This document shows positions 1 through 64,000 of a stretch of DNA of 64,000 bases, piece by piece. This DNA is from Pelosinus fermentans DSM 17108 (GTDB lineage Bacteria; Bacillota; Negativicutes; DSM-13327). The notes beneath the pieces are model-generated. The model was not told where the DNA came from and did no database searches. It was given only the letters and a program-made list of their open reading frames with translations. The stretch covers positions 3,497,501-3,561,500 of the forward strand of contig NZ_AKVN02000001.1 of the NCBI RefSeq assembly GCF_000271485.2, read 5' to 3'. The position numbers were made by a program, and so were the translations under genes. Every line of letters begins with the position of its first letter. Within the stretch, counting starts at the first letter, position 1.

Positions 1-465
1 ATTGCCCATTCCAATGATGCCCAGAACTTCCCCCCCCAGCTCAACACCAGTATGACGATACCAGCCTCCATTTCGTATGGAAAGATCCATCTGGGGAATT
101 TGTCGAGCTGCTGCCATGATCAACCCCATTGCCAAATCAGCCACTGACTTACTGTTGGCACCTGGTGTAATTGTAACCGCCACACCATGTTCTTTAGCAG
201 CATCCACATTGATCGTGTTATATCCCACGCCTTGTTTAGCAATGACCTTAAGTGTCGGAGCCCCTGCAGCAATTACCGCTGCTGTGACTTTTTCACTTCC
301 TGCAATCATCCCCTCGACTCCCTTAATCATTTCGAGGAGCTCGTCCTCTGTTAATGCACGATCATAAGGGTTTAATACTAGTTCATAACCTTGTGCATTC
401 AAAATTCTCATAGCCTCTAGTGAGCGGGAACGCTCTCTTGATCCTATCAGGACTTTTTTCTTCAT
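1..465 (-). CDS. D-2-hydroxyacid dehydrogenase (phosphoglycerate dehydrogenase-like), 3' end outside window
   Basis: NAD-dependent 2-hydroxyacid dehydrogenase of the SerA/PdxB/hydroxypyruvate reductase superfamily. The first 155 codons are present, opening MKKKVLIGSRERSR. The N-terminal half of the catalytic domain is visible: KVIAKQGVGYNTINVDAA, then the ITPGANSKSVADLAMGLIMA segment typical of the family. The window ends as the Rossmann motif begins (GEVLGIIGMGN). The ATG at 465 follows an AAGGAG sequence. Which 2-hydroxyacid it uses cannot be told, because the catalytic Arg/Glu/His lie outside the window. Confidence 0.9.
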   Translation of the reverse strand, partial: MKKKVLIGSRERSRSLEAMRILNAQGYELVLNPYDRALTEDELLEMIKGVEGMIAGSEKVTAAVIAAGAPTLKVIAKQGVGYNTINVDAAKEHGVAVTITPGANSKSVADLAMGLIMAAARQIPQMDLSIRNGGWYRHTGVELGGEVLGIIGMGN

Positions 466-793
466 GCAAGCAACTCCTTTTTAGAAATATCTAACCTCTT
501 GAGAAGTGTATTTCCCTACAATTAGAATTCAGCTATATTATTATGCAAGATCCATGCCACTACACTTCACTCCGGAATCCGCTCTCTGCTTTACATCATT
601 CACTACAGAAAAGTAGAAAGTAGTGTAGCACTGCCACTACACTACTTTCTACTTTCCTGTATCTGGCTTATCAAATGTCACCATTAACAACCATTGCCAG
701 TATATTTTTCACTTTAACGGAGGATACTCCCCTATAGTAGTACTCTTTAAGTTCTTAAATAAAAGAAATATTTACATTTTAGGAGATGACAAA
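466..793. other. Divergent intergenic region with a long hairpin
   Basis: This gap of about 330 bases lies between the leftward dehydrogenase gene and the rightward lipoprotein gene, so it must hold two divergent promoters. Its one notable structure is the 23-bp inverted repeat listed separately. The word CACTACA also occurs outside the hairpin, near 555. I see no small ORF with a ribosome binding site other than the AGGAGATG before 794. Confidence 0.6.
606..659. repeat. 23-bp inverted repeat, loop 8 nt
   Basis: The arms at 606-628 and 637-659 are complementary apart from one position; the loop is 629-636. The core arm is AAAGTAGAAAGTAGTGTAG. No T-run follows on either strand, so it is not a standard terminator. 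It may be an operator, an mRNA stability element or a mobile palindrome; the sequence alone does not decide. Confidence 0.75.
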
Positions 794-1639
794 ATGAACA
801 AGGCTATATTCATACTTTTTTCCATGGTATTACTATTTTTGCTCAGTGCTTGTGGTGCTTTAAATGCTCCTCAGGAAAAACCAGAGATAGAAACACCACC
901 GCCGATTGCCAGTCAGCCATTGCCTGATCAAGAATCTTCTTTGCAGCTTATTAACGAATTGAAACAATTTAATGGCGAAATCGGCCTATATGCACGAAAC
1001 CTTAAAACTAATCAAACGCTTCAATATAACGAAAATATGATCTTTCCCACAGCATCCACCCATAAATTAGTCGTTGCAATTGCGATCTATAAATATCTAT
1101 ATCCCAATGCCTCGACTAGCGAAAAGCAGCTCTATGATGAGAATATCAAACAAATGATGATCGTTAGCGATAATCCTGCTTTTTATGAACTTTTGGATAT
1201 TATCGAAGCAAAGCAGCCGGATGCCCTTACTCGTGTGCTAAGCGACCTAAATCTTGTCAATACTAGAATCCATAGCCGTGAGGCCTTCAAGGAATATGGA
1301 TATCACAGTGTTACAACCCCTTATGAGATGTCCCTAGTTTTTGAAACAATCTATAATGAGACCTATCTTGGAAAAGACTTTTCATCCATTTTAAAAGAAG
1401 AATTGAGCAATACCATATTTCAAGAAGAAATTCCCCGATTCCTGCAAGGCAAAAAAGTGCTGCACAAAGTTGGAGAGCTTCCGGGAGTCCAATGTGATGT
1501 GGGTATTATTGATGACGGACAGAACGTGATTCTAATCAGTCTGTATACTACAACTCAGCAGCCGCCACCCTATGCCAGTAATTTTATTGCAGATATTTCG
1601 GCTAAAACTTATAATGCACTCAAGCCCTCAACTCCTTAG
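794..1639 (+). CDS. Class A beta-lactamase-fold serine hydrolase, lipoprotein
   Basis: 281-aa exported lipoprotein. A hydrophobic signal ends in the lipobox LLSAC (Cys20), so it should be anchored to a membrane. The penicillin-recognising fold is indicated by S88-T-H-K91 (the SxxK nucleophile motif), SDN at 125-127 and a KVG near residue 222 in place of KTG. The omega-loop ExxLN of true class A beta-lactamases is not evident, so it may be a transpeptidase-like or inactive relative rather than a resistance enzyme. The start is supported by AGGAGATG just upstream. It stands alone, opposite to both neighbours. Confidence 0.85.
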   Translation: MNKAIFILFSMVLLFLLSACGALNAPQEKPEIETPPPIASQPLPDQESSLQLINELKQFNGEIGLYARNLKTNQTLQYNENMIFPTASTHKLVVAIAIYKYLYPNASTSEKQLYDENIKQMMIVSDNPAFYELLDIIEAKQPDALTRVLSDLNLVNTRIHSREAFKEYGYHSVTTPYEMSLVFETIYNETYLGKDFSSILKEELSNTIFQEEIPRFLQGKKVLHKVGELPGVQCDVGIIDDGQNVILISLYTTTQQPPPYASNFIADISAKTYNALKPSTP

Positions 1640-1700
1640 GATTCTCTTTGGACAGTCCAGCAGCATGCTTGGTCATGGCACTTGGCTCCACTAGATACTA

Positions 1701-2600
1701 TTACGACCCAGTAATAGTTCCACCATTGACATGCAATACCTGCCCAGAAACATAATATGAATCTTGGGAGGCTAGATATACATAGGTTGGTGCTAATTCA
1801 AAGGGCTGGCCTGCTCTTTTCATTGGAGTCTCCGTGCCAAAGGTCATAATATAATCTGCCGGCCAGCTTGATGGCTGCAGCGGAGTCCATATAGGACCTG
1901 GGGCCACTGCATTTACACGAATTCCACAGGATTGCAGTGAAAGAGATAATGAGCGAGTGAAGCTTACGATAGCACCTTTCGTGGCAGAGTAATCGAGAAG
2001 ATACTTATTTCCCTCATATGCGGTTACAGAAGCGGTATTAATAATAGCACTTCCAGGAGGTAAATGAGGCAATACTGCCTTTGTCATATAAAAGAAACCA
2101 TATATATTCGTACGAAAGGTATCATCCAATTGTTCTGCTGTAATATCCATTATGCTGCACTGAGGAAATTGTACTCCATGATTGTTAACCAATACATCAA
2201 TTTTACCAAAAATTCGTATTGTCTGTTCAACTACATGGTACGAAAATGCTTCTTCTCGCAGATCGCCAGCAATTGTTAAACACCTCTGTCCGATTTCTTC
2301 AATCCGCTCTTGGGTTTCTCTTGCATCACGATGCTCATACAAATATACGATAGCAACATCTGCACCTTCTTTTGCATAAGCGATCGCAGCAGCACGTCCA
2401 ATTCCACTATCTCCACCAGTAATAATCGCTACTTTACCTTCTAATTTCCCACTCCCCCTATACTCACAATTCTCCGAAATTGGCAGCGGGTCCATTAGGT
2501 ATTCCAATCCTGGTTGACGCTCCTGGTGCTGCGGAGGAAAAGAGATTGGCTGTTCTTTACATTTTTGAATTTTATTGTAATAGGAATATTGTGGATACAT
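1701..2600 (-). CDS. SDR-family oxidoreductase (general stress protein 39-like)
   Basis: 299-aa short-chain dehydrogenase/reductase. It has the NAD(P)-binding TGGDSGIG at 61-68, NNHG near 139, and the catalytic Ser191/Tyr204/Lys208 set (NTASV; YSATK). The roughly 50-residue N-terminal extension rich in Gln and Pro before the Rossmann fold matches the YhdF/YdaD 'glucose and ribitol dehydrogenase' group of Firmicutes, often linked to general stress. Substrate unknown. The ATG at 2600 has AAGGAGAA upstream. Monocistronic. Confidence 0.92.
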   Translation of the reverse strand: MYPQYSYYNKIQKCKEQPISFPPQHQERQPGLEYLMDPLPISENCEYRGSGKLEGKVAIITGGDSGIGRAAAIAYAKEGADVAIVYLYEHRDARETQERIEEIGQRCLTIAGDLREEAFSYHVVEQTIRIFGKIDVLVNNHGVQFPQCSIMDITAEQLDDTFRTNIYGFFYMTKAVLPHLPPGSAIINTASVTAYEGNKYLLDYSATKGAIVSFTRSLSLSLQSCGIRVNAVAPGPIWTPLQPSSWPADYIMTFGTETPMKRAGQPFELAPTYVYLASQDSYYVSGQVLHVNGGTITGS

Positions 2601-2717
2601 AAAAATTCTCCTTATTATAATTTTTATAATATTCTATTCCATTTACTAATTTTATGTAACCAATCGCAGTAACAAAGAAAAACACAACCAGCAAGTGGTT
2701 GCGCTTTATACAGATAC

Positions 2718-2807
2718 TTATTCAGATTTAGCTGCCAGAATTGGTGGAGCCTTCTTTTCAGCCTTTTTCTTCTTTTTTTCCTTGTTCTTTGGGCTTTTGT
2801 CTCCCAT
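2718..2807 (-). CDS. Small lysine-rich protein (29 aa)
   Basis: A 29-codon gene with a strong AAAAGGAGATG ribosome binding site. It encodes a protein starting MGDKSPKNKE, followed by a run of lysines and a short Ala/Pro/Leu tail. Very basic N-termini beginning MGDKSPK occur in many bacterial small hypothetical proteins; the function is unknown. The length, charge and clean start support a real gene although it is too short for most ORF callers. Confidence 0.7.
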   Translation of the reverse strand: MGDKSPKNKEKKKKKAEKKAPPILAAKSE

Positions 2808-2993
2808 GTCGAACATCTCCTTTTTTATCGTAAACCTAGGTTTATTATACCATAGTCTACCATTTTACAGCGTGATTTATACAATCACATTCAGGCATAC
2901 TTCATTCCATGGGCCGTTGAAACATGTAAATATTGTGTTTTTCATTAAATATCTTACTATCTCATGAGATACCTGTCTATTCTTCATTAGCGA

Positions 2994-3635
2994 TCATTCC
3001 TTTTCATGACTCATTTCAACGGTTATATATACAAATCCGCCACCAAGCCTGGTGGTCTCCAGCCAAAGACCCAAATCAAAAGTAAGTAAACGGCCTCCGT
3101 CATAACAAGTAGCCAGATAACGATTCTCACTTTCTTTATAAGACAAAGACACCAGAACAATCCAATGCCAGCTTTCTAAGGATGCCACTCGTCCTTTTTG
3201 CAAATTCAAAAATGCAATAGGACAATCAGAGGTGAGACCTTTCTTCAAAAATTTTACAACCTCAGAAAGTGATGCCCGCTTAAATTTAAATGCAGAAAGG
3301 CTAAGCTCACGGCATTGCCAACTTAGTCCATAATGTGCTGCAAGAGCCTCTACTCCCCTGCAGAATTTCTTAGTACTATTGAGCCCTAACAACCACCCAG
3401 GAGTTACAAAATTCCAGACATCCTCCAATACTTGAGTTATAGAGGAAATACTGTCGCTTTGGTATGGCAGTGCTCCAGCTTCACGTCTATTCAGATATAA
3501 AAGCAGCATGGCAGCAGCTGTAGGTCCGCAGCCTCTCGTCTTCTGAAAAGAAGTCTTATACCACTCTTGATTGTAACCGTATAATATAGGTTTACTAGTT
3601 TTTATCTGTAACCATTCAGGATGCTTGATTTCCAT
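2994..3635 (-). CDS. C39/papain-like cysteine peptidase domain protein
   Basis: 213-aa protein without a signal peptide. RGCGPTAAAMLL places a candidate nucleophile Cys36 at the start of a helix, and SWHWIVLVSL supplies His157, followed by a YDGG turn. This Cys...His layout is that of peptidase C39-like or papain-fold proteins. It carries no transporter or ATPase domain, so it is not a complete bacteriocin exporter. The substrate is unknown and it could be a transglutaminase-like or inactive member. The start has AAGGGGGAA upstream. Confidence 0.6.
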   Translation of the reverse strand: MEIKHPEWLQIKTSKPILYGYNQEWYKTSFQKTRGCGPTAAAMLLLYLNRREAGALPYQSDSISSITQVLEDVWNFVTPGWLLGLNSTKKFCRGVEALAAHYGLSWQCRELSLSAFKFKRASLSEVVKFLKKGLTSDCPIAFLNLQKGRVASLESWHWIVLVSLSYKESENRYLATCYDGGRLLTFDLGLWLETTRLGGGFVYITVEMSHEKE

Positions 3636-3822
3636 CTTTCATTCCCCCTTTCATCGTTCAGCATAAAAGTATCTATCAATTATAGTATTATTATCTGCTA
3701 AAACAGTTAATTGCATAATTCCTCTTAAGCCTCTATTCTCACAAGAATTTAAGCCGTGTTCTTAGAAGAAGATACACTTATTCTTTAGTATATTTAATAA
3801 GCCACTCTTTTTATCCTGCAAA

Positions 3823-3849
3823 TAAAAAAACAGCAGCAAAAAATGCTGC
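3823..3849 (-). terminator. Rho-independent terminator of the AEP operon
   Basis: On the minus strand a GCAGCA/TGCTGC stem with a T-rich loop is followed directly by a run of seven T. It lies 25 bases after the stop codon of the PbfA-like gene and closes the leftward phosphonate operon. Confidence 0.85.
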
Positions 3850-3874
3850 GCTAATATGCAAGAAAGGCATGTCT

Positions 3875-5239
3875 TTAATCATACAAACTACAATGCTTAA
3901 TTGCCTCCTCAAATATATGAAAAGCAAAAGTTAGCTGCTCCTTTGTTACAATGAGCGGAGGATGCCACGTAATACAGTTACCAGATGATACCTTAAATGA
4001 TAGCCCTTGTTTCAGACAGTAATAGAGTATCTTTTCAGCAAGCTCATCATGTTTTTCTTTTGTATATCGATCTTTCACTAGTTCAAAAGATAGTAAAAGA
4101 CCAGCTATCCGATAATCTCCGATACACTCATATGTATCATACAGATTCTTTGAGCATTGTAAGGCAAATTCTGATTGTATTCTACAATTAGCTAGAAGTT
4201 TGTACTCATCAATATATTGAATGGCAGCACAGATTGCTGCACATCCCACGGTGGGCTTTTCATGAGTATAATGTCCAAGTGAGATATCCTGTGCCTTATC
4301 ATATTTGGATTTAATGAGGATAGCTGCCTGGGGTATGACTGCTCCACCAAGCCCTTTGCCCAATATAAGCATATCTGGTTCAACGCCGAAATTCTGGTGC
4401 ACATAAAACATCCCACTTCTGCCAAGGGCTGTTGGAATTTCATCAAAAATTAGCAATATACCATTTTGATCACAGATTTCACGAAGCCTTTCAAAATAAA
4501 TGTGGGGAGGAATATGGGTATCAGTTGCTCGAATTGGTTCTAGTATAATTGCGCCTATATCGCCTTCATTTTTGATAATATATTCAATATAATCCACAGA
4601 AAACGCAGCAACCCTTTGTGGACAACTGCTATTTATAAGATTCCGATACGCATTATAGGGTATCGCTCTTATACATCCAGGCAGAAGCGGTCCCATATCC
4701 TTCCGAAAGACAGCCTCTCCTCCCACAGAAATCGCATCAAGCCCCGCCCCATGAAAGGATTCCCACATGGATATCACTTTATGCCTGCCTGTAATTTTAC
4801 GGGCCATTTTAAGTGCAATTCCTACAGCCGCACTGCCTGATGGCGTAAATAAAATCTTATAATCTTTTGATATTGTTTTATCAATCAATGCTTTGCCTGC
4901 TGTTACGACTATTTCTGACGTATATCTTCTAGGTATGAAAGGCAGTGTATCTAACTGCTGCTTAACCGCTTTAATTACATACGGATTCTGATAGCCAACT
5001 TGATGTATACTGTTTCCATGAAAGTCAAGGTATTGTTTTCCATTCGCATCGAATATAGAACAACCTTCTGCTTTTATAATCACATTCATGCAAGGCGTTG
5101 ACATAGATTGTTTTATAAATGTATCTTCATCTGCTTTTAATACTTCCATGCTTTTTTCATCAAGAGTATTGATCCATTTTTTTCTTTGCTGGCTGGAATT
5201 AACGTCACCTTCCCTATTTATTTCAATCGGATTTGACAT
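3875..5239 (-). CDS. pbfA: Class III aminotransferase-fold enzyme, probable (R)-1-hydroxy-2-aminoethylphosphonate ammonia-lyase
   Basis: PLP enzyme of aminotransferase class III (about 454 aa). The PLP lysine is in ILGKGLGGAV, the cofactor aspartate in LIFDEIPTALGRSG, and the dimer region in YLDFHGNSIHQVG. Class III enzymes encoded beside phnW and phnX include PbfA, which deaminates (R)-1-hydroxy-AEP to phosphonoacetaldehyde, the PhnX substrate; the name rests on that context plus fold. A generic transaminase is the alternative. The longest ORF starts at 5281, but the ATG at 5239 has AAAGGGGAAAAA upstream and gives only a 17-base overlap with phnX, so it is preferred. Last gene of the operon. 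Confidence 0.7.
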   Translation of the reverse strand: MSNPIEINREGDVNSSQQRKKWINTLDEKSMEVLKADEDTFIKQSMSTPCMNVIIKAEGCSIFDANGKQYLDFHGNSIHQVGYQNPYVIKAVKQQLDTLPFIPRRYTSEIVVTAGKALIDKTISKDYKILFTPSGSAAVGIALKMARKITGRHKVISMWESFHGAGLDAISVGGEAVFRKDMGPLLPGCIRAIPYNAYRNLINSSCPQRVAAFSVDYIEYIIKNEGDIGAIILEPIRATDTHIPPHIYFERLREICDQNGILLIFDEIPTALGRSGMFYVHQNFGVEPDMLILGKGLGGAVIPQAAILIKSKYDKAQDISLGHYTHEKPTVGCAAICAAIQYIDEYKLLANCRIQSEFALQCSKNLYDTYECIGDYRIAGLLLSFELVKDRYTKEKHDELAEKILYYCLKQGLSFKVSSGNCITWHPPLIVTKEQLTFAFHIFEEAIKHCSLYD

Positions 5240-6044
5240 TTGGTCTTTTTCCCCTTTCGAGCAGGGTATTAATCCTTGCAATTAACTGGGGAAGTTCTTT
5301 CATTGTCACTATAGTAAAATCTGCACCATAACCGCAAAATGCCTGTTTCGTATTTTTAATTGCTTGCTTTTTTTCGATTTCAGATAGACTTTCAAATTCA
5401 TCATAATTAAGCCCCATCTGTGAACTGCCAACAATCACTCCTACAGACCAAACTCCAGCATTTAATCCTTCTTTAATATCTGCCGCCGTATCTCCAATTT
5501 TAATTACTTTCCATGGCGCAGACAATTTCAAAGCCTCCATATTCCTAAATATCATATATGGATATGGCCTTCCATGACAATTTGTAGAATCAGGCGTGAT
5601 CCAAAAATCAGGTTCATAGCCCTTTTCTTTTGCACCCATAGTTACAATCTTCATCATAGAGTCAGTATAACCTGTTGTTGAACCAATTTTTAGCCCCTGA
5701 TCCCTGAGCTTCTTCACAGTTTCTACTACATCAGGGAGAGGATTTGTATATTCTGCAAGAGAAGCGAGAAGTAAAGACTCAAAACTTGAATATAACTCAT
5801 CAATATCTTTTTCATTAAAATATCTGTCATATTGTTCTTCCCATGCTCTGTTGATTCTTGGCATTTCCAGCATAGCCTTAATATGGTCTCTTTTCAGCAT
5901 CCCCATTGGAACCCTTGCTTCATCGACAGTTACCTCTACACCTGCAGCTTTAAAAATCTTAATAAATACATTGACAGGTGCAAAGCATCCAAAATCAACA
6001 ACAGTTCCAGCCCAGTCAAATATTACGCCATCAATTTTATTCAT
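5223..6044 (-). CDS. phnX: Phosphonoacetaldehyde hydrolase (phosphonatase)
   Basis: 273-aa HAD-superfamily hydrolase, the usual length for PhnX. The nucleophile motif is GVIFDWAGTVVDFG (Asp10; the Ala at +2 is characteristic of phosphonatases), and the Schiff-base lysine is Lys51 in PMGMLKRDHIKAM. It cleaves the C-P bond of phosphonoacetaldehyde to acetaldehyde and phosphate. It lies 3 bases after phnW and overlaps the PbfA-like gene, so the three are surely cotranscribed. Cytoplasmic. Confidence 0.95.
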   Translation of the reverse strand: MNKIDGVIFDWAGTVVDFGCFAPVNVFIKIFKAAGVEVTVDEARVPMGMLKRDHIKAMLEMPRINRAWEEQYDRYFNEKDIDELYSSFESLLLASLAEYTNPLPDVVETVKKLRDQGLKIGSTTGYTDSMMKIVTMGAKEKGYEPDFWITPDSTNCHGRPYPYMIFRNMEALKLSAPWKVIKIGDTAADIKEGLNAGVWSVGVIVGSSQMGLNYDEFESLSEIEKKQAIKNTKQAFCGYGADFTIVTMKELPQLIARINTLLERGKRPNVKSD

Positions 6045-6047
6045 GAC

Positions 6048-7133
6048 CTATGCCCTCACATATTCTTCAATTATATTGCATAGTTGCAAAATATCCTGTT
6101 TGTGTATTTCACCAATATTACCAATTCGAAAAGTATCTACATCTGTCAGCTTACCAGGGTACAAAACAAAGCCTCTTTCCTTAGCATGATGATAAAACGT
6201 GTTAAAGTCAAAATCCTCTGTTGGAAAACGGAATGTAGTAATGATAGGAGATTGAAACGCTTCTTTTATATAGGAAACAATGCCAATCTCTTTGAGTTTT
6301 CCTCGTAAAAGCCTATTATTACTTTCATAGCGTTTACTTCGTGCGAAAACGCCGCCCTCTTCTGCCAATTCATCAAGAGCTTTTGAAAATGCGGCAACTA
6401 CATGTGTTGGTGAAGTATATCGCCACTTGCCATCCTGGTCCATGTGCTTCCATTGCTCATATAAATCTAAGGATAAACATCTTGCGTTACCTCGGCACTT
6501 TAAAAGTTTTTCGCGTTTAGCCACTACGAAACAAAAGCCAGGCACCCCCTGAATGCATTTGTTTGCACTGCTTATTAGATAATCAATACCTAAATCCTGA
6601 ATATTCATTTCAATTCCGCCAAAACTACTCATAGCATCAACAATTAAAGTTTTTCCATACGCTTTAGAAATATCAGCTATATCTTGAATCGGATTTAGGA
6701 TACCTGTTGTTGTTTCGCAATGAACCATTGCGATATGGGTAATACCCACATCATTTTCAAGAATATTTTTTATGTCATTAGCATTAGGAATCATATCATA
6801 TTGAACACGATAAACAACATGATTCGTACCAATACATTTTGCCATAGATGCTATTCTTTCTCCATAAGCACCGTTAATAATGATAAGGCATTTCTCTTCC
6901 TTACTTATGCATGTCATTAATACAGCTTCTACGCCAAAACTTCCACTCCCCTGCATCAGCACTGCAGTATATGCATTGGGCGCTGCTGCTGCTATCTCAA
7001 GGAGTTGGCCTCGAATCTTTTGTGTTATGTTTTTATATTCATCATCCCAGGTACAGCGGTCAAAGAGCATTTCTTTTTTAACTCCACTTGTCGTTGTCAA
7101 AGGACCTGGGGTTAAAAGTTTATAACCTTTCAT
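6048..7133 (-). CDS. phnW: 2-aminoethylphosphonate--pyruvate transaminase
   Basis: 361-aa class V aminotransferase. It opens with the family hallmark LLTPGPLTTT, has the glycine-rich QGSGSFGVEA loop and the PLP lysine in ISSANKCIQGVPGF (Lys192). It transfers the amino group of AEP to pyruvate, giving phosphonoacetaldehyde and alanine. ATG at 7133 is preceded by GGAGGGGGAAAG. It sits between the transporter genes and phnX. Confidence 0.95.
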   Translation of the reverse strand: MKGYKLLTPGPLTTTSGVKKEMLFDRCTWDDEYKNITQKIRGQLLEIAAAAPNAYTAVLMQGSGSFGVEAVLMTCISKEEKCLIIINGAYGERIASMAKCIGTNHVVYRVQYDMIPNANDIKNILENDVGITHIAMVHCETTTGILNPIQDIADISKAYGKTLIVDAMSSFGGIEMNIQDLGIDYLISSANKCIQGVPGFCFVVAKREKLLKCRGNARCLSLDLYEQWKHMDQDGKWRYTSPTHVVAAFSKALDELAEEGGVFARSKRYESNNRLLRGKLKEIGIVSYIKEAFQSPIITTFRFPTEDFDFNTFYHHAKERGFVLYPGKLTDVDTFRIGNIGEIHKQDILQLCNIIEEYVRA

Positions 7134-7164
7134 CTAACTTTCCCCCTCCATTTCTTGCTATTAT

Positions 7165-8154
7165 TTATTTTGCAGCTTTGAAAAACTCTTGATGAGCTTC
7201 AAGAAGTTCTACTGTCAATGGTTTCTCAAAGTTTTTTAAATTACCAGCTTTATTTACATCCGTTACCACTTCTCCTTGATATAGGGCTACAGGATAATCT
7301 TTAATTAATTCAGGTCTGGCTTTTTCAATGATTATTTTTGCCATTTCCATAGCAAGTTGTGTAGTAGCTGTATCTGCCTTTTTAACGACTGCAATGGATT
7401 CTGTAAGCGTATAATTACCTTCTATTGGATCGATATAATCCATTGGCTTTCCGGCAACCTTATCTGCTACGGCTTGATGACGAAGTCCAAATCCTGCTGC
7501 AACTTCTCCAACTCTTACCTTTTTAATCGGACCTGAACCAGAAGTTTCAATATGGGGACCACAATTTTGAATAAGCTTATTGAGTACCATCTTACCTTCC
7601 ACTTCTCCATATTCACTGATAATTGCCTGCATTAAAAGCCATGCCGTTGAAGAATTCATTATGTTAGGAATTGAAACTAACCCTTTATATTCATCCTTCG
7701 TTAAATCTTTTATAGATTTTGGAATAGCCAGTCCCTTATCTTTTATAACCTGAGTATTAATAAATATGGCGCCTGTATTTGCCAGTATCGGAGTATAATA
7801 AGCTGGATACTTTTCAAGTGCTTTCGTTTCAAAATTCAATTCAGCAAACATTTTATGCTTTTGTTGAGCACTTTCTACAAAGTAAGAACTCATTGTTACT
7901 AAATTGGCTTCAATTTTGTCACCTTCAGCCATAAGCTTGCCACCAAGTTCAGATGTGCCCATGCTTTGCAGCACATATTTCCCTTCATATCCTGCAGTAT
8001 TAAGGCTATTTTGCATGGCTTGTACTGCTTCTTTATCTGCATTGGTATAGATAACTACTTTCTGCGGCTTGCTATTACTTGCGCATCCCACCAAACCAAT
8101 CAACATCGAAGCTAACATGAGACATAGAATAAGATTCTTGAATATCTTTTTCAT
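7165..8154 (-). CDS. ABC transporter substrate-binding lipoprotein, probably 2-aminoethylphosphonate
   Basis: 329-aa extracytoplasmic solute-binding protein. The signal peptide ends in the lipobox LVGCAS (Cys about 24), followed by KVVIYTNADKEAVQ, the opening strand of the iron/phosphonate/polyamine (SBP_bac type 1 and 6) fold. The position directly upstream of phnWX and downstream of the cognate permease and ATPase points to AEP. Affinity for another phosphonate or amine cannot be excluded. RBS AAAGGAGAGG precedes the ATG. Confidence 0.85.
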   Translation of the reverse strand: MKKIFKNLILCLMLASMLIGLVGCASNSKPQKVVIYTNADKEAVQAMQNSLNTAGYEGKYVLQSMGTSELGGKLMAEGDKIEANLVTMSSYFVESAQQKHKMFAELNFETKALEKYPAYYTPILANTGAIFINTQVIKDKGLAIPKSIKDLTKDEYKGLVSIPNIMNSSTAWLLMQAIISEYGEVEGKMVLNKLIQNCGPHIETSGSGPIKKVRVGEVAAGFGLRHQAVADKVAGKPMDYIDPIEGNYTLTESIAVVKKADTATTQLAMEMAKIIIEKARPELIKDYPVALYQGEVVTDVNKAGNLKNFEKPLTVELLEAHQEFFKAAK

Positions 8155-8197
8155 AATACGACCTCTCCTTTTTTGTTATAATCTTTTATTTATTATT

Positions 8198-9832
8198 TCA
8201 TCCTCGTTGATTCATTAATGATAACTTTTTATGCAAAAACGTACTGAAAATTTTCATAGCTATATTGGTTAGAAAAATAAGTATCGATAATACAAAGATT
8301 TCATTAAAATTTGCAAAATGCTGAAGCTCTTTTATTTTGCTTGTTACAACTGACGTTCGTGCAGTAACCAAAAAAATAACCGCACTAATGGTAACCATGG
8401 AGTTTATAAAATAGTAGCCAAACATCTCCACTAATGTCGATATGGAATTGGGAATAATCACTCTAATGATCGTATGAATCCAAGTATCACCCATTAATTC
8501 CCCTGTAATCTCCCAAGATGGGTTCATTTTGGAAAGAGAATTTTTTGCCATAAGATAAGGAGTGGTAAAGAAGTGCACTATATTGCAAATGATGATTATG
8601 AAAAAGGTGCCCTTTAGATCACTGTTATTAAACAGCAGCAAATACGCCAGCCCTAAGACCATCCCTGGCACAGTATTCGTTACCATGGAAAACACATCAA
8701 TACTCAATTTCATATGTTTACTCATCTGGGTACGAACATTTATGATGGCTGCACTATAACAAAGAGCTGTTCCAAGCAAGGCAGAAACGACTGCAACGAA
8801 TAATGAGTTTTCGTATACATCCACTATTGATGAAGAAAAAAAAGTATCCTTAAAAAAGCTAGTGGTAAAACTCATATCATAGGGAAAGTTTTTTACAAAT
8901 GGGGTTATGAACATTACTAGAAAGATCAGCATAATACTAAGGATTGTTGTCATGGAAATACTGGCTAAATAAACATCACGCATCCTATTCTTAATAATCT
9001 CGATATTCGTAAACTTGTCATAGTGGAAATTGAATTTTCCAAGATAATTTAAAAATAAAACACCAAATATTGCCGGTATAAGCATAATCATGGCTATTGC
9101 TGAGCCACTATTAAAGTTTGGAATGGCACCTAACATCACTTGATATAACTGAGTTGCAACAACGCTATAGGTTCCTCCTACCGAGGCAGGTATTCCAAAA
9201 TCAGTGAAACTTAAAATGAAAGCGATGACAAATGCGCCCCCTAAAGTACCGACCAATGGGCGGAGGATTGTATTAGTAAAACTTCTAAAAAATCCATCCC
9301 CCATAAGTGTAGAAACAATAATGAATTTCTTATCAATATAGCCGAAAGAATTATCAATCAGCAGAAAAGCTGAAGGCAAGGTATAAATAACATATCCCAT
9401 TAAAAGCCCGTTAAATCCATAAATCTGAAATAGTTCTCTGCCAAAAAGCTGTGTTAATAAGCCTTGTTTACCAAAAGAGTATATAATGGCAAAGCCATAG
9501 GTGATCGTCGGCAGCAGCATAGGTAATACGATTCCAATTTTTATGATTTCTTTTATCGCTTTATATATGTTTGTACAGTTTACGGCGTAAGCGAGGATAA
9601 AAGCCAAAATGGTTGTTATCAATGCTGTAAGCGCTGAAACATATATACTATTTTTGATTGCAATTAAAATATCTTGACCATAAATAATGGAAACGTAATT
9701 GGAAAAACCTATGCCATGCCCAGTTTTAACAGAATTCATCAGCAGTATAAATAAAGGAGCAAAGAGAAAGACAATGAAGAATATTGCAACTGTTATATAA
9801 ATAAGTTGTGTTTCCAGTCTTTCTTTACGCAT
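8198..9832 (-). CDS. ABC transporter permease, two fused membrane domains
   Basis: 544-aa integral membrane protein containing two BPD-type permease domains in one chain (about residues 1-265 and 280-544), each with roughly six membrane segments and a degenerate EAA-like loop. This fused architecture is that of FbpB-type permeases; AEP importers such as Salmonella PhnUV use separate subunits. It overlaps the ATPase gene by 8 bases, indicating translational coupling. Confidence 0.9.
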   Translation of the reverse strand: MRKERLETQLIYITVAIFFIVFLFAPLFILLMNSVKTGHGIGFSNYVSIIYGQDILIAIKNSIYVSALTALITTILAFILAYAVNCTNIYKAIKEIIKIGIVLPMLLPTITYGFAIIYSFGKQGLLTQLFGRELFQIYGFNGLLMGYVIYTLPSAFLLIDNSFGYIDKKFIIVSTLMGDGFFRSFTNTILRPLVGTLGGAFVIAFILSFTDFGIPASVGGTYSVVATQLYQVMLGAIPNFNSGSAIAMIMLIPAIFGVLFLNYLGKFNFHYDKFTNIEIIKNRMRDVYLASISMTTILSIMLIFLVMFITPFVKNFPYDMSFTTSFFKDTFFSSSIVDVYENSLFVAVVSALLGTALCYSAAIINVRTQMSKHMKLSIDVFSMVTNTVPGMVLGLAYLLLFNNSDLKGTFFIIIICNIVHFFTTPYLMAKNSLSKMNPSWEITGELMGDTWIHTIIRVIIPNSISTLVEMFGYYFINSMVTISAVIFLVTARTSVVTSKIKELQHFANFNEIFVLSILIFLTNIAMKIFSTFLHKKLSLMNQRG

Positions 9833-10586
9833 GGCAGCCTTCGAATAAATTATAAATGTTATCCCTTTTTATTCTTAGCTGACGCAAGATAAACTCCTCT
9901 ACAAAGTTATTTTGAGGCTGATGAATTACCTGGTTAGGTGTGCCAAATTGCGAAACTTTTCCTTGATCAATAATTAATACTTTATCCGACATGGTCAAAG
10001 CTTCTTCTGGATCGTGGGTTACAATGATAGTAGTCAAATGATACTCTCTTGTAATGGCTTTAATTCTATCCTTAATGGTTTCCTTTATGACGCCATCAAG
10101 AGCACTTAAAGGCTCATCCAAGAGAAGTATTTTAGGCTTCGTAGCTAAAGTACGAGCAAGTGCTACCCTTTGCTTTTGCCCGCCGGATAGCTGACTAATC
10201 TGTTTGGACAAATGAGGCTCTAACTCCAAAAAATCAATTAGTCCATCCAGTTCCTCCTTGCTTATTAAATCAGGCCTATTTTTCACTCCATAAATAATGT
10301 TTTTATAAGCATTAAGATTGGGAAAAAGCGCATAATCTTGAAAAACAATATTAAAGCCACGCTCTTTCATTGATAGTTTGCTTATATCTTTGTCATTAAA
10401 AATGATTGTGCCGCTGTCCATTGATGTCAAACCCAATATTATATTCAGCAATGTAGTTTTACCGCTTCCGCTAGGTCCTAGCATAGAAACAATCTCACCA
10501 TTGGCAATTTCGACATCAATTCCATTTAGCACTACTTTGCCATCAAATTGTTTCCGTATTTTTTTTAATACCAACAAAAAATTCAC
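9825..10586 (-). CDS. ABC transporter ATP-binding protein of the AEP importer
   Basis: 253-aa ATPase with Walker A GPSGSGKT (37-44), Q-loop FQDYALFP, signature LSGGQKQRVALA, Walker B ILLLDEP with D-loop SALD, and switch His in VTHDPEEAL. First gene of the leftward operon. The longest start is a GTG at 10586, but AGGGGGTG overlaps that codon. A TTG at 10577 or 10574 lies at ideal spacing behind it and may be the true start. Confidence 0.92.
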   Translation of the reverse strand: MNFLLVLKKIRKQFDGKVVLNGIDVEIANGEIVSMLGPSGSGKTTLLNIILGLTSMDSGTIIFNDKDISKLSMKERGFNIVFQDYALFPNLNAYKNIIYGVKNRPDLISKEELDGLIDFLELEPHLSKQISQLSGGQKQRVALARTLATKPKILLLDEPLSALDGVIKETIKDRIKAITREYHLTTIIVTHDPEEALTMSDKVLIIDQGKVSQFGTPNQVIHQPQNNFVEEFILRQLRIKRDNIYNLFEGCHA

Positions 10587-10838
10587 CCCCTATATGTCTA
10601 AAACAAATTCTTCTTGCCTCTTTACTATACATGCCTTTAGGCATACATATGTTATGGACATGTTAATATATAGTTAAAACATCGTCATTTTTGGTAACTT
10701 TATTACTATGTTTTTACTATATAATCATCATATCATGACTAACTCGTTATATTTAAATCATTTTCTTCTTGAACATTGTCATTTTTTCTATTATACTTTG
10801 TCTATGTTAACATATTAACTTTGATAAGGATGATATTC
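10587..10838. promoter_or_regulatory. Divergent control region of the AEP operon and DeoR gene
   Basis: AT-rich region between the two divergent units. Two related words, ATGTTAATATATAGTTA (near 10660) and ATGTTAACATATTAACT (10804-10820), are candidate DeoR operators, one towards each gene. A separate perfect palindrome, ATGCC-TTTA-GGCAT, lies at 10631-10644 near the operon start. Assignments are from pattern only. Confidence 0.5.
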
Positions 10839-11609
10839 ATGTTACCAAGTGAAAGACAAAAAAAAATGTTAGAGCTGTTAGCAACAAAAGATGTTGTTAC
10901 CATTCCCGAATTTATTACCGAATTTAACATCTCCATCGAAACTGTACGAAGAGACTTAGGTATTTTAGAAAAGCAAGGCAGTATTCAAAAGGTTTATGGT
11001 GGGGCGAAACTCAATATTTCCATCTTTTCTGAGCCGACTATGGAAAGCAGAATGATTCATAAATTATTGCAAAAGGAATCCATCGGAAAGAAATGCTGTG
11101 AGTTTATTAATGATGGAGACTGTATCTTTATCGATAGCGGCTCCACGACATATCATATTGCCAAATACCTTATGAATAAGAAGAATCTCACTATCATTAC
11201 CAACTCCATTCCTGTGGTGAATGAGTTAATGAGTACTGATTTTGAGATTATTATAATCGGAGGAAAAATAAGACATAATGAACGTTCTGTTGTTACCTAT
11301 GATTACATCTTCAACTTTTCACAACTAAACATTCAAAAAAGTTTTATTTGTGCCGGAGGTATAACCGCAGAAAATGGAGTTTCTGATTTCAATATGCAAG
11401 AAGCAGTTACCAGAAAAATAATTATCGAACGATCAAAAGAATTATTTGTGGCAGCAGACAGCAGCAAATTTGATAGAGATGTCACCATAAGCATAGCACC
11501 ACTGCATAAAATCAATTATATTATTACCGACTCATCCTTAAGCAAAAATGTGGCAAGCAGTTTTAAGAAAACAGCAACGATACTGGTCTTGGCAGAAAAT
11601 GAAAATTAA
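10839..11609 (+). CDS. DeoR/GlpR-family transcriptional regulator
   Basis: About 256 aa. The N-terminal DeoR helix-turn-helix is seen in ERQKKMLELLA...SIETVRRDLGILEKQGSIQKVYGGA; the C-terminal DeoRC sugar-phosphate sensor domain is seen in GDCIFIDSGSTTYHIAKYL and ICAGGITAENGVSD. The start at 10839 (MLPSERQ) has AAGGATG upstream, whereas the longer ORF from 10776 does not. Divergent from the AEP operon, it is the obvious candidate regulator, sensing a phosphonate or phosphorylated intermediate. AEP clusters more often carry LysR or GntR regulators. Confidence 0.9.
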   Translation: MLPSERQKKMLELLATKDVVTIPEFITEFNISIETVRRDLGILEKQGSIQKVYGGAKLNISIFSEPTMESRMIHKLLQKESIGKKCCEFINDGDCIFIDSGSTTYHIAKYLMNKKNLTIITNSIPVVNELMSTDFEIIIIGGKIRHNERSVVTYDYIFNFSQLNIQKSFICAGGITAENGVSDFNMQEAVTRKIIIERSKELFVAADSSKFDRDVTISIAPLHKINYIITDSSLSKNVASSFKKTATILVLAENEN

Positions 11610-11858
11610 ATCTTTGTACCAAAAAGACCCAACAAACAGATGTTGGGCCTTCATATCTATTTTATCCTTCTCATCCAATATGCTGAGAAAGCTGGGCGCT
11701 GGGTTATGCAAGACATCCAGTACACGTTCACGCAAACACGTCTTTTCAACATTACCTGCTGATTCCAGCAAATAATGATAACTATCCTGTACAATTTCTG
11801 ATGCTTTTGCCATATCCAAAGGCAGCATAGCTTGGCATTTTGCCAATGACAAAGTCAT
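11538..11858 (-). pseudogene. Small gene remnant downstream of the second ABC importer
   Basis: The reading frame starts at an ATG (11858) behind AAGGAGAG and continues for about 106 codons. The first 75 or so look coding (MTLSLAKCQAMLPLDMAKAS; LRERVLDVLHNPAPSFLSIL). It then runs through a terminator-like hairpin (11621-11647) and overlaps the end of the convergent deoR gene. The tail is therefore probably not native and this is best read as a C-terminally truncated gene. The family is not recognised. It is the last ORF of the second importer operon, 27 bases after the ATPase stop. Confidence 0.45.
11621..11647 (-). terminator. Terminator between convergent deoR and importer operon
   Basis: CCCAAC (11628-11633) pairs with GTTGGG (11642-11647) around an 8-base loop. 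On the minus strand it is followed by TCTTTTT, so it should stop the leftward transcript. On the plus strand, only 12 bases after the deoR stop, the T-run is poor. Confidence 0.65.
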
Positions 11859-11884
11859 ACATACTCTCCTTACATTTATATTTA

Positions 11885-12982
11885 TCATTCACTTGTCTTT
11901 ATACTCCAGGCATCTTTCACTTTCAGGAAGATGCTGTCACCTACTCTTTTGGAAATAGTGTTCTGAGTGGATACCCGCAAAGGTATACCTTGCCATTCTA
12001 GTGAATAATCTGTATAGGCTCCCATAAAGCGGCTGTCCGTAATACGCGCATTGGACATATCTTCTCGTTCCTGTATATCCACCCATGAGGGACGGATGAA
12101 TACCCTCACTCTTTCCCCACTGGTCAAAGAAGATTGTGTCCGCGCCAAAATGAATATATGGTCACCAATTCTTATGCAGCATAATCCATTGCCCTGATTT
12201 TCGACTACACTGCCAACCAGTTCATTCACTTCACCAAAGAAATTTGCCACAAAAGAATTATTGGGAGAATGAAAAATATCATATGGCGTTCCTGCCTGCT
12301 GAATTTTTCCTTCATTCAGCACAATAAGACGATCAGCCAATTTCACCGCCTCATCTTGATCATGAGTAACATAAAGGACTGTCGGCTGCCATTCCTTATG
12401 CATAATCAACAATTCATCCTGAATCCTTTTGCGTAAAGCTACATCCAGACTGGATAATGGTTCATCCATTAACAATAAAGCCGGCTGCCCGACCAGAGCC
12501 CGGGCCAGCGCTACTCGCTGCCGTTGGCCTCCTGACAATTCTGCCGGGTATCGATGCTGATGCTCCTGCAATCCGAATTTCATAATTGCTTCATCCACTC
12601 GCTGCTCCCTTTGCAGAGCAGTAAACCGTTTTTGTTCCAGAGGGAAGGTAATATTGGCTTTGACCGTCATATGGGGCCACAAGGCATAGGATTGAAAAAC
12701 AAAACCTACATCTCTTTCTTCAGGAGGTATACAAACACCGCCAGCAGTTGCTGCTATTCTTTTTCCAATAACAATTTCACCTTGCTGAAGCTGTGTAAAA
12801 CCAGCAATCAATCTTAACAATGTACTTTTGCCGCAGCCGCTTGGTCCAATGATTACAACAAACTCCCCCGACCTGACAGCAAGATCGAAATCCTGCAAAA
12901 CCCACTGTGACGAATTACTGTAACGCACCGCCAGCTTTCGTATGGTTAATGCTTGCTGCCGCTCTCGAAAATCTGCATTCAT
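11885..12982 (-). CDS. ABC transporter ATP-binding protein (FbpC/PotA-like)
   Basis: 365-aa ATPase: Walker A GPSGCGKS, Q-loop FQSYALWPHMTV, signature LSGGQRQRVALARAL, Walker B LLMDEPLSSLD, switch VTHDQDEAV. A C-terminal TOBE-like regulatory domain starts after about residue 240. The FbpC/PotA type pairs with periplasmic binding proteins for ferric iron, sulfate, polyamines or phosphonates. It overlaps the permease gene by 4 bases. Substrate uncertain. Confidence 0.9.
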   Translation of the reverse strand: MNADFRERQQALTIRKLAVRYSNSSQWVLQDFDLAVRSGEFVVIIGPSGCGKSTLLRLIAGFTQLQQGEIVIGKRIAATAGGVCIPPEERDVGFVFQSYALWPHMTVKANITFPLEQKRFTALQREQRVDEAIMKFGLQEHQHRYPAELSGGQRQRVALARALVGQPALLLMDEPLSSLDVALRKRIQDELLIMHKEWQPTVLYVTHDQDEAVKLADRLIVLNEGKIQQAGTPYDIFHSPNNSFVANFFGEVNELVGSVVENQGNGLCCIRIGDHIFILARTQSSLTSGERVRVFIRPSWVDIQEREDMSNARITDSRFMGAYTDYSLEWQGIPLRVSTQNTISKRVGDSIFLKVKDAWSIKTSE

Positions 12983-14661
12983 ATCTTGGTCTCCTTTTCT
13001 TCCGAGTTTTTTTCGTCAAGCAAGTATTTGCAAACGCCAGCTGATAATCCTAGTGTCAGCAACGTCAGCACGGTACCTAATGCCGCACTTTCCAGAGCAC
13101 GTCCTGCCGTTTCCATGCTGAAAACAATAACTCCTAATGTAGGAAACTGCGAGCCAGCCAGCAGCGAAGAAAGAGTCAACTCGGTAAAAGCTAACAAAAA
13201 AATAAGTGTACCACCGCCTAACGCTTCTTCACGAAACATTGGCAGCGTAATCCTACGGGTAACTGTCATGGGACCAGCCCCTGCCACATGTCCCGCCTCC
13301 TCCATGTGCAAAGAAAATCGCGCCCACGCCGTGGTCCACGTTCGGATGCCGAAAGTATAAAATCGGGGTATATAGGCCAAAAGCAAAATTGTCATACCGC
13401 CATACAAACTAAAGGATGTCCCGGGAATCGGATGAATCCAAGTCAGCAGTACAGCTAATCCTACTACCATTCCCGGCAGACAGTAAGGTACAGCTGCAAT
13501 CCCATCCAGAAAAGTAACCAACGAAGAGGGAGCAAGTACAATTCTCCTTGCCAAGGGCCAAGCGAGTAATAAAACCACTACTGTCGATATTAGGGCCAGC
13601 AGCAGGCTATTTTTCAGACCTGCAGCCACCACCGGTGTTTCCGTCCACAAGGAAATATAGTGAGCAAAGGTAAGATTGCCTAAGGTCAAAGGAACGCCAT
13701 AAGCAGGTGCCAGAGACAGCAACAGCATGGCTATGCAAGGTCCAATAACGGTTACCCCTTGCCATATGCCTATTAATAATACCAATAACCATTTCCACTT
13801 TCCCATAAGGTAGATTCTTTTTTCCCTGTTCCCCTCTTCCCGAGAATACTTCGGTCCATGAAAAATCTTGCCCTGAAAATATACAGGTATCATGGATAGC
13901 AGTCCTGTTACCACTGCCAAAGCTGCCGCCTGCTCAAATTGGCCGTTTCCCAGTCCAATGACTTTTTGATAAATCAGCGTGCTAAGAACTGTAATACCAG
14001 ATGGTATGCCGATAAAAGCAGGAATACCGAAATTATCCAAAGCACTTGCAAAACATAATAAGGCAGCATTGGCCAGCGCTGGAACCGTTAATGGTAAGAC
14101 TACAGAGGTGAATACTGTAACAGGCCGGGCACCTGCAATGCGAGCAGCGTCTTCCAAATGTCCGGGAATTGCATTAATAGCAGATCGTACCAGTAAATAA
14201 GCAATCGGCATATGAGAAATGGCCATTACAATGACAATTTCATGAATCCCCGCAAAATTCCATATTGTTGTCCCCAAAACATGCTGTAACCAGCCGTTTA
14301 CCAAACCAACAGGACCTGCCCAGTGCTGCCAGGCAATGGAAATTACATAGGATGGTAAAAGCACTGGAAGGATAAAAACAAGACGCCAGCCCTGGCGTCC
14401 CGGTATATCTGTCTTTTCAGTAAGTATGGCAGCCATGGCTCCCATGAATAAGGAAGCGATTGTGGAAACAACAGCAATATACAAGGTATTTTGAATTACA
14501 GTCGGCAATTGTGGATCTTGGAGCAATTGACCGTATGCAGTTAAGGATATCCCTTGCTGCATAGTGGATACTCCCAAGGAAACAGTCAGCAAATTCCATA
14601 GGGGATAAATGATGAAAAGGATCGGTAGCATGAGCAGGCACCATGATACTATACGTTTCAT
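12979..14661 (-). CDS. ABC transporter permease, two fused membrane domains (FbpB-like)
   Basis: 560-aa membrane protein with two BPD permease domains in tandem (about 1-265 and 280-550), each with around six membrane helices; LPLTVPALANAALLCFASAL and LPMFREEALGGGTLIFLLAF are the EAA-like cytoplasmic loops. It starts 2 bases after the binding-protein stop and overlaps the ATPase gene. It has the same fused layout as the AEP permease nearby. Confidence 0.9.
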   Translation of the reverse strand: MKRIVSWCLLMLPILFIIYPLWNLLTVSLGVSTMQQGISLTAYGQLLQDPQLPTVIQNTLYIAVVSTIASLFMGAMAAILTEKTDIPGRQGWRLVFILPVLLPSYVISIAWQHWAGPVGLVNGWLQHVLGTTIWNFAGIHEIVIVMAISHMPIAYLLVRSAINAIPGHLEDAARIAGARPVTVFTSVVLPLTVPALANAALLCFASALDNFGIPAFIGIPSGITVLSTLIYQKVIGLGNGQFEQAAALAVVTGLLSMIPVYFQGKIFHGPKYSREEGNREKRIYLMGKWKWLLVLLIGIWQGVTVIGPCIAMLLLSLAPAYGVPLTLGNLTFAHYISLWTETPVVAAGLKNSLLLALISTVVVLLLAWPLARRIVLAPSSLVTFLDGIAAVPYCLPGMVVGLAVLLTWIHPIPGTSFSLYGGMTILLLAYIPRFYTFGIRTWTTAWARFSLHMEEAGHVAGAGPMTVTRRITLPMFREEALGGGTLIFLLAFTELTLSSLLAGSQFPTLGVIVFSMETAGRALESAALGTVLTLLTLGLSAGVCKYLLDEKNSEEKETKI

Positions 14662-14663
14662 GG

Positions 14664-15701
14664 CTACCCACCAAATAACACAGTGAAGTCTTTTTTGTCG
14701 GCATCTCGCTGTTCAACCAGCTTTTTAATTGGTGCATTTAAGATTTTCAAGGCAGCGGCGGCCGATCTGCCTTCTGGCGCATTCACATCCTTGTTGACTG
14801 GCAAATAGCCTTGCTGTACTGCTAATTGCTGACCTTCAGCAGAAAGCACAAAATCTACAAAGGCTTTAGCTGCTGCTGCATTTTGTGTGGTTTTCACAAT
14901 TCCAACAGGCTCCGTAATAACGGCAGAACCAGTCTTAGGATAAACAAAGGCAACGGGTGATCCTTGTTTAGCAGCATTAAAGGCCATAAAATCCACCACT
15001 ATGCCAAAACTTTTTTCCCCGCTGGCTACACGTTTAATGACGTCGCCATTGCCTTTTACCACCATCACCTGATTATCTTTTAGCTTTTCATAATAATTCC
15101 AGCCCAGTTCAGATTGATTTCTAAATATACCCAGATTATAGGCTGCTGCTCCCGAATACAAAGGGCTGGGCATAACTGTTTGTCCTTTGTTCTCAGATTC
15201 AGACAAAGTATTCCAGTCAACCTTGTCTAACTCCTTCACTTTATTGGTATTGATCACAATTCCGATAGGAATCATTTTGGTTGGAAAATACATATGATCA
15301 GTATCCAGCAGTTCTTGCTTCACGCCTTTAAGCTCGCCTGATTGATAATCCAGCAGCAAATTCTGCACTTTAAGCGCCTCAAATGTAGGAGCATCTGCTA
15401 AAAACAATACATCCGCTCCTATCTTTCCGGCTTTCATTTCTGTATTAATTCGTGCAATTACTTCTTCCGTACCCGATCGAAATACTTCTACTTGAACCTG
15501 AGGATATTTTTTCGTAAACCCAGCCGCTAATTTACTAATATCACTATCCGGCTGTGATGTATACACTTGTAACTTACCGCTTATTTCTCCGCTTTTTTCG
15601 GTAGTAGCCGCAGGCTGCTGCGCTCCACACCCTGCCAACAGAATTGTCGTCATAAAAAGTAACCATAGCAGCAGGGACTGTATCTTTCCTGGTTTGATCA
15701 T
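14664..15701 (-). CDS. ABC transporter substrate-binding lipoprotein (iron(III)/phosphonate type)
   Basis: 345-aa lipoprotein (lipobox LLAGCG, Cys about 25) of the FbpA/FutA/AfuA-like group: GKLQVYTSQPDSDISKLA at the start, VEVFRSGTEEVIARINTE, and a GADVLFLADAPTFEAL segment. First gene of a three-gene importer operon. Closely similar proteins are annotated both as ferric-iron and as 2-aminoethylphosphonate binding. Being next to the AEP operon makes a second phosphonate system possible, but iron is equally plausible. Confidence 0.85.
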   Translation of the reverse strand: MIKPGKIQSLLLWLLFMTTILLAGCGAQQPAATTEKSGEISGKLQVYTSQPDSDISKLAAGFTKKYPQVQVEVFRSGTEEVIARINTEMKAGKIGADVLFLADAPTFEALKVQNLLLDYQSGELKGVKQELLDTDHMYFPTKMIPIGIVINTNKVKELDKVDWNTLSESENKGQTVMPSPLYSGAAAYNLGIFRNQSELGWNYYEKLKDNQVMVVKGNGDVIKRVASGEKSFGIVVDFMAFNAAKQGSPVAFVYPKTGSAVITEPVGIVKTTQNAAAAKAFVDFVLSAEGQQLAVQQGYLPVNKDVNAPEGRSAAAALKILNAPIKKLVEQRDADKKDFTVLFGG

Positions 15702-15821
15702 GAAAAAATGCCTCCTTGGAGTTGTTATTTAGTTCAGTATAAAACAACCTGTCTGGCAGCTTGTTAAGGGAATGTTAATATCTGTTTAATTCTACTTTTC
15801 CACATGCCTTGCTGGACAAAT

Positions 15822-15861
15822 GTAAAACCCCGTTCAGCTTATTGACTGAGCGGGGTTTTAC
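15822..15861 (-). terminator. Strong bidirectional terminator
   Basis: A 16-bp stem (15822-15837 with 15846-15861, one wobble) of the form GTAAAACCCCG...CGGGGTTTTAC with an 8-base loop. It lies 20 bases after the stop of the 33-aa ORF and terminates it on the minus strand. Confidence 0.85.
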
Positions 15862-15882
15862 ATGAAGAGAATCTCTGCAGTT

Positions 15883-15984
15883 TTAGTCATTCAGTTTCTC
15901 ACTTAGACGATATAAATATAATAAAAATCCAACCGTCAAAACAAGATGCAATACATTGTATAACCAGGACTCTATAACAAACAT
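15883..15984 (-). CDS. Small single-pass membrane protein (33 aa)
   Basis: A 33-codon ORF behind AAAAGGAGAC at good spacing and followed by a strong terminator. It encodes MFVIESWLYNVLHLVLTV and then GFLLYLYRLSEKLND: one hydrophobic segment (about residues 7-25) with a basic, hydrophilic C-terminus. RBS, terminator and amphipathic ends support a real small membrane protein. Function unknown. Confidence 0.7.
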   Translation of the reverse strand: MFVIESWLYNVLHLVLTVGFLLYLYRLSEKLND

Positions 15985-16108
15985 AACATCGTCTCCTTTT
16001 CGAAAATTCAAATATTTCCTATTATTACTATTATCGTAATAAATAGAAGATTTTCACACATGCAAAACGTCATAGTTTCCTAGGTCTTTTGTCCTTTTTT
16101 CTTGTATA

Positions 16109-16145
16109 ATAAGGTCGTCTTACCTGCAAGGTCAGGCGACCTTAT
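16109..16145 (-). terminator. Probable terminator of the 67-aa gene
   Basis: ATAAGGTCG (16109-16117) pairs with CGACCTTAT (16137-16145), enclosing a smaller stem. It lies 12 bases beyond the stop of the 67-aa gene; the following T-run is weak (TTATTATAC). Confidence 0.55.
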
Positions 16146-16156
16146 GTATCCATGGC

Positions 16157-16360
16157 CTAATCCATGTCATCACCAACGATCTCCAGTATTTTAGCATTAT
16201 GATCTGAATCCATATCACAAATAACATATTTATCTTTATATTTATTACTATCTTCATTTGGTAAAACGACAGTTTTCTCAGTGTCATCCATAAAAACAAT
16301 ATTGATGATGATTGTATTTCCTTCCTCTACAACATTTGTGACTTTCCCTGTACTGACCAT
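16157..16360 (-). CDS. Small acidic hypothetical protein (67 aa)
   Basis: 67 aa, strongly acidic towards the C-terminus, with alternating beta-like stretches (GKVTNVVEEGNTIIINIVFM; KTVVLPNEDSN; KYVICDMDSD). Very strong RBS (AAAGGAGGTG), so it is well translated. A small beta-barrel (OB or SH3-like) is possible but not shown. Not recognised. Confidence 0.75.
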   Translation of the reverse strand: MVSTGKVTNVVEEGNTIIINIVFMDDTEKTVVLPNEDSNKYKDKYVICDMDSDHNAKILEIVGDDMD

Positions 16361-16514
16361 TCCTACACCTCCTTTCGGTTCATTGTATTTTTCATAAATA
16401 GGATTCTAGAATGCGATCTGTATATGTCCTATGAAGAATGAAGATAAAGGACTTTTCTCGATAATATGGAACTATATAAAAAAATGATAATAATATAGAA
16501 GAAGGTGTCAGAAT

Positions 16515-17480
16515 ATGCATACACCGCAACAAGTCAGACAACCGATACAGGCACTTACTCCAGTTATTAGACAGAAATGGAGTATTTGGTGGAAACTACT
16601 TCGTCCGCACACCCTAACAGCCTCTTTTGTTCCAGTAGCTATTGGCACCGTTTTAGCCCTGTCTTCTCATCAAATCCGTCTGGACTTACTCTTTATTATG
16701 CTCTTAGCAAGTATTCTCATTCAAGTTGCAACAAATATATTTAATGAATATTACGATTACAAGCGTGGTTTGGACCACGAACATTCTTTGGGGATCGGTG
16801 GTGCTATTGTTAGATATGGCGCTGACCCCCGGCAAATCTTAGCTGTTGCACAATGCACCGTGGCTACTGCGATCTTACTGGGACTCTATCTTTGCCAGGA
16901 AAGCAATTGGTGGCTGCTGCCCATTGGTCTTTGCTGTGCTGCTGTAGGCTATCTCTATTCCGGCGGTCCCTTTCCCCTTTCAGCAACACCTTTTGGTGAG
17001 CTGATTTCAGGTACTTGTATGGGACTCGTCATTATTGTGATTTCCTTTTATCTTCAAGCTGGTACTATCACTACCATAGCTGTCATGGGCTCTATATCTA
17101 CTTCAACATTAATCGGAGCTATTTTAATGTCTAATAATCTGCGTGATTTAGAAGACGATAGAAGACATGGCCGACAAACGCTGGCGATTCTTTTAAAGCG
17201 AACCAAAGCAACCTACTGTTTAATCGGAATGTTTATCTTTTCTTACTTATGGATCTTATTCTTAGTGACGATTGACCTGCTGCCCCTTTGGTCGCTTTTA
17301 TGTTTTATAAGTATACCCAGGGCCTTCCAAGCTTCACGAATTTTTCTTAAGAATACAACTCCAGAATCCCTAGCACCAGCTATGGTAGCAACAGCACAAA
17401 CCAATACTCTTTTTGGCTTTGCTTTGGTTCTGGGGCTGCTCATCCAGTATTGGTCTTCCCACTATACTATGACTTTATAG
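16515..17480 (+). CDS. menA: UbiA-family prenyltransferase, probably 1,4-dihydroxy-2-naphthoate polyprenyltransferase
   Basis: 321-aa polytopic membrane protein (about eight or nine helices). The two aspartate motifs of UbiA enzymes are present: NIFNEYYDYKRGLD and NNLRDLEDDRRHGRQT, which bind prenyl diphosphate through Mg2+. The RPHTLTASFVPVAIGT opening and the GAIVRYGADPRQ segment fit MenA, which attaches the isoprenoid tail in menaquinone synthesis. No other men gene is adjacent, so another UbiA role is possible. RBS AGAAGGTG upstream. Confidence 0.8.
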   Translation: MHTPQQVRQPIQALTPVIRQKWSIWWKLLRPHTLTASFVPVAIGTVLALSSHQIRLDLLFIMLLASILIQVATNIFNEYYDYKRGLDHEHSLGIGGAIVRYGADPRQILAVAQCTVATAILLGLYLCQESNWWLLPIGLCCAAVGYLYSGGPFPLSATPFGELISGTCMGLVIIVISFYLQAGTITTIAVMGSISTSTLIGAILMSNNLRDLEDDRRHGRQTLAILLKRTKATYCLIGMFIFSYLWILFLVTIDLLPLWSLLCFISIPRAFQASRIFLKNTTPESLAPAMVATAQTNTLFGFALVLGLLIQYWSSHYTMTL

Positions 17481-17498
17481 CCTCTGCACCCATGAACA

Positions 17499-17545
17499 AA
17501 AAACTCCTGCAGCTCATATCTCACATGAGTCTGACAGGAGTTTTT
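17499..17545 (+). terminator. Bidirectional terminator between convergent genes
   Basis: AAAAACTCCTG (17499-17509) pairs with CAGGAGTTTTT (17535-17545), with T-runs on both strands. It separates the menA-like gene from the convergent cysteine-rich protein gene. Confidence 0.85.
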
Positions 17546-17563
17546 CGTTTATCATTATTAGTT

Positions 17564-17995
17564 TTAGCAAAGTACGGCCAAAGCAATGATTTGATCGAGG
17601 CTGATCCAAACGATCTGTCCTGGGGTAAATGGAAACGACGGACATGTCAAAGACAAAATCACAAATTCTTGCGTTGTTTTGATTTCATCTTTAGGTTCCC
17701 CACAGTCCGTTTGATAGTAGGATTTCTGTTCTTCCCAGCCATGTTGTTGACAACAGCAGTTTTCTGCTTCCTTTTTACTATCATCTTGAAACGTACTTAA
17801 GCCATCCACAGAAACCAGTACCTGTTTGGGACTCCTGTTTAATCTGAGCTGAGATTCTTCAAGAACAACGCCAGTAAATACACCTTGCCCATTTACTCGC
17901 TTGCAATGTTTGGTGTCGGCAACGGCAGTCGTAAGAATTGTTACTGTCGAACCGAAATCAAGTTTAAATCCATTAGGACGCTGCTTTATCGACAA
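17564..17995 (-). CDS. Cysteine-rich hypothetical protein
   Basis: About 143 aa from a TTG at 17995, which has GGGAG at good spacing; the in-frame ATG at 18016 has no RBS. Beta-like N-terminal half, a hydrophilic insert with a CCCQQH cluster, and a C-terminal segment ending FTPGQIVWISLDQIIALA. Its plan (V-rich start, charged cysteine insert, EFVILSLT then a G-x-V-x-I strand) resembles the divergent gene at 18242, suggesting distant homologues. A spore-coat or surface role is a guess. Confidence 0.65.
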   Translation of the reverse strand: MSIKQRPNGFKLDFGSTVTILTTAVADTKHCKRVNGQGVFTGVVLEESQLRLNRSPKQVLVSVDGLSTFQDDSKKEAENCCCQQHGWEEQKSYYQTDCGEPKDEIKTTQEFVILSLTCPSFPFTPGQIVWISLDQIIALAVLC

Positions 17996-18241
17996 AATGT
18001 TCAACTCCCTAATCATATTTTTGTTTACTTTATTCTATTCAATAGAAATGGGAACGTGATGATTAGAATTTTTTTTGTAAAGAAATTAACACCATTGTAA
18101 GGCAGCATTAACCGTTCTTTGAAAATCATCTGGACAATAAAATTTATGTTGTCATATCTAGTTCACAAGTAACGATTACATAACTAGTTTCATATTATAG
18201 AGTAAGCAGTAAATTAAATTGTATAAAGGAGAGATATCAAT

Positions 18242-18721
18242 ATGGGATTCCCCAAAGATTTTGATTTCGGTGGTTGCCTTCATGTAACCTTAGTTCTTCG
18301 TGATTATCAGGTGCTGACTGGGCGTTTTAGAGGCTTAATCGGTGATCGTCCAGGACACGACTGTTGCGACAAAGAACACAAACATGAAGATGAAAAATGT
18401 AAAAAAGACGATAAGTACTGTAAACCGCCAAAATTGGATATCGATGTAAAAGTCGAAGAAGATTGTGAATTTATTCTATTAGAGTTGACAAGACCAGCTG
18501 CCGCTATCAATCTCAGCTCATTTACCTGTAATATTTTCGACGACATTATTACCGAAATCGATTTTGTTGTATCAGGCACAACATTCCCAGTGGGAACATG
18601 CGTTGCCATCAATGTTTGTAATATTCTATATGCAGGTCCGGGTGCCGATTTCTGTGATATACCTTTTACAATTGGTGGAGCCGCTGCTGGCAGCGGCCTA
18701 ACGATATCACTGAAAAAGTAG
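18242..18721 (+). CDS. Cysteine/lysine-rich hypothetical protein
   Basis: 159 aa. N-terminal beta segment GGCLHVTLVLRDYQVLTG, a charged Cys/His/Lys/Asp insert at about 40-65 (DCCDKEHKHEDEKCKKDD) that could bind metal, then EFILLELTRPAA and FPVGTCVAINVCNILYAG. A strong AAAGGAGAG RBS precedes the ATG. Divergent from the similarly built gene at 17564-17995. No signal peptide or membrane helix. Family not recognised. Confidence 0.75.
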   Translation: MGFPKDFDFGGCLHVTLVLRDYQVLTGRFRGLIGDRPGHDCCDKEHKHEDEKCKKDDKYCKPPKLDIDVKVEEDCEFILLELTRPAAAINLSSFTCNIFDDIITEIDFVVSGTTFPVGTCVAINVCNILYAGPGADFCDIPFTIGGAAAGSGLTISLKK

Positions 18722-18780
18722 TTAAATCATGATGATAGACAATATGCTTGCCAGATACGCTGTTATAAGAAAAGGCATGA

Positions 18781-18812
18781 AGAAAGGCACTAGCATGTAG
18801 TGCCTTTCTTTA
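18781..18812 (+). terminator. Bidirectional terminator
   Basis: AGAAAGGCACTA (18781-18792) and TAGTGCCTTTCT (18798-18809) form a perfect 12-bp stem with a 5-base loop and a TTTATT tail, between convergent genes. Confidence 0.9.
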
Positions 18813-19316
18813 TTAATATGCATCTCTTTTAGGGTTGAACTCTGCTGCCTCTACCCAATCATTAACATGGTTTAGCATGTCAATAATATTTTCAATCACT
18901 TCTACATGTTTTTCTTCTTCCTGCATCAATTTTTCAAAAATAAGTTTTGCTTCTGGCTGTTTTGAATCCTCTTGTAGTTTTCTATAAAGTGCAACACTCT
19001 CTTCTTCTTTTAGCAGCGCTGCACGATAAACATCAGATTGCTCATCTTTCAGCTTTGCAATAAGGTCCTTTTCCGGAACAAACGCTTTATCTTTATTTCT
19101 AGAGAAAACATTGGGTATGCTGCTTAAAGAAGAATCAGCAATGGAATTAAATGTTTGACTTTGCGCTAACTGAATAATTTTATAATGACGCTGCTCATCC
19201 TCTGCAAGACCCTCCAAAACTTTTTTAAGATCATCATGTTTTACTTTCTCAGCCAAATCCCGATAATACTTTTCACCATCTAATTCCATTTGCAATGCGA
19301 AATCAAAAATATCCAT
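18813..19316 (-). CDS. Ferritin-like (rubrerythrin-type) diiron protein without rubredoxin domain
   Basis: 167-aa four-helix bundle protein. Metal-ligand helices are visible: FALQMELDGEKYYRDLAEK, LAEDEQRHYKII, LLKEEESVALYRKLQED and MQEEEKHVEVIENI, giving the Glu and ExxH ligands of a diiron site. There is no C-terminal CxxC rubredoxin domain, unlike classical rubrerythrin. Likely role in peroxide or oxygen defence of an anaerobe. RBS ATAGGAGAGG. Confidence 0.88.
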   Translation of the reverse strand: MDIFDFALQMELDGEKYYRDLAEKVKHDDLKKVLEGLAEDEQRHYKIIQLAQSQTFNSIADSSLSSIPNVFSRNKDKAFVPEKDLIAKLKDEQSDVYRAALLKEEESVALYRKLQEDSKQPEAKLIFEKLMQEEEKHVEVIENIIDMLNHVNDWVEAAEFNPKRDAY

Positions 19317-19518
19317 GATCTATCCTCTCCTATTTTCAGATTATGAACCCATCCTAGGTGAGTAATTTTCCCTAATTTATCCTGTTATTATCCTTTTAAA
19401 ATAAACTGTTATTACTCCTATTTACCATAAAATACAAAATTCCTGCAAGATGTTATTATTCTTTCTTTAAATGATCATTCTTAAATACCTTCTAGGCCAA
19501 GCTATATTTACGATTGAT

Positions 19519-20358
19519 TCAAAAGCGATCATTTAAAACAAACTTATTAATGGCATTCGCTACGCCCTCATTGTCATTGGAATCGGTTATGTAATCCGCC
19601 TTTGCTTTTACGATATCCAAAGCATTTCCCATAGCAATACCCATGCCGGCAAATTCAATCATCGATATATCGTTTGCACTATCGCCTATGGTAATGATCT
19701 CTTCTCGCTTTAGTTTATAAAATTCCGCCAGCATTGCTACCGCTTTGCCTTTAGAAACTCCTTTGCGGGTAATTTCGATATTATATCTGGAAGAATCAAC
19801 GATTTCTAATTGTGGCACATTCATTAATTCATTCCTTAAGGCAGAAACTAACGCAGGATTTCTATAAATAACCTCGCTTTTTACAATATTATCTTGCTCT
19901 TTATGTAATACCTTCTGCCACTGACCCCAGGAAAATACATACTGCAGGTCCAGTTTGTTGCTCCTTACACCCCATATTTGGCTTCCTAAATAGAAAAGTT
20001 TAAACATAATATTACCATAATAAAATTTATGGGGTGTACAGAAATAAGGCTTTATTTGATGTTTGCGAAAAATCTTCAGCAGTTCTAATGATACCTCTGA
20101 ACCAAGGACATCCTTGTAAATTACTATATCGTTATTTTTTTCTTTTATAAATGCTCCATTTGATGCTATTACTGGAGACTGTACACCAAGAAGATTGGAG
20201 TAATATTCTGCATCCGTATACATTCGTCCAGTACTAATGACGATATGAACCCCCAGTTCATGTGCTTTCATGAGGATGTCTTTTGTTCTTTTGGTAATGG
20301 TATGCTTTTTAGTAAGAAGTGTTCCATCAATATCAATACAGACTAATTTATATGCCAT
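19519..20358 (-). CDS. Cof-type HAD-superfamily phosphatase
   Basis: 279 aa. HAD motif I KLVCIDIDGTLLTKKH, motif II in VISTGRMYTDAEYY, the lysine in KGVSKGKAVAMLAE, and motif III/IV ITIGDSANDISMIEFAGMG-like. A type IIB cap lies between them. Such enzymes hydrolyse sugar phosphates or flavin/PLP phosphates; specificity cannot be read. Monocistronic, divergent from the GNAT gene. Confidence 0.92.
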   Translation of the reverse strand: MAYKLVCIDIDGTLLTKKHTITKRTKDILMKAHELGVHIVISTGRMYTDAEYYSNLLGVQSPVIASNGAFIKEKNNDIVIYKDVLGSEVSLELLKIFRKHQIKPYFCTPHKFYYGNIMFKLFYLGSQIWGVRSNKLDLQYVFSWGQWQKVLHKEQDNIVKSEVIYRNPALVSALRNELMNVPQLEIVDSSRYNIEITRKGVSKGKAVAMLAEFYKLKREEIITIGDSANDISMIEFAGMGIAMGNALDIVKAKADYITDSNDNEGVANAINKFVLNDRF

Positions 20359-20515
20359 ATCAACACCCCTGCTCCTCTTATGCCTTCAATATTACATGTA
20401 TCTATAGTATATACAAAAAGCATCCGCATTACGATTTCATTCTCTCTTTGCCTTTATAATCTATGGTATAATGGAGATCTCATTATTTATAATACTTGTT
20501 CTTAGGAGGATATGT

Positions 20516-21007
20516 ATGATAGAAATAACAATTCGAAACGTTCAACCAGAGGATTTTGAGCGTGTAGCTGAAATAGAAACGATTTGCTTTCCTGCAGCGG
20601 AAGCAGCAACACGTGAGTCATTAAAGGCAAGGATTGCGGCCTTTCCCGAATGCTTTTTTATAGCTGAAAAAGAGGGAGTTATAATCGGCTTTGTGAACGG
20701 ATGCATCACCAATAGTCCTGTAATCTATGATGAACTATTTTCCAGCACACAGCATCATATACCAAATGGGCAAAACCTAGCTGTTTTTGGTCTGGATGTA
20801 ATTCCAGAGTACCGTCGCAAGGGAATCGCGGCTCAATTAATGAATCATTTGATCCTGGCCGCTAAGAATACAGGGCGAAAAAGCGTTATTCTGACGTGTA
20901 AAGATCAGTTAGTCCATTATTATGAATCATTGGGCTACGTGAACAACGGGCTTTCTAAATCAACACACGGCGGCTCCCAGTGGTTTGACATGACGCTTAC
21001 ATTCTGA
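20516..21007 (+). CDS. GNAT-family N-acetyltransferase (AANAT-like)
   Basis: 163 aa from the ATG at 20516, which has AGGAGGATATGT upstream; the longer ORF from 20471 lacks an RBS. The acetyl-CoA loop is seen in VIPEYRRKGIAAQLMNHLI, and YYESLGYVNNG is the C-terminal strand. The overall pattern resembles arylalkylamine N-acetyltransferase-like bacterial proteins (ICFPAAEAATRESLKARIA). Substrate unknown. Confidence 0.88.
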   Translation: MIEITIRNVQPEDFERVAEIETICFPAAEAATRESLKARIAAFPECFFIAEKEGVIIGFVNGCITNSPVIYDELFSSTQHHIPNGQNLAVFGLDVIPEYRRKGIAAQLMNHLILAAKNTGRKSVILTCKDQLVHYYESLGYVNNGLSKSTHGGSQWFDMTLTF

Positions 21008-21031
21008 GGATCTTACTGATATGTAAATTTA

Positions 21032-21075
21032 ACAATAAGAAGCAATGAGGAAATTCCTTCATTGCTTCTTATTGT
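21032..21075 (+). terminator. Bidirectional terminator
   Basis: A 17-bp perfect stem: ACAATAAGAAGCAATGA (21032-21048) with its complement at 21059-21075, loop 10. It lies between the GNAT gene and the convergent PNPOx-like gene. Confidence 0.85.
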
Positions 21076-21104
21076 CTTTCTATGATAGATATGTAACTCT
21101 TGTA

Positions 21105-21503
21105 TTAAAATTGAACGGTTTTAGAATCACCCTTCATCGTGCGAAATGTAGCCTCTGCTTCTTCAATATAAAATAATTCAAAGATAGCATCATCAACACT
21201 ATAGATTTGGCTTAAAAAAGGTGCAGAATCGAAAGCTGCCTGCTTAGATTGCTTGTTCGTATTAAAAACGGCTTTACCTTTCAAACGCAGCCATTCACCG
21301 GTTTGAGATGTTGTAGATACTTCAAAATGTGGATTTGCTTTGAGCTGCTTGTACACATCTTTTTGGTTGCTGGTACCAAAATGCAGCTTACCTTCATAAT
21401 TCATAACAAACCCGAAGGGCCGTACTTTAGGTATATTCCCATCAACAGTGGCAAGATAAAACGTTGGATTGTCTTTCAGAAAGTTAAGTACTTCATTCAT
21501 CGC
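21105..21503 (-). CDS. Pyridoxamine 5'-phosphate oxidase-family (flavin-binding) protein
   Basis: 132 aa from the ATG at 21503 (RBS AAAAGGAG); the longer start at 21521 has none. Split-barrel flavin fold: TFYLATVDGNIPKVRPFGFV, LHFGTSNQKDVYKQLKANP, GEWLRLKGKAVFN. Similar Firmicute proteins are small FMN- or F420-type oxidoreductases annotated as general stress or nitroimidazole-resistance-like proteins. Physiological substrate unknown. Confidence 0.85.
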   Translation of the reverse strand, partial: AMNEVLNFLKDNPTFYLATVDGNIPKVRPFGFVMNYEGKLHFGTSNQKDVYKQLKANPHFEVSTTSQTGEWLRLKGKAVFNTNKQSKQAAFDSAPFLSQIYSVDDAIFELFYIEEAEATFRTMKGDSKTVQF

Positions 21504-21645
21504 AATTACTCCTTTTTTCATTTTTTTGTATACTTATTATTATACTCCTAAATAATAGTATACAGCTAGTTTTTTCAAAAAATACTACCGTACTCTTAAT
21601 TTCATTTAGTCTTTCACTCTTACGTGCAATATACGCTATATTTAC

Positions 21646-22584
21646 TTAGAACAATGAAACTTGTCCGTTTTTCAGAGAGGTAACTATGCGATCCTTTACT
21701 TTATAATCCGTATAGGGTGGATCAAAGAGCAGAGGCGAATGACGGTCATGCCGCCGCATATTCTGGTAGATCCTATTTTCATTCGATGCAGCATAGCAAT
21801 AAACACAGCCATGAGAGCAACAATCGTAGGCACCGATATCGATACTTTCGATACAGCCGCAATGCGGTCTTTGATTCAGATCTCTCTTTCCATTGATAGA
21901 ATACCCGATAATAGTTTCAATTGTTGTTTGATTGATACAGGAAGAATGCATAATACCATAGTTACTAAGATCTATTTTTTCCGAACATGTTTCTAACGAA
22001 AGTTTGTGACCTTTTGCGATTTCAGAGAAAGCATAAGCGATCTTATTCCGCTTCTCAAAATCGACTTCCTGATCAATGATACCTTTTGTGCGCTTCTTTA
22101 TTTTGTCATATAATTCTACAAAGCTGAAAATACATTTTGTTGTGTAGTCCTTAAGGGAACTGCACATGTTGTAAAATTGTTCAAGATGATATTCCTCTGA
22201 AAAGCTGCTACTTATAATAACAGGATCATAGCGCCAGATTACTCTCTGCCTGCCAATTTTCTCACTCAATGCCTTAAACCCTTCCGTAATTTTAGTTTTA
22301 TCCGCCAAGTTCTGCTCTATCCTATGATCATAAGGAGTAATCGTAAATTGAAAATAATAGGAATAACCCATCCCATTGATGACATCCAGCTTATTTAATA
22401 TCGGCTGGGCATTTTTTGTCCAAAAAACAATGCAATCCACAACATCGGCAGTTAGAGGGACTTTACTAACCTGCTTAGGATTCATTGGGCTCACCGTATA
22501 TACAAAGCCTTCTTTTAAGCGATTCACAATCCAATCAGAATAGAATGCTGGAATATCGGTGCGTCTGCTGGCACTTATAATCAG
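21646..22584 (-). CDS. DUF1848 protein with C-terminal Fe-S cysteine motif, non-ATG start
   Basis: The ORF from the first standard codon (GTG, 22527) misses a conserved N-terminus. In the same frame, codons back to 22584 read IISASRRTDIPAFYSDWIVN, the DUF1848 hallmark, and a TGA lies three codons beyond. The only start candidates are CTG (22584, behind GGTGGTGAG) or ATT (22581). About 313 aa. The C-terminal HCGCIESIDIGAYDCCSHGC plus VYCYA suggests a 4Fe-4S cluster of radical-SAM flavour. The function of DUF1848 is unknown. Confidence 0.8.
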   Translation of the reverse strand: MIISASRRTDIPAFYSDWIVNRLKEGFVYTVSPMNPKQVSKVPLTADVVDCIVFWTKNAQPILNKLDVINGMGYSYYFQFTITPYDHRIEQNLADKTKITEGFKALSEKIGRQRVIWRYDPVIISSSFSEEYHLEQFYNMCSSLKDYTTKCIFSFVELYDKIKKRTKGIIDQEVDFEKRNKIAYAFSEIAKGHKLSLETCSEKIDLSNYGIMHSSCINQTTIETIIGYSINGKRDLNQRPHCGCIESIDIGAYDCCSHGCVYCYAASNENRIYQNMRRHDRHSPLLFDPPYTDYKVKDRIVTSLKNGQVSLF

Positions 22585-22701
22585 TTTCTCTCACCACCAA
22601 TAGCAAAATTTTCGTATATAATCAATCTTTCTATAACTATAAGTATTTGCCAAATGCTAAGATTAACCTGCTTCTATTTAGAAGCTTACTTTATCCAAAG
22701 T

Positions 22702-22740
22702 AAAAAGAGTACACAAGCAGCATTACGCTGTTGTGTACTC
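22702..22740 (-). terminator. Terminator downstream of the SIMPL gene
   Basis: GAGTACACAA (22707-22716) pairs with TTGTGTACTC (22731-22740), with an inner GCAGC/GCTG stem. On the minus strand it is followed by TTTTTA. It lies beyond the repeat copy at 22741-22847. Confidence 0.75.
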
Positions 22741-22847
22741 CTAGTAGTCGTCTCCTTACAGATTCCCGATTTGCGCGGCTTCTCCGCCTTGCTGGTCGAA
22801 AAAATCTTCACTAAATTATCTATAGTTTTAACGCAGACGAGGAACTA
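22741..22847. repeat. Dispersed palindromic element, copy A
   Basis: The segment 22781-22847 matches 33249-33316 over its whole length with few differences; the common core is CTAAATTATCTATAGTTTTA. The ends are inverted: TAGTAGTCGTCTCC at 22742-22755 against the complement of GCAGACGAGGAACTA at the right end, imperfectly. No coding potential. It looks like a short non-autonomous element or a bacterial interspersed palindrome. Confidence 0.75.
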
Positions 22848-22856
22848 AATTGATTT

Positions 22857-23552
22857 CTATTCTAACTCAATCGTTACCTGTACAGTTGCTCCTACGGTTA
22901 CCTTTCCAGCTGGAATATTCGGTGCTGCTCCGTCGCTAGAGGCTTTTAACATCCTGCTTTCCATCATGACCGGGCGATAAAATACACCTGATTCATTTAC
23001 GAGTGTTACATTCGCAACTCTTTTATTCAATGCTGCGGCAATTACGTCTGCCTTTTTCAAAGCATCTCCAATAGCATCTCTCAATGCTTCATTTTTGCTG
23101 TCTGTTTCGTTTGCTGTTTCAAATCGAATGGAGTTTATTTCATTAGCACCTGCATTTGTAATTTCATTCACCAAAATTCCCACATTATCAATTGAAGTAC
23201 GAATTTCAAGGGTATTGGTTACACGGTATCCTTCTAATTTTGGTAACTTTTCTTTTTCATAGTTATAAACCGGGTCAACTTGGTATGTATTGGTTTTGAT
23301 TTGCTCTTGTGTAATTCCCTGCTCTTTTAAATTAGCAAATACTTGATTTGCAATTTGAGTATTATCATTCTTTGCTTTTTCCAGCTTGGCGTTCACCGAG
23401 TTGATGGAAAAAGTAATCCGCGCCACATCAGGATTAACTTCTTTTTGGCTGTTTCCTGTTACCTGTATCACTGTTTTGGGAGCCTCATTTGCAAAGACTG
23501 GGACGGCTATTAATACACTCATCGCAATTAATAAAATAATCTTTTTTAACAT
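22857..23552 (-). CDS. SIMPL-domain (DUF541/YggE-like) periplasmic protein
   Basis: 231 aa from ATG 23552 (RBS GGAGGTATATG; the longer ORF from 23591 has none). Signal peptide MLKKIILLIAMSVLIAVPVF, then VIQVTGNSQKEVNPDVARIT and repeated amphipathic segments of the SIMPL fold, ending GKVTVGATVQVTIELE. YggE relatives are linked to envelope and oxidative stress. A CGTTAC...ACGTTTT promoter upstream matches those of the neighbouring ECF sigma factor, so it is a likely regulon member. Confidence 0.9.
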   Translation of the reverse strand: MLKKIILLIAMSVLIAVPVFANEAPKTVIQVTGNSQKEVNPDVARITFSINSVNAKLEKAKNDNTQIANQVFANLKEQGITQEQIKTNTYQVDPVYNYEKEKLPKLEGYRVTNTLEIRTSIDNVGILVNEITNAGANEINSIRFETANETDSKNEALRDAIGDALKKADVIAAALNKRVANVTLVNESGVFYRPVMMESRMLKASSDGAAPNIPAGKVTVGATVQVTIELE

Positions 23553-23620
23553 TTCATATACCTCCAATAATTTTAACCTTCTAAGCAGCAAAAGCCATTT
23601 CTTGCTGCCCTTCTATAATG

Positions 23621-23648
23621 TAAAACGTCTTACTCTGAAATAAGTAAC
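23621..23648 (-). promoter_or_regulatory. Putative ECF-sigma promoter of the SIMPL gene
   Basis: On the minus strand GTTAC (23648-23644) is followed 15 bases later by ACGTTTTA (23628-23621). The same pattern occurs before the 218-aa gene and before the sigma gene itself. Confidence 0.6.
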
Positions 23649-23664
23649 GGCTTTTTTTCTACTA

Positions 23665-24321
23665 TTATTCTTTTTTTATCTTCAGCTTGTCTTTGCCGAT
23701 GATCGTCCCATTCTGGTCAATAAAGGTGATCTTCATCGTACCTTGCCCTTCAATAAGGCTGCGATCAATCGCAACGTAATCATCTGGATAGATGATATTC
23801 ATCGTAATAAACTGGTCAGGATGCGGGCTTTTTGTATGGACATATACAGTCATATTCCTGCCGCTTACTGTTACTTTCTCAATGCCAATATCCGATTGCG
23901 CTGAAGACGCTCCCATATTTGCAAATAATATAAGCTTATTTGTAAACTTTGATTCTTTAAACTGATTTACTATTTCCTTTGAAATACGATTGTTATAAGT
24001 TAACCGTCCATTATGATTGTCAATGGCAGTAAAAGACATCTCTTGCGGATACTCAGACCGATAGAATTTCCAATCTTTATACTTGTTCGTTTTAAACAAT
24101 ACCTTTGTTTTTACCGATTTATCAGAGGTATCACATTCTGAAGGGCTAGCCAGCTCTATCTTGCTGGTATTTCGATTTATAGCTTCTGCACTGGCAAAAA
24201 TGGATGATTCCAAATCAACTGTTTTCACAGCAGCATCGACATAACTGGGCATTAACATCTGCATTCCAATGGAAGTCACAATCGCTGCCCCTGCCGCAAA
24301 TTGTTTTAAATTCCTGTTCAT
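23665..24321 (-). CDS. Secreted hypothetical protein, possible PrcB-C-like domain
   Basis: 218 aa with an N-terminal signal (MNRNLKQFAAGAAIVTSIGM...VDAA). The C-terminal part (about 115-215) has the strand pattern KLILFANMGASS...IGIEKVTVSGRNMTVYVHTKSP, which resembles PrcB C-terminal domains found in exported Firmicute proteins; this is an inference from pattern. It lies between the SIMPL gene and the anti-sigma gene and has its own copy of the ECF-type promoter, implying an envelope-stress role. Confidence 0.7.
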   Translation of the reverse strand: MNRNLKQFAAGAAIVTSIGMQMLMPSYVDAAVKTVDLESSIFASAEAINRNTSKIELASPSECDTSDKSVKTKVLFKTNKYKDWKFYRSEYPQEMSFTAIDNHNGRLTYNNRISKEIVNQFKESKFTNKLILFANMGASSAQSDIGIEKVTVSGRNMTVYVHTKSPHPDQFITMNIIYPDDYVAIDRSLIEGQGTMKITFIDQNGTIIGKDKLKIKKE

Positions 24322-24359
24322 CTTTTTCCTCCTTATGACGATTTAGTCATTCATAGATA

Positions 24360-24402
24360 TAAACGTAATATAATCCAAAAGGTAACGGATTGTATTACGT
24401 TT
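24360..24402 (-). promoter_or_regulatory. Overlapping terminator hairpin and putative ECF-sigma promoter
   Basis: A 16-bp stem (24361-24376 with 24387-24402, one wobble) just after the anti-sigma gene serves as a terminator. Within it GTTACCTTTTGG (24386-24375) and ACGTTTA (24366-24360) form the same promoter-like pair seen upstream of the sigma gene. Predicted transcription would start about 30 bases before the 218-aa gene. Confidence 0.55.
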
Positions 24403-24409
24403 ATTTACA

Positions 24410-25441
24410 TTATGGCTTTATTTCTTTTACCGTTAAAGAATCGGCAATCTTTTGCAGTTCTTCTGCTGATTTTTTGCCTTCAATTGTAATATCATATTTG
24501 TCAACCTTCACTGTGATACTGTTCATACTTTCTCCTGCCTTTTTCATAAAAGGTTCCATTGCTGCACTTTCTACAGTATCCTGGGCTGTGCCTTGTTTTA
24601 TCTTCGCTTTACTCTTTATCTGATTATCATCTGACATTTTTTGAGTAATGATAATTTCATCATTACTCCCTATATGATAGACTTGCTGCACAACTCTGCG
24701 GACATCATCTATCTTTATAGACTGTGCTTCCAGGTTCGGGATTACCACCATTGTATCAATTTTAGACTGATTCTGCTCTTCTGCTTTAGGAGAATCAACT
24801 ATCTTCTCATCCATGAATAATCGTCTTTGCCTGGCTATCTCTTGAGGTGCATCTTGCTGAAGAGCAGCTATCTGATTCGATTTGTCCTCTTTGGGCGGTG
24901 CTTCTGTTCCTTGGAATATTTCTGCAATTACCTTCGGCAGCGAATCAGCAGCCTTTTTGTCTGTCATATTAGAGTTGGAAGATTCCTCCTTCTGGTCTGC
25001 TTCCACCTGTTTGGAAGTACTTTCCTCCCTCGGTTGTGCAATATCCAAATTAGCAGCTTGATCCGTAATCGCTGCGAATTGCTGCTTTTCTATGCTATCG
25101 TCTGTTGTCTGTGCACTATTAGAATTAGGTGTCTGCGGCAATAAGAATTGTAGAAAACCAGCTATAAATACTGCAGCTACAGTACCAATAACACCACCAT
25201 ACAGCCAATTTTTGCGCCGTTTTATCTTTTGTGCCCCTAATTCTGCCGACAACGTATCGGCCATTTCACCAATTAATCCTCTTGGCAGCTCCTCTTGCTG
25301 ATAAGACTGTTTAACAGCAGCAGCTAGCTTTATCAATTCCTTCACTTCCTCATCCTGTAGAGCAGACTGTTTACCATCATGTAACTGATCTAAACCTTGT
25401 GAAAGTTCTTCTTCCTGATCATATTCTTTATCTTTTAACAT
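24410..25441 (-). CDS. Probable membrane anti-sigma factor
   Basis: 343 aa from the ATG at 25441, which has AGGAGGTG six bases upstream; the GTG start at 25474 has no RBS. Cytoplasmic acidic/helical N-terminus (1-75), basic stop KIKRRK, one membrane helix (about 80-101) and a long extracytoplasmic region rich in Gln, Ser and Glu with a structured end (NSITVKVDKYDITIEGKKSA). No HCC zinc motif is present, so it is not a ZAS-type anti-sigma by sequence. Its position directly after an ECF sigma gene gives the assignment. Confidence 0.75.
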   Translation of the reverse strand: MLKDKEYDQEEELSQGLDQLHDGKQSALQDEEVKELIKLAAAVKQSYQQEELPRGLIGEMADTLSAELGAQKIKRRKNWLYGGVIGTVAAVFIAGFLQFLLPQTPNSNSAQTTDDSIEKQQFAAITDQAANLDIAQPREESTSKQVEADQKEESSNSNMTDKKAADSLPKVIAEIFQGTEAPPKEDKSNQIAALQQDAPQEIARQRRLFMDEKIVDSPKAEEQNQSKIDTMVVIPNLEAQSIKIDDVRRVVQQVYHIGSNDEIIITQKMSDDNQIKSKAKIKQGTAQDTVESAAMEPFMKKAGESMNSITVKVDKYDITIEGKKSAEELQKIADSLTVKEIKP

Positions 25442-25454
25442 CCGCTCCACCTCC

Positions 25455-26012
25455 TCATTGTAGTATGCCGACACGTAAACACATTTTTCGTAAATTTTTC
25501 AAAGCTCGCTGCTGAAGCATCTTAATTGCTGACTCCGTCTTATTCATCTGCATGGCAGCATCATGAATGGATAATCCTAAAATAATTCGTAATTTTATCG
25601 CCTGACGCTGCTCCTCTGGCAAACTTTCAACTAAATTGACAATCTGCTCTTGTCCTTCCATACGCAAAATATATTCTTCAGGATTCTCCCTGCTATCAAT
25701 AATGGCTTCCTGAAATTCAGTAAGGTTAACAATCTGAGGTGCTCGCCCATTCTTACGCCAAAAATCAGTCACTGAATTTATGGCAATTCTCGCCAGATAG
25801 CTTTTAAATGGTACATCAAGGATTTTATATCGAGGTAATGAGCGAAATGCCTTCATAAACGTTTCCTGGGTCAAGTCCCTTGCATCATCCTCATTACCGG
25901 TCTTACTATATATAAGTCTATAGACCGGCTGCCAATAATGTAAAATCAATGTATTTAGGGCTTCCCGATCTCCATCTTTTGCTTTTGTAATTAATCTGTT
26001 TTCATCGGTCAC
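25455..26012 (-). CDS. ECF-family RNA polymerase sigma factor
   Basis: 185 aa with sigma region 2 (LILHYWQPVYRLIYSKTGNE; DARDLTQETFMKAFRSLPRY) and region 4 (SLPEEQRQAIKLRIILGLSI; DAAMQMNKTESAIKMLQQRA). Start GTG at 26012. The stop lies 13 bases before the anti-sigma ATG, whose RBS sits within this gap. A copy of the shared promoter motif lies 46 bases upstream, so autoregulation is likely. Confidence 0.95.
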   Translation of the reverse strand: MTDENRLITKAKDGDREALNTLILHYWQPVYRLIYSKTGNEDDARDLTQETFMKAFRSLPRYKILDVPFKSYLARIAINSVTDFWRKNGRAPQIVNLTEFQEAIIDSRENPEEYILRMEGQEQIVNLVESLPEEQRQAIKLRIILGLSIHDAAMQMNKTESAIKMLQQRALKNLRKMCLRVGILQ

Positions 26013-26057
26013 GTAACAATCACCATCTCCTAAGTAAAAAACATTCCCTATCTATCC

Positions 26058-26084
26058 TAACGTTATAAATGCCCAAAAAGTAAC
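26058..26084 (-). promoter_or_regulatory. Putative autoregulatory ECF-sigma promoter
   Basis: Minus strand: GTTACTTTTTGG (26084 leftwards), spacer, AACGTTA (26064-26058). The spacer is one base longer than in the copies at 23621-23648 and 24360-24386. Confidence 0.6.
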
Positions 26085-26201
26085 GCCATCTTTTAATACT
26101 ACATTTCCCCAATCCTACTTATCGTATAAAAAACAGCTGCATTAAAAGAAAAGACATCATCTCTACTACCATATACTCCAAATTCTATTCAATCCCTGCA
26201 C

Positions 26202-26575
26202 ACCCTTTTGTCATTGCATACGGACTGAAGGAATTGGGATTGCTTCGCTATGCTCGCAACGGCCATGAAATAAATCATAGGAGTGTCAGAAAAGACATCC
26301 GATACTTTTTTAAGGAGCTTTTTTGATAATGACAAACAGAGCAAATAGAACGATTTAACCGCAGAGACGCAGAGGGCGCTGAGGAAATTTTTAACCCTAT
26401 CTATCTTTTCTCTGTGTTCTCTGCGTCTCTGCGGTTCGATTATTTTTTTCCACGCATTTTCTATACCCTTTTTAAAGGGCTTTTCTTGATAATGACAAAG
26501 AGAAAAGAAATCTAACCACAAAGACGCAAAGGACACAAAGGGTTTTATTTTTTGTGCACTCCTTTGTGGTTCATA
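26202..26575. repeat. Cluster of palindromic intergenic repeats
   Basis: Three elements fill this non-coding region. (1) CCCTTTTGTCATTGC (from 26203), the same word as the repeat at 61798. (2) A perfect 18-bp inverted repeat, AACCGCAGAGACGCAGAG at 26357-26374 with its complement at 26419-26436. (3) A related pair AACCACAAAG (26514-26523) / CTTTGTGGTT (26562-26571). Elements 2 and 3 are each preceded by TTGATAATGACAAA, so the unit is tandemly repeated. These belong to widespread families of bacterial interspersed palindromes. Confidence 0.85.
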
Positions 26576-26623
26576 AAATCTTTTCTACCTATAAAACTTA
26601 TACATCCAAATAGATACTATAAT

Positions 26624-26658
26624 AAAAGTGCCTACAGTATTGAACTGAAGGCACTTTT
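26624..26658 (-). terminator. Terminator of the glycyl-radical operon
   Basis: AAAAGTGCCT (26624-26633) pairs with AGGCACTTTT (26649-26658). A T-rich tail follows on the minus strand, 33 bases after the activase stop. Confidence 0.8.
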
Positions 26659-26690
26659 ATATACGGTTCGTAATGAGCTGCACAATAAAG

Positions 26691-27611
26691 TCATTTAAAA
26701 TCGATATTCTGAATGCTGTATTCTGCTATGATTTTTTTTACCTGTTCCATTTTTTCTGCATCAGGTGTGCTGAAGCTTTCCCATCCCTCACGATCTAAGG
26801 CATTCATCTTACTATGCCCAAGCGAATGATAAGGAAGAAGCTCTACACCAAGAATCCTGGTATTTTCCTGAAGAAATTGGCACATTTGTTCAATATTCTT
26901 TCGATCATCATTCACCCCGCTGATTAAAGGTACACGAATGATAACCTCGTGATGTTTCTGAGAGATTCTAAGGACATTCTCAAGGATTTTCCGATTACTA
27001 ACGCCAGTCAGCCTTTTATGAACTTCTTCATCCATATGTTTAATGTCTATAAATACAGTATCTAATTCTTTAATACTATCTTCTGCATCTTTCCACTCAA
27101 AATATCCGCTGGTTTCAACCGCAGTATCAATTGCAAGCCTTTTACAAGCTAGAATCAGTTCTCTCAAAAACTCACTTTGAGCAAATGGCTCTCCTCCAGA
27201 AAAGGTAACTCCCCCTTTCGATTCCCGATAGAAAATGCTGTCTCGCTTAAGGATCTTGATGACTTCCTCTACTGTCATTAATGATCCGATCATCTTCTTT
27301 GCGCCATTGGGGCAGACTTCACAGCAATCACCACAACAGCAGCATTTCTCTCTGGCAAAAGAAAGAGGAATGCCCCCATCCATTGGAATTGCCTGATGAT
27401 TACAAGCCAAGGAACATTGTGCACATCCTGTACATCGATCCCGAAAGTATAAGATTTCAGGATTGATATTCCAGGATTCAGGATTAGCACACCATTTGCA
27501 TCGTAAAGGACATCCTTTTAGAAAAACAGTACTTCGAATTCCATCACCATCGTGAACTGACCATCGCTGAATTTGAAATACACTGCCAGCAATCTGATCA
27601 CTATCCTTCAT
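26691..27611 (-). CDS. Glycyl-radical enzyme activating protein (radical SAM)
   Basis: 306 aa. The radical-SAM cluster motif is FLKGCPLRCKWCANPES (CxxxCxxC), preceded by VHDGDGIRSTVF. An inserted dicluster ferredoxin domain has CTGCAQCSLAC and CCCCGDCCEVCPNGA. The GGE motif is GVTFSGGEPFAQSEF. It installs the glycyl radical on the enzyme encoded just upstream (9-base gap) by reducing S-adenosylmethionine. The two extra clusters are typical of activases for PFL-like enzymes other than PFL itself. Confidence 0.95.
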   Translation of the reverse strand: MKDSDQIAGSVFQIQRWSVHDGDGIRSTVFLKGCPLRCKWCANPESWNINPEILYFRDRCTGCAQCSLACNHQAIPMDGGIPLSFAREKCCCCGDCCEVCPNGAKKMIGSLMTVEEVIKILKRDSIFYRESKGGVTFSGGEPFAQSEFLRELILACKRLAIDTAVETSGYFEWKDAEDSIKELDTVFIDIKHMDEEVHKRLTGVSNRKILENVLRISQKHHEVIIRVPLISGVNDDRKNIEQMCQFLQENTRILGVELLPYHSLGHSKMNALDREGWESFSTPDAEKMEQVKKIIAEYSIQNIDFK

Positions 27612-27620
27612 AGGATCACG

Positions 27621-29990
27621 CTATAGACTTTCATAGGTTGTTCTTTCGATAATTGCATCTTGCGCTTCCCTGGAAAGATTAACAAATTGTGTACTATAAC
27701 CTGCCACCCTAACCAGCAAATCTTTATAATCATTTGGCTGTTCTTGTGCTTTTCGTAATATTTCCGTGGAAATAACGTTAAATTGAACATGAAATGCACC
27801 CAGAGAAAAATAAGCGCGAATGATAGAAGCAAGGTTCTTTTTGTTCCTCTGCGTTTTTAACAGATCTGGCGAAAATTTAACATTCAGCAGAGTACCTCCG
27901 GAATGTACATCATGATTGATTTTAGCAGCAGACCGCATCGCAGCCGTTGGACTGGTAATATCCGTGCCGGCATGCGGCGATACCCCTTCTGTTAAAGGAG
28001 TCATGGATTTCCTGCCATCAGGGGTTGCACCAATAATACTTCCTGCGGGGATGTAATTGGAAATCCCCATGAATGCAGAGTTAAATGGCGATCCAAAATA
28101 ATCCTTATAGGATTTAATTTCTTTATTATAAAAATCAGTAATTTCTACAGCAATACTGTCAACTTCATCTTCATCATTACCATACTTAGGACAAGCCAGT
28201 ACGTCTTTTCTCATCTCTTCATACCCCTTCCAGTTGACAGCCAGTGCTTTACCCAACTCTTCTAAGGTATATTTCTTTTCTTCAAAAATCAACTTTTTGA
28301 TAACGATCAGAGAATTAGCAGCATCAGCCACTCCGATTCCAGTAATGACTGGACCAACATTATATTTGGCTCCCCCTTTACTCAAATCAACACCTTTATC
28401 CATACAACCATCTACGAGCATAGAAAGATAGGGGCGAGGCACCATTTCTGCGTGTATTTGCTGGGCGGTTACCGTTCCGATGACAGAATGCTTAATCAAA
28501 TGAGAAAGCTGCCGCAAAAAAGCCTCTTTAACCTCATCATAACTCTTAAACGCAGCAATATCTTTTTCCAGAAGTCCCATCACTTTGCCGGTGATCCGGC
28601 TTTTTCCGCTGTTTAGGGCATATTCAACAGCAGCAGCTAAATTTAGATTAACTGCTGAGGTCCATTCGCCAACTTTTCTAAAATGAGGTACTACGCAGCC
28701 GCAATTACTCCAGTCCCGTGCATCCTCCGGCGATAATCCTGCAGCCAAGAGCATCTGGGAACCAACCCGATCATTGTGAACTGCCGGAAATCCAGTTCCG
28801 ACACTAATAAGATCACATACCGCCAATAAAAATTCATCAGGACTGTCCGGATGAATGCGCACACTAAGTCCAGGCTGGTGGGTTTTCACATTTTCCGTAG
28901 CTTTTAAGCACATATACGAAAGTTCGTTGGTTGCATCTTTTCCATCTCTCGTTCTTCCGCCAATGGTTAAATTTTGAAACGAATTGTAGCCTGCAAAAAA
29001 TTGAGCCGTATTGCTTGAAATTGCCCAGACCCATTCAGAAAGTTTCAACCAAAGGGATTCGATTAATTCTTGTGCCTGCGCTTCATTAATAATCCCTGCT
29101 TTTACGTCATGAGTAAAAAAAGGATACATATATTGATCAAATCTGCCCAAATTGAGAGCTAATGAATTCTCTGACAGTATAGAACCTAGCTGTGTAAACC
29201 AAACCATTTGAATTGCTTCATGGAAGGTCTCAGGAGGATACTGCGGAACTTTTCTGCAGATCCGTGCCACTTCCAAAAGTTCGTTTTTCCGTTTGGAATC
29301 CCTCTCCTCTTCTGCCAATTCCAATGCGTTATCGGAATAGCGGTGAGCAAAAGTAATAATACCGTCACAAACTAAGACAGCAGCCTTGTAAAAATCAATT
29401 TTTTCCAGTGCCTCTTTGGTGGTAGGCTCTAATTCTTGTATACAATTTATTGCATGCCTCTTTAGCTCCTCAAAACCTTTTTTGAAAATAATATCTTGAT
29501 AGTCCGCAGTAATTTCACCAACTGCACTTCTCCACTTAGAATCATTATCGATAACACCTGTATCAATTAAAAGTTTGGCTGTTTCGTCGTTAATTCGTAA
29601 TAGGAATGTTTCTTCCAGTGATTTGCCCCGCCAGTAAGGAAAGATCTCCCTTCGAAGGATCTCTTTGTCTCCTTCGTTAATCTGATATTGATCCTGGCTC
29701 CGAGTACTAAAAGAATCCATTTCCTGCTCAACCCATTTCCAGGAATATTCCGGGCAGACAATTCCTGATCTTTGAAATTCGCCAATTGATCCTATAATGA
29801 GTTCATTATCAAAAATAGTGATTGGAATACTGCTGCATACAGCATGAAATGCTTTTGCTCTTCGAATAATCACCGATTGCCCCTCTGTTTCCTTGTGGGA
29901 TTGAGTAAAAGCAACCGCCCGATGAATACTGATCGAAGGTTTAGAATGAATATAGGATTGTTTAAACTTTTCAATTCTGTGACTGGACAT
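27621..29990 (-). CDS. Glycyl radical enzyme of unassigned function (PFL2/decarboxylase-like)
   Basis: 789 aa from the ATG at 29990 (RBS AGGAGG; the longer ORF to 30050 overlaps gntR). Glycyl-radical motif LLVRVAGYSTQFVNLS near the C-terminus; thiyl cysteine in DARDWSNCGCVVPHF. The residue two after the Cys is Val, not the Glu used by glycerol/diol dehydratases, choline lyase and related C-x-E eliminases, and the motif is not the CC pair of PFL. So a dehydratase or PFL role is unlikely from this motif; arylacetate-decarboxylase-like or novel chemistry is open. Clustered only with an activase and a GntR regulator. Confidence 0.88.
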   Translation of the reverse strand: MSSHRIEKFKQSYIHSKPSISIHRAVAFTQSHKETEGQSVIIRRAKAFHAVCSSIPITIFDNELIIGSIGEFQRSGIVCPEYSWKWVEQEMDSFSTRSQDQYQINEGDKEILRREIFPYWRGKSLEETFLLRINDETAKLLIDTGVIDNDSKWRSAVGEITADYQDIIFKKGFEELKRHAINCIQELEPTTKEALEKIDFYKAAVLVCDGIITFAHRYSDNALELAEEERDSKRKNELLEVARICRKVPQYPPETFHEAIQMVWFTQLGSILSENSLALNLGRFDQYMYPFFTHDVKAGIINEAQAQELIESLWLKLSEWVWAISSNTAQFFAGYNSFQNLTIGGRTRDGKDATNELSYMCLKATENVKTHQPGLSVRIHPDSPDEFLLAVCDLISVGTGFPAVHNDRVGSQMLLAAGLSPEDARDWSNCGCVVPHFRKVGEWTSAVNLNLAAAVEYALNSGKSRITGKVMGLLEKDIAAFKSYDEVKEAFLRQLSHLIKHSVIGTVTAQQIHAEMVPRPYLSMLVDGCMDKGVDLSKGGAKYNVGPVITGIGVADAANSLIVIKKLIFEEKKYTLEELGKALAVNWKGYEEMRKDVLACPKYGNDEDEVDSIAVEITDFYNKEIKSYKDYFGSPFNSAFMGISNYIPAGSIIGATPDGRKSMTPLTEGVSPHAGTDITSPTAAMRSAAKINHDVHSGGTLLNVKFSPDLLKTQRNKKNLASIIRAYFSLGAFHVQFNVISTEILRKAQEQPNDYKDLLVRVAGYSTQFVNLSREAQDAIIERTTYESL

Positions 29991-30015
29991 TTTGCTGCCT
30001 CCTATCAAAAAATAG

Positions 30016-30675
30016 TTAGGATAGAAACTCCGATAAACGCTCACTGGCATCAGCCATATGCTTCTTTAGTATTTTCTTAGCTAATTTAGCATCCTTGTTC
30101 TTACAAGCATTAAGTAAATCCCAATGCTGTTTTTGAGATGTGAGCTGATAATTCATTGATACAAGATACAAGCGCATATAGCGCTCAACATTGTTATGCA
30201 TGACTTGAATTAGTTTCAGTAAGCGGGGCCGTCTTGCCTGCCGATATAAAATTTCATGAAACTGTTTATTTAACTCGCCCCATTGACTGCTATTCCTCTC
30301 ATTCTCTAGCTGCTTTAAAACTATCGCTGCTTCTTCTAAGTCAATTGTGGTCAACTGAGGAACCGATAACTCTAATGCACCGATTTCAAGAAATTGACGA
30401 ATATCAAATATTTCTCTTGCTTCCTCTGCGCTCAGTTCACTCACAATAGCCCCTCTGTTAGGATAGAATTTTACTAAATCCTCCGCTTCCAAATTTTTTA
30501 ATGCTTCTCGCAGGGCACTCATGCTTACATTGAACTGCAGAGCTAATTCTTCTTGTTTTAACTGTATTCCCCCCTGCAGATCACCATTTAAAATTCTTTC
30601 ACGAAGAGCTTCTGTAATAGCAGTAGGTATACTGCGGTGTGAGATTGTATTCGTTTTATAATTATTATTTTTCAT
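30016..30675 (-). CDS. GntR-family regulator (FadR/FCD subfamily)
   Basis: About 219 aa from the ATG at 30675. Winged helix: ALRERILNGDLQGGIQLKQE...VSMSALREALKNLEAEDLV; C-terminal FCD ligand domain with EIFDIRQFLEIGALEL and the metal-ligand-like FHEILYRQA and HWDLLNACKNKD histidines. The frame stays open to 30750 but that stretch has no RBS; the RBS at 30675 is also weak, so the start is uncertain. It ends 25 bases before the glycyl radical enzyme and probably regulates the operon through the palindrome at 30764-30796. Confidence 0.9.
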   Translation of the reverse strand: MKNNNYKTNTISHRSIPTAITEALRERILNGDLQGGIQLKQEELALQFNVSMSALREALKNLEAEDLVKFYPNRGAIVSELSAEEAREIFDIRQFLEIGALELSVPQLTTIDLEEAAIVLKQLENERNSSQWGELNKQFHEILYRQARRPRLLKLIQVMHNNVERYMRLYLVSMNYQLTSQKQHWDLLNACKNKDAKLAKKILKKHMADASERLSEFLS

Positions 30676-30763
30676 AGCATTATTATAACATGTAACAAAT
30701 TTAATTTCGATTTTCGAAAATCTTTTCTTTATTATACGCTTCCCTGCCAATACAGTAAATAAT

Positions 30764-30796
30764 ATTATCGATTGTATACAGTATATATTCGATAAT
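30764..30796. promoter_or_regulatory. Large palindromic operator for GntR
   Basis: Left arm ATTATCGATTGTATAC and the complement of the right arm, ATTATCGAATATATAC, agree in 14 of 16 positions around a central A (30780). The inner TTGTATAC is the usual core of FCD-type GntR operators. A second palindrome, GATTTTCGAAAATC, lies at 30709-30722, between this site and the regulator start. Confidence 0.7.
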
Positions 30797-30844
30797 TATT
30801 GTTACTTTCATCTTCTAAAACTATTGATTCTGCACTATAAAAAT

Positions 30845-30879
30845 GGGATATTTAGATTCTCACAGAATCTAAATATCCC
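30845..30879 (-). terminator. Terminator of the chemoreceptor gene
   Basis: Perfect 16-bp stem GGGATATTTAGATTCT (30845-30860) and its complement (30864-30879), 3-base loop. An ATTTTTATA tail follows on the minus strand. Confidence 0.85.
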
Positions 30880-30906
30880 TCTGGTGCTCTAGTTTTTTAT
30901 AAAATC

Positions 30907-32874
30907 TTATATGGAGAACTTTCTTATTTCTTGTTGCAATTCTCCTGCCATGTTAGCTAATGCATGACTGGAAGAAGCGATTTCCTGCATGGATGCGGAC
31001 TGTTCTTCTGTCGCTGCTGAGATGCTTTGTGTTTCGCCGGAAGTATTTTTCATAATACTTTCAATATCCTGTACAGCAGTAACAATTCTTTGACTGCCAG
31101 TCTTCATTTGTCCGATGGAATCGGTTATCTGATATACTTGACTGGCTACCTGACCAATAAGCAATTCAATCTGTTTAAAAGCTGCACCTGCAGCGCTTAC
31201 AACTTCATTGCCAATCTCAACTTCTCTTGTACCATCCTTCATTGTTACTACAGCTTCATCTGTATCTGCTTGAATTTCATTAATCATATCCGCAATTTGT
31301 TTAGCCGCCTGCTGGGATTGTTCTGCTAATTTCCGCACTTCTTCTGCTACAACAGCAAATCCGCGTCCTTGTTCACCTGCACGTGCCGCCTCAATAGCCG
31401 CATTTAAGGCCAGCAAGTTGGTTTGCCCTGCAATTCCTGAAATGGTATCTACAATTTGTCCAATTTCTTTTGATCGTTCCCCTAACTTGGCTACGACTCC
31501 TGCAGATCCTGAAATTGTCTTTTCAATAATATTCATTTGATTTACAGCATTGAAAACAGCCTTACTTCCCTGACCTGCAGCCGCTGCGGCCTCTTCTGAA
31601 GTCAAATTAACGGTTGCAGCATTTGTGACAACAGACTGTATACTAGCCGACATATCCTCTACAGCCGCAGAAGTTCCATTGATTGCTTGCAGCTGCAATT
31701 CTGCCCCCTGTGCTACCTCCGTAATTGAAGCAGCCACTTGAGTAGATGCATGGGCAGATTGTTCCGCGCTGGCTGTAAGTTCTTCTGATGAAGCAGCTAC
31801 ATGTTCTGCTGTTTGAGCGATCGCCCTAATTAGATTACGCAGATTTTCTGCCATAGTAGAAAAATCTGCAGCAAGTTGGCCAATCTCATCATTTGTCTGA
31901 ATCGTAAGGTTTTGTTCCGAAAGATCTCCTCCAGCCATACGTTGTGCAGATTGAGATAAGATTGCAACATTTTTGGTAATTCCGCTCGACAATCTCCAAG
32001 AAGCAGTCGCTGACAATAAGATGCCAAGCAAAGCAGTTAGTCCAAATTGATATCCTAAAGCCGTGACCTGACCATATACATCTTTTACGTCAACGGTGAT
32101 CCCCATTGTCCAGCCAGTAGCAGGAATCTTGGTATAAATCATTAACTTCTCTGCTCCGTTTGCCTCATAGGTTTGCATACCTTTATCCTGGGCCAGCATT
32201 TCTTTTGCAAATTTTTGCAATACAGGATCTTCATGAATGTTCTTTGAAACTTGGACAGCATCCGGATGAGCTAAAATAATCCCCTGCTGATCAATAATGG
32301 TGCCATACCCTTTTCCATTTACCTTAACGTCTTTAATCTTTTCACTCAGCAAATCTAGGGCTATATCAATGCCAACAACACCGCGAAAATTTCCTGCCTC
32401 ACTTTTTAATGGTACCCCTGCGGACACAATATATTTTTTGGTAAATGCATCAACATATGCATCCGTAAAGACGAGTTTATTTTTTTCTTTTGTCTGCTGA
32501 TACCACCCACGTTTACGGGGATCATACCCTTCAGGCAGTGTCGTTCCTGAACCATCAATCATTTTACCATCTTCTAATCCGGCATATAGATCCAGTAAAC
32601 TAGGATCTGCTTTGTAGTTTTGTACAAAAGAAACCGGGATTTCCCTATCACCTAACACAACTCGAATATTCTCACTTGTTGTCACTGCGGTTTGCGCCTT
32701 CGCCAATAACCAGCCGTCTAATTGAGTTGAATAGGTATTGGCAACTGAGAACATTTCATTCTTAATATTTTCCTCTACCTGACTTTTCGCATAAAAATAC
32801 CCCATCGTCGTAGCTACTAATAAGACCAGACTCGTAATCGCCATCATCATTAAAAATTTCATTTTTAATTTCAT
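30907..32874 (-). CDS. Methyl-accepting chemotaxis protein with dCache sensor
   Basis: 655 aa. N-terminal membrane helix (about 8-28), periplasmic dCache domain (about 35-275; [31 protein letters not shown]), second helix (about 278-300), HAMP, then the MCP signalling domain with the hairpin tip [20 protein letters not shown] followed by [20 protein letters not shown]. It passes ligand binding to CheA/CheW. An amine or amino acid ligand is typical of dCache but not provable here. Its mRNA leader contains a c-di-GMP-I riboswitch, so receptor amount is tied to the motility/sessility signal. Confidence 0.96.
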
Positions 32875-32939
32875 ATATACGCCCTCTCCTCTCTCCTAAC
32901 ATTCCAATAAATAAAATACTGAAATAAGTGCCTCAATAT

Positions 32940-33058
32940 AAAAGATTGCCAAGTTACATCATAATCAACAAACGATGCAACCTGGCAATCATAGATGTAA
33001 CATCCTTAGACCCATGGCTTTGCGTCCCCACCTTTAGGTTGGTTTGCTCATTATGGTA
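32940..33058 (-). promoter_or_regulatory. Cyclic di-GMP-I (GEMM-I) riboswitch with terminator platform
   Basis: Minus strand, about 70 bases before the chemoreceptor ATG. The conserved aptamer is plain: GAGCAAACC, then GGTGGGGACGCAAAGCC, ATGGGTCTAAGG and TATGATTGCCAGGTTGC. The 3' part of the aptamer (GATTGCCAGGTTGCATC, 32990-32974) can instead pair with GATGTAACTTGGCAATC (32960-32944), which is followed by CTTTTAT, forming a terminator. Mutually exclusive folding suggests that c-di-GMP binding relieves termination (an ON switch); this direction is inferred. Confidence 0.92.
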
Positions 33059-33184
33059 TTTTCTTCTATGTTTTTCGACATTTTTCTTCAATTTCCTTTC
33101 GCTTTACCAAAAAAATAATAGAACCTCCCAATTGAAGCGGTCTGCTATGTACCATATTTACCGTTCGTTCATACTATAAACAGC

Positions 33185-33316
33185 CTAGTACTTCATCTGC
33201 ATTAAAAACGCTGCTGCTTTAGCAGTCTTTTTCCGTACTGCTTCGTTGTCTCCGCCTTGCAGATCAAAAAAAATCCTCGCTAAATTATCTATAGTTTTAA
33301 CGCAGATGAGGTACTA
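33185..33316. repeat. Dispersed palindromic/MITE-like element, copy B
   Basis: Terminal inverted repeats CTAGTACTTCATCTGCATTA (from 33185) and the complement of the right end, CTAGTACCTCATCTGCGTTA, differ at only two positions. The right half is the same sequence as 22781-22847. It is about 132 bp with no ORF. It fits a short non-autonomous element; no matching transposase is in the window. Confidence 0.8.
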
Positions 33317-33344
33317 GAATGCTTAATGTAAGGGAAGTGTTATC

Positions 33345-33698
33345 TTGGTTTTAAAATCTGATTTTCAAGATACCTTAGAGTTTTTCATTTTCTCAAATCT
33401 TCCCATCCTTATGAACCCAGGTAACGCTATGAATGTAGTTGTTTCCAATGAAATCATTCCTACAGCTCCCACTCCTCCTCTTACTCCTACATCTGCGGTT
33501 CCAACTGTCGCCACAGCACCTGTACTTGTTATTACACCAGAGACGTTAAAAGCATTGCAATCGTATACGATAAACAATTATCCCGATATAGGACTTCCTC
33601 AGGATATTGCCCAAATCGCCAAAGATTTCATTGCAAATCTTCCCCCGCTCATCCCCATTACCCAAACTACAGCTGTTAGCACAGCTGTAACTATATAA
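33345..33698 (+). CDS. Hypothetical protein, Pro/Thr/Val-rich
   Basis: The 117-codon frame begins at a TTG behind AAGGGAAGTG; an internal ATG (MNPGNAMNVV) has no clear RBS. Middle low-complexity Pro/Thr stretch (PTAPTPPLTPTSAVPT), then a more ordinary helical part (TPETLKALQSYTINNYPDIG). Not recognised. Coding status is uncertain because it follows the repeat element directly. Confidence 0.4.
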   Translation: MVLKSDFQDTLEFFIFSNLPILMNPGNAMNVVVSNEIIPTAPTPPLTPTSAVPTVATAPVLVITPETLKALQSYTINNYPDIGLPQDIAQIAKDFIANLPPLIPITQTTAVSTAVTI

Positions 33699-33707
33699 GA
33701 TATCGTA

Positions 33708-34082
33708 TCAAACAAGTCTTGCAACGCCAATTCCGATCCATGTAGCTGCAAATCCAAGCAGAAGATTAAGCCCTATATTATATAACGCTATTATCACATT
33801 AGAGTCCTCCAGTACACGAAAGGTTTCGTAACTAAAAGATGAAAACGTAGTTAAACCACCAACAAAACCAACGGTAACCAGTAGCCGCCAATAGGGATTT
33901 ACAATGAAACGTTCTGTCGTCAGCGTCATAAATATGCCGATAATAAAACACCCTGCCACATTTACAATAAGTGTTCCATAAGGAAAATCAGCTCCAAACC
34001 GCTCAGAAGCCCATAGGGAAACTAAATACCGAGCTGTCGCTCCAATACTTCCTCCAACGGCCACCGCTATGATTCTCAACAT
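33708..34082 (-). CDS. crcB: Fluoride ion channel/transporter CrcB (Fluc)
   Basis: 124 aa from ATG 34082 (RBS GAGGTGG); a GTG at 34094 overlaps the RBS. Four membrane helices and the CrcB signatures GGSIGATARYL, GTLIVNVAGCFIIG and GFVGGLTTFSSFSYE. It exports F- as a dual-topology dimer. The fluoride riboswitch in its leader confirms the assignment. Confidence 0.97.
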   Translation of the reverse strand: MLRIIAVAVGGSIGATARYLVSLWASERFGADFPYGTLIVNVAGCFIIGIFMTLTTERFIVNPYWRLLVTVGFVGGLTTFSSFSYETFRVLEDSNVIIALYNIGLNLLLGFAATWIGIGVARLV

Positions 34083-34171
34083 TCTTATCACCACCTCATC
34101 CTTTACGCATTATACTTTTATCCACGACCTCCAGCAAAAATTAAAAAGGATCTTTCTCTGCGTTTATTTAC

Positions 34172-34250
34172 AAAAAAATAGACTCCTACCAATATGTTGG
34201 TAGGAGTCATTACTGCATCAGCAGATTTAATGGCGAACCCCATCGCCCCC
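34172..34250 (-). promoter_or_regulatory. Fluoride (crcB) riboswitch
   Basis: Minus strand leader of crcB. Aptamer: GGGGGCGATGGGGTTCGCC, ATTAAATCTGCTGATGCAG, then TAATGACTCCTACC. The terminal GACTCCTACC also forms the left arm of a terminator (stem 34181-34192 with 34197-34208) followed by TATTTTTTT. Fluoride should stabilise the aptamer and allow readthrough into crcB. Confidence 0.95.
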
Positions 34251-34378
34251 AGTAACTTATCAGCACAAAATCAGTGAATACTGACGCAAGGTACTAGTTT
34301 ATGAATTTTGCTGCTTTCATTATAGCAGACCTCTTAAATCGGCGTCAATAGGACACTTTTGTTGTCCATTTCTATTAT

Positions 34379-37300
34379 TCAAATCGGTTCTTCTTTTGTT
34401 ACTTTTTCCAATGGTGGAATTGTAACATCTACCTTTACTCTTCTTTTCATAAAATCATCCAATAATGAATATACAACTGGTACAACCACTAAGGTCAAAA
34501 TAGTTGAGGTAACCAAACCGCCAATAATCGCATGAGCCATAGGAGCACGTGCTTCAGCTCCTGGTCCAATTCCTAATGCTAGTGGAAGCATCCCAAAAAT
34601 CATTGCTGCAGTTGTCATCAGAATCGGACGCATCCGAACTACAGCCGCTTCTACTAATGCCTGATTTCGTTCGATTCCTTCTCCCATACGTTGTTTGGCA
34701 AAGTCAATCAGCAAAATCGCATTTTTGGTTACGAGACCCATCAACATAATAATCCCAATGAGAGACATCATGCTAAGCATACTGCCAGCAATTAGGAGAC
34801 CCAATATTGCACCAATGATTGCCAGCGGTAAAGCCAGCATAATAGCGAAAGGCTCAATATAGCTTTCAAATTGAGCGGCAAGTACAAAAAAGATGAAGAG
34901 CACCGCAGCAGCCAATGCCATTAAAATACCGCTAAAGGCATCTGCCATCTGCTGTGATTGTCCGGTAGTTACAAACTTGTAGCCTTCTGGCAATTTAACC
35001 TCTGCTAACCTTTTGTCTAGCGCTGTGTTGAAATCCCCAAGAGAGACTCCACTTAAATTTGCGGAAATAGTAATTTGTCCCTGACGGTCATATCGCTTGA
35101 TTTGGGTCGGACTTGTGGCATATACCATCTTAGTTACCTGTGACAGAGGAACCATAATCGCCTGCCCATTTTTATCTCGATTCGAGCTTGCTGCATAGAT
35201 ATTGTTTATATCTGCTAAACTCGTACGGTCACTATGTGCTAAAATAAGCCTCACGTCGTACGAATCATCTTCATCTCGGTACTGTGTTACCACTGTTCCG
35301 TTAAACATAGTTTGAAGAGTAGTCGCAATATTGGAAGTAGACACACCAAGATCAGAAGCCTTATCATGGTCTACTACGATTTGCGCATCAGGTTTTCCAG
35401 CTTCATAGCTAGAAGTAACATCAATTGCACCATGAGTGCTTGCTACAATTTGCTCTACTTGTTCTGCAATGTCTGCTAATGTATCCAAGGATGTTCCCTG
35501 GATAACAAGGGAGACTGGTTTACCGTTGGACATACCTGATTTTTTTGAAACACTGACTTGTACTCCCGCAATACCGCTTAATTTTTCACGAAGCACAGTT
35601 ACAATTTGATTGTCACTCACCTTACGTTCACTTTTCTCCGTTAACTTCGTCAAAATGTTAATGTTGTTTATATCGGCAGTACTGTAAGTTAACGTTACCT
35701 CTGGTATGGTGCGGATAATTTGTACCATATTGTCGGCAATTTCCCCGACAGCTTGAGGGCTCTTACCTGGATCAACACTTGCAGACACTGTAATTTCACC
35801 AGCGTCGGAATCCGGAACAAAGGTCGAACCAAGGAAAGGTATCAGCATTAAGCTGCCCACAAATAATGCACCGGCAAGTACCATAATTTTCTTGCGATGT
35901 CCTAACGCATATCTTAAAAATTCGCCATAGCGCCCTGTCCAATATTCAAATTTTTCGTTCCATTTATTCCATTTTTCTCCTAATTTACTGGTAGATTTCT
36001 TATGTTCACCGGATAAGTATTTGGCCGACAACATAGGAGTCAATGTAAATGCAACAAATAGGGAAACCAAAACACTGACCGCCACCGTTATACCAAATTG
36101 TTTAAAAAATTGTCCTATGATACCAGTCATCATACCGACTGGCAAGAATACAGCAACTAAAGTAAGAGTTGTTGCGGTAACAGCCAAACCAATCTCCGCA
36201 GTTCCTTCAGAAGCGGCTTTAAATTTGTCCTTACCCATCTCAAGATGACGGACTATATTCTCGATGACAACGATCGCATCATCAATTAACAAGCCGACTG
36301 CTAGGGACAAGGCTAATAAGGACATCGTATTTAACGTAAAGTCTAACATTTTCATTGCTAGAAAAGAGGTAATAATAGAAGTCGGAATAGCAATCGCCGC
36401 AATCATTGTGCTGCGCCAATTACCTAAGAACAAGAATACTATGGCAACAGCCAATAAACCGCCGATAACTAAATTAAACAATACATCATGAATGGATTCA
36501 TTAATATTTTTGGAATTATCCCGTACCAATACCAATTCAACGCCGGCTGGTAAATCTTTTTTGATATTCTCTAGTTCTTTCTTGGCGTTTTCCACAACTT
36601 GTACGGTGTTACTACCTGACTGTTTCATAATATCCAAGCCAATAGAGGTTTTATCATTGAGTTTTGTAACAGCAGTAACATCTTTTGTTGAATCTTCTAC
36701 CGTAGCAATATTTTTGACATACAGTTGTACTCCGTTTCTTTGAGCAATAGGGAGATCTAACAACTGATTGGGAGAAGTAAGATTACCTACTGATCGTAAA
36801 CTAGTTTCCCGTTTGCCATCCGTTACCTTACCTCCAGGGGTATCCATATTTTCACTGCGTATACTGTTCATTACTTCTGAAACACTCAGATTATAGGCAG
36901 CAACTTTATTACTATCCATATTAATTTTGATTTCACGATCCACCCCACCCTGTACATTTACCGCTGCAACCCCATTGATTGCTTCTAATCGTTTAACAAC
37001 GATATCATCAGCAACAATGGTTAATTCCCTTGGGCTGAGGCTACCTGTGACTGCAATGGAAGCAACAGCTGTATCCGATGGATCGAACCTTGTAACAATA
37101 GGATCATCTGCCTCATCTGGCAATACACCTTGCATTCTGCCAACTTTATCACGAACATCCTGAGCAGCAGTTGCTGCTGAAGTTTCAATGGTAAATTGGA
37201 TAACGGTTGTAGAAACCCCTTCTTTTACCGTAGACGTTACATGTTCTATCCCAGGCACAACGCTTACAGTTTCTTCCACCTTTTGGGTAATTTTTGATTC

Positions 37301-37477
37301 AACCTGCTCCGGAGAAGCTCCTGGATAAGTTACTGTAACAGCTACAACCGGAATTTCAACGTTTGGATATTCATCTACATTCAGAGAAATATAGCTAAAT
37401 AATCCTAAAACGACAAGTGCCAGAATCGTTACTGTTGCGAAGACTGGACGTTTTAAGCTTATATCTGTCAGTATCAT
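34379..37477 (-). CDS. RND-family multidrug efflux pump, inner-membrane transporter (AcrB/HAE-1 type)
   Basis: 1032 aa, normal length for HAE-1 RND pumps. Twelve helices with two large periplasmic loops. Helix 4 has the proton-relay aspartates (LALSLAVGLLIDDAIVVIEN), and the GxxxTAxxL-like helix 10-11 region is in GIIMLMGLVTKNAILLIDFA and MRPILMTTAAMIFGMLPLAL. It exports hydrophobic or amphiphilic compounds with the adaptor encoded 11 bases upstream. No outer-membrane TolC gene is in the cluster. TetR-controlled through the 38643 operator. Confidence 0.96.
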   Translation of the reverse strand: MILTDISLKRPVFATVTILALVVLGLFSYISLNVDEYPNVEIPVVAVTVTYPGASPEQVESKITQKVEETVSVVPGIEHVTSTVKEGVSTTVIQFTIETSAATAAQDVRDKVGRMQGVLPDEADDPIVTRFDPSDTAVASIAVTGSLSPRELTIVADDIVVKRLEAINGVAAVNVQGGVDREIKINMDSNKVAAYNLSVSEVMNSIRSENMDTPGGKVTDGKRETSLRSVGNLTSPNQLLDLPIAQRNGVQLYVKNIATVEDSTKDVTAVTKLNDKTSIGLDIMKQSGSNTVQVVENAKKELENIKKDLPAGVELVLVRDNSKNINESIHDVLFNLVIGGLLAVAIVFLFLGNWRSTMIAAIAIPTSIITSFLAMKMLDFTLNTMSLLALSLAVGLLIDDAIVVIENIVRHLEMGKDKFKAASEGTAEIGLAVTATTLTLVAVFLPVGMMTGIIGQFFKQFGITVAVSVLVSLFVAFTLTPMLSAKYLSGEHKKSTSKLGEKWNKWNEKFEYWTGRYGEFLRYALGHRKKIMVLAGALFVGSLMLIPFLGSTFVPDSDAGEITVSASVDPGKSPQAVGEIADNMVQIIRTIPEVTLTYSTADINNINILTKLTEKSERKVSDNQIVTVLREKLSGIAGVQVSVSKKSGMSNGKPVSLVIQGTSLDTLADIAEQVEQIVASTHGAIDVTSSYEAGKPDAQIVVDHDKASDLGVSTSNIATTLQTMFNGTVVTQYRDEDDSYDVRLILAHSDRTSLADINNIYAASSNRDKNGQAIMVPLSQVTKMVYATSPTQIKRYDRQGQITISANLSGVSLGDFNTALDKRLAEVKLPEGYKFVTTGQSQQMADAFSGILMALAAAVLFIFFVLAAQFESYIEPFAIMLALPLAIIGAILGLLIAGSMLSMMSLIGIIMLMGLVTKNAILLIDFAKQRMGEGIERNQALVEAAVVRMRPILMTTAAMIFGMLPLALGIGPGAEARAPMAHAIIGGLVTSTILTLVVVPVVYSLLDDFMKRRVKVDVTIPPLEKVTKEEPI

Positions 37478-37488
37478 AGCTAACTCCT

Positions 37489-38586
37489 CTACTCTACAAT
37501 TTGAACTACGTCACCATCTTTAAGTTGGCTCACATTACTTACGGCTAACTTATCACCTGGCTGTAGTCCAGATTTAATCTCAATACTATCGCCTGAAGTT
37601 GCGCCAACTTCAACTTGATGACGGATGACTTTATCATTTTCAACGACAAAGACGTAATAAATACCTTGTTTTTGAATGATAGCGGCTTGTGGTATTGTCA
37701 AAATTTGCGCAGCATCACCAGTAGCGAGCTGTATTTTGCTGAACATACCGCTTTTCAAAGAGCCATCTTCATTATTGATCTTTACCTTTGTACGGAACAT
37801 TCGATTGGTAGAACCAGCCTCAGGGTTAATCATTTCAACAGTACCGGAAAATACTTTGCCGGCATAAGTATCAACAGTGACTTCTGCTGGCTGCCCCTGT
37901 TTAATCAAACCTAAATCTTTTTGTTCAACATTGACAACCGCATATACTTGACTAATATCTTGAACATTCATCAGCTCGGCACCAGGTGAAACAACCTGAC
38001 CGACAGTGACAGTTACATTAGCAACCACACCATCTACTGGTGCTGTAATGACACCATAGCCATACTGCTGCTCAGCATTACTTTTGCTGCTCACTGCACT
38101 AGACAAGTCTGCTTGCGCAATTCTTTTCTTCCCCTCAGCATTATCTAATGTTTGTTGAGATGTAGCCCCTTGATCAAACAAAGTCTGATAACGATTATAA
38201 TCTTTCACTGCCATTTCATAATTAACTTGCGCTTTACTTACAGCATCCTGTGCCGTCCGCACGGAATTTGCTAATTCAATACTTTCTAATCTGGCTAAAG
38301 GATCGCCAGCTTGCACCTGCTGCCCTTCTTGTACCATGACTTCTTCAATACGTCCCGCTAGCTTAGCACTAATCGCCGCTGCAGTTTTCCCCTCAATTGA
38401 TCCATTCAGCATTAATTTGGGGATAGTGTCTATATATTGTGCTTCTGCAATTTTTACATTTACTCCAGTCGTATTGGTTTGCAATTGAGTCTTCTCGCTG
38501 GAAAATGCACCACTGCGGAATACAACAACTAATCCAATAAATATCACAACTGGTACTATCCAATATTTTAGTTTGAAGCCCTTCAT
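37489..38586 (-). CDS. RND efflux periplasmic adaptor (membrane fusion protein)
   Basis: About 365 aa; ATG 38586 with AGGAGG upstream (a TTG immediately before is possible). N-terminal membrane anchor (KYWIVPVVIFIGLVVVF), biotinyl-lipoyl halves (GRIEEVMVQEGQQVQAGDPL and VITAPVDGVVANVTVTVGQV), alpha-hairpin coiled coil between them (about 105-180), beta-barrel and membrane-proximal domain. Links the inner-membrane pump to an outer-membrane channel. Cotranscribed with the pump gene. Confidence 0.95.
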   Translation of the reverse strand: MKGFKLKYWIVPVVIFIGLVVVFRSGAFSSEKTQLQTNTTGVNVKIAEAQYIDTIPKLMLNGSIEGKTAAAISAKLAGRIEEVMVQEGQQVQAGDPLARLESIELANSVRTAQDAVSKAQVNYEMAVKDYNRYQTLFDQGATSQQTLDNAEGKKRIAQADLSSAVSSKSNAEQQYGYGVITAPVDGVVANVTVTVGQVVSPGAELMNVQDISQVYAVVNVEQKDLGLIKQGQPAEVTVDTYAGKVFSGTVEMINPEAGSTNRMFRTKVKINNEDGSLKSGMFSKIQLATGDAAQILTIPQAAIIQKQGIYYVFVVENDKVIRHQVEVGATSGDSIEIKSGLQPGDKLAVSNVSQLKDGDVVQIVE

Positions 38587-38642
38587 CAAGCATATCCTCC
38601 TAAATCAATATCATATTTAAGTCTAAGTAAATACTCTAGCGC

Positions 38643-38672
38643 CTACACATACCGACTGGTCGGTATGTGTAG
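38643..38672. promoter_or_regulatory. TetR operator upstream of the RND operon
   Basis: Perfect 13-bp inverted repeat CTACACATACCGA / TCGGTATGTGTAG around CTGG. It lies between the regulator gene and the adaptor gene. A second, slightly weaker copy precedes tetR at 39300-39325, so the repressor likely controls both. Confidence 0.85.
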
Positions 38673-38687
38673 GGTAAAGGAACTCAT

Positions 38688-39284
38688 TCATTCCTTTACA
38701 TCGTTCACCCCAATAAGCTGCCAAAGACTGTCTATCATCTGCTGGTGCATATCTGGGTTAATTATATTCTTACCTAAAACATTCAGCCCGCTGGAAACAG
38801 AAAGTACAATGGTCGCTACGACCTTAGCATCTAAGTCTCCTCTGGTTTCGCCTGTTTCTTGAGCTGCCTGTAATTTTTCTTTTATTATATTACGCAATCT
38901 CAGCTGCCCCTGATCAATTTGTTCTTGGATTTCAGGAAAATTGTGCATGATCTCTAATGCAAGACTTGCATTATTAGCACGATAATCCCCTGGCTTAATA
39001 TTGAGCAATCCTTCCATATAAGCGTCTTGTTCTCCGCTTAGCAAAAGGTTCAAGGTTCCTCGGAATGTTTTTTCTTTGCTTAAAAATTCGGTATATCTTC
39101 CTCCGAAATAGTCAAATAGATAACCAATACTTGCGCGAAATAATTCTTCTTTGCTTCCAAAGTAATGGTATATTCCACCTTTAGTAATGCCAATTTCATT
39201 TGCTACATCCATGAGAGACACATTCCTGTATCCACGTAATAAAAATAATCGTAAAGCAGCTACTATTATATTGTCTTTCGTCAA
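38688..39284 (-). CDS. TetR/AcrR-family repressor of the RND operon
   Basis: 198 aa; start is a TTG at 39284 behind GGGGGAG. N-terminal HTH: KDNIIVAALRLFLLRGYRNV, SLMDVANEIGITKGGIYHYF, GSKEELFRASI. The C-terminal ligand domain is helical. Flanked by two copies of the same palindrome, it is almost certainly the local repressor. The inducer is unknown, probably a pump substrate. Confidence 0.93.
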   Translation of the reverse strand: MTKDNIIVAALRLFLLRGYRNVSLMDVANEIGITKGGIYHYFGSKEELFRASIGYLFDYFGGRYTEFLSKEKTFRGTLNLLLSGEQDAYMEGLLNIKPGDYRANNASLALEIMHNFPEIQEQIDQGQLRLRNIIKEKLQAAQETGETRGDLDAKVVATIVLSVSSGLNVLGKNIINPDMHQQMIDSLWQLIGVNDVKE

Positions 39285-39299
39285 AATTTCTCCCCCTCG

Positions 39300-39325
39300 A
39301 AACGTACCTACCAGTCGGTATGTTT
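39300..39325. promoter_or_regulatory. TetR operator upstream of its own gene
   Basis: AAACGTACCTA-CCAG-TCGGTATGTTT; the arms match in 9 of 11 positions and the core equals that of the 38643 operator in opposite orientation. It sits 16 bases before the TTG start, so binding would block tetR expression. Confidence 0.75.
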
Positions 39326-39494
39326 TTATTATCTATCAAATCATGCCCAGCTGTCAATATAAATTTTAATAATTCCTGCACTTCTCTAACATTGTAAAGT
39401 AAGTTATATGAAAAAACTTGATAATATCCATTTTCTAAAAATAGAGAATCGCCTGTTCAGACAAAATTGACAATATTTGAGAAATAAGTTATAA

Positions 39495-39514
39495 TGAATG
39501 ACAGTCAGTCATAT
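39495..39514. promoter_or_regulatory. Putative operator before the second TetR gene
   Basis: TGAATGACAGTCAGTCATAT lies 18 bases before the GTG start. Its reverse complement recurs with 17 of 20 identical positions at 40125-40144, ahead of the SMR pair. Confidence 0.7.
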
Positions 39515-39531
39515 ATCGTAAGGAGAGAGTC

Positions 39532-40113
39532 GTGAAAGAATTGGATGATAAAAAAAGTCGTTTACTATCTGCTGCTAAGGAAGTGCTTGCTGAAAAAGGC
39601 TTAGAAAAAGCTACTATTTCTGACATTGTTAAAAGAGCTGGTATGGCACAAGGAACATTTTATTTATATTTTTCCTCAAAAAATGCTTTGATCCCTGCAA
39701 TCGCAAATGATCTTTTGCAGACTATGCTGCATAAAATAAAAAAAGAGCAAGTACTCTCAGATGACATTTGGAGCTTTTTTCATAAAATGATTACAGTAAC
39801 ATTTCAAGTTACTAATTCATATAAAGAAGTACTATCACTTTGTTATTCTGGTTTAGCGATTGATAATACCCTTAGTGAGTGGGATCGTATATACAATCCT
39901 TACTATTCTTGGCTCGCGGAAATTATTGCTAAAGGTATTGAGCAAAAAGCCATTCGCCAGGATGTAGATCCTCTGGTTGCGGCTAGGATGGTGATTGGCT
40001 TGATTGAAAGCTCTGCTGAACAAATCTATTTATTTAATAAGCTAGATAAACCCCTTCCTGAACATCAACAAGATTTATTTACTTTCATTCATCATGCTTT
40101 AGAGCATAGATGA
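39532..40113 (+). CDS. TetR-family regulator of the SMR exporter pair
   Basis: 193 aa, GTG start behind AAGGAGAGAG. HTH: KKSRLLSAAKEVLAEKGLEK, ATISDIVKRAGMAQGTFYLY, FSSKNALIPAIA; C-terminal helical domain of the type often seen beside SMR/QacC genes. Transcribed in the same direction as the exporter genes. The shared operator words suggest it represses both itself and them. Confidence 0.92.
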   Translation: MKELDDKKSRLLSAAKEVLAEKGLEKATISDIVKRAGMAQGTFYLYFSSKNALIPAIANDLLQTMLHKIKKEQVLSDDIWSFFHKMITVTFQVTNSYKEVLSLCYSGLAIDNTLSEWDRIYNPYYSWLAEIIAKGIEQKAIRQDVDPLVAARMVIGLIESSAEQIYLFNKLDKPLPEHQQDLFTFIHHALEHR

Positions 40114-40124
40114 TTTTTACAGCA

Positions 40125-40144
40125 AAATGACTGACGATCATTCA
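40125..40144. promoter_or_regulatory. Putative operator before the SMR pair
   Basis: AAATGACTGACGATCATTCA, reverse complement of the 39495 site with three differences. A small hairpin ATCCCC...GGGGAT followed by GATTTTT (about 40177-40203) lies between it and the SMR genes and may terminate tetR or attenuate. Confidence 0.65.
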
Positions 40145-40232
40145 TTGTTGAAATAAGACTAATTCAGTTGAGTTATCCCCGTCGATTTTTGGGGATGATT
40201 TTTAGACTAAAATTTTTTAAGGATGTGTTATT

Positions 40233-40553
40233 ATGGGCTGAATTCTTGTCTTCGCGGCAGCAATATTAGAAATTCTATGGGCATCAATGTTGAAAGATGC
40301 CGACTCGGTAATGATGTGGATACTGATTTTCATTTTAATTGTCGCAAGCTTCTTGCTGCTGATTAAAGCTTATAAATTCATTCCTATTGGCATTGCTTAT
40401 GCTGTTTTCGTTGGTATTGGTACGGTAGGAACCTATATCGTTAGCATAACGATTCTTGGAGAAGCAACTTCCAAGCAGCAAGTCGCATTCTTAATTCTCT
40501 TACTTATTGGAATCATTGGCCTAAAATTGACCACTAAGGAGGAGCGAGAATAA
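40233..40553 (+). pseudogene. SMR exporter subunit (YkkC-like), stop codon at codon 3
   Basis: Reading from ATG 40233 (AAGGATGTG upstream) gives M-G-stop-I-L-V-F-A-A-A-I-L-E-I-L-W. The TGA at 40239-40241 stands where YkkC-type proteins have Trp (TGG). The frame then runs intact for 103 codons to the TAA overlapping the next ATG. Four helices, with the essential membrane Glu13 encoded after the stop but before the next in-frame ATG (40287), so internal initiation there would lose helix 1. Non-functional unless the TGA is read through, initiation occurs at ATT, or the base is an error. Confidence 0.8.
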
Positions 40554-40867
40554 TGGCTTGGATTTATATTTTATTAGCTGGATTGGAAGAAGTCATTAGT
40601 GTAGTTGCCATGAAATATGTTGATGGGTTTAAACATAAAAAACCCATTGCTGTGATGGGTGTTGGATTTATGGCTAGCTTTTATTTTTTGTCGCAAGCAA
40701 TGCAGGAAATTGCAATCGGTATCGCATATGCTGCATGGTCTGGCATTGGCACCATTGGAATTGCAATTGTTGGTATTCTGCGATTTAAAGAAAAGATGAA
40801 TATCCTGCAATTTATATTCTTAAGTTTGATTCTAGTTGGCGTAGTTGGGTTACAGCTTGCCTCATAA
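40553..40867 (+). CDS. SMR-family exporter subunit (YkkD-like)
   Basis: 104 aa, four membrane helices. The conserved glutamate is in YILLAGLEEVISVVAMKYVD and helix 3 carries GIAYAAWSGIGTIGIAIVG. It starts at the ATG overlapping the stop of the upstream subunit (TAATG), the typical coupling of paired SMR genes that work as heterodimers such as YkkCD or EbrAB. Likely exports cationic drugs or small amines. Not a Gdx guanidine exporter by motif, and no guanidine riboswitch is seen. Confidence 0.92.
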   Translation: MAWIYILLAGLEEVISVVAMKYVDGFKHKKPIAVMGVGFMASFYFLSQAMQEIAIGIAYAAWSGIGTIGIAIVGILRFKEKMNILQFIFLSLILVGVVGLQLAS

Positions 40868-40878
40868 CATAGATTTAT

Positions 40879-40898
40879 AGCCCGAAAGGGCTTTTTTT
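40879..40898 (+). terminator. Terminator of the SMR pair
   Basis: AGCCC-GAAA-GGGCT followed by seven T, 12 bases after the stop codon. A compact, strong terminator. Confidence 0.92.
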
Positions 40899-40978
40899 AT
40901 AGCTAGTTTCTTAAGTCTGCCCAGCGTCTTCTTCTTTTCTAATTCTTATCTTAACCTTTAATCTATCTAATCGAAATC

Positions 40979-41011
40979 CATGTACCCTTACTAAATTAGT
41001 AAGGGTACATG
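40979..41011 (-). terminator. Hairpin downstream of glpK
   Basis: Perfect 14-bp stem CATGTACCCTTACT (40979-40992) with its complement (40998-41011), loop 5. It lies 30 bases after the glpK stop. The T-run is weak (GGATTTCGATT), so it may be a 3' stabiliser as much as a terminator. Confidence 0.6.
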
Positions 41012-41040
41012 ACTTGAGGTTTCTTAAGTGCTCCTTGGCT

Positions 41041-42852
<1,812 letters not shown>

Positions 42853-43419
42853 GTGGATATCAAACAAGCAATCTTGGATAGAAGAAGTATTCGATCGTAT
42901 CAGGACCGACCAGTTCCACGAGAAATGATCGAAGAATTATTAGAACTGGCTATCAAAGCTCCTTCAGGGAAAAATCGTCAGCCATGGAGGTTTGTTATCT
43001 TAGAACGTCAAAAGAAAGATATGTTAGTTACCATCATGACTGACAAAATTCATTCCCGAAAACAGCAAGGCTTGGATATTGGCAGTTGTGAGACAAGTAT
43101 AAGTGCCATTCAACAAGCGTCATCAGTAATTTTAGTGTTTAATGCCTTCTCTAATTTTGAAAAGGATTATAATCACTATCGTTTATTAACAGATACCCAA
43201 TCCATTGGGGCCGCCATTCAAACCATAATCTTAGCTGCACAGGATTTGGGGCTAGGAACGCTTTGGATCTGTGATATTTTTTATTCAGAAGGTGAGATAT
43301 GTTCTTGGTTAGAATATAATGATGAACTTATAGCAGCGGTAGCTATCGGTTATCCTAATCAATCTCCCTATCCACGTCCTCGAAAATCATGGACAGAAGT
43401 CACCGAATGGCTGCGCTAA
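42853..43419 (+). CDS. Nitroreductase-family protein
   Basis: 188 aa from a GTG at 42853 with GGAGGGATTTT upstream; the longer ORF from 42724 is rejected. FMN-binding features: ILDRRSIRSYQDRPVP, ELAIKAPSGKNRQPWRFVIL and IILAAQDLGLGTLWICDI. NAD(P)H-dependent reduction of quinones, nitro compounds or similar; the natural substrate is unknown. Confidence 0.92.
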   Translation: MDIKQAILDRRSIRSYQDRPVPREMIEELLELAIKAPSGKNRQPWRFVILERQKKDMLVTIMTDKIHSRKQQGLDIGSCETSISAIQQASSVILVFNAFSNFEKDYNHYRLLTDTQSIGAAIQTIILAAQDLGLGTLWICDIFYSEGEICSWLEYNDELIAAVAIGYPNQSPYPRPRKSWTEVTEWLR

Positions 43420-43444
43420 GAAGAAGAACAATTACAATGTTCGA

Positions 43445-44089
43445 CTAGCCTTTACCTCGCTCCCCGATTTTGATTTCATGACGCACTTGATCATTGGGCA
43501 AATCCCAATTAGTAAGGAGTTTATACTTTTTAGCGTAAGGCTTAAATAGTTCTGAAACTTTTGCTTTGCTGGCGTCATTATTATGATAGATATCAGGTAA
43601 AACGGTAAGATAAATGGACTTATTGCGTTCTTTTAGAATCAAGGTCTGGTAAGTAACCGTTACAGGTGTCTCCACATCTACCAATTCATATAATTCTTCA
43701 ACGTCAGTATTGTGCATGCGGATACACCCACCAGAAACAGGATATTGGATATCCCAATCTTTATTGGTACCATGAATTCCATAACCAGGGCTAAATTCCA
43801 TCCATCGGCTGCCCAGAGGATTATCTGGTCCTGGAGGCACTGGGGTCTTATCGGAAAAACCAGAACCAGGAATCCATGTAGGATTTTGTTCTTTGTAAGA
43901 TATCTTATAATTACCCACAGGGGTCTTTTCATAAGAGGTCCCCAGGGCAACAGGATATTCTTTGACCAACTTGCCATTATCGTATACCCTTAGCATCAGC
44001 TCAGGAATGTTAATACGAATTTCAGGCGAAGCCCAAACAACGGCTTGAAAGTAACTAAGTAACAGCGCAACCATCATCAAGATTCTCAT
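43445..44089 (-). CDS. L,D-transpeptidase (YkuD), exported
   Basis: 214 aa with a short signal (MRILMMVALLLSYFQAVVWA). YkuD catalytic domain: IRINIPELMLRVYDNGKLVK, then GYGIHGTNKDWDIQYPVSGG followed by CIRM, giving the HxxG...SxGCxR active site with the Cys nucleophile. Makes or edits 3-3 peptidoglycan cross-links or attaches lipoproteins. Complete, unlike the second L,D-transpeptidase at 44429-45033. Confidence 0.94.
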   Translation of the reverse strand: MRILMMVALLLSYFQAVVWASPEIRINIPELMLRVYDNGKLVKEYPVALGTSYEKTPVGNYKISYKEQNPTWIPGSGFSDKTPVPPGPDNPLGSRWMEFSPGYGIHGTNKDWDIQYPVSGGCIRMHNTDVEELYELVDVETPVTVTYQTLILKERNKSIYLTVLPDIYHNNDASKAKVSELFKPYAKKYKLLTNWDLPNDQVRHEIKIGERGKG

Positions 44090-44132
44090 TTAATTTCTCC
44101 TTTCGGGCAGCACCGATACTATGTAATACCAA

Positions 44133-44261
44133 TCAGATCTGATTCGGTAACACATTCTTACTGCAGGTAGTAACGTCTTCAATGTCCATACGATACTGTA
44201 ATCTTTTTATAGTGTAAAAGATTCTGCACGGCAGACTAGACATAACATATCTATTCGTCAT
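44133..44261 (-). CDS. Possible 42-aa ORF
   Basis: ATG at 44261 behind AAGGAAAGG, encoding MTNRYVMSSLPCRIFYTIKR and ending VLPNQI. Its stop codon lies within the perfect palindrome AATCAGATCTGATT (44131-44144). Mildly basic, no membrane helix. Coding is doubtful; it may be chance. Confidence 0.3.
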   Translation of the reverse strand: MTNRYVMSSLPCRIFYTIKRLQYRMDIEDVTTCSKNVLPNQI

Positions 44262-44363
44262 AAATAAATTCCTTTCCTTGTAGAAATATTTAACAGTCAT
44301 CATTTTCCCATATACTTCCAACACGTTGAATCCCTTGTTTTGAGCTTCTCCTTAAAAATCTGC

Positions 44364-44398
44364 AAAAAAATAAGAATCGTATAGTAATAACGACTCTT
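44364..44398 (-). terminator. Terminator after the frameshifted L,D-transpeptidase
   Basis: AAGAATCGT (44372-44380) pairs with ACGACTCTT (44390-44398); ATTTTTTT follows on the minus strand. It lies 31 bases beyond the stop of the -1 frame (44429), supporting that frame's end as the original gene end. Confidence 0.75.
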
Positions 44399-44428
44399 AA
44401 AAGACTTGCTCTCTATCAGCCCTGCTGC

Positions 44429-45033
44429 TTAAGCAACAATAATCACAGTTGTTCCATACTGAACCATTCTATACAGTTCCGTTAAATCATCATCCTGCAA
44501 TGCCAGGCAACCTTCGGTCCAATTGATCTTCTTTTCTGTTAAATCATCTCGTCCCCATGAATTCCGATCCATCCTCCAAGTGCAGTATCTTGAGGCGGCT
44601 GCACCTTTTGCTCATTCGCCAAGATAATCTCCTGATACTGGCTTACACTAATCAAATTCTGCTCCATTCCTTTTTGAGCATGGACTGGGTCAGGATAACT
44701 TAAACCAATCCACTTACGCCCCAGGTAGGGGTCATCCTGTAACAGTTCTTTGTCCGTGATAAAAAACGTTCCTTCCGGTGTACGATTATCCCCTTGCCTC
44801 TGTTTGTCACCTTGTGTATTTACACCTGATACGCATAAGAACCTTTTCACAGGATTCCCTTGATAAAATACGGTCATTGCATTAGCAGCTTTCTCTACCA
44901 ATACAACCACATCTTGCTGCATTGTGATTTCTTGCCATTGGGGCACAGGAGCTGCTTCAACTGCAGAAGCCCTGAGCAAGAAACCACTAAATAGTATGAT
45001 TGCACTAAAGACAAGTACTACTTGCTTGTTCAC
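44429..45033 (-). pseudogene. L,D-transpeptidase (YkuD) with frameshift before the catalytic cysteine
   Basis: The frame from 45033 reads a signal peptide (MNKQVVLVFSAIILFSGFLL), the YkuD body (RTPEGTFFITDKELLQDDPY; RKWIGLSYPDP) and GGWIGIHGDEMI, then stops at 44539. In the -1 frame the sequence continues DDLTEKKINWTEGCLALQDD, DLTELYRMVQYGTTVIIVA, then stop at 44429. TEGCLAL is the expected Cys motif. One missing or extra base near 44545-44555 therefore separates the catalytic His from the Cys. The split product would be inactive; a sequencing error is possible. Confidence 0.85.
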
Positions 45034-45056
45034 TGGTCATTACACCAACTTTGTTA

Positions 45057-45773
45057 TTATTTATTTTCCAGCACAATCTTTCCCGCTATATATTGAGGTA
45101 CAATCGTAAACAAATCTGCGCTAAGACAATATTCTACATCATCCATACGACGCAAGTCGTATAATCGTTTGCCATTTCGACTTTGGACAGCAGTCTCAAC
45201 TAGCGTATCCTTGGCTTGAGCATATAACAGTAAGGCTGCAAGAGCCGAGTCACTCAATGTAACTTCACATTCCGCTTTAAGCAGTTGAACTAACAATCCT
45301 GCGCAGAGGGTGTCTTCCAGTGAAAAAAGCCCATCTGTTCCAGCACATACAATTACAAGATCTTTGCCATGTTGTTTTGCCTGCCTACAAACAGCTTTCG
45401 CATTCACAAATGATCCGATGAATGTACGATATGCCTTTTCTGCTGCCTTTATGGCAATCGTACCATTCGTAGTTGTCATGACAATATTTCTACCCGTTAC
45501 TTTCTCCTTACAAAATTCAAAAGGCGAGTTTCCAAACTCATACCCCTCAATCTTTATCGACTGCCGCTCACCGGCAAACAATACTGCCCCTATTTGACTA
45601 GCCAGTTTCTGTGCATCCTCAATGGATAAGGCGGGAGTAATCGCTTTGCACCCATTCGCAAGAGCAGTGACAATCGTGGTCGTTGCACGGAATATATCTA
45701 AAACGATACAAACACTATCAGAAAGATCCAGAGCAGCAGTCTCTTTTGGTAAAAGTATAACATCAATTTTCAT
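45057..45773 (-). CDS. comB: 2-phosphosulfolactate phosphatase family protein (ComB)
   Basis: 238 aa. Family signatures: CIVLDIFRATTTIVTALANG (Mg site), GERQSIKIEGYEFGNSPFEF and NIVMTTTNGTIAI. In archaea ComB acts in coenzyme M synthesis; in spore-forming Firmicutes homologues feed sulfolactate, a spore solute, or have unknown roles. No comA is seen nearby. Immediately upstream (24-base gap) of the frameshifted L,D-transpeptidase. Confidence 0.88.
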   Translation of the reverse strand: MKIDVILLPKETAALDLSDSVCIVLDIFRATTTIVTALANGCKAITPALSIEDAQKLASQIGAVLFAGERQSIKIEGYEFGNSPFEFCKEKVTGRNIVMTTTNGTIAIKAAEKAYRTFIGSFVNAKAVCRQAKQHGKDLVIVCAGTDGLFSLEDTLCAGLLVQLLKAECEVTLSDSALAALLLYAQAKDTLVETAVQSRNGKRLYDLRRMDDVEYCLSADLFTIVPQYIAGKIVLENK

Positions 45774-45921
45774 TAATTTGTTCTTCTCCTTTATCTAAAT
45801 CCTACAGATGTATAACAAACCCATTACTTCTTTGTATATCTGTAAATACTATTTTATCCCTTGCAGCTATATTTATCAACTCACCAATGTATTCACATTA
45901 TGGATCTAGTGTATTTAAAAT

Positions 45922-46808
45922 TCAACTACAGTCATAGTGCTTTTTAGCAAATAGTATGAACTCACGAGCAGCAAAGGATAAATATCTTCCCTTTTTCCAA
46001 ACTAAAGCCAATCGCAGCCATGGCTTAGGATCTGAAAACGGTCGAGAGGCAATGATCTTAGCATCCAAACTTCTACATATTTTGCTCGGCAGCAATGCAA
46101 TACCGAGATTGTCCATTACCATTTGCATCATCCACTCGCGTTGTGAAGTTTCCAAAATAACCTTGGGCTGAAATCCAGCTTGTTTACATGCATTGATGAT
46201 CATGTCGTGTAAATGATACTCGTTATTGTATAAAATAAAGTGTTCATCAATCAGTTTATGATAATCCATAACCTCATATTGGGCCAGCCTATTTGTTGGG
46301 TGCATAACGACTTCAAGAGGGTCTTCCTCAAACCAAATCTTTTCGTAGATTTCATTATCTTCAGCAGGTGTAAATATACCAATATCTAAAAGACCGTCTT
46401 GAATTGACGCCTCTACCTTCTTAGGACCAAACTCGTACAATTGAATATGAATATTAGGATACTCTTTCCTAAAGGAATGGATCATCTTCGAAAAAGTCGT
46501 AATCGCAGTAATTTGAGGTAAACCAATATAGATTTTCCCTGATTGCATTTTCCTTAAGTCTCCGAGCTGAGAAGTGATATTTTGAAAAGATGATACAATT
46601 TGTTGTGCTGCTGCAAAATGATTTCTCCTGCATCCGTCAGCTCCACAGACTTCGTATCACGATAGAATAAAACAACACCAAATTGGCTTTCCAACTCTTT
46701 AATCGCCCTGCTAATGGAGGGCTGGGAAATATACATCATCTCTGCCGCTTTACTAAAACTTTTATGACGGGCAACTTCCATAAAACATTCTAAATTTCTT
46801 ATATCCAA
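45922..46808 (-). pseudogene. LysR-family regulator split by a -1 base frameshift
   Basis: The N-terminal part (TTG start at 46808 behind AGGAGGAAG) reads MDIRNLECFMEVARHKSFSK and a normal LysR HTH, then runs off frame after EIILQQ and stops at 46554. The other frame gives AQQIVSSFQNITSQLGDLRK and continues into the LysR effector domain (MQSGKIYIGLPQITAITTFS ... to 45922). The junction is in a GCAGCAGCA run near 46610, a classic slippage site, so one base has been lost. Restored, the protein would have about 295 aa. No target operon is evident. Confidence 0.88.
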
Positions 46809-47299
46809 AGTTCTTCCTCCTATATTTTCTGTATATTTTTTAGAAGCAACTTTATTTGTACAAGTTAAGAGAATCTAATTAAGAACCATAAACTATGACT
46901 TTCCTATTTCTTCTTCAAAACATTTTTAAATGTGCATCATCATTTTTTTGAGAACATCTCTTTATAAATCATAGCTCTATTTATCTGTCCTAGCTAGCAA
47001 CATATTTTCTGTAATACATTAACAGATTCTTGTCTGCTAATAAATTCCTCTACCACCAAACACTAGAAACATTCGTGATTGGTAAAATAATACCTCCCAT
47101 TAATGGTATTCAAATTTTATAAAGATTTAAATAAACACTAAATATCTTTGACTTAGAGGCAATTAATTTTTAGCATAGATTGTCAATCTCTATATTTTTT
47201 ATTAATTAAAATGTTAAATCGCTAAGTAAGAAGGAAGTTTTATACTTTTTGTAGAACGAATAGCTTGTATGCGTCAAATTAACCATCATAGGAGTACTT
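46809..47299. other. 490-base AT-rich intergenic region
   Basis: Between the divergent LysR remnant and histidine kinase 1. I find no ORF with an RBS and no strong hairpin. It must contain the promoter of the kinase; the words around 47225-47290 (GAAGGAAGTTTTATACTTTT) partly recur before kinase 2 at about 50660, suggesting the duplication included the leader. Confidence 0.5.
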
Positions 47300-48967
47300 A
47301 TGGATATTGTTCGTTTATCAGTATTGGCTTCATCAATTGGAACCATTGCGATCGTTTTTATTTACATTTATTTATATCTATTATATCGTGAACGCTACAT
47401 GGGAATATGGTCAATAAGCTGGATCATCCTTCTTTCACGATATGTAATTTTTGATTCAGGGATACTCCCTTGGAAGCAGTCCGCCCTGGGCATGTTTATA
47501 TATCAAATACTAATAATTATTAGCGTTCTAATGTTTGTATGGGGTACTCACAGCTTTATGAACAAACCCTTTAGTAAGTGGTGGTTATATGGTGCAGCTC
47601 TCGTCTCTATAGTAAGTACTATATTGTGCTTCTTATTTTCATCCTTGGTCTATAAATTAATGCTCCCTATTTTTATCTGCTGCTTTATAGGTATATGGAC
47701 TGGCATAACTTTTATACAGCATTTACAATTAAAGGGAATTGGTTGTTTAATTACTGGTTATGCTTACATCCTTTGGAGCCTTCTCAATTTTTCTATGCCT
47801 TTTACAATTAGTATCTTATGGTTTGCCCCCTGGGGTTATGCCATTGGCGGAATATTACGCTTTGCTATTGCAATCGGTACACTAATGGTATACTTTGAAA
47901 AAACCAGAACGGATTTAACAAACAAGGAAACCCAATATCGTTTATTAGCAGAGAATGCTATTGATATCATCTTTTCTTATCAATTTTTTCCTGAAAGAAA
48001 AATTAAATATATAAGTCCATCTGCTTTGACAGTTACAGGATATTCTGCTGAAGAATATTACGCAAATAGTAACTTAATATTAGAGTTGATACATCCTGAT
48101 GACATCTCTATATTTAATGAATTTATTACTAATCTTCCATGCTCCCTTGAAATACCTTTGACATTGCGTCTCGTTCGAAAAGATAATACTACTCTATGGA
48201 TTGAACAAAAGTGTGTCCCTTTCTATAATGAAAACGGTTATCTCATAGCATTACAAGGTATTATTCGCGATATCACTTTGCGGAAGAAATTAGAACAAAT
48301 GTCTTCTGTATTTGATCGGATGAATATGGTTGGCAGTATGGCTGCAACTGTTGCTCATGAAATTCGCAATCCGATGACTACGGTGCGCGGTTATTTACAA
48401 GTGATGGGAAGAAAGCACGAATATCAAAAGGATAAAGATAAATTCAAATTAATGCTTGAAGAAATTGATAGAGCCAACTCCATTATCAAAGAATATCTTT
48501 CATTGTCGAGAGAAAAGCTAGTTATTTTAAAACAATGTTCTTTAAACGGTATAATAGAAGCATTATTCCCTTTAATTCAAGCAGATGCTACTTCTTCAAA
48601 AGTATATGTCAATCTTGATCTTGCCCCTGTTCCCGAGTTACTACTAGATGAAAATGAACTGCGGCAACTACTACTGAATTTAGTACGTAATAGCATCGAG
48701 GCGATGCCTGCAGGTGGTGATTTATTAATTCGCACATTTCAGGAAGATTGTAAGGTTGTTTTATCCATTAGTGATCAGGGAGAAGGAATTCCTTCTCATA
48801 TACTCGACAAGCTGGGCACACCTTTTATAACTACAAAAGACACTGGTACAGGTTTAGGTCTTCCTATTTGCTATCAAATAGCCCATCGTCACAAAGCTAT
48901 AATTAAAATCAGTACCAGCCATGAAGGAACTACCTTTTTTGTTTATTTCACTCCACAAATATCATAA
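47300..48967 (+). CDS. Orphan sensor histidine kinase 1: 7-TM, PAS, HisKA, HATPase
   Basis: 555 aa. Seven hydrophobic segments (about 6-29, 35-53, 63-85, 95-115, 118-140, 146-172, 178-200), a PAS domain (about 210-328) and a kinase core. Phospho-acceptor His353 is in AATVAHEIRNPMTTVRGYLQ, the N-box is LLLNLVRNSIEAMPAGG, and the G-boxes are SDQGEGIP and GTGLGLPI. The HEIRNP form and lack of a linked response regulator recall the sporulation kinases (KinA-E) that feed Spo0F/Spo0A. ATG with AGGAGTACTT upstream. Near-twin of the kinase at 50729. Confidence 0.93.
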   Translation: MDIVRLSVLASSIGTIAIVFIYIYLYLLYRERYMGIWSISWIILLSRYVIFDSGILPWKQSALGMFIYQILIIISVLMFVWGTHSFMNKPFSKWWLYGAALVSIVSTILCFLFSSLVYKLMLPIFICCFIGIWTGITFIQHLQLKGIGCLITGYAYILWSLLNFSMPFTISILWFAPWGYAIGGILRFAIAIGTLMVYFEKTRTDLTNKETQYRLLAENAIDIIFSYQFFPERKIKYISPSALTVTGYSAEEYYANSNLILELIHPDDISIFNEFITNLPCSLEIPLTLRLVRKDNTTLWIEQKCVPFYNENGYLIALQGIIRDITLRKKLEQMSSVFDRMNMVGSMAATVAHEIRNPMTTVRGYLQVMGRKHEYQKDKDKFKLMLEEIDRANSIIKEYLSLSREKLVILKQCSLNGIIEALFPLIQADATSSKVYVNLDLAPVPELLLDENELRQLLLNLVRNSIEAMPAGGDLLIRTFQEDCKVVLSISDQGEGIPSHILDKLGTPFITTKDTGTGLGLPICYQIAHRHKAIIKISTSHEGTTFFVYFTPQIS

Positions 48968-48985
48968 AAGCCATAATTAATACAT

Positions 48986-49023
48986 AAGCCCTTTTTCAGT
49001 TTATATATGCTGAAAAAGGGCTT
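48986..49023 (+). terminator. Terminator after histidine kinase 1
   Basis: Perfect 14-bp stem AAGCCCTTTTTCAG (48986-48999) and its complement (49010-49023), 10-base loop, TTTTC tail. Makes kinase 1 a separate transcription unit from the synthase-like gene. Confidence 0.88.
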
Positions 49024-49108
49024 TTCATTTCAAAATTATATATATATCTACTTTTTATCCTATTTTTCTACATGTTTTTACAAGGATTAAAATCCCTTCT
49101 CTCCGTAT

Positions 49109-49176
49109 CCCCTAATTAGGGGGTGATAGTTATGAACATATAAGATCCTTATAGCTAAAGTTCTTACTATAACTAT
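49109..49176 (+). promoter_or_regulatory. Palindrome and inverted repeat in the leader of the synthase-like gene
   Basis: Perfect 14-bp palindrome CCCCTAATTAGGGG at 49109-49122, then an inverted repeat ATAGTTAT (49126-49133) / ATAACTAT (49169-49176) extended by GAAC/GTTC inside. All lie within 90 bases of the start codon, upstream of the AAGGAGAG RBS. The first looks like an operator, the second like an mRNA hairpin close to the RBS. Confidence 0.55.
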
Positions 49177-49194
49177 TATGAAGGAGAGAAAAAT

Positions 49195-50364
49195 ATGACA
49201 ACTACCAATCCAAACTCAATGACAAACATCACAGAATCACCAGAAAGCACAATCAAAATTAGTATAGCAGTTACCCCAGAAGAAAAAAGGGAAATTTACC
49301 ATTTTCGTTACCAAACTTATGTAGAAGAAATGTCTAAGCATCTTGAAGATATAGACCCTGTGAACAAACTACTATATGATGAACTTGACAAATGGACTAT
49401 TTTGTTATACGCAACTATTGGCTCAACAATAATTGCCACTACACGGCTGAATATTGGAACGCTTGAAGATTTTCCAGAAAAGCTAGCATTAACTCTATCT
49501 TTGAATGATTTTCAAGGTTCTTATACGAAAAATGTTGATCACAAATTTGCCTTTATCACAAAAGTAATGGTTGCTCCTTCTTATAGGAGTTCACCTGCAC
49601 TATATCTTCTTATAGTAAAATGTTATGAGATTTGCTGCAATAATGAGGTCCAATTTGGTTTTGGTGCTTGCAATGTTCACTTATTGCGGCTTTATGAACA
49701 AATGGGTTTCCATCGTTATAGCAAAAATTTTGTTGACCCTGGCTACGGCTTATTGGTACCCATTGTCATGCTCGCAGATGATATACAACATTTTCGAACA
49801 GTAAATTCTCCTCTTTTTCGCATAGCTCGGCGTAAAAAAGGAACTGTAAACACTCAAGCCGTTGAATGGTTTCATAAACAATTCGTTAGAAAATCTCCAA
49901 TTATAAATAGTAAACTCATTACAGAGGACGAGCTATGGTCTATTGTATGCAAGTTTCTGCATCATCCGCCAATGGAAGCAATCGCCATACTTCATGGATT
50001 ATCAGAAACAGAAGCAAAAAAATTCCTTCATTCTTGCGGCAGTCTTGTGCAATGCGATACAGGAGATGTCATTACCAATCAAGGAGATATTAGCTATTCC
50101 TATAATATATTGCTTTCTGGAAAGCTAAAATCATTGACTTTTCATCACCCTATTAAAGAATATACCGTATCTGGACAACACTTCGGCGCAAATGGCTTAA
50201 CAGAACACAATAAAAATACAGAGGATATTGCTGCAATTACTCCTACCCAAATCTTAATATTGTCTGGTATGGCTTTCCCACGCTTTTTCCACTCCCAGCC
50301 CGATATTGCTCATAAGATTGTACAAACTATGAGAAGTCTAACCAATAAGTTGGTTAATATGTAA
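49195..50364 (+). CDS. Fusion protein: N-acyl amino acid/autoinducer synthase-like GNAT domain plus cyclic-nucleotide-binding-fold domain
   Basis: 389 aa, no signal or membrane helix. Residues about 20-190 resemble FeeM/LuxI-type acyl synthases of the GNAT fold: EIYHFRYQTYVEEMSKHLED, DELDKWTILLYATIGSTIIA, KVMVAPSYRSSPALYLLIVK and RLYEQMGFHRYS. Residues about 265-385 form a CRP-like beta-roll (CGSLVQCDTGDVITNQGDIS; NILLSGKLKSLTFHHPIKEY; FGANGLTEHN). The phosphate-binding cassette lacks the usual Arg after FGxxxL, so cAMP binding is doubtful. There is no DNA-binding HTH. It may make an acylated signal under control of a small ligand. Product unknown. Confidence 0.75.
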   Translation: MTTTNPNSMTNITESPESTIKISIAVTPEEKREIYHFRYQTYVEEMSKHLEDIDPVNKLLYDELDKWTILLYATIGSTIIATTRLNIGTLEDFPEKLALTLSLNDFQGSYTKNVDHKFAFITKVMVAPSYRSSPALYLLIVKCYEICCNNEVQFGFGACNVHLLRLYEQMGFHRYSKNFVDPGYGLLVPIVMLADDIQHFRTVNSPLFRIARRKKGTVNTQAVEWFHKQFVRKSPIINSKLITEDELWSIVCKFLHHPPMEAIAILHGLSETEAKKFLHSCGSLVQCDTGDVITNQGDISYSYNILLSGKLKSLTFHHPIKEYTVSGQHFGANGLTEHNKNTEDIAAITPTQILILSGMAFPRFFHSQPDIAHKIVQTMRSLTNKLVNM

Positions 50365-50728
50365 CAATAATCATCAATAACTCTTCTACCTCGCTTGAAG
50401 TAATCAATAAAACATAAAGACCAGAGGCCAGCTAATAAAAAAAGGGAAAATAATCTAGAGGATCTTATCTTCAGGTTAATTTCCCCTCTTTTTTTATATC
50501 ATTTGATATTTTTTTATGACGTACCCTCTTTTACATGTCTTATGAAAAAAACCTTCCTCGCTATTAGAGTATAGAAAAGTCTTAGCCATTAATCTCTTTT
50601 ACCAAAAAAGTCCTAAGACGACATATAATTATCATTTATTACATAAATTGTTAAACCATTGGAAGGAAGTTTGTTTTTTTTATAGAAAGGTAATTTATGT
50701 ATATTTAATAGCTGATGTAGGAGTAATC
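50365..50728. other. Intergenic region between synthase-like gene and kinase 2
   Basis: Contains an imperfect hairpin with A-run before and T-run after (about 50437-50497; AAAAAAGGG...CCCCTCTTTTTTT), a likely terminator for the synthase-like gene. The rest is AT-rich promoter and leader of kinase 2. The frame upstream of the kinase is open from 50648 but the real start is at 50729. Confidence 0.6.
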
Positions 50729-52393
50729 ATGGATATTATTCACTTATCGTTAATTGGTTCATCAATTGGAACAATTTCGATCGTTCTAGTCTTCATATAC
50801 CTATATTTATTATATCGTGAACGATACATGGGCATATGGGTAATTAGTTGGCTCATCCTTTTTTCACGATATATTATTTTTGATGCAGGACTTCTGCAAT
50901 GGAAGCAATCCACCTTATATTTAACTGCATATCAAGTGCTAATTTTTATCAGCGTTCTGCTGTTTGTATGGGGTACTTATAGCTTTATGAATAAGCCATT
51001 TAACAAATGGTGGATATATGGTACAGTTATGCTCTCCATCATAAGCGCCGGGTTAAACGTCTTTTTTTCCTCCTTGGTTTATAAATTACTACTACCTATC
51101 TACATCTGCTGCCTAATAGGTATATGGGTCGGTTTAATTTATATACGCAATTTACAACTGCAGGGAATTGGTCGTTATATTACCGGCTATGCCTACATAC
51201 TATGGAGTCTTATCAATTTAACTGCACCTTTTATAATGAACGGCTCAAATTATCTTCCTTTAGCTTACACAATTGGTGGAGTAATACGCCTCTTCATAGC
51301 AACTGGTACTTTAATGGTATATTTAGAAAAAACTAGAGCAGATTTAATTAATAAGGAAACTCAATATCGTTTGTTAGCAGAGAATGCTATTGATGTAATT
51401 TATTCTTATCAACTACAGCCTAAAAAAAGAATTGAGTATATAAGTCCGTCTGCGTTAATGTTCACTGGCTATACCTCCGAAGAATTTTACGCCAACAACA
51501 ATTTAATTTTCGATTTGATACATCCTGATGAACATTCACAGTTTAACGATTTCATCTATAATCTACCATACTCTATTGAATTACCATTAACTTTACGCCT
51601 GGTTCGAAAGGATAAAACAATTCTATGGATTGAGCAAAAATGTGTTCCTATTTATGATAAATCCGGTCAGCTCTCAGCCTTACAAGGAATCATTCGTGAT
51701 ATAACTTTGCGAAAAAAATTGGAACAAATGTCCTCCTTATTTGACAGGATGAATATGGTAGGCAGCATGGCTGCCACTGTCGCTCATGAAATTAGAAATC
51801 CTATGACTACGGTACGAGGTTATTTACAAGTGATGGATAGAAAGCATGAATACCAAAAAGATAAAGAAAAAATCAAACTAATGATCGAGGAAATAGATCG
51901 AGCTAATGCTATTATTCGTGAGTACCTTTCTTTGTCCAGGGAAAAGCTAGTCATTTTTAAACAATGTTCTTTAAATACTATTATTGAAGCTTTATTTCCC
52001 TTAATCCAGGCAGATGCCACTGCTTCCAAAGTATCTGTAAATCTTAACATTAGTGCAGTTCCCGAATTGCTATTGGATGAAAATGAAATTCGTCAATTGC
52101 TGCTAAATTTGGTACGCAATAGTATTGAAGCAATGCCAGCCGGCGGCAACTTGGATATTCACACCTTCTTGGAAGATCACAAGGTTGTTTTATCTATTAG
52201 TGATCAGGGCACGGGAATACCCGCCCACATACTTGATAAATTAGGAACACCATTTATTACTACGAAAGATACAGGCACAGGCTTAGGACTTCCCATCTGT
52301 TACCAAATAGCCCACAGGCACAATGCCACTATTAAAATCAATACCAGTCATGAAGGAACAACTTTTTTTGTATATTTTAATCTCGGAAATTAA
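50729..52393 (+). CDS. Orphan sensor histidine kinase 2: 7-TM, PAS, HisKA, HATPase
   Basis: 554 aa from ATG 50729 (TAGGAGTAATC upstream; the longer ORF from 50648 lacks an RBS). Same plan as kinase 1: seven hydrophobic segments, PAS (about 210-328), HisKA His353 in VAHEIRNPMTTVRGYLQVMD, N-box LLLNLVRNSIEAMPAGG, GTGLGLPI. Kinase 1 and 2 are nearly identical through the PAS and kinase core and differ most in the last two membrane segments, so this is a duplication with likely divergence in what is sensed. No response regulator is adjacent. Confidence 0.93.
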   Translation: MDIIHLSLIGSSIGTISIVLVFIYLYLLYRERYMGIWVISWLILFSRYIIFDAGLLQWKQSTLYLTAYQVLIFISVLLFVWGTYSFMNKPFNKWWIYGTVMLSIISAGLNVFFSSLVYKLLLPIYICCLIGIWVGLIYIRNLQLQGIGRYITGYAYILWSLINLTAPFIMNGSNYLPLAYTIGGVIRLFIATGTLMVYLEKTRADLINKETQYRLLAENAIDVIYSYQLQPKKRIEYISPSALMFTGYTSEEFYANNNLIFDLIHPDEHSQFNDFIYNLPYSIELPLTLRLVRKDKTILWIEQKCVPIYDKSGQLSALQGIIRDITLRKKLEQMSSLFDRMNMVGSMAATVAHEIRNPMTTVRGYLQVMDRKHEYQKDKEKIKLMIEEIDRANAIIREYLSLSREKLVIFKQCSLNTIIEALFPLIQADATASKVSVNLNISAVPELLLDENEIRQLLLNLVRNSIEAMPAGGNLDIHTFLEDHKVVLSISDQGTGIPAHILDKLGTPFITTKDTGTGLGLPICYQIAHRHNATIKINTSHEGTTFFVYFNLGN

Positions 52394-52616
52394 TATATAT
52401 TGTCCTTTTCATCAAAAAAACCACTTTTTGAGAAAGGGCTTTTTTATATGCAAAGTAACTATATATTTTCAGTCTAAAAAGGGCGAACCACACAAAATAT
52501 ATAAATTCTATAGTAAATTCAATATAAATGGTAAAAAAATGCTATTATTGCCTAATTTTAATGAAAAAAAAGTATTTGATTTCAAATACTAATCAAGGTA
52601 TTATAGAGAAAGAGAG

Positions 52617-52643
52617 TTAGCACTCACTTAAAGAGAGTGCTAA
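52617..52643 (+). promoter_or_regulatory. CIRCE element (HrcA operator)
   Basis: TTAGCACTC-N9-GAGTGCTAA, an exact match to the CIRCE consensus, 45 bases before the htpG start codon. HrcA bound here would repress htpG at normal temperature. HtpG in Bacillus subtilis is not CIRCE-controlled, so this is lineage-specific wiring. Confidence 0.97.
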
Positions 52644-52688
52644 TAAAAGAAAATGTACATATAAATTTTATAAAAGGAGACTTCTTAC

Positions 52689-54650
52689 ATGAGCCAAGAA
52701 CCAATTAATAAGCAAACCAGAGAATTCCAAGCGGAAACTAAGCAATTATTAGACTTAATGATTCATTCCATTTATACAAATAAGGAGATTTTTTTACGAG
52801 AGCTGATCTCCAACGCTTCCGATGCCATTGATAAAATTCGTTTTGAATCCTTAACCAATCATGATCTATTAGAAGGACAATCCGACTTTGAAATTTTCAT
52901 TGTCCCTGATGAATCGACACATACTCTAACAATCTCAGATAATGGTATTGGTATGACCTATGACGAAGTAGTCGAAAATATTGGAACCATCGCTAAATCA
53001 GGCACTAAGTCCTTTCTTGAAAAATTAAAAGAGAAAGAAACAGCAACCGATAATGAACTAATCGGTCAATTTGGCGTTGGCTTTTATTCTGCTTTTATGG
53101 TTTCTGACAAAGTCACCTTGATCACTCGTGCTCCTGGACAAGCCAAAGGGGTTAAGTGGCAATCCAGCGGTGATGGTACATACACCATTGAAGAAGTGGA
53201 AAAAGAAACACGAGGTACTACCATTATTATCACTCTCAATGATGAATTTACTACCGCTGACGGCTCCAAAGAAAATTTCTTAGACCGCTACACCATTGAA
53301 AATTTGATCAAAAAATATTCAGACTATATCCGCTATCCTATTAAAATGAGCTTCATCAAGGAAGAAAAGCCCAAAGATGAAGAAGGCAAGGTAATTGAAG
53401 ACGCTCCAGCAACACAGACCGTAGAGGTTCGGACCTTGAATTCCATGACGCCTCTATGGACTCGCAATAAGAATGACATTTCGGCAGAAGAGTACCATAC
53501 CTTCTACAAAAATCTCTTCCACGACTGGGAAGATCCTCTAAAACTGATTCATTCCAAAGCAGAAGGCACTGTAGAATACACAAGTCTATTGTTTATTCCT
53601 TCTCGTGCTCCTTTTGATTTGTACACGCAAAAATCATCCTCTGGAATCCGCCTCTATTCAAAACAGATTTTCATCATGGACAACTGCCAAGATCTCCTCC
53701 CTGAATATCTGCGATTTGTGAAAGGCTTAGTGGATTCTCCCGATTTTTCCCTCAATATATCTCGCGAGCTGCTGCAGCATAGCAAACAGTTAAAATTAAT
53801 TGGAAAGAATCTTGAAAAAAGCGTGCTGAAAACCTTAGAAAATCTCCTCACTAATGAGCGACCTACCTATGAAAAATTCTGGAAAGAATTTGGCAAAGCT
53901 CTTAAAGTAGGAGCCTATACAGATTTCCAAAGTCGCGATAAATTAAAAGATTTATTACTATTCTCTTCCTCCCACGCAACGGAAGAATTGACAACCTTAC
54001 ATGATTACATCGAACGCATGTCAGAAAATCAAAAAGTCATCTACTATGCTACAGGTAAAGACCGTGCTTCCGTAGAGCGTTTACCACAAATGGAACTGCT
54101 GAAAGAAAAAGGTATTGAAGTTCTCTATCTGTATGATCAGGTTGATGAGTTTACGATTGATGCATTACAGGAATATAAAGAGAAGAAATTCCAATCCATC
54201 AGCCGCGGCGAACTAAACCTGGACGATATCGATTCCCCCGAAGCTAAAAAAGATACAGAAGCGATTTTGAAAGAAAATGAATCCTTAATCAAAGCAATCA
54301 AAGAGCATTTGAAAGGGAAAATAGCTGATGTTAAGATTAGTAATCGATTAAAATCCAGTGCGGTTTGTCTTGTTAGTGATGATAACGGCATCAGTCTTTC
54401 CATGGAGCAAATTTTATCAGAAATGAATAATACCATGTATAAGGCTAGCCGAATCCTGGAATTAAATCCAAATCATGATGTCTTCACTGTCTTAAAAGAT
54501 TTACACGAAGCAACCCCTGATTCTGAAGCCTTCAAGGATTATTGCGACCTATTATACGTACAAGCAATGCTTATTGAAGGTCTGCTCCCAGAAGATCCAA
54601 TCAGCTTTGCTAATAAAGTATCTAACTTAATGGCACGTAAGGATAAATAG
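52689..54650 (+). CDS. htpG: Chaperone HtpG (Hsp90 family)
   Basis: 653 aa, somewhat longer than the roughly 620-630 aa of many HtpG. N-terminal GHKL ATPase: IFLRELISNASDAIDKIRFE, LTISDNGIGMTYDEVVENIG, IAKSGTKSFLEKLKEK, IGQFGVGFYSAFMV. Middle domain with SRAPFDLYTQK and KGLVDSPDFSLNISRELLQ; C-terminal dimerisation domain. An acidic/Lys insertion follows MSFIKEEKPKDEEGK in the middle domain. ATP-driven folding chaperone, cytoplasmic. RBS AAAGGAGAC; CIRCE upstream; terminator 17 bases downstream. Confidence 0.97.
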   Translation: MSQEPINKQTREFQAETKQLLDLMIHSIYTNKEIFLRELISNASDAIDKIRFESLTNHDLLEGQSDFEIFIVPDESTHTLTISDNGIGMTYDEVVENIGTIAKSGTKSFLEKLKEKETATDNELIGQFGVGFYSAFMVSDKVTLITRAPGQAKGVKWQSSGDGTYTIEEVEKETRGTTIIITLNDEFTTADGSKENFLDRYTIENLIKKYSDYIRYPIKMSFIKEEKPKDEEGKVIEDAPATQTVEVRTLNSMTPLWTRNKNDISAEEYHTFYKNLFHDWEDPLKLIHSKAEGTVEYTSLLFIPSRAPFDLYTQKSSSGIRLYSKQIFIMDNCQDLLPEYLRFVKGLVDSPDFSLNISRELLQHSKQLKLIGKNLEKSVLKTLENLLTNERPTYEKFWKEFGKALKVGAYTDFQSRDKLKDLLLFSSSHATEELTTLHDYIERMSENQKVIYYATGKDRASVERLPQMELLKEKGIEVLYLYDQVDEFTIDALQEYKEKKFQSISRGELNLDDIDSPEAKKDTEAILKENESLIKAIKEHLKGKIADVKISNRLKSSAVCLVSDDNGISLSMEQILSEMNNTMYKASRILELNPNHDVFTVLKDLHEATPDSEAFKDYCDLLYVQAMLIEGLLPEDPISFANKVSNLMARKDK

Positions 54651-54666
54651 TTCCCAAGGATACTAT

Positions 54667-54706
54667 AAAAAGCTTGAACCATATTCAAAATGGTTCAAGC
54701 TTTTTT
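54667..54706 (+). terminator. Terminator of htpG
   Basis: Stem AAAAAGCTTGAACCAT (54667-54682) with ATGGTTCAAGCTTTTT (54690-54705) and a T-run; works on both strands. Confidence 0.92.
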
Positions 54707-54737
54707 ATGCACTAACGATATGCAATTTTTCATTCAT
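54705..54737 (-). CDS. Possible 10-aa micro-ORF
   Basis: ATG at 54737 behind AAGAGGAGG reads MNEKLHIVSA then TAA, and the stop lies in the T-run of the bidirectional terminator. A strong RBS on such a short ORF directly before a hairpin could be a leader peptide or a tiny expressed peptide. It could also be chance. Confidence 0.3.
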   Translation of the reverse strand: MNEKLHIVSA

Positions 54738-54907
54738 AGTATAACCTCCTCTTATGAATAATGTGCTTTCACTACCTATATACTCCTAACCGTTTATCTT
54801 TTAACGAACTTTATAGTAATGACTATATAATAAATCTTTTTAAACTCATTAGCAAAAATTAAAGGAGCAACGGCAGGGTTCCATTACTCCAATTCATGCA
54901 AAAATAT

Positions 54908-55183
54908 TCAAGCTCTTTTTTCTTTTACTCTTTCTAATCGGATGATCTTTGCCTCTTGTTTAAAAATTCTTCGATTTAACGCTTCAATGTCGTCACTTAA
55001 CTCGGCTATGGACTCCTTAGTTGCTGTTCGTTCCAGTATAGCGATTATATCCTTTTGTTGTTCCGTAATGACTTTATCTAAATCAGCTTTGGTTGGCATA
55101 TCGTCTAATCGTTGATTAATTTTTTCTATTTCATTAAATAAATTTCTTTGCCCTTCAAGTATTTGCAGTAATATTTTTTCCAC
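54908..55183 (-). CDS. Coiled-coil hypothetical protein
   Basis: 91 aa from GTG 55183 (RBS GGAGGGG). Almost wholly helical, with heptads: LLQILEGQRNLFNEIEKINQ, then AELSDDIEALNRRIFKQEAK. Acidic in the middle, basic tail ERVKEKRA. No membrane helix. Similar short coiled-coil proteins are common in this bacterial group; function unknown. Confidence 0.7.
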   Translation of the reverse strand: MEKILLQILEGQRNLFNEIEKINQRLDDMPTKADLDKVITEQQKDIIAILERTATKESIAELSDDIEALNRRIFKQEAKIIRLERVKEKRA

Positions 55184-55276
55184 ATTTACCCCTCCAGATA
55201 TTTAATCCCCGTTACATTTTAATTTATTCTATCACAAGTCCTTATTTATGAACAGTGCTAATCCTTGTTGTTCTGC

Positions 55277-55655
55277 TTAACCTGTTTGACGAACTAAAGA
55301 AGCTAGTTCAATCGCCCTCTGCCTTGAGTAAGAGAAACATTGCAACCACCGTTCCAAAAGCTTATCGTCTCGATGTCTCCCAGGATAATGCCTGCATAAA
55401 AAATCGTACTGAATCGGAAAATCCCTGCTTATAGCTAAGAGCTATACTTGCAGCTTCCATTTCATTATGTTTATCAATTAGTTGACATAATGTCCAATGT
55501 AAACTTTGAGGTAGCGCTGCACGTAGTTCGCCCTCATATTCCTTAGCCGCTATATTAGAATAATAATATTCGCTTGATACTTCCTGCAGCGGTATGTTTA
55601 GACTAACCATCTCCATCGATTCCATAGCACTTTCAAAAAGGTTTTTCTTTTTCAC
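55277..55655 (-). pseudogene. Helical hypothetical protein with probable C-terminal frameshift
   Basis: The frame from 55655 (MKKKNLFESAMESMEMVSLN...) stops at 55362 after FMQALSWETSRR. In the +1 frame the sequence continues, without stops and with strongly protein-like composition, as PGRHRDDKLLERWLQCFSYS and RQRAIELASLVRQTG to a TAA at 55277. The natural product is therefore probably about 125 aa, and a one-base change near 55385-55395 cuts it short. RBS AGGAGAGG-like upstream. Family not recognised. Confidence 0.6.
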
Positions 55656-55814
55656 AATATCCTCTCCTCACTATTTATTCCTTATCATTCGCTTACAGTT
55701 TTTACACTTCATAGTTAAATATTAAACCAATAAGTTTAAACTGTCAAGTTTTATTTTAAACTCTTTTACTTATCTTTAAACCCTATGGTATAATCATTGC
55801 GAAGGAGTGATATC

Positions 55815-56027
55815 GTGGGAGTAAAAGAAGATATTAAAGCAATTATCGTACAGTCGGGCTGGACTATGAGCAATCTCGTTCAAGCTCTAAATGAAAAATT
55901 TGATCGCAATGACACTGTTCAAAACTTGAGCAACAAACTTTCGCGAGGCACATTAAAATATAAAGAAGCCTTGGAAATTGCCGAAGTTTTAGGACTTAAA
56001 ATTGAATGGAGAAAAAATCCAGACTAA
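55815..56027 (+). CDS. Small HTH-like protein (70 aa)
   Basis: 70 aa from GTG 55815 with AAGGAGTGA upstream; the 55797 start overlaps the RBS. Helical: KEDIKAIIVQSGWTMSNLVQ, ALNEKFDRNDTVQNLSNKLS, RGTLKYKEALEIAEVLGLKI. The arrangement is that of a lambda-repressor-like five-helix fold, so a small XRE-type DNA-binding protein is plausible. No partner toxin is evident, though the frameshifted gene at 55277 is divergent from it. Confidence 0.7.
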   Translation: MGVKEDIKAIIVQSGWTMSNLVQALNEKFDRNDTVQNLSNKLSRGTLKYKEALEIAEVLGLKIEWRKNPD

Positions 56028-56041
56028 GCTAGCATACAGAC

Positions 56042-56080
56042 AACTCCTGAAATTCAGTATTTCACTGATTTTCAGGAGTT
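56042..56080 (+). terminator. Bidirectional terminator
   Basis: AACTCCTGAAATTCAGT and ACTGATTTTCAGGAGTT pair with one mismatch around a short loop, followed by ATTTTT. It stands between the convergent HTH-like and PepSY genes. Confidence 0.88.
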
Positions 56081-56154
56081 ATTTTTACCTTTAGGGATTT
56101 TTTCATCTGCAATTATTTAACAGATATGTAATTCATCTATTATCGTAACATGGT

Positions 56155-56571
56155 TTAAGTTTTATTTTTAAATTGTGCTTTTACTAATGGTATAGAAAGA
56201 TAGAGACCGGTGAGCGTGAGGATTATAATCCCAATTGCTAAAACATTGACGATCCAGCGAAAGTTTTGGCTATTGATAATTCCCTGGTGTAGTTGCTTTA
56301 TAAAGACTAGAGAGCTTACATCACCGGATATTTGTTTGGCATGTTCTTCTGCTTTTCTTGAATCTTCCGCTGTGAAGTTTTGATTCATATTGGCGGGGAT
56401 TTTTCTTTCTTCAGTCGAAATGTGAGAATGCTGTACATGAGCTGTCTTTCCCGCTCCAATAAGAGTCGGTTCGGAAAGAATCAAACCAGTTACCGCCTCT
56501 GTTAACAAAAAAAGAGTCAGAGCTAGCCCCAGCCATAAATGCAAATTACGTACAACTTGAAAATATTTCAT
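56155..56571 (-). CDS. PepSY-associated two-helix membrane protein of the DMSO-reductase-type operon
   Basis: 138 aa from ATG 56571 (RBS GGAAGGA). Membrane helix 1 with a histidine (NLHLWLGLALTLFLLTEAVT), an extracytoplasmic region with HVQHSHIS and IKQLHQGIINSQNFRW, and helix 2 (VNVLAIGIIILTLTGLYLSI). PepSY_TM proteins can bind haem. As the last gene behind dmsAB-like genes that lack a DmsC anchor, it may be the quinol-linked membrane subunit; that is an inference. Confidence 0.75.
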   Translation of the reverse strand: MKYFQVVRNLHLWLGLALTLFLLTEAVTGLILSEPTLIGAGKTAHVQHSHISTEERKIPANMNQNFTAEDSRKAEEHAKQISGDVSSLVFIKQLHQGIINSQNFRWIVNVLAIGIIILTLTGLYLSIPLVKAQFKNKT

Positions 56572-56635
56572 CTTAACCAATCCTTCCTTTCGCAGTGCAC
56601 AAAATTCATTCTTTTGTTTTCAAGATAATTGCTCC

Positions 56636-57217
56636 TTACTTAGAAATCGCATCACGGTGAGGGGTAATCACCAGTGCCGGCTGAGTAATATCTGCACTCG
56701 GCATGCCATTGGTCTGGTTAAGTGCTCCATATTTTTGCCGCAGCACATCGAGTGTTCCATAGTCCAATACCCGCAACGGGCAGGAAGACACGCACGCTGG
56801 TGCTTTACCTTCACTTAGCAAATCACGGCAAAAGTCACATTTACCTACTTTTTGGGTAGCTGGATTATACTGCGGCGCATCATAAGGACAATAGTTAACA
56901 CACTGTTGGCAGCCAATGCATCTATCTTGCTCAATATAGACGATCCCATCTTCTGACCGTTTCTGCAGCGCTGCCGTTGGGCAATGCTCCACACATACTG
57001 GATTCACACAATGGTTGCAGCTAATCGATAACCAAAAAGCATATATATTAGGAATAACAGCAGCACCTTTTCTTTCATAAGTGCCACCTTCGAATTCATT
57101 CACTTTTCGAAATAATTGTCCCACTGCCAAATCATTCTTATCTTTGCAGGCAATCTGACAAGTTTTGCAGCCTACACAATGTTTCTGTTCAAAATAAAAT
57201 GCCAGCTGTTTCCCCAT
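56636..57217 (-). CDS. 4Fe-4S ferredoxin subunit of a DMSO-reductase-type enzyme (DmsB-like)
   Basis: 193 aa with four cluster-binding cysteine groups: HCVGCKTCQIACKD, CNHCVNPVCVEHCPTAAL, CIGCQQCVNYCPYDAP and CDFCRDLLSEGKAPACVSSCP. Transfers electrons from the membrane subunit to the molybdenum subunit. It starts 20 bases after the catalytic-subunit stop. Confidence 0.94.
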   Translation of the reverse strand: MGKQLAFYFEQKHCVGCKTCQIACKDKNDLAVGQLFRKVNEFEGGTYERKGAAVIPNIYAFWLSISCNHCVNPVCVEHCPTAALQKRSEDGIVYIEQDRCIGCQQCVNYCPYDAPQYNPATQKVGKCDFCRDLLSEGKAPACVSSCPLRVLDYGTLDVLRQKYGALNQTNGMPSADITQPALVITPHRDAISK

Positions 57218-57237
57218 ATCGTATCAGGCTCCTTTCT

Positions 57238-59613
57238 TCATGCCTTTGTAATTTGCACTAAATTTGTATGTGTTGGATTGCCAAAAGCTAATGGTGTAGG
57301 GTGATATTTAGTCAATGTATTGATACTACCCCGTCGATCTACGCCTTCGGCATCTGGAGTCCACCATGCGCCTTGCGGCACAGATGCTACTCCGGGCATG
57401 ATGCGAGAGGTAAGCTTAACTGGCAATACAATAACGCCCCGGTCATTATAAACTTTTACCAGATCACCGTTTTTCAGATCCCGTTCAGTTGCGTCTAATG
57501 TATTTACCCATACTTCCTGCTTCCCGACTTCCTCCATCCAGCCCACATTATCAAATGTGGAATGCACCCTTCGTTTATAATGGTGTCCAATACATTGAAG
57601 TGGATAGGTCTCCTTGATCGGGTCTTCAGGTCCTTCCCAAGCGGCAACATATTTAGGGACAGCAGGAATTTCACGAAGATTTTTCATATTCCACAAACGG
57701 GGTGAAAAAATTTCAATTTTTCCTGAAGGTGTAGGAAACAAGTTATTTTTTGGATCTTCAATTTGCTTTTGAAAAGCAATGGCTGGCTCTTTGTGCTCCC
57801 AGCGATATACTCCCTTTGCTTTAAATTCTTCATAAGTTGGAAACCCAGGATTCTTTTTGGCTGTTTCCTCTACAAGATAACGCATCCATTGTTCCAATGT
57901 CCGGCCTTCTGTGAACTTCTCCTTAATATTCAGCCTAGAAGCAAGATCACTAATCCAATCATACCCATTACGGCATTCAAACACAGTATCAACTGCCTTA
58001 TTCATATACAATACATAATCACCATAGCCCCAAGGTGTAACGATATCATCACGTTCCATCATATTATCAGCTGGCAAAAGAATATCAGCGAACTTTGCGC
58101 TGGGTGTAAGGAAATGCTCACTCACTACAAGAAGTTCTACCAGACTTTCGTCTGCCAATATTTTAGCAGTTCCATTATTATCAGCATGTTGTGTTACCAA
58201 ACAATTTCCACCCAAATTAAATATCATTTTTATATTGGAGTTTAATTGTGCTACACCTTTCACACTCAGCTCAGGTCCCATCCCCTTACCACGCGTAATT
58301 GCATCAGGCCAGCTGAATACCGAAATTTGCGCTTTACTTAAATTTGTAGAAGGAATGGATGCCACAAAATTTCCACGTGCTTGATATCCATTACCCGATG
58401 CCCAGCCACCCTTTACACCAACATTACCAGTCACTGCCGCCAACACTGTTCCGCTGCGCACCACTTGCTCACCGTAGGCGTGCCGTTGTGGTCCATACCC
58501 TTCAATCAGCGCTCCCGGACGATTTGTGGCATATTCTCGCGCCAACTGGATAATGGTTTCCTGAGGTATGCCAGTAATGACCTCTGCCCAGGCAGGCGTC
58601 TTCGGTATATGATCTTCACTGTCGCCTAGTACATAACTTTTATATGAGTTTCCAGCTGGGACACCAGGTGGCATATGTTCTTCATCAAAGCCAAGGGAGT
58701 ATGTATCCAAGAATTGTTGATCATGGAGATTTTCCATAATCATGACATAAGCCATGGCATCAAGTAAGGCACTGTCAGTTGTCGGGCGGATTGGAATCCA
58801 CTGATCGGCTAAGCTAATTGCCGTATTCGAATAAATCGGATCAATACTTATAATTTTTGCTCCTGCTGCTTTTGCTTTTTTTAAATAATAGGACGTATTA
58901 GTCCCATGAATGGTTTCAGCAGGATTCCACCCCAATAAAATAATGATTTTGGAATTCACCCAATCTTCTCGATTGTTTCCGGTATTGGCAGTGCCATAAG
59001 TATATGGCGTAGCCATCTGGGTGCAGGCAGTGCTATAGCTTCCATAGTAGGATAGATACCCACTATACATTCCCATAAGCCGCCCCATCCAAACTCGTTC
59101 AGATACTTTCCCAGCATTTCCTGTGGCATATTGTAAATAGATTGCATCCGGACCATATTGCGGTACGATTCGCTTTATATGATTAGCAATGGTATCCAGG
59201 GCTTCATCCCAAGTAATACGTTCGAATTTACCTTCGCCTCGTGCTCCAGCCCGTTTCATTGGATATTTAAGGCGATCGGGATGATACAGCCGCTCCCGAT
59301 AAGAACGGCAGCGCAAGCAGCCGCGCAACTGAGGTTTTTCTGGTGTATCAGCAATATCATCCTCTGTAGAAATGCGAACAATTCGCCCATCTCGAACATG
59401 TACCTGAATTAAGCATCGACCCCCGCAATTGTGACTGCCTGAGGTACGCACAATTTTTTCAGATATTACTTCTTCGCCAGTAACTGCTGTCAGGGTGAAT
59501 CCATCTTTCCAAAATAAGTAACTCCCTGTTGCCAATCCGGCTACTGCTGCCCCTAATGTTAAAAATTTTCGTCGCGTGATAGGGTGCTTCCATAGTACTT
59601 CTGGGTTTGACAT
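57238..59613 (-). CDS. Molybdopterin oxidoreductase catalytic subunit, DMSO-reductase (DmsA-like) type, Tat-exported
   Basis: 791 aa from ATG 59613 (GAGAGGG upstream; the longer frame to 59727 crosses a terminator). Twin-arginine signal TRRKFLTLGAAVAGLATG, cluster motif SHNCGGRCLIQVHV plus LRGCLRCRSYRER, molybdopterin-domain blocks IILLGWNPAETIHGTNTSYY and GYGPQRHAYGEQVVRSGTVL, and a probable Mo-ligand serine in YGSYSTACTQMATP. It reduces an S- or N-oxide or related acceptor outside the membrane. The natural substrate is not deducible. Confidence 0.93.
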   Translation of the reverse strand: MSNPEVLWKHPITRRKFLTLGAAVAGLATGSYLFWKDGFTLTAVTGEEVISEKIVRTSGSHNCGGRCLIQVHVRDGRIVRISTEDDIADTPEKPQLRGCLRCRSYRERLYHPDRLKYPMKRAGARGEGKFERITWDEALDTIANHIKRIVPQYGPDAIYLQYATGNAGKVSERVWMGRLMGMYSGYLSYYGSYSTACTQMATPYTYGTANTGNNREDWVNSKIIILLGWNPAETIHGTNTSYYLKKAKAAGAKIISIDPIYSNTAISLADQWIPIRPTTDSALLDAMAYVMIMENLHDQQFLDTYSLGFDEEHMPPGVPAGNSYKSYVLGDSEDHIPKTPAWAEVITGIPQETIIQLAREYATNRPGALIEGYGPQRHAYGEQVVRSGTVLAAVTGNVGVKGGWASGNGYQARGNFVASIPSTNLSKAQISVFSWPDAITRGKGMGPELSVKGVAQLNSNIKMIFNLGGNCLVTQHADNNGTAKILADESLVELLVVSEHFLTPSAKFADILLPADNMMERDDIVTPWGYGDYVLYMNKAVDTVFECRNGYDWISDLASRLNIKEKFTEGRTLEQWMRYLVEETAKKNPGFPTYEEFKAKGVYRWEHKEPAIAFQKQIEDPKNNLFPTPSGKIEIFSPRLWNMKNLREIPAVPKYVAAWEGPEDPIKETYPLQCIGHHYKRRVHSTFDNVGWMEEVGKQEVWVNTLDATERDLKNGDLVKVYNDRGVIVLPVKLTSRIMPGVASVPQGAWWTPDAEGVDRRGSINTLTKYHPTPLAFGNPTHTNLVQITKA

Positions 59614-59645
59614 CCTCTTCATCCCTCTCATACATTTAAATCTAT

Positions 59646-59692
59646 GGTTAAATAAAAATAAAAAGCTAAAGACATTTACGTCTCCAGCTTTT
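59646..59692 (-). terminator. Terminator/attenuator between chaperone and catalytic-subunit genes
   Basis: Minus strand AAAAGCT (59692-59686) pairs with AGCTTTT (59667-59661), with an inner GAC/GTC pairing, followed by TTTTTATTTTTATTT. It lies in the 162-base gap between the TorD-like gene and dmsA, only about 35 bases before the dmsA start, so it could act as an attenuator. Confidence 0.7.
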
Positions 59693-59775
59693 CTTCCGGT
59701 CAACCTACTGCAATATCGTAGTATCATTTAATTGAAATCATCATAGCAAAGTGTAAGCGAATTGTCAATATATAT

Positions 59776-60471
59776 CTATTTTACCAATATCTTTAAAATA
59801 CTTTCTGTTTCAACAGCATCCTCTTTAAGCCATTGAGTTGTTAGAAAAGCCAGACCGCGAAAAAATTCTGACTCGGCGGCTTTTTCTATATCATTACATA
59901 AGGCAGGAACCCATTCCAATAAATGCTCGTTTAAAAAACGAGTTTGTCCGGAAATATAAAGAATACGATCTTCCACGCTTATATGAGGGTCTGCAGCTTG
60001 TTTACAGAGCCAAGCCATAAATTCCAATTCTAAGCTAATATGATCATCAGGCTCATTATGATGTTTATTACTTTTTAAGCCAAAGGAACGGTAAATCTCT
60101 CGTACAGCTACTGTTTGTTCGCCAAACACCAGTCTCTCTTTAGAACGATATACCGACTCCCAGGGCGGCGCTTCCAAGTGACCAGGACCGACAAATAATC
60201 GGTCAAAATCAGCTTGTAACCCTTCCAGATAGCCAGCAAGATTGCTACTATTACTATCTAATTCATCCTGCATCCCTTTGAGGGCTGTATATAGATCGAA
60301 TTGCTCCTGCTCTTCAATTCGTGCATACTCTTCACACCAACTAGCCAGTATTTGGTTTTGAGATAACGTTTTCAGCAAATCACTGGTAGGTGTGGCCTGG
60401 TATAGGCTGGTTAGCAAATAATAAGTTATTTGACGCTCTTGCAGCCATTGGATTAATAACTCTTTATTCAT
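59776..60471 (-). CDS. TorD/DmsD-family molybdoenzyme chaperone
   Basis: 231 aa, all-helical. TorD-family features: YYLLTSLYQATPTSDLLKTL, the segment DFDRLFVGPGHLEAPPWESV with YRSKERLVFGE (the family's P-P-xES-Y), and DDHISLELEFMAWLCKQA. It binds the Tat signal of the catalytic subunit and helps cofactor insertion. It precedes the reductase genes but is separated by a terminator-like hairpin. Confidence 0.92.
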   Translation of the reverse strand: MNKELLIQWLQERQITYYLLTSLYQATPTSDLLKTLSQNQILASWCEEYARIEEQEQFDLYTALKGMQDELDSNSSNLAGYLEGLQADFDRLFVGPGHLEAPPWESVYRSKERLVFGEQTVAVREIYRSFGLKSNKHHNEPDDHISLELEFMAWLCKQAADPHISVEDRILYISGQTRFLNEHLLEWVPALCNDIEKAAESEFFRGLAFLTTQWLKEDAVETESILKILVK

Positions 60472-60507
60472 TACGATCCTCCAAACTTTATAATATTTCT
60501 ACACTAA

Positions 60508-60547
60508 CAAAAAAGGCTAAGATTATCGTAAAGATAATCTTAGCCTT
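60508..60547 (-). terminator. Terminator upstream of torD
   Basis: AAGGCTAAGATTATC (60513-60527) pairs perfectly with GATAATCTTAGCCTT (60533-60547); TTTTTTG follows on the minus strand. Ends the unit containing the 32-aa gene and the AEC transporter. Confidence 0.9.
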
Positions 60548-60588
60548 CAGTCTATTCTGACCAGCCATTTAGCAAATTTAAATTCATG

Positions 60589-60687
60589 TCAAAAAATTAA
60601 TTTTATATAAGAAATGAAAGGGGCACCGAATACGAAAGATAAAATACACATTATCATAACAGTAGCATAGACTCCTAATCTAGTCAA
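60589..60687 (-). CDS. Small hydrophobic membrane protein (32 aa)
   Basis: TTG start at 60687 with GAGTG upstream; encodes MTRLGVYATVMIMCILSFVF and then GAPFISYIKLIF. One membrane helix with a short basic N-terminus; a strong terminator follows 42 bases after the stop. Protein-like composition and position between a transporter gene and a terminator support it, but the RBS is only fair. Confidence 0.5.
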   Translation of the reverse strand: MTRLGVYATVMIMCILSFVFGAPFISYIKLIF

Positions 60688-60727
60688 TCGCTACACTCTT
60701 TTTTTCCGCAAACGCATTATTTTAAAT

Positions 60728-61690
60728 TCAATGAACCAAACTGCTCGTTGTAATCCAAAAAAACAATATCGGATACACCAGCACTAAAAAGACTGCTGTA
60801 GTTAATACAAAGGCTGCACCAGAGACATGTAAATTCAGACCATACAGCCTGGCGGTCACAATGGCATTTATTCCTGTAGGTACACTGGCTAAAATCAAAA
60901 TCGTACCAAGCAAAGCTTGATCATTAAAAACCTCCCGAGCTAACAGGTATCCGATTATCGGCGTAATTACAAGCTTTATCGGTACCAGATCAAAAGTAGA
61001 GCTATAATACTCTTTCATTCCTGAAAAGTTAATACTATATCCTGCTGGAATCAAAGCCGTCCAGGCTGCAATATGTACCAAAGGGTCGAATACTGCACCA
61101 AAAAAGACAGGACGCGGCACGCCACTTACGCAGAGGATTATGCCAATGATGAGTCCTACAACCGGTAACTGATTCCGATTCAAAAACATAGAAGCAAACG
61201 TAATTTTTTGTTTTTCTATTGCAGAGCAGCTTTGCTGCTGATAATACTGTGCCATAGGAAAACAAAATAAAAACAATACTAAATTTTGCGCTAAGCCAAC
61301 GATCTGCGTGTAGGCAAAAGCCGCTTCTCCAAATATAATATAGGCACAAAGCCCGCCCAGGGTTCCAGAATTGGATAAAATCGCCGACGCTAAGTAGCTT
61401 CCTTTCTCCAGACAATTCGTATACTTGTTTTTTGATGCAAAATAGGCAGCAGTTCCAGGAATGATACTCAGCAGGATTCCAAAAAAGGGCAGCCACATTA
61501 ACTCCCATCTCAAAGGTAAAGCCCAGAAACTAAGAATGGATAAAGCCGTAGAGATTACTAGAATATTAACTACGATCAATTTATCACAATTTTTCTCGCT
61601 CAAGTATTGCCTGCGTCGAAAAAAGTACCCCAGCATGAGGGGAAGTAAAAGATCCATAAAAACATATACCAATTTTAACTTTATATCCAT
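60728..61690 (-). CDS. AEC-family (auxin efflux carrier-like) transporter
   Basis: 320 aa with about ten membrane helices: MDLLLPLMLGYFFRRRQYLS at the start, SAILSNSGTLGGLCAYIIFG in the first half, LLGTILILASVPTGINAIVT in the second. AEC carriers export organic acids such as malate; the substrate here is unknown. ATG behind AAGAGGTTCG. Monocistronic or with the small membrane protein downstream. Confidence 0.9.
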   Translation of the reverse strand: MDIKLKLVYVFMDLLLPLMLGYFFRRRQYLSEKNCDKLIVVNILVISTALSILSFWALPLRWELMWLPFFGILLSIIPGTAAYFASKNKYTNCLEKGSYLASAILSNSGTLGGLCAYIIFGEAAFAYTQIVGLAQNLVLFLFCFPMAQYYQQQSCSAIEKQKITFASMFLNRNQLPVVGLIIGIILCVSGVPRPVFFGAVFDPLVHIAAWTALIPAGYSINFSGMKEYYSSTFDLVPIKLVITPIIGYLLAREVFNDQALLGTILILASVPTGINAIVTARLYGLNLHVSGAAFVLTTAVFLVLVYPILFFWITTSSLVH

Positions 61691-61797
61691 GATCGAACCT
61701 CTTTTTTATCACTTATACACCATTTATGTTCTATTCTGCTATAAATTGTATTTTCCTTCCACTGATTTTTCATGTCATAAAATATTGACGCATCCTT

Positions 61798-61829
61798 TTG
61801 TCATTGCGAGCACAGCGAAGCAATGACAA
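61798..61829. repeat. Palindromic repeat TTGTCATTGC...GCAATGACAA
   Basis: Perfect 10-bp inverted repeat around GAGCACAGCGAA. The left part (CCTTTTGTCATTGC) also occurs at 26204-26217. It is a member of the widespread GTCATTGCGAGC...GCAATGAC intergenic palindrome family. Confidence 0.85.
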
Positions 61830-61894
61830 ATAGCTGGTGATTTAACTTTGATCACTACAAAAAATTGAATGCCCTTGATTCACATTCAATTTGA

Positions 61895-62794
61895 TTATGA
61901 TAACCCATTTCTGACATTTTCCATAATGGGCTGATATATATCGAGTTCACAATAATTATCTTTTGATATTGCGGTATCGATGTATTCAAAGCGAAAGGTA
62001 TCGGCGAATTTAAAGCCGGACTTAAAAATCCATTTGGAATACATATGGACTAGCAATCGACCGACTTGCCTGCCATTAATATCATTGGGATGAAAAAATC
62101 CAACAAAACGAAAGGCTACATATTTATGGGCCGGTATTGTAATTCCCTTCATGCCTTCCGGTATATGGGATAAATCATGTACTTGAAGAGAGGGAATATA
62201 ATAAATATATCCCTCATCATTCCTGCTCCAATCTGTATAGCCAAAATATACTTGCGGATTAACCGGATTTACAATTTTATGCTTATAGTTATAATAAAAA
62301 TCATTCCCATAGCTATTGGCAGTCTTATCTCCAGATTTACTTACGATCTTATGTTGATTGCCAACCAAATAAATCTTTGGTTTATAAATGAAAAAGGGTT
62401 TGTAGATAATCGAATTATTAACGGACAAAATATCATGTATATTTAATTTTTCCTTAATGATGAGTGACAGATTATCCACACGTACTTTTAAGGGGGTATG
62501 CCCAAACTTTTTACGAAAAGCTCTGATATAAGACTGTTCATAATCAAAACCATACTCTAAAGCAATATCAATCATTCTCATATTGGTATGAAGAAGTTCG
62601 TTAACACTTGCTGAAAGTTTTCGCGATTGAACATATTCCATTAAGGATTCACCCGTTAAGGATTTAAACATTCTATGCAAATGATATTTTGAGATCCCTG
62701 CATGCTGGACAATATCATCTAAGGTGATCTTCTCATTCAGATTATTTTCAATATAATTTACACATGCAGCTACTGTCTCTTTCATATCAATCAT
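61895..62794 (-). CDS. AraC-family regulator with GyrI-like effector domain
   Basis: 299 aa. N-terminal double HTH (ITLDDIVQHAGISKYHLHRM; FGHTPLKVRVDNLSL closing the domain), then a C-terminal AraC effector-binding domain (about 125-295; EGMKGITIPAHKYVAFRFVG) of the type that binds hydrophobic compounds in Rob/SoxS-like regulators. HTH-first order is typical of this subgroup. Weak RBS; start at 62794 or the Met three codons later. Separated by 22 bases from fabF, but no shared function is evident. Confidence 0.92.
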   Translation of the reverse strand: MIDMKETVAACVNYIENNLNEKITLDDIVQHAGISKYHLHRMFKSLTGESLMEYVQSRKLSASVNELLHTNMRMIDIALEYGFDYEQSYIRAFRKKFGHTPLKVRVDNLSLIIKEKLNIHDILSVNNSIIYKPFFIYKPKIYLVGNQHKIVSKSGDKTANSYGNDFYYNYKHKIVNPVNPQVYFGYTDWSRNDEGYIYYIPSLQVHDLSHIPEGMKGITIPAHKYVAFRFVGFFHPNDINGRQVGRLLVHMYSKWIFKSGFKFADTFRFEYIDTAISKDNYCELDIYQPIMENVRNGLS

Positions 62795-62816
62795 CTGTTT
62801 GAACAGCCCCCAAACG

Positions 62817-64000
62817 TTAAAAAGCCTTTAATACCAGTGTTGCATTGTGCCCGCCAAAGCCAAAAGAATTTGTCAAAGCATAGGATAAAACTGCTTTTCT
62901 TCCTTCGTTTGGAACATAGTCAAGATCACATCCCTGATCGGGCGTTTTGTAATTAATCGTTGGCGGTAAAAATCCCTCTTTTAGGGCAGATGCCGTAATA
63001 ATGGCTTCAATAGCTCCCGCCGCTCCTAATAAGTGACCCGTCATGGATTTTGTTGAACTTACTGCAAGCTCATATGCATGCTTTCCAAAAACAGTTTTTA
63101 TAGCACTTGTTTCATTTTTATCCCCTAACGGCGTGGATGTGCCATGGGCATTGATATAACCAATATCCTGAGGCTGCACATTTGCATCCTCAATTGCCAG
63201 CTTCATGCATTCCGCCGCCCCTTCTCCACCTTCAGCAGGTGCAGTAATATGATATGCATCATTAGTGCAGCCATAGCCTACGATTTCTGCAATAATGGTT
63301 GCGCCTCGCTCTAAAGCATGATTTAGTTCTTCGACAACCAGGATGCCTGCACCTTCTCCCAGTACAAATCCGTCACGTTCTAAATCAAAAGGTCTAGAAG
63401 CAGAGGCGGCATCCTGATTCGTAGTCATTGCTTTCATGGCGCAAAAACCAGCCATTGCTAATCTTGTAATGGATGCTTCCGTACCACCTGCAATCATCAC
63501 ATCAGCAGCATTTCTTTGAATGATTTTATAAGCGTCACCAATTGCATTGGTAGAAGAGGCACAGGCTGAAACAGTACATTCTGCAAATCCCTTAAGACCG
63601 TATCGAATCGCAACCAACCCCGCAGCCATATTGGGCAGCATCATCGGTACCAAAAAAGGGCTGATTCTGCCGGTCCCTTTTTCTAAAAGCAAACTATGCT
63701 GACTTTCAATGGTTTCGATACCACCAATCCCCGTTCCAATCATAACACCAATCCGTTTTTTGTTTTCTTTAGCAAAGTCAATCTTTGCTTCTTCAACTGC
63801 CATTTGCGTGGCAGCTATGGCATATTGTGTGAATCGGTCCATCCGTTTTACTTCTTTCCTGTCTAGAAACGGATTGGGGTCAAAGTCCCTTATCTCAGCC
63901 CCAACTTGCGTAGGTAAATCAGAGACGTCAATTCTCTCAATTCTGCTAATGCCGGATTTCCCTTGTTTAATGGACTGCCAGAGAGCATCCGCGCCACATC
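62817..64000 (-). CDS. fabF: 3-oxoacyl-[acyl-carrier-protein] synthase II, 5' end outside window
   Basis: 395 codons are visible; the frame is open beyond the ATG at 63842 to the window edge ([16 protein letters not shown]...), so the gene starts outside. Catalytic Cys in [19 protein letters not shown], His in [15 protein letters not shown], second His in [17 protein letters not shown], and C-terminal [14 protein letters not shown]. Elongates acyl chains in fatty-acid synthesis; it could be a FabF paralogue, since no fab cluster is visible here. Confidence 0.95.

What the first reader, a model, noticed from the sequence alone, without database searches (positions are those of the whole stretch)
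27621..29990. Glycyl radical enzyme with a Cys-Val-Val active-site motif
The thiyl cysteine lies in NCGCVVPHF. The Glu two residues after the Cys, general base or acid in C-x-E eliminases (glycerol and propanediol dehydratase, choline lyase, isethionate lyase), is replaced by Val, and the PFL Cys-Cys is absent. The operon holds only regulator, enzyme and activase, with no microcompartment or acyl-CoA genes, so the reaction may be new or a decarboxylation.
Basis: partly seen in the sequence, partly recalled or inferred. Interest (0 to 1): 0.65.

Follow-up and report, generated by a model that had tools for sequence, protein, structure and literature searches.

The report
Glycyl radical enzyme lacking catalytic glutamate
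This is a real, widely shared and unstudied family of oxygen-sensitive radical enzymes whose active site lacks the glutamate its relatives need, so it very probably performs a reaction, on an amino-acid-like compound, that nobody has yet assigned.

Summary
Window 27621-29990 (minus strand) encodes a 789-aa glycyl radical enzyme (GRE) with thiyl Cys432 in NCGCVVPHF and Val434 where GRE eliminases have Glu. It is not a lone oddity: 74 distinct homologues (52-100% identical) share the motif, while 71 other GREs in the loci held are at most 41.9% identical; 69 of them carry Glu there and none carries Val. dN/dS is about 0.05-0.08 within Pelosinus. The enzyme passes only a broad subfamily model and fails every function-specific one. 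Its fold is nearest choline lyase (Z 56.9); the clade groups with choline lyase and a group close to N-methyl-4-hydroxyproline dehydratases. The decarboxylase guess is weak, because HPAD and IAD also carry Glu at Cys+2. The usual unit is regulator, GRE and activase, but 17 of 70 loci add an M20 (carboxypeptidase-G2-like) hydrolase, and smaller subsets a YjiG/YjiH membrane pair, pyruvate:ferredoxin oxidoreductase, RidA, N-acylamino-acid racemase or D-aminoacylase. Best reading: an amino-acid-derived substrate cleaved by radical elimination without the CXE glutamate, giving a 2-imino/enamine acid at pyruvate level. The family claim is well supported; the reaction is inferred (about 0.4).

The parts
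27621..29990 (-). Glycyl radical enzyme, 789 aa, CXV family
   Evidence: PF02901 756 bits, PF01228 114 bits; one of 74 distinct CGCVVPH homologues at 52-100% identity; AlphaFold2 mean pLDDT 94.2
28695..28697 (-). Codon of thiyl Cys432
   Evidence: aligned with the catalytic Cys of 71 of 71 other GREs; codon place computed from the ATG at 29990
28689..28691 (-). Codon of Val434, in place of the CXE Glu
   Evidence: Val 74 of 74 in family, Glu 69 of 71 and Ser 2 of 71 outside
27699..27701 (-). Codon of Gly764, glycyl radical site (RVAGYS)
   Evidence: Gly 74 of 74 in family, 70 of 71 outside
29514..29531 (-). Codons 154-159 (Arg154 to Glu159) of the first active-site loop
   Evidence: S151, K152, W153, R154 and E159 each 74 of 74; S151 and W153 0 of 71 outside; E159 lies where CutC has Asp216 and HypD His160
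26691..27611 (-). Radical-SAM GRE activase, 306 aa, with ferredoxin-like insert
   Evidence: TIGR02494 358 bits, above its cut-off of 174; CX3CX2C motif GCPLRCKWC in the ORF
30016..30675 (-). GntR/FCD transcriptional regulator, 219 aa from the ATG at 30675
   Evidence: FCD 80 bits, GntR 51 bits; 25 bases before the GRE start
30682..30759 (-). Promoter-like sites before the regulator (consensus match only)
   Evidence: two 10-of-12 sites ending at 30731 and 30682; 11 sites found against 13.2 expected in the region, so weak

Best explanation
A new functional family of glycyl radical enzymes. Shown: an intact, conserved GRE with its own activase and regulator; thiyl Cys432 and glycyl Gly764 kept; CXE Glu replaced by Val in the whole clade; several substrate-facing positions rebuilt (CutC Tyr208 to Ser151, Asp216 to Glu159, Tyr506 to Asn448, plus invariant Lys152, Trp153, Arg154). 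Inferred: the activase makes a radical on Gly764, Cys432 becomes a thiyl radical and takes a hydrogen from a small carboxylate-bearing, amino-acid-derived substrate (free, or N-acylated/peptide-linked and first freed by the M20 hydrolase). The carbon radical then loses a neighbouring group. With no hydroxyl-binding Glu at 434, any acid-base help would come from Glu159 or from the substrate's own amine. The product would be a 2-imino/enamine acid or the matching 2-oxo acid, which RidA hydrolyses and pyruvate:ferredoxin oxidoreductase burns where these genes are present.
For: Family: (support 1.0). Selection: dN 0.015 and dS 0.217 against P. fermentans JBW45, dN 0.020 and dS 0.436 against P. propionicus. 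Model 94.2 pLDDT; best structural match CutC Z 56.9, rmsd 1.2 A over 788 residues. Context, 70 loci: activase 69, GntR 28, XRE-cupin 30, M20 17, YjiH 12, YjiG 12, PFOR 7, RidA 5, N-acylamino-acid-racemase-like 4, AbgT 2, D-aminoacylase-like 2. M20 lies near the GRE in three arrangements. Of 100 relatives, genomes with the GRE have a >=49% identical M20 in 12 of 21, genomes without it in 4 of 79 (counted by hand). An M20 paralogue in one GRE-bearing genome sits with D-serine ammonia-lyase and RidA. Elsewhere the GRE lies after threonine ammonia-lyase and an aminotransferase, or after diaminopropionate ammonia-lyase and aspartate kinase, or near a PatB C-S lyase and an AGCS amino-acid carrier; the ammonia-lyases and the C-S lyase are enamine-forming types (recalled).
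Against: No substrate is shown. Most loci (53 of 70), including Pelosinus, have no M20 near the GRE, and Pelosinus has no close M20 anywhere, so the hydrolase cannot be an obligatory partner. PFOR and RidA are seen only in a Sporomusa-like subset. Neighbours upstream in some genomes may be chance insertions. The nearest CXE relatives (the N-methylhydroxyproline dehydratase group) also carry Glu at 159, and CutC an Asp, so Glu159 is not a new replacement base. No coordinates were available, so which residues line the pocket rests on alignment alone.
Confidence: 0.4

Rival explanations
1. A new carboxylate decarboxylase, for example of an arylacetate or amino-acid-derived acid.
For: Stand-alone regulator-GRE-activase operons resemble decarboxylase operons (recalled); phenylacetate decarboxylase is implied to have Gln, not Glu, at Cys+2, and an arylacetate decarboxylase lacks HPAD residues (passages).
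Against: HPAD and IAD keep Glu at Cys+2. HPAD/IAD model scores are far under cut-off. Arylacetate decarboxylase 7e7l and HPAD rank below the eliminases, at Z 46.0 and 45.2 against 56.9.
Confidence: 0.15
2. An ordinary eliminase (choline/diol/hydroxyproline type) that merely lost the Glu and keeps the parental reaction by other means.
For: Closest fold and sequence are CutC and diol dehydratases; the tree joins CutC with weak support 0.65.
Against: E436Q in HypD and E470Q in IslA abolish activity (PMC7077986 and PMC8473560, passages). CutC's Tyr208, Asp216, Tyr506 and Glu491 are all changed. No aldehyde dehydrogenase or shell genes were recognised among the neighbours looked at.
Confidence: 0.15
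3. A radical addition or reverse-addition enzyme (fumarate adducts, for example release of fumarate and a thiol from a succinyl thioether), which needs no acid-base Glu.
For: Such chemistry would need no CXE Glu (inference); a Diacid_rec chemoreceptor is near in 5 of 70 loci and a CoA-transferase III in 2 of 70.
Against: No small accessory subunits recognised nearby; the fumarate Arg of BSS (Arg508, Cys493+15) and MASS (Arg492, Cys477+15) has no Arg at Cys432+15 here (Val447); fold match is lower, Z 43.5-40.6.
Confidence: 0.08
4. A decaying or inactive GRE whose Glu loss is a sign of lost function.
For: Loss of a residue that is essential in relatives.
Against: dN/dS about 0.05-0.08, complete invariance of the new motif, activase near it in 69 of 70 loci.
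Confidence: 0.03

Closest known systems
Choline trimethylamine-lyase CutC
   Same: Best structural match (5fau Z 56.9, rmsd 1.2 A, 37% identity over 788 residues), best model score (757 bits), conserved Phe395 equivalent (Phe338)
   Different: CXE Glu491 to Val434, Tyr208 to Ser151, Asp216 to Glu159, Tyr506 to Asn448; 757 bits against a cut-off of 1050; no cut/microcompartment genes recognised beside it
N-methyl-cis-4-hydroxyproline dehydratases (PDB 8iof, 8id1)
   Same: 35-39% identity, Z 53.6 and 52.1; their close relative L107 groups with this family and CutC (support 0.92) and shares W-x-x-C-G-C, Lys152 and Glu159
   Different: they read CGCVET, with the CXE Glu kept, against CGCVVP here
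trans-4-Hydroxy-L-proline dehydratase HypD
   Same: GRE acting on an amino acid; 603 bits; fold Z 52.8
   Different: cut-off is 1100; His160, Asp339, Tyr450 and the essential Glu436 are all replaced
Arylacetate decarboxylases (HPAD, IAD, 7e7l)
   Same: GRE plus activase; whole-length fold match
   Different: HPAD/IAD carry Glu at Cys+2; 382 and 457 bits against cut-offs of 1150 and 1100; Z 45-46

Membership tests
Glycyl radical enzymes (PFL-like superfamily) | PFL-like domain plus C-terminal glycyl radical domain with RVxGY and a barrel Cys | tested here: met
   PF02901 756 bits and PF01228 114 bits; Gly764 and Cys432; fold
Glycyl radical enzymes (PFL-like superfamily) | cognate radical-SAM activase | tested here: met
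   TIGR02494 above cut-off; activase near in 69 of 70 loci
GRE eliminases (CXE class) | CXE motif in the Cys loop | tested here: not met
   C432-V433-V434; Val 74 of 74 in family against Glu 69 of 71 outside
PFL2-3 subfamily (TIGR01774) | score over 678.2 bits | tested here: met
   748.2 bits; a broad subfamily with no single reaction
Choline trimethylamine-lyase CutC | TIGR04394 score over 1050 | tested here: not met
   756.7 bits; control CutC L102 scores 1540
Choline trimethylamine-lyase CutC | Glu491, Tyr208, Asp216, Tyr506 | tested here: not met
   Val, Ser, Glu, Asn at those columns
Hydroxyproline dehydratase HypD | NF043068 score over 1100; Glu436 and His160 | tested here: not met
   603.1 bits, control L001 1478 bits; Val434 and Glu159
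N-methyl-4-hydroxyproline dehydratases | membership of the 8iof/8id1 clade with CGCVE | tested here: not met
   family is a separate clade with support 1.0 from L107 and its group; Val434; no curated model of them among the hits
Pyruvate formate-lyase | adjacent Cys-Cys pair and TIGR01255 over 994 bits | tested here: not met
   Gly431-Cys432; 161.5 bits
HPAD / IAD decarboxylases | NF033715 or NF033718 over cut-off and Glu at Cys+2 | tested here: not met
   382.3 and 457.4 bits; Val434
X-succinate synthases | Arg at Cys+15 binding fumarate, accessory subunits | tested here: inconclusive
   Val447 at Cys+15 by offset; no XSS sequence was aligned; no small subunit recognised in the operon
Any GRE family with this reaction | substrate turnover by the activated enzyme | not testable with these tools
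   needs anaerobic biochemistry

The most novel reading that the evidence does not exclude
The family is the radical counterpart of the PLP enamine-forming lyases. It cleaves a group from the beta carbon of an amino acid, perhaps while the amine is still acylated and so closed to PLP enzymes, giving (N-acyl-)dehydroalanine or 2-iminopropionate. The M20 hydrolase, RidA and pyruvate:ferredoxin oxidoreductase then take this to acetyl-CoA. It would do so without the Cys-loop Glu that eliminases rely on, using Glu159 or the substrate's own nitrogen.
Probability: 0.2. Interest if true: 0.75.

Novelty: new variant of a known kind. Interest (0 to 1): 0.52.

Why it matters
New GRE functions have repeatedly exposed unsuspected anaerobic pathways. 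This clade breaks the CXE rule used to recognise radical eliminases, is spread over Negativicutes, amino-acid-fermenting clostridia and Synergistetes, and comes as a tidy enzyme-activase pair that is directly expressible. It makes the question 'can a GRE eliminate without the Cys-loop glutamate?' testable, and its hydrolase/racemase/RidA neighbours give a concrete substrate shortlist.

Tried and rejected
Rejected: a chance substitution (74-member clade); a PFL or ketobutyrate-formate-lyase (161 bits against 994, no Cys-Cys); a frameshifted or wrongly started ORF (dN/dS and ribosome-binding site). An upstream ATG at 30050 was judged not the start, because the Shine-Dalgarno lies before 29990 and homologues start there.

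Led nowhere: literature searches listed no paper on this family in the held library of open-licence papers, which lacks most subscription journals. I saw search listings, starts of abstracts, passages of PMC7077986, PMC8473560, PMC12358834 and PMC9248008, and passages plus one section of PMC11528403. The structure papers for 8iof/8id1 were not seen; their substrate is taken from the PDB titles. No atomic coordinates of the model were available, so distances were not measured. Promoter-like sites are no more frequent than in shuffles. The HutG-like gene beside two Acidaminobacter copies, and hydantoin/allantoin-type genes near one, were not conserved elsewhere.

Rows dropped: one search left out alignments shorter than 700 residues (for example the split copies in L020/L101 and the partial copies L022/L104) and any ORF containing X. 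The tree used 16 of the family and 28 other sequences. Alignment A1 used 54 family and 22 other sequences. Matches that were not fetched were not checked for the motif.

Full report
What is there. The window belongs to a Pelosinus-like genome (the same gene is 96% identical in P. fermentans JBW45; the window's genome has 5.03 Mb in 2 contigs). On the minus strand lie a GntR/FCD regulator (30016-30675), a 789-aa GRE (27621-29990) and a 306-aa radical-SAM activase (26691-27611). The GRE has a clear ribosome-binding site before ATG 29990 and starts 25 bases after the regulator; a hairpin with T-run follows the activase (AAAAGTGCCTTCAGTTCAATACTGTAGGCACTTTT, read by eye). A dCache chemoreceptor lies upstream (30907-32874). 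The genome holds two other PFL-like proteins, one of them a hydroxyproline dehydratase (L001, 1478 bits).

Observation. The Cys loop is ARDWSNCGCVVPHFRK and the Gly loop RVAGYS. In published eliminases the CXE glutamate is called conserved, and its Gln variant is inactive in HypD (E436Q) and IslA (E470Q) (passages of PMC7077986 and PMC8473560). Here that residue is Val434.

A family, not an oddity. Hits at E <= 1e-215: 51 of 345 genomes in the order of Acidaminobacter, 7 of 180 in the class of a Synergistaceae MAG, 5 of 398 in a phylum draw (the centres were chosen because they carry the family). Named hosts include Pelosinus, Sporomusa, Lucifera, Anaerospora, Anaerovirgula, Acidaminobacter, Peptoclostridium and Tepidibacter. 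PMC11528403 (section 8) states that 40-50% identity is below the threshold that separates most functionally distinct GREs; the structural matches, which include characterised GREs, are 40% identical or less. Purifying selection is strong: dN/dS 0.07, 0.05 and 0.08 against L004, L005 and L016.

Place among GREs. NCBIfam: CutC 757 bits (cut-off 1050), PFL2-3 subfamily 748 (678, the only one passed), HpsG 651 (1000), HypD 603 (1100), PRK09983 584 (1109), IAD 457 (1100), HPAD 382 (1150), PFL 162 (994). PDB sequence search: CutC 735 bits, glycerol dehydratase 613, 8id1 606. Model-based: CutC Z 56.9, propanediol dehydratase 55.5, glycerol dehydratase 55.0, 8iof 53.6, HypD 52.8, 8id1 52.1, arylacetate decarboxylase 46.0, HPAD 45.2, MASS 43.5, BSS 42.9, PFL 39.6. 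In the tree the family is monophyletic (1.0), joins CutC (0.65, weak), and both join the group of L107 (0.92), which is close to 8iof, titled N-methyl-cis-4-hydroxy-D-proline dehydratase. So its neighbours act on amines and amino acids.

Active site, by alignment only. Family against others (74 and 71 sequences): Val434 (74; 0), Ser151 (74; 0), Trp153 (74; 0), Arg154 (74; 3), Lys152 (74; 4), Glu159 (74; 4, L107 among the four), Asn327 (74; 0), Asn429 (74; 0), Arg438 (74; 0), Cys430 (74; 3), Asn448 (64 Asn and 10 Ser; CutC and HypD have Tyr). Phe338, the cation-pi Phe of HypD, is kept in 74 of 74. IslA's sulfonate-binding Arg189 lies 279 residues before its Cys, which falls at 153 here, next to Arg154; this is an offset argument, not a measured distance. 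I infer an anion-binding site at Arg154/Lys152 and no hydroxyl-binding Glu.

Genomic context. 70 loci of the family (13 of them have a flank under 5 kb): activase 69; GntR regulator 28; XRE-cupin regulator 30; neither 12. M20 hydrolase 17, YjiH 12, YjiG 12, PFOR 7, HipO-like 6, RidA 5, Diacid_rec chemoreceptor 5, N-acylamino-acid-racemase-like 4, AbgT, D-aminoacylase-like and CoA-transferase III 2 each. The M20 is carboxypeptidase-G2-like (142 bits to 1cg2; NCBIfam 253 bits, under a cut-off of 349); PFOR and RidA pass their cut-offs; the racemase-like protein matches N-acylamino acid racemase 2zc8 at 292 bits and passes the o-succinylbenzoate synthase model. The M20 lies after the activase, divergent from the regulator, or after an XRE regulator in different lineages, which speaks for a functional link. 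Pelosinus has no close M20, so the link is optional. An M20 paralogue of a GRE-bearing genome sits beside D-serine ammonia-lyase (700 bits, cut-off 246), a D-aminoacylase-like protein (named by eye; its best model is an amidohydrolase subfamily under cut-off) and RidA. In other genomes the GRE follows threonine ammonia-lyase and an aminotransferase, or diaminopropionate ammonia-lyase and aspartate kinase, or lies with a PatB C-S lyase and an AGCS amino-acid carrier (the aminotransferase is named by eye). These point to amino acids and enamine/2-oxo-acid products, but each such context is rare.

Mechanism proposed. Activase makes a radical on Gly764; Cys432 becomes thiyl; hydrogen is taken from the substrate carbon; the beta group leaves; the radical is returned. 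Shown: the parts and their conservation. Inferred: substrate class, leaving group, Glu159 as acid-base residue, product fate.

Verdict. Observation confirmed; reading as a new reaction likely; decarboxylation weakly supported; a characterised family is not a fit on any tested defining feature apart from superfamily and broad subfamily.

Noticed in passing
L109:1498-3822 (minus): A GRE homologue whose radical-site glycine is replaced by Thr (RVATYSAY) and whose Cys loop reads GCNSP: probably one of the threonyl radical enzymes of PMC11528403.
   Followed up: no
L032:9950-12283: A GRE from an Aminicenantes MAG with GCVSP, Ser instead of the CXE Glu: another CXE-less type, outside this family in the tree.
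   Followed up: no
L020 8100-10545 and L101: The family GRE of Negativicutes UBA1444 (G040) is split into two frames; possibly an assembly error or a real break. Its operon carries racemase-like, M20 and D-aminoacylase-like genes upstream.
   Followed up: partly
L012:13571-18818: Tepidibacter MAG: a 4-hydroxyphenylacetate decarboxylase (1708 bits) with its own activase lies directly downstream of the CXV GRE.
   Followed up: partly
L011, L012, L206, L207, L209 (activase): Some family activases are only about 250-267 aa, against about 300 in most, so they probably lack the ferredoxin-like insert.
   Followed up: no
window 26189-26570: ORF and non-coding DNA after the activase read like a dispersed intergenic repeat (GAACCACAAAGG); judged by eye only.
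   Followed up: no
window 24410-26012: ECF sigma factor-like and putative anti-sigma gene pair downstream of the operon; named by eye from the ORF list.
   Followed up: no

Follow-up and report, generated by a model that had tools for sequence, protein, structure and literature searches.

A histidine kinase with a 7-TM sensor domain (kinase A) and an adjoining fusion of a GNAT acyl-synthase with a β-roll are encoded by a conserved gene pair of Negativicutes, and the variability of the locus is concentrated in the 7-TM and GNAT domains, which vary in concert. The pattern in the sequences makes it probable, at roughly two chances in three, that the two proteins form a self-signalling pair that occurs in allelic pherotypes and uses an N-acyl amide as its signal.

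In the window, i.e., the whole 64-kb stretch of Pelosinus fermentans DNA that was analysed, three ORFs on one strand (+) encode kinase A, the fusion protein and a second kinase (kinase B), with the domains that the initial annotation had assigned to them (Table 1). The kinases, described there as near-identical, share 76% identity overall, 65% in the TM domain and 87% in the HK part. Homology places the start of kinase B at the ATG at 50729 and not at the TTG at 50648. As a hairpin splits kinase A from the fusion gene and a gap of 283-364 bp precedes kinase B, the three genes probably do not form one operon.

Table 1. Features of the kinase–synthase locus (positions in the window).
Feature	Position	Strand	Remarks
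Kinase A	47300..48967	+	555 aa; 7-TM sensor (res. 1-205), PAS (212-326), HisKA/HATPase (335-553)
7-TM domain of kinase A	47300..47914	+	hypervariable island; proposed signal receptor
HisKA + HATPase_c of kinase A	48302..48958	+	conserved output part; 95.4% identical to G004
Terminator-like hairpin	48986..49023	+	15 pairs, 3' of kinase A, strong
Promoter-like element ACAAGGA-N16-CCGTATC	49080..49109	+	possible ECF-type -35/-10
Strong Shine-Dalgarno + mini-ORF ATG AAC ATA TAA	49119..49143	+	three codons; ORF 49132-49143
Fusion gene	49195..50364	+	389 aa; FeeM/LuxI-type GNAT acyl-synthase + cNMP-type β-roll
GNAT catalytic domain (res. 16-200)	49240..49794	+	invariant R38 D62 D65 R84 E168; hypervariable island
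β-roll (res. 265-385)	49987..50349	+	degenerate phosphate-binding cassette FGANGL...N341; 93% identical to G004
Kinase B	50729..52393	+	554 aa; paralogue of A, conserved throughout, at 3/80 loci

At all 80 unique full-length fusion loci, the immediate neighbour is a kinase with a homologous 7-TM domain, located upstream on the same strand at 72, downstream at four and divergently at four. The pairing, on whose conservation the initial annotation had staked its functional link, is thus general. Its kinase–synthase–kinase order is not: a second kinase is present at only three of the 80 loci, which rules out the triplet as a functional unit. The conserved unit is one kinase and one synthase, the second kinase being a local extra. 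In a set of 60 relatives, every genome with the fusion also has the kinase (27/27; Fisher 4.6e-15); solo 7-TM kinases without a synthase also exist. The 80 full-length fusion genes examined all belong to Negativicutes. A search of PLSDB plasmids found no fusion, and in a phylum sample of 398 genomes, which lists 13 other genomes of the class, mostly from non-sporulating groups, none was found outside Negativicutes at E ≤ 1e-20, the only match being the window's own genome. The remark that no response regulator lies nearby is correct for the ORFs of the window, yet five relatives encode an AraC-type response regulator beside the pair. Spo0A is present in 24 of the 27 genomes with the pair versus 10 of the 33 without it (Fisher 5e-6), a difference confounded by phylogeny. 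An output of the pair through Spo0A and sporulation is plausible as a hypothesis.

The N-terminal half of the fusion protein has the FeeM/LuxI GNAT fold that had been proposed for it, with invariant R38, D62, D65 and R84. The window protein matches PF13444 above its cut-off, and at E ≤ 0.1 this model is found in 51 of 53 homologues and the FeeM model PF21926 in 48 (best 1.2e-12); at the PF21926 cut-off the window protein is not reported and its own-genome paralogue barely passes (28 versus 27 bits). The top PDB fold is FeeM (2g0b; Foldseek rank 1, E 2.8e-8; VIA Z 17.5, with 171 of 184 residues aligned), closely followed by small GNATs (VIA Z 16-17), and a common fold alone is no proof of function. 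Membership of the LuxI family itself (PF00765, Autoind_synth) is not indicated, with one match among 53 homologues, at E 0.041 only. A profile search with the GNAT domain alone did not find FeeM by sequence; it found TofI (residues 21-70, E 0.28). In EsaI numbering, the LuxI core residues are R24, D45, D48 and R68, together with E97 and R100. The R38-D62-D65-R84 spacing of 24/3/19 is similar to the 21/3/20 of EsaI, the position of EsaI R100 appears to be K123, and residues 119-122 hold no conserved Glu; these correspondences do not come from a direct alignment. The weak NCBIfam relatives of the synthase are the OlsB (ornithine lipid) and exosortase acyltransferase models.

C-terminally, the fusion protein carries a domain of the CRP/CNG type, which is not followed by an HTH. 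PF00027 matches all 53 homologues at E ≤ 0.1 (26.6 bits for the window protein, slightly below the 27.5 cut-off), and the structural similarity to CNBDs and CRP proteins (VIA Z about 14-15) identifies a cNMP-type fold. The domain composition given by the initial annotation is thereby upheld. Gating by a cyclic nucleotide is not supported by the binding cassette: among the 53 homologues, the Glu (332) and Arg (341) of the cAMP/cGMP-binding motif (FGE...R) are kept in eight and in one, respectively, and the window protein has Ala and Asn instead.

In both kinases, PAS_3, HisKA and HATPase_c are recognised above the Pfam cut-offs. The phospho-acceptor of kinase A is H353, which is invariant across 56 kinase homologues, as are W41 and R187. 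None of the sporulation kinase models matches the kinase at its cut-off (KinD: 169 bits of the 775 needed), the best hit being AtoS with 187 bits of 646. The 7-TM region forms seven long helices in the AlphaFold2 model (mean pLDDT 88) and has no family match worth the name in Pfam or NCBIfam. Kinship with GPCR-like folds or ACER3 is not claimed (Foldseek E ≥ 0.04, VIA Z up to 13.0), since any helical bundle can be expected to give PDB scores in this range.

The leader of the fusion gene harbours two recurrent elements. Elements similar to the promoter-like one score at least 11 in 20 of 78 fusion leaders versus about two in shuffles, its exact pattern occurring once in the genome; a mini-ORF of the kind listed in Table 1 is found in 46 of the 78, versus 0.34 in shuffles. 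The 5-Mb genome contains two exact copies of GGRGGTGATAGTTATG, each before a fusion gene. An Rfam search of the region returned no known RNA element. A Spo0A box and a sigma-54 site were rejected as family features (9/78 and 0/78 leaders), and so was an attenuator formed by pairing of a CTCTCC stretch with the fusion's ribosome site, as this stretch lies within the promoter-like element.

The variability of the locus is apparent from a comparison with the close relative G004, the flanks being ~96% identical. Among the true orthologues of the 64 kb, none has diverged more than the fusion and kinase A. Only the GNAT half and, in kinase A, the TM/PAS part are affected: the 7-TM domain is 69% identical at the amino-acid level (dS 1.24) and the GNAT domain 65.9% (dS 1.10), against a flanking background of 96% and dS 0.14, whereas the catalytic part of kinase A (95%), the β-roll (93%) and the whole of kinase B (94-95%) are conserved. 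Silent-site divergence in the two islands (1.1-1.2) compares with a median of 0.14 and a maximum of 0.455 over 37 flanking genes, which indicates that the variable segments are old, imported or long-maintained alleles. The raised dS would also fit a pair kept together for another reason, with variability arising only from recombination of imported DNA and weak constraint on TM segments. This is very improbable: in the same strain pair, the TM domain of kinase B and both the TM (99.5%) and GNAT (97%) domains of a second locus of the genome are conserved, so that weak TM constraint is no general feature; the pattern extends to a soluble enzyme domain; and the conserved HK domain lies between the two islands. 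Exposure at the cell surface does not account for the variability of the GNAT domain either, as this domain is predicted to be cytosolic. The fixed kinase B next to the variable kinase A is a natural control.

The two variable domains are also linked to each other. Over 52 close pairs, the partial correlation of TM with GNAT divergence, given HK, is 0.81 (bootstrap 0.49-0.95) and remains 0.75 without Pelosinus, whereas that of GNAT with its own β-roll is -0.05; the former is larger in 99.8% of bootstraps. In 16 independent pairs, TM and GNAT correlate with rho 0.87; part of this is plain relatedness, since GNAT with β-roll (0.74) and TM with HK (0.69) are also positive. A global mirror-tree correlation (r 0.91) mostly reflects shared phylogeny and was set aside, the domain-level and close-pair tests being retained instead. 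In a Sporomusa trio, used like the second own-genome locus as same-allele control, TM domains are 92-96% and GNAT domains 91-94% identical. The syntenic locus is carried by only five Pelosinus genomes. The putative maker and sensor domains are thus much less conserved than output domains and flanks, and their alleles are co-inherited, as judged from few genomes per species group. This pattern resembles the signal/receptor pherotype polymorphism of comQXP and agr, with an acyl-synthase instead. As to the earlier suggestion that one or both kinases perceive the synthase product, the domain-specific co-variation favours kinase A; kinase B, devoid of the hypervariability, need not sense the same signal.

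In the proposed mechanism, the GNAT domain would acylate an amino-acid-like acceptor, with acyl-ACP or acyl-CoA as the donor, and the resulting N-acyl amide would leave the cell or enter the membrane and act as ligand of kinase A's 7-TM domain. The products made and recognised would differ between allelic forms. The signal would alter the autophosphorylation of kinase A, whose phosphate may pass, in the present genome, to a regulator encoded elsewhere (Spo0A or Spo0F-like) and, in the sister clade, to the adjacent AraC-type regulator. The β-roll may tune the enzyme via a ligand other than cAMP/cGMP or be structural, and kinase B may be a duplicated receptor holding one fixed specificity.

Three further explanations assign other roles to the enzyme. 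The synthase might supply its own cell with a surfactant or a membrane amino-lipid, which the kinase would monitor as homeostatic feedback and not as a message from other cells. The OlsB and exosortase acyltransferase relatives are consistent with such internal lipid sensing, as are B12-radical-SAM enzymes, weakly similar to lipid-modifying families, that are encoded downstream of the synthase at 25 or more loci; it is nonetheless unlikely, since a housekeeping lipid gives no reason for enzyme and sensor to diverge allelically while the second locus of the same genomes is nearly invariant. Less probable still is an antimicrobial aimed at competitors, with the kinase sensing the product to control production or immunity: an arms race would equally explain the hypervariability and raised dS, and a radical-SAM tailoring enzyme lies downstream in one clade, but the synthase is not consistently accompanied by any transporter or immunity gene, its partners being the kinase and, at times, the radical-SAM enzyme or response regulator. 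That the fusion is a ligand-regulated lysine acetyltransferase acting on the kinase can be largely dismissed: mycobacterial KATmt likewise joins cNMP and GNAT domains (PMC5861322), but in the opposite order, FeeM ranks first here, PF00583 matches only 18 of the 53 homologues against 51 and 48 for PF13444 and PF21926, the cAMP-binding Glu/Arg are lost, and co-variation of a protein modifier should involve its target site instead of the 7-TM domain.

The proposed self-signalling pair can be compared with several known systems. In LuxM/LuxN and AinS/AinR of Vibrio, an acyl-HSL synthase adjoins a membrane histidine kinase. As proposed here, an acyl-synthase gene lies by a polytopic kinase that senses the product, as LuxN senses HAI-1 (PMC8895600). 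The present synthase differs in being a FeeM/PF13444-type GNAT fused to a β-roll; its kinase is non-hybrid and contains a PAS domain, LuxU/LuxO are absent, and the hosts are spore-forming Negativicutes. FeeM shares only 11-12% identity with the synthase, which differs further by its C-terminal β-roll and its link to a kinase; the fee genes sit in a biosynthetic cluster. Membrane lipids and surfactants are further products of FeeM-type enzymes, which counts against a signal. With comQXPA of Bacillus, polymorphic in comQXP (PMC4408185), and agr of Staphylococcus, the locus shares a polymorphic signal-maker and sensor membrane half beside a conserved kinase half; those systems make modified peptides, whereas the present model needs no prepeptide gene. 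The PEP-CTERM/exosortase systems, whose acyltransferase TIGR03694 is weakly related to the GNAT half (E 6.4e-5, far below cut-off), also hold a kinase, PrsK (PMC1569441), but it is a different one, and the present locus has no exosortase or PEP-CTERM context. Mycobacterial Pat/KATmt differ, beyond domain order, in their GNAT family and in the cAMP-binding residues that the fusion lacks.

The pherotype systems of Gram-positive-lineage bacteria rely, to our knowledge, on peptides; most known acyl-signal systems are those of Proteobacteria. With slightly less than even confidence, we propose that spore-forming Negativicutes possess a previously undescribed, lineage-wide acyl-amide quorum sensing with pherotypes, in which a 7-TM kinase outside the named families would diversify together with an acyl-synthase instead of a peptide, strain-specific acyl dialects feeding a sporulation or developmental switch. 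If this is true, the 7-TM domain, which no Pfam or NCBIfam family covers, would likewise constitute a new class of receptor for lipid-like ligands, and the pair would be a new communication channel in spore-forming Negativicutes such as Sporomusa and Pelosinus, which include acetogens and metal reducers.

The kinase A and kinase B genes flank the fusion gene, and all three point in the same direction, a strong terminator-like hairpin closing the kinase A unit. Both kinases exhibit a PAS-HisKA-HATPase architecture, preceded by a membrane part (TM) modelled by AlphaFold2 as seven helices (pLDDT 88). They are 76% identical overall, with 65% in the TM and 87% in the kinase part (HK). The initial annotation had read this order as a signal-making and signal-sensing set. 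The fusion was found in 44 of 380 Negativicutes genomes, and at 80/80 unique full-length fusion loci an immediately adjoining gene codes for a kinase whose 7-TM domain is homologous: it lies upstream in the same orientation at 72, downstream at four, and divergently at four. At L165 and L168, the fusion position is the one given by the search of the 380 genomes, directly after the kinase. Among 60 relatives, 27 possess the fusion and all 27 the kinase, which occurs without the fusion in only two (search E-values are per single genome). The kinase B position is occupied at 3/80 loci only.

The N-terminal half of the fusion is a GNAT domain of the PF13444 kind. The FeeM model PF21926 matches 48 of 53 fusion homologues at E ≤ 0.1; the window protein itself is without a match to this model, and its own-genome paralogue barely passes the cut-off (28 vs 27 bits). 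In the AlphaFold2 model (pLDDT 92), the top PDB match of this half is FeeM (VIA Z 17.5). The AHL synthases TofI, RpaI, LasI and BjaI are near matches and small GNATs are equally near, so the fold alone leaves the reaction undecided. Residues R38, D62, D65, R84, and E168 are invariant in 53/53 fusion sequences, with an R-D-D-R spacing similar to that of LuxI enzymes. A cNMP-type β-roll lacking an HTH makes up the C-terminal half. Since the cassette Glu and Arg that hold cAMP/cGMP are present in 8 and 1 of 53 β-rolls, respectively, a cyclic nucleotide is not expected as ligand on sequence grounds; another metabolite may act through the β-roll to tune the enzyme.

Comparison of the syntenic locus with that of relative G004 uncovers two variable islands within flanks of about 95-99% DNA identity. 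Kinase A displays 69% protein identity in the TM, 77% in the PAS, and 95% in the HK, and the fusion 66% in the GNAT domain, 64% in the middle, and 93% in the β-roll, vs 94-95% over the whole length of kinase B. No other true orthologue in the 64 kb has diverged as far as the fusion (74.1%) and kinase A (81.8%); the median is 96%. In relative G003, the fusion is again the lowest (65.6%, median 93.5%), and kinase A (73.3%) is about level with one short ORF (73.2%). Fast-changing proteins would not suffice as an explanation: against G004, dS reaches 1.24 in the kinase A TM and 1.10 in the GNAT domain, whereas it is 0.14 for the β-roll, 0.12-0.23 across kinase B, and no higher than 0.455 (median 0.14) among 37 genes of the flanks; the islands are therefore old alleles. 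Among the four syntenic genomes, it is the most distant one, G002, whose TM is nearest (72%) to that of the window kinase A; variable TM residues lie within helices as well as loops. The second fusion locus is not variable between the window genome and G004 (TM 99.5%, GNAT 97%).

Over 52 close pairs (HK ≥ 80%, 42 loci, few genomes per species group), TM and GNAT identities correlate with r 0.93, or 0.81 with HK identity removed, vs -0.05 for GNAT and its own β-roll and 0.02 for TM and β-roll. Bootstrapping over loci gives 0.49-0.95 for TM with GNAT, exceeding GNAT with β-roll in 99.8%; the correlation is 0.75 without Pelosinus. Part of it reflects relatedness, because in 16 pairs with no common locus (rho 0.87) the other correlations are also positive (0.69-0.74). 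As a control, three Sporomusa species with one common allele display TM (92-96%) and GNAT (91-94%) identities similar to the flanks.

At five loci of relatives, the fusion precedes the kinase (L043, L047, L049, and L051, one clade) or follows it (L155). These kinases are short (450-496 amino acids), those of the clade giving no PAS match, and next to each pair is a response regulator some 350-370 amino acids long. Four of the five regulators were tested and harbor a receiver and an AraC HTH; the remaining one shares 61% identity with one of these. What stays linked to the synthase is therefore the 7-TM domain, whereas the output part varies. A B12-binding radical-SAM protein, which may modify the synthase product, is encoded directly after the synthase at no fewer than 25 loci of another clade, and the two genes frequently overlap at stop and start. 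Solo 7-TM-domain kinases without an adjoining synthase occur at L088, L089, L090, L092, L094, L095, and L096, and are possibly eavesdroppers or receptors for other ligands. The N-terminal membrane part of a GGDEF-EAL protein (L093:5937-7763, + strand) is like the 7-TM sensor, with 34% identity across residues 69-202, which suggests that c-di-GMP enzymes use this domain too.

About 75 bases 5' of many fusion genes lies a tiny ORF with a strong Shine-Dalgarno, its commonest form being ATG-AAA-ACN-stop (MKT). It is present in 46/78 fusion leaders vs 0.34 in shuffles (besides the window, L067, L068, L069, L070, L072, L032, L066, and about 40 more), with exactly two codons after the start in 33/46. 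The exact GGRGGTGATAGTTATG occurs twice in the 5-Mb genome, once before each of the two fusion genes. Some mini-ORFs are known to influence translation of the next gene (PMC8708949). Upstream, a promoter-like AAGGA-N15/16-CGTAT recurs before fusion genes; its window copy looks like an ECF-sigma type.

Coordinates of the features (window, G000:C1:3497501-3561500; L066, own genome; other L numbers, loci of relatives)
Feature	Position	Strand
Kinase A	window 47300-48967	+
Promoter-like element ACAAGGA-N16-CCGTATC	window 49080-49109	
Shine-Dalgarno and three-codon mini-ORF	window 49119-49143	
Fusion	window 49195-50364	+
Kinase B	window 50729-52393	+
Second kinase-synthase pair (L066)	G000:C1:3417821-3420807	
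Response regulator beside pair	L043:8803-9864	+
Response regulator beside pair	L047:6457-7572	-
Response regulator beside pair	L049:9192-10274	+
Response regulator beside pair	L051:6618-7664	-
B12-binding radical-SAM protein after synthase	L037:6329-8104	-
B12-binding radical-SAM protein after synthase	L055:8556-10280	+

As for the tie to sporulation raised initially, Spo0A is present in 24/27 fusion-bearing vs 10/33 other genomes, both Spo0A and the fusion tracking phylogeny; the three fusion-bearing genomes without it are either incomplete or carry a split gene.

A cytosolic enzyme domain offers no surface for phage or antibody selection, so a changed product is the natural reason for the GNAT variability, and the membrane half of kinase A is the only other part varying along with it. 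The GNAT domain would make an acyl-amide, which would be exported and bound by the receptor, leading to phosphotransfer. Kinase B, with its conserved TM, may act as a receptor whose specificity is fixed; PMC5199041 describes duplication with subsequent divergence in other signalling families. Computed support comes from fold, linkage, islands, and co-variation, and the simplest account is a signal-maker and its receptor diversifying together, as documented for comQXP (PMC4408185).
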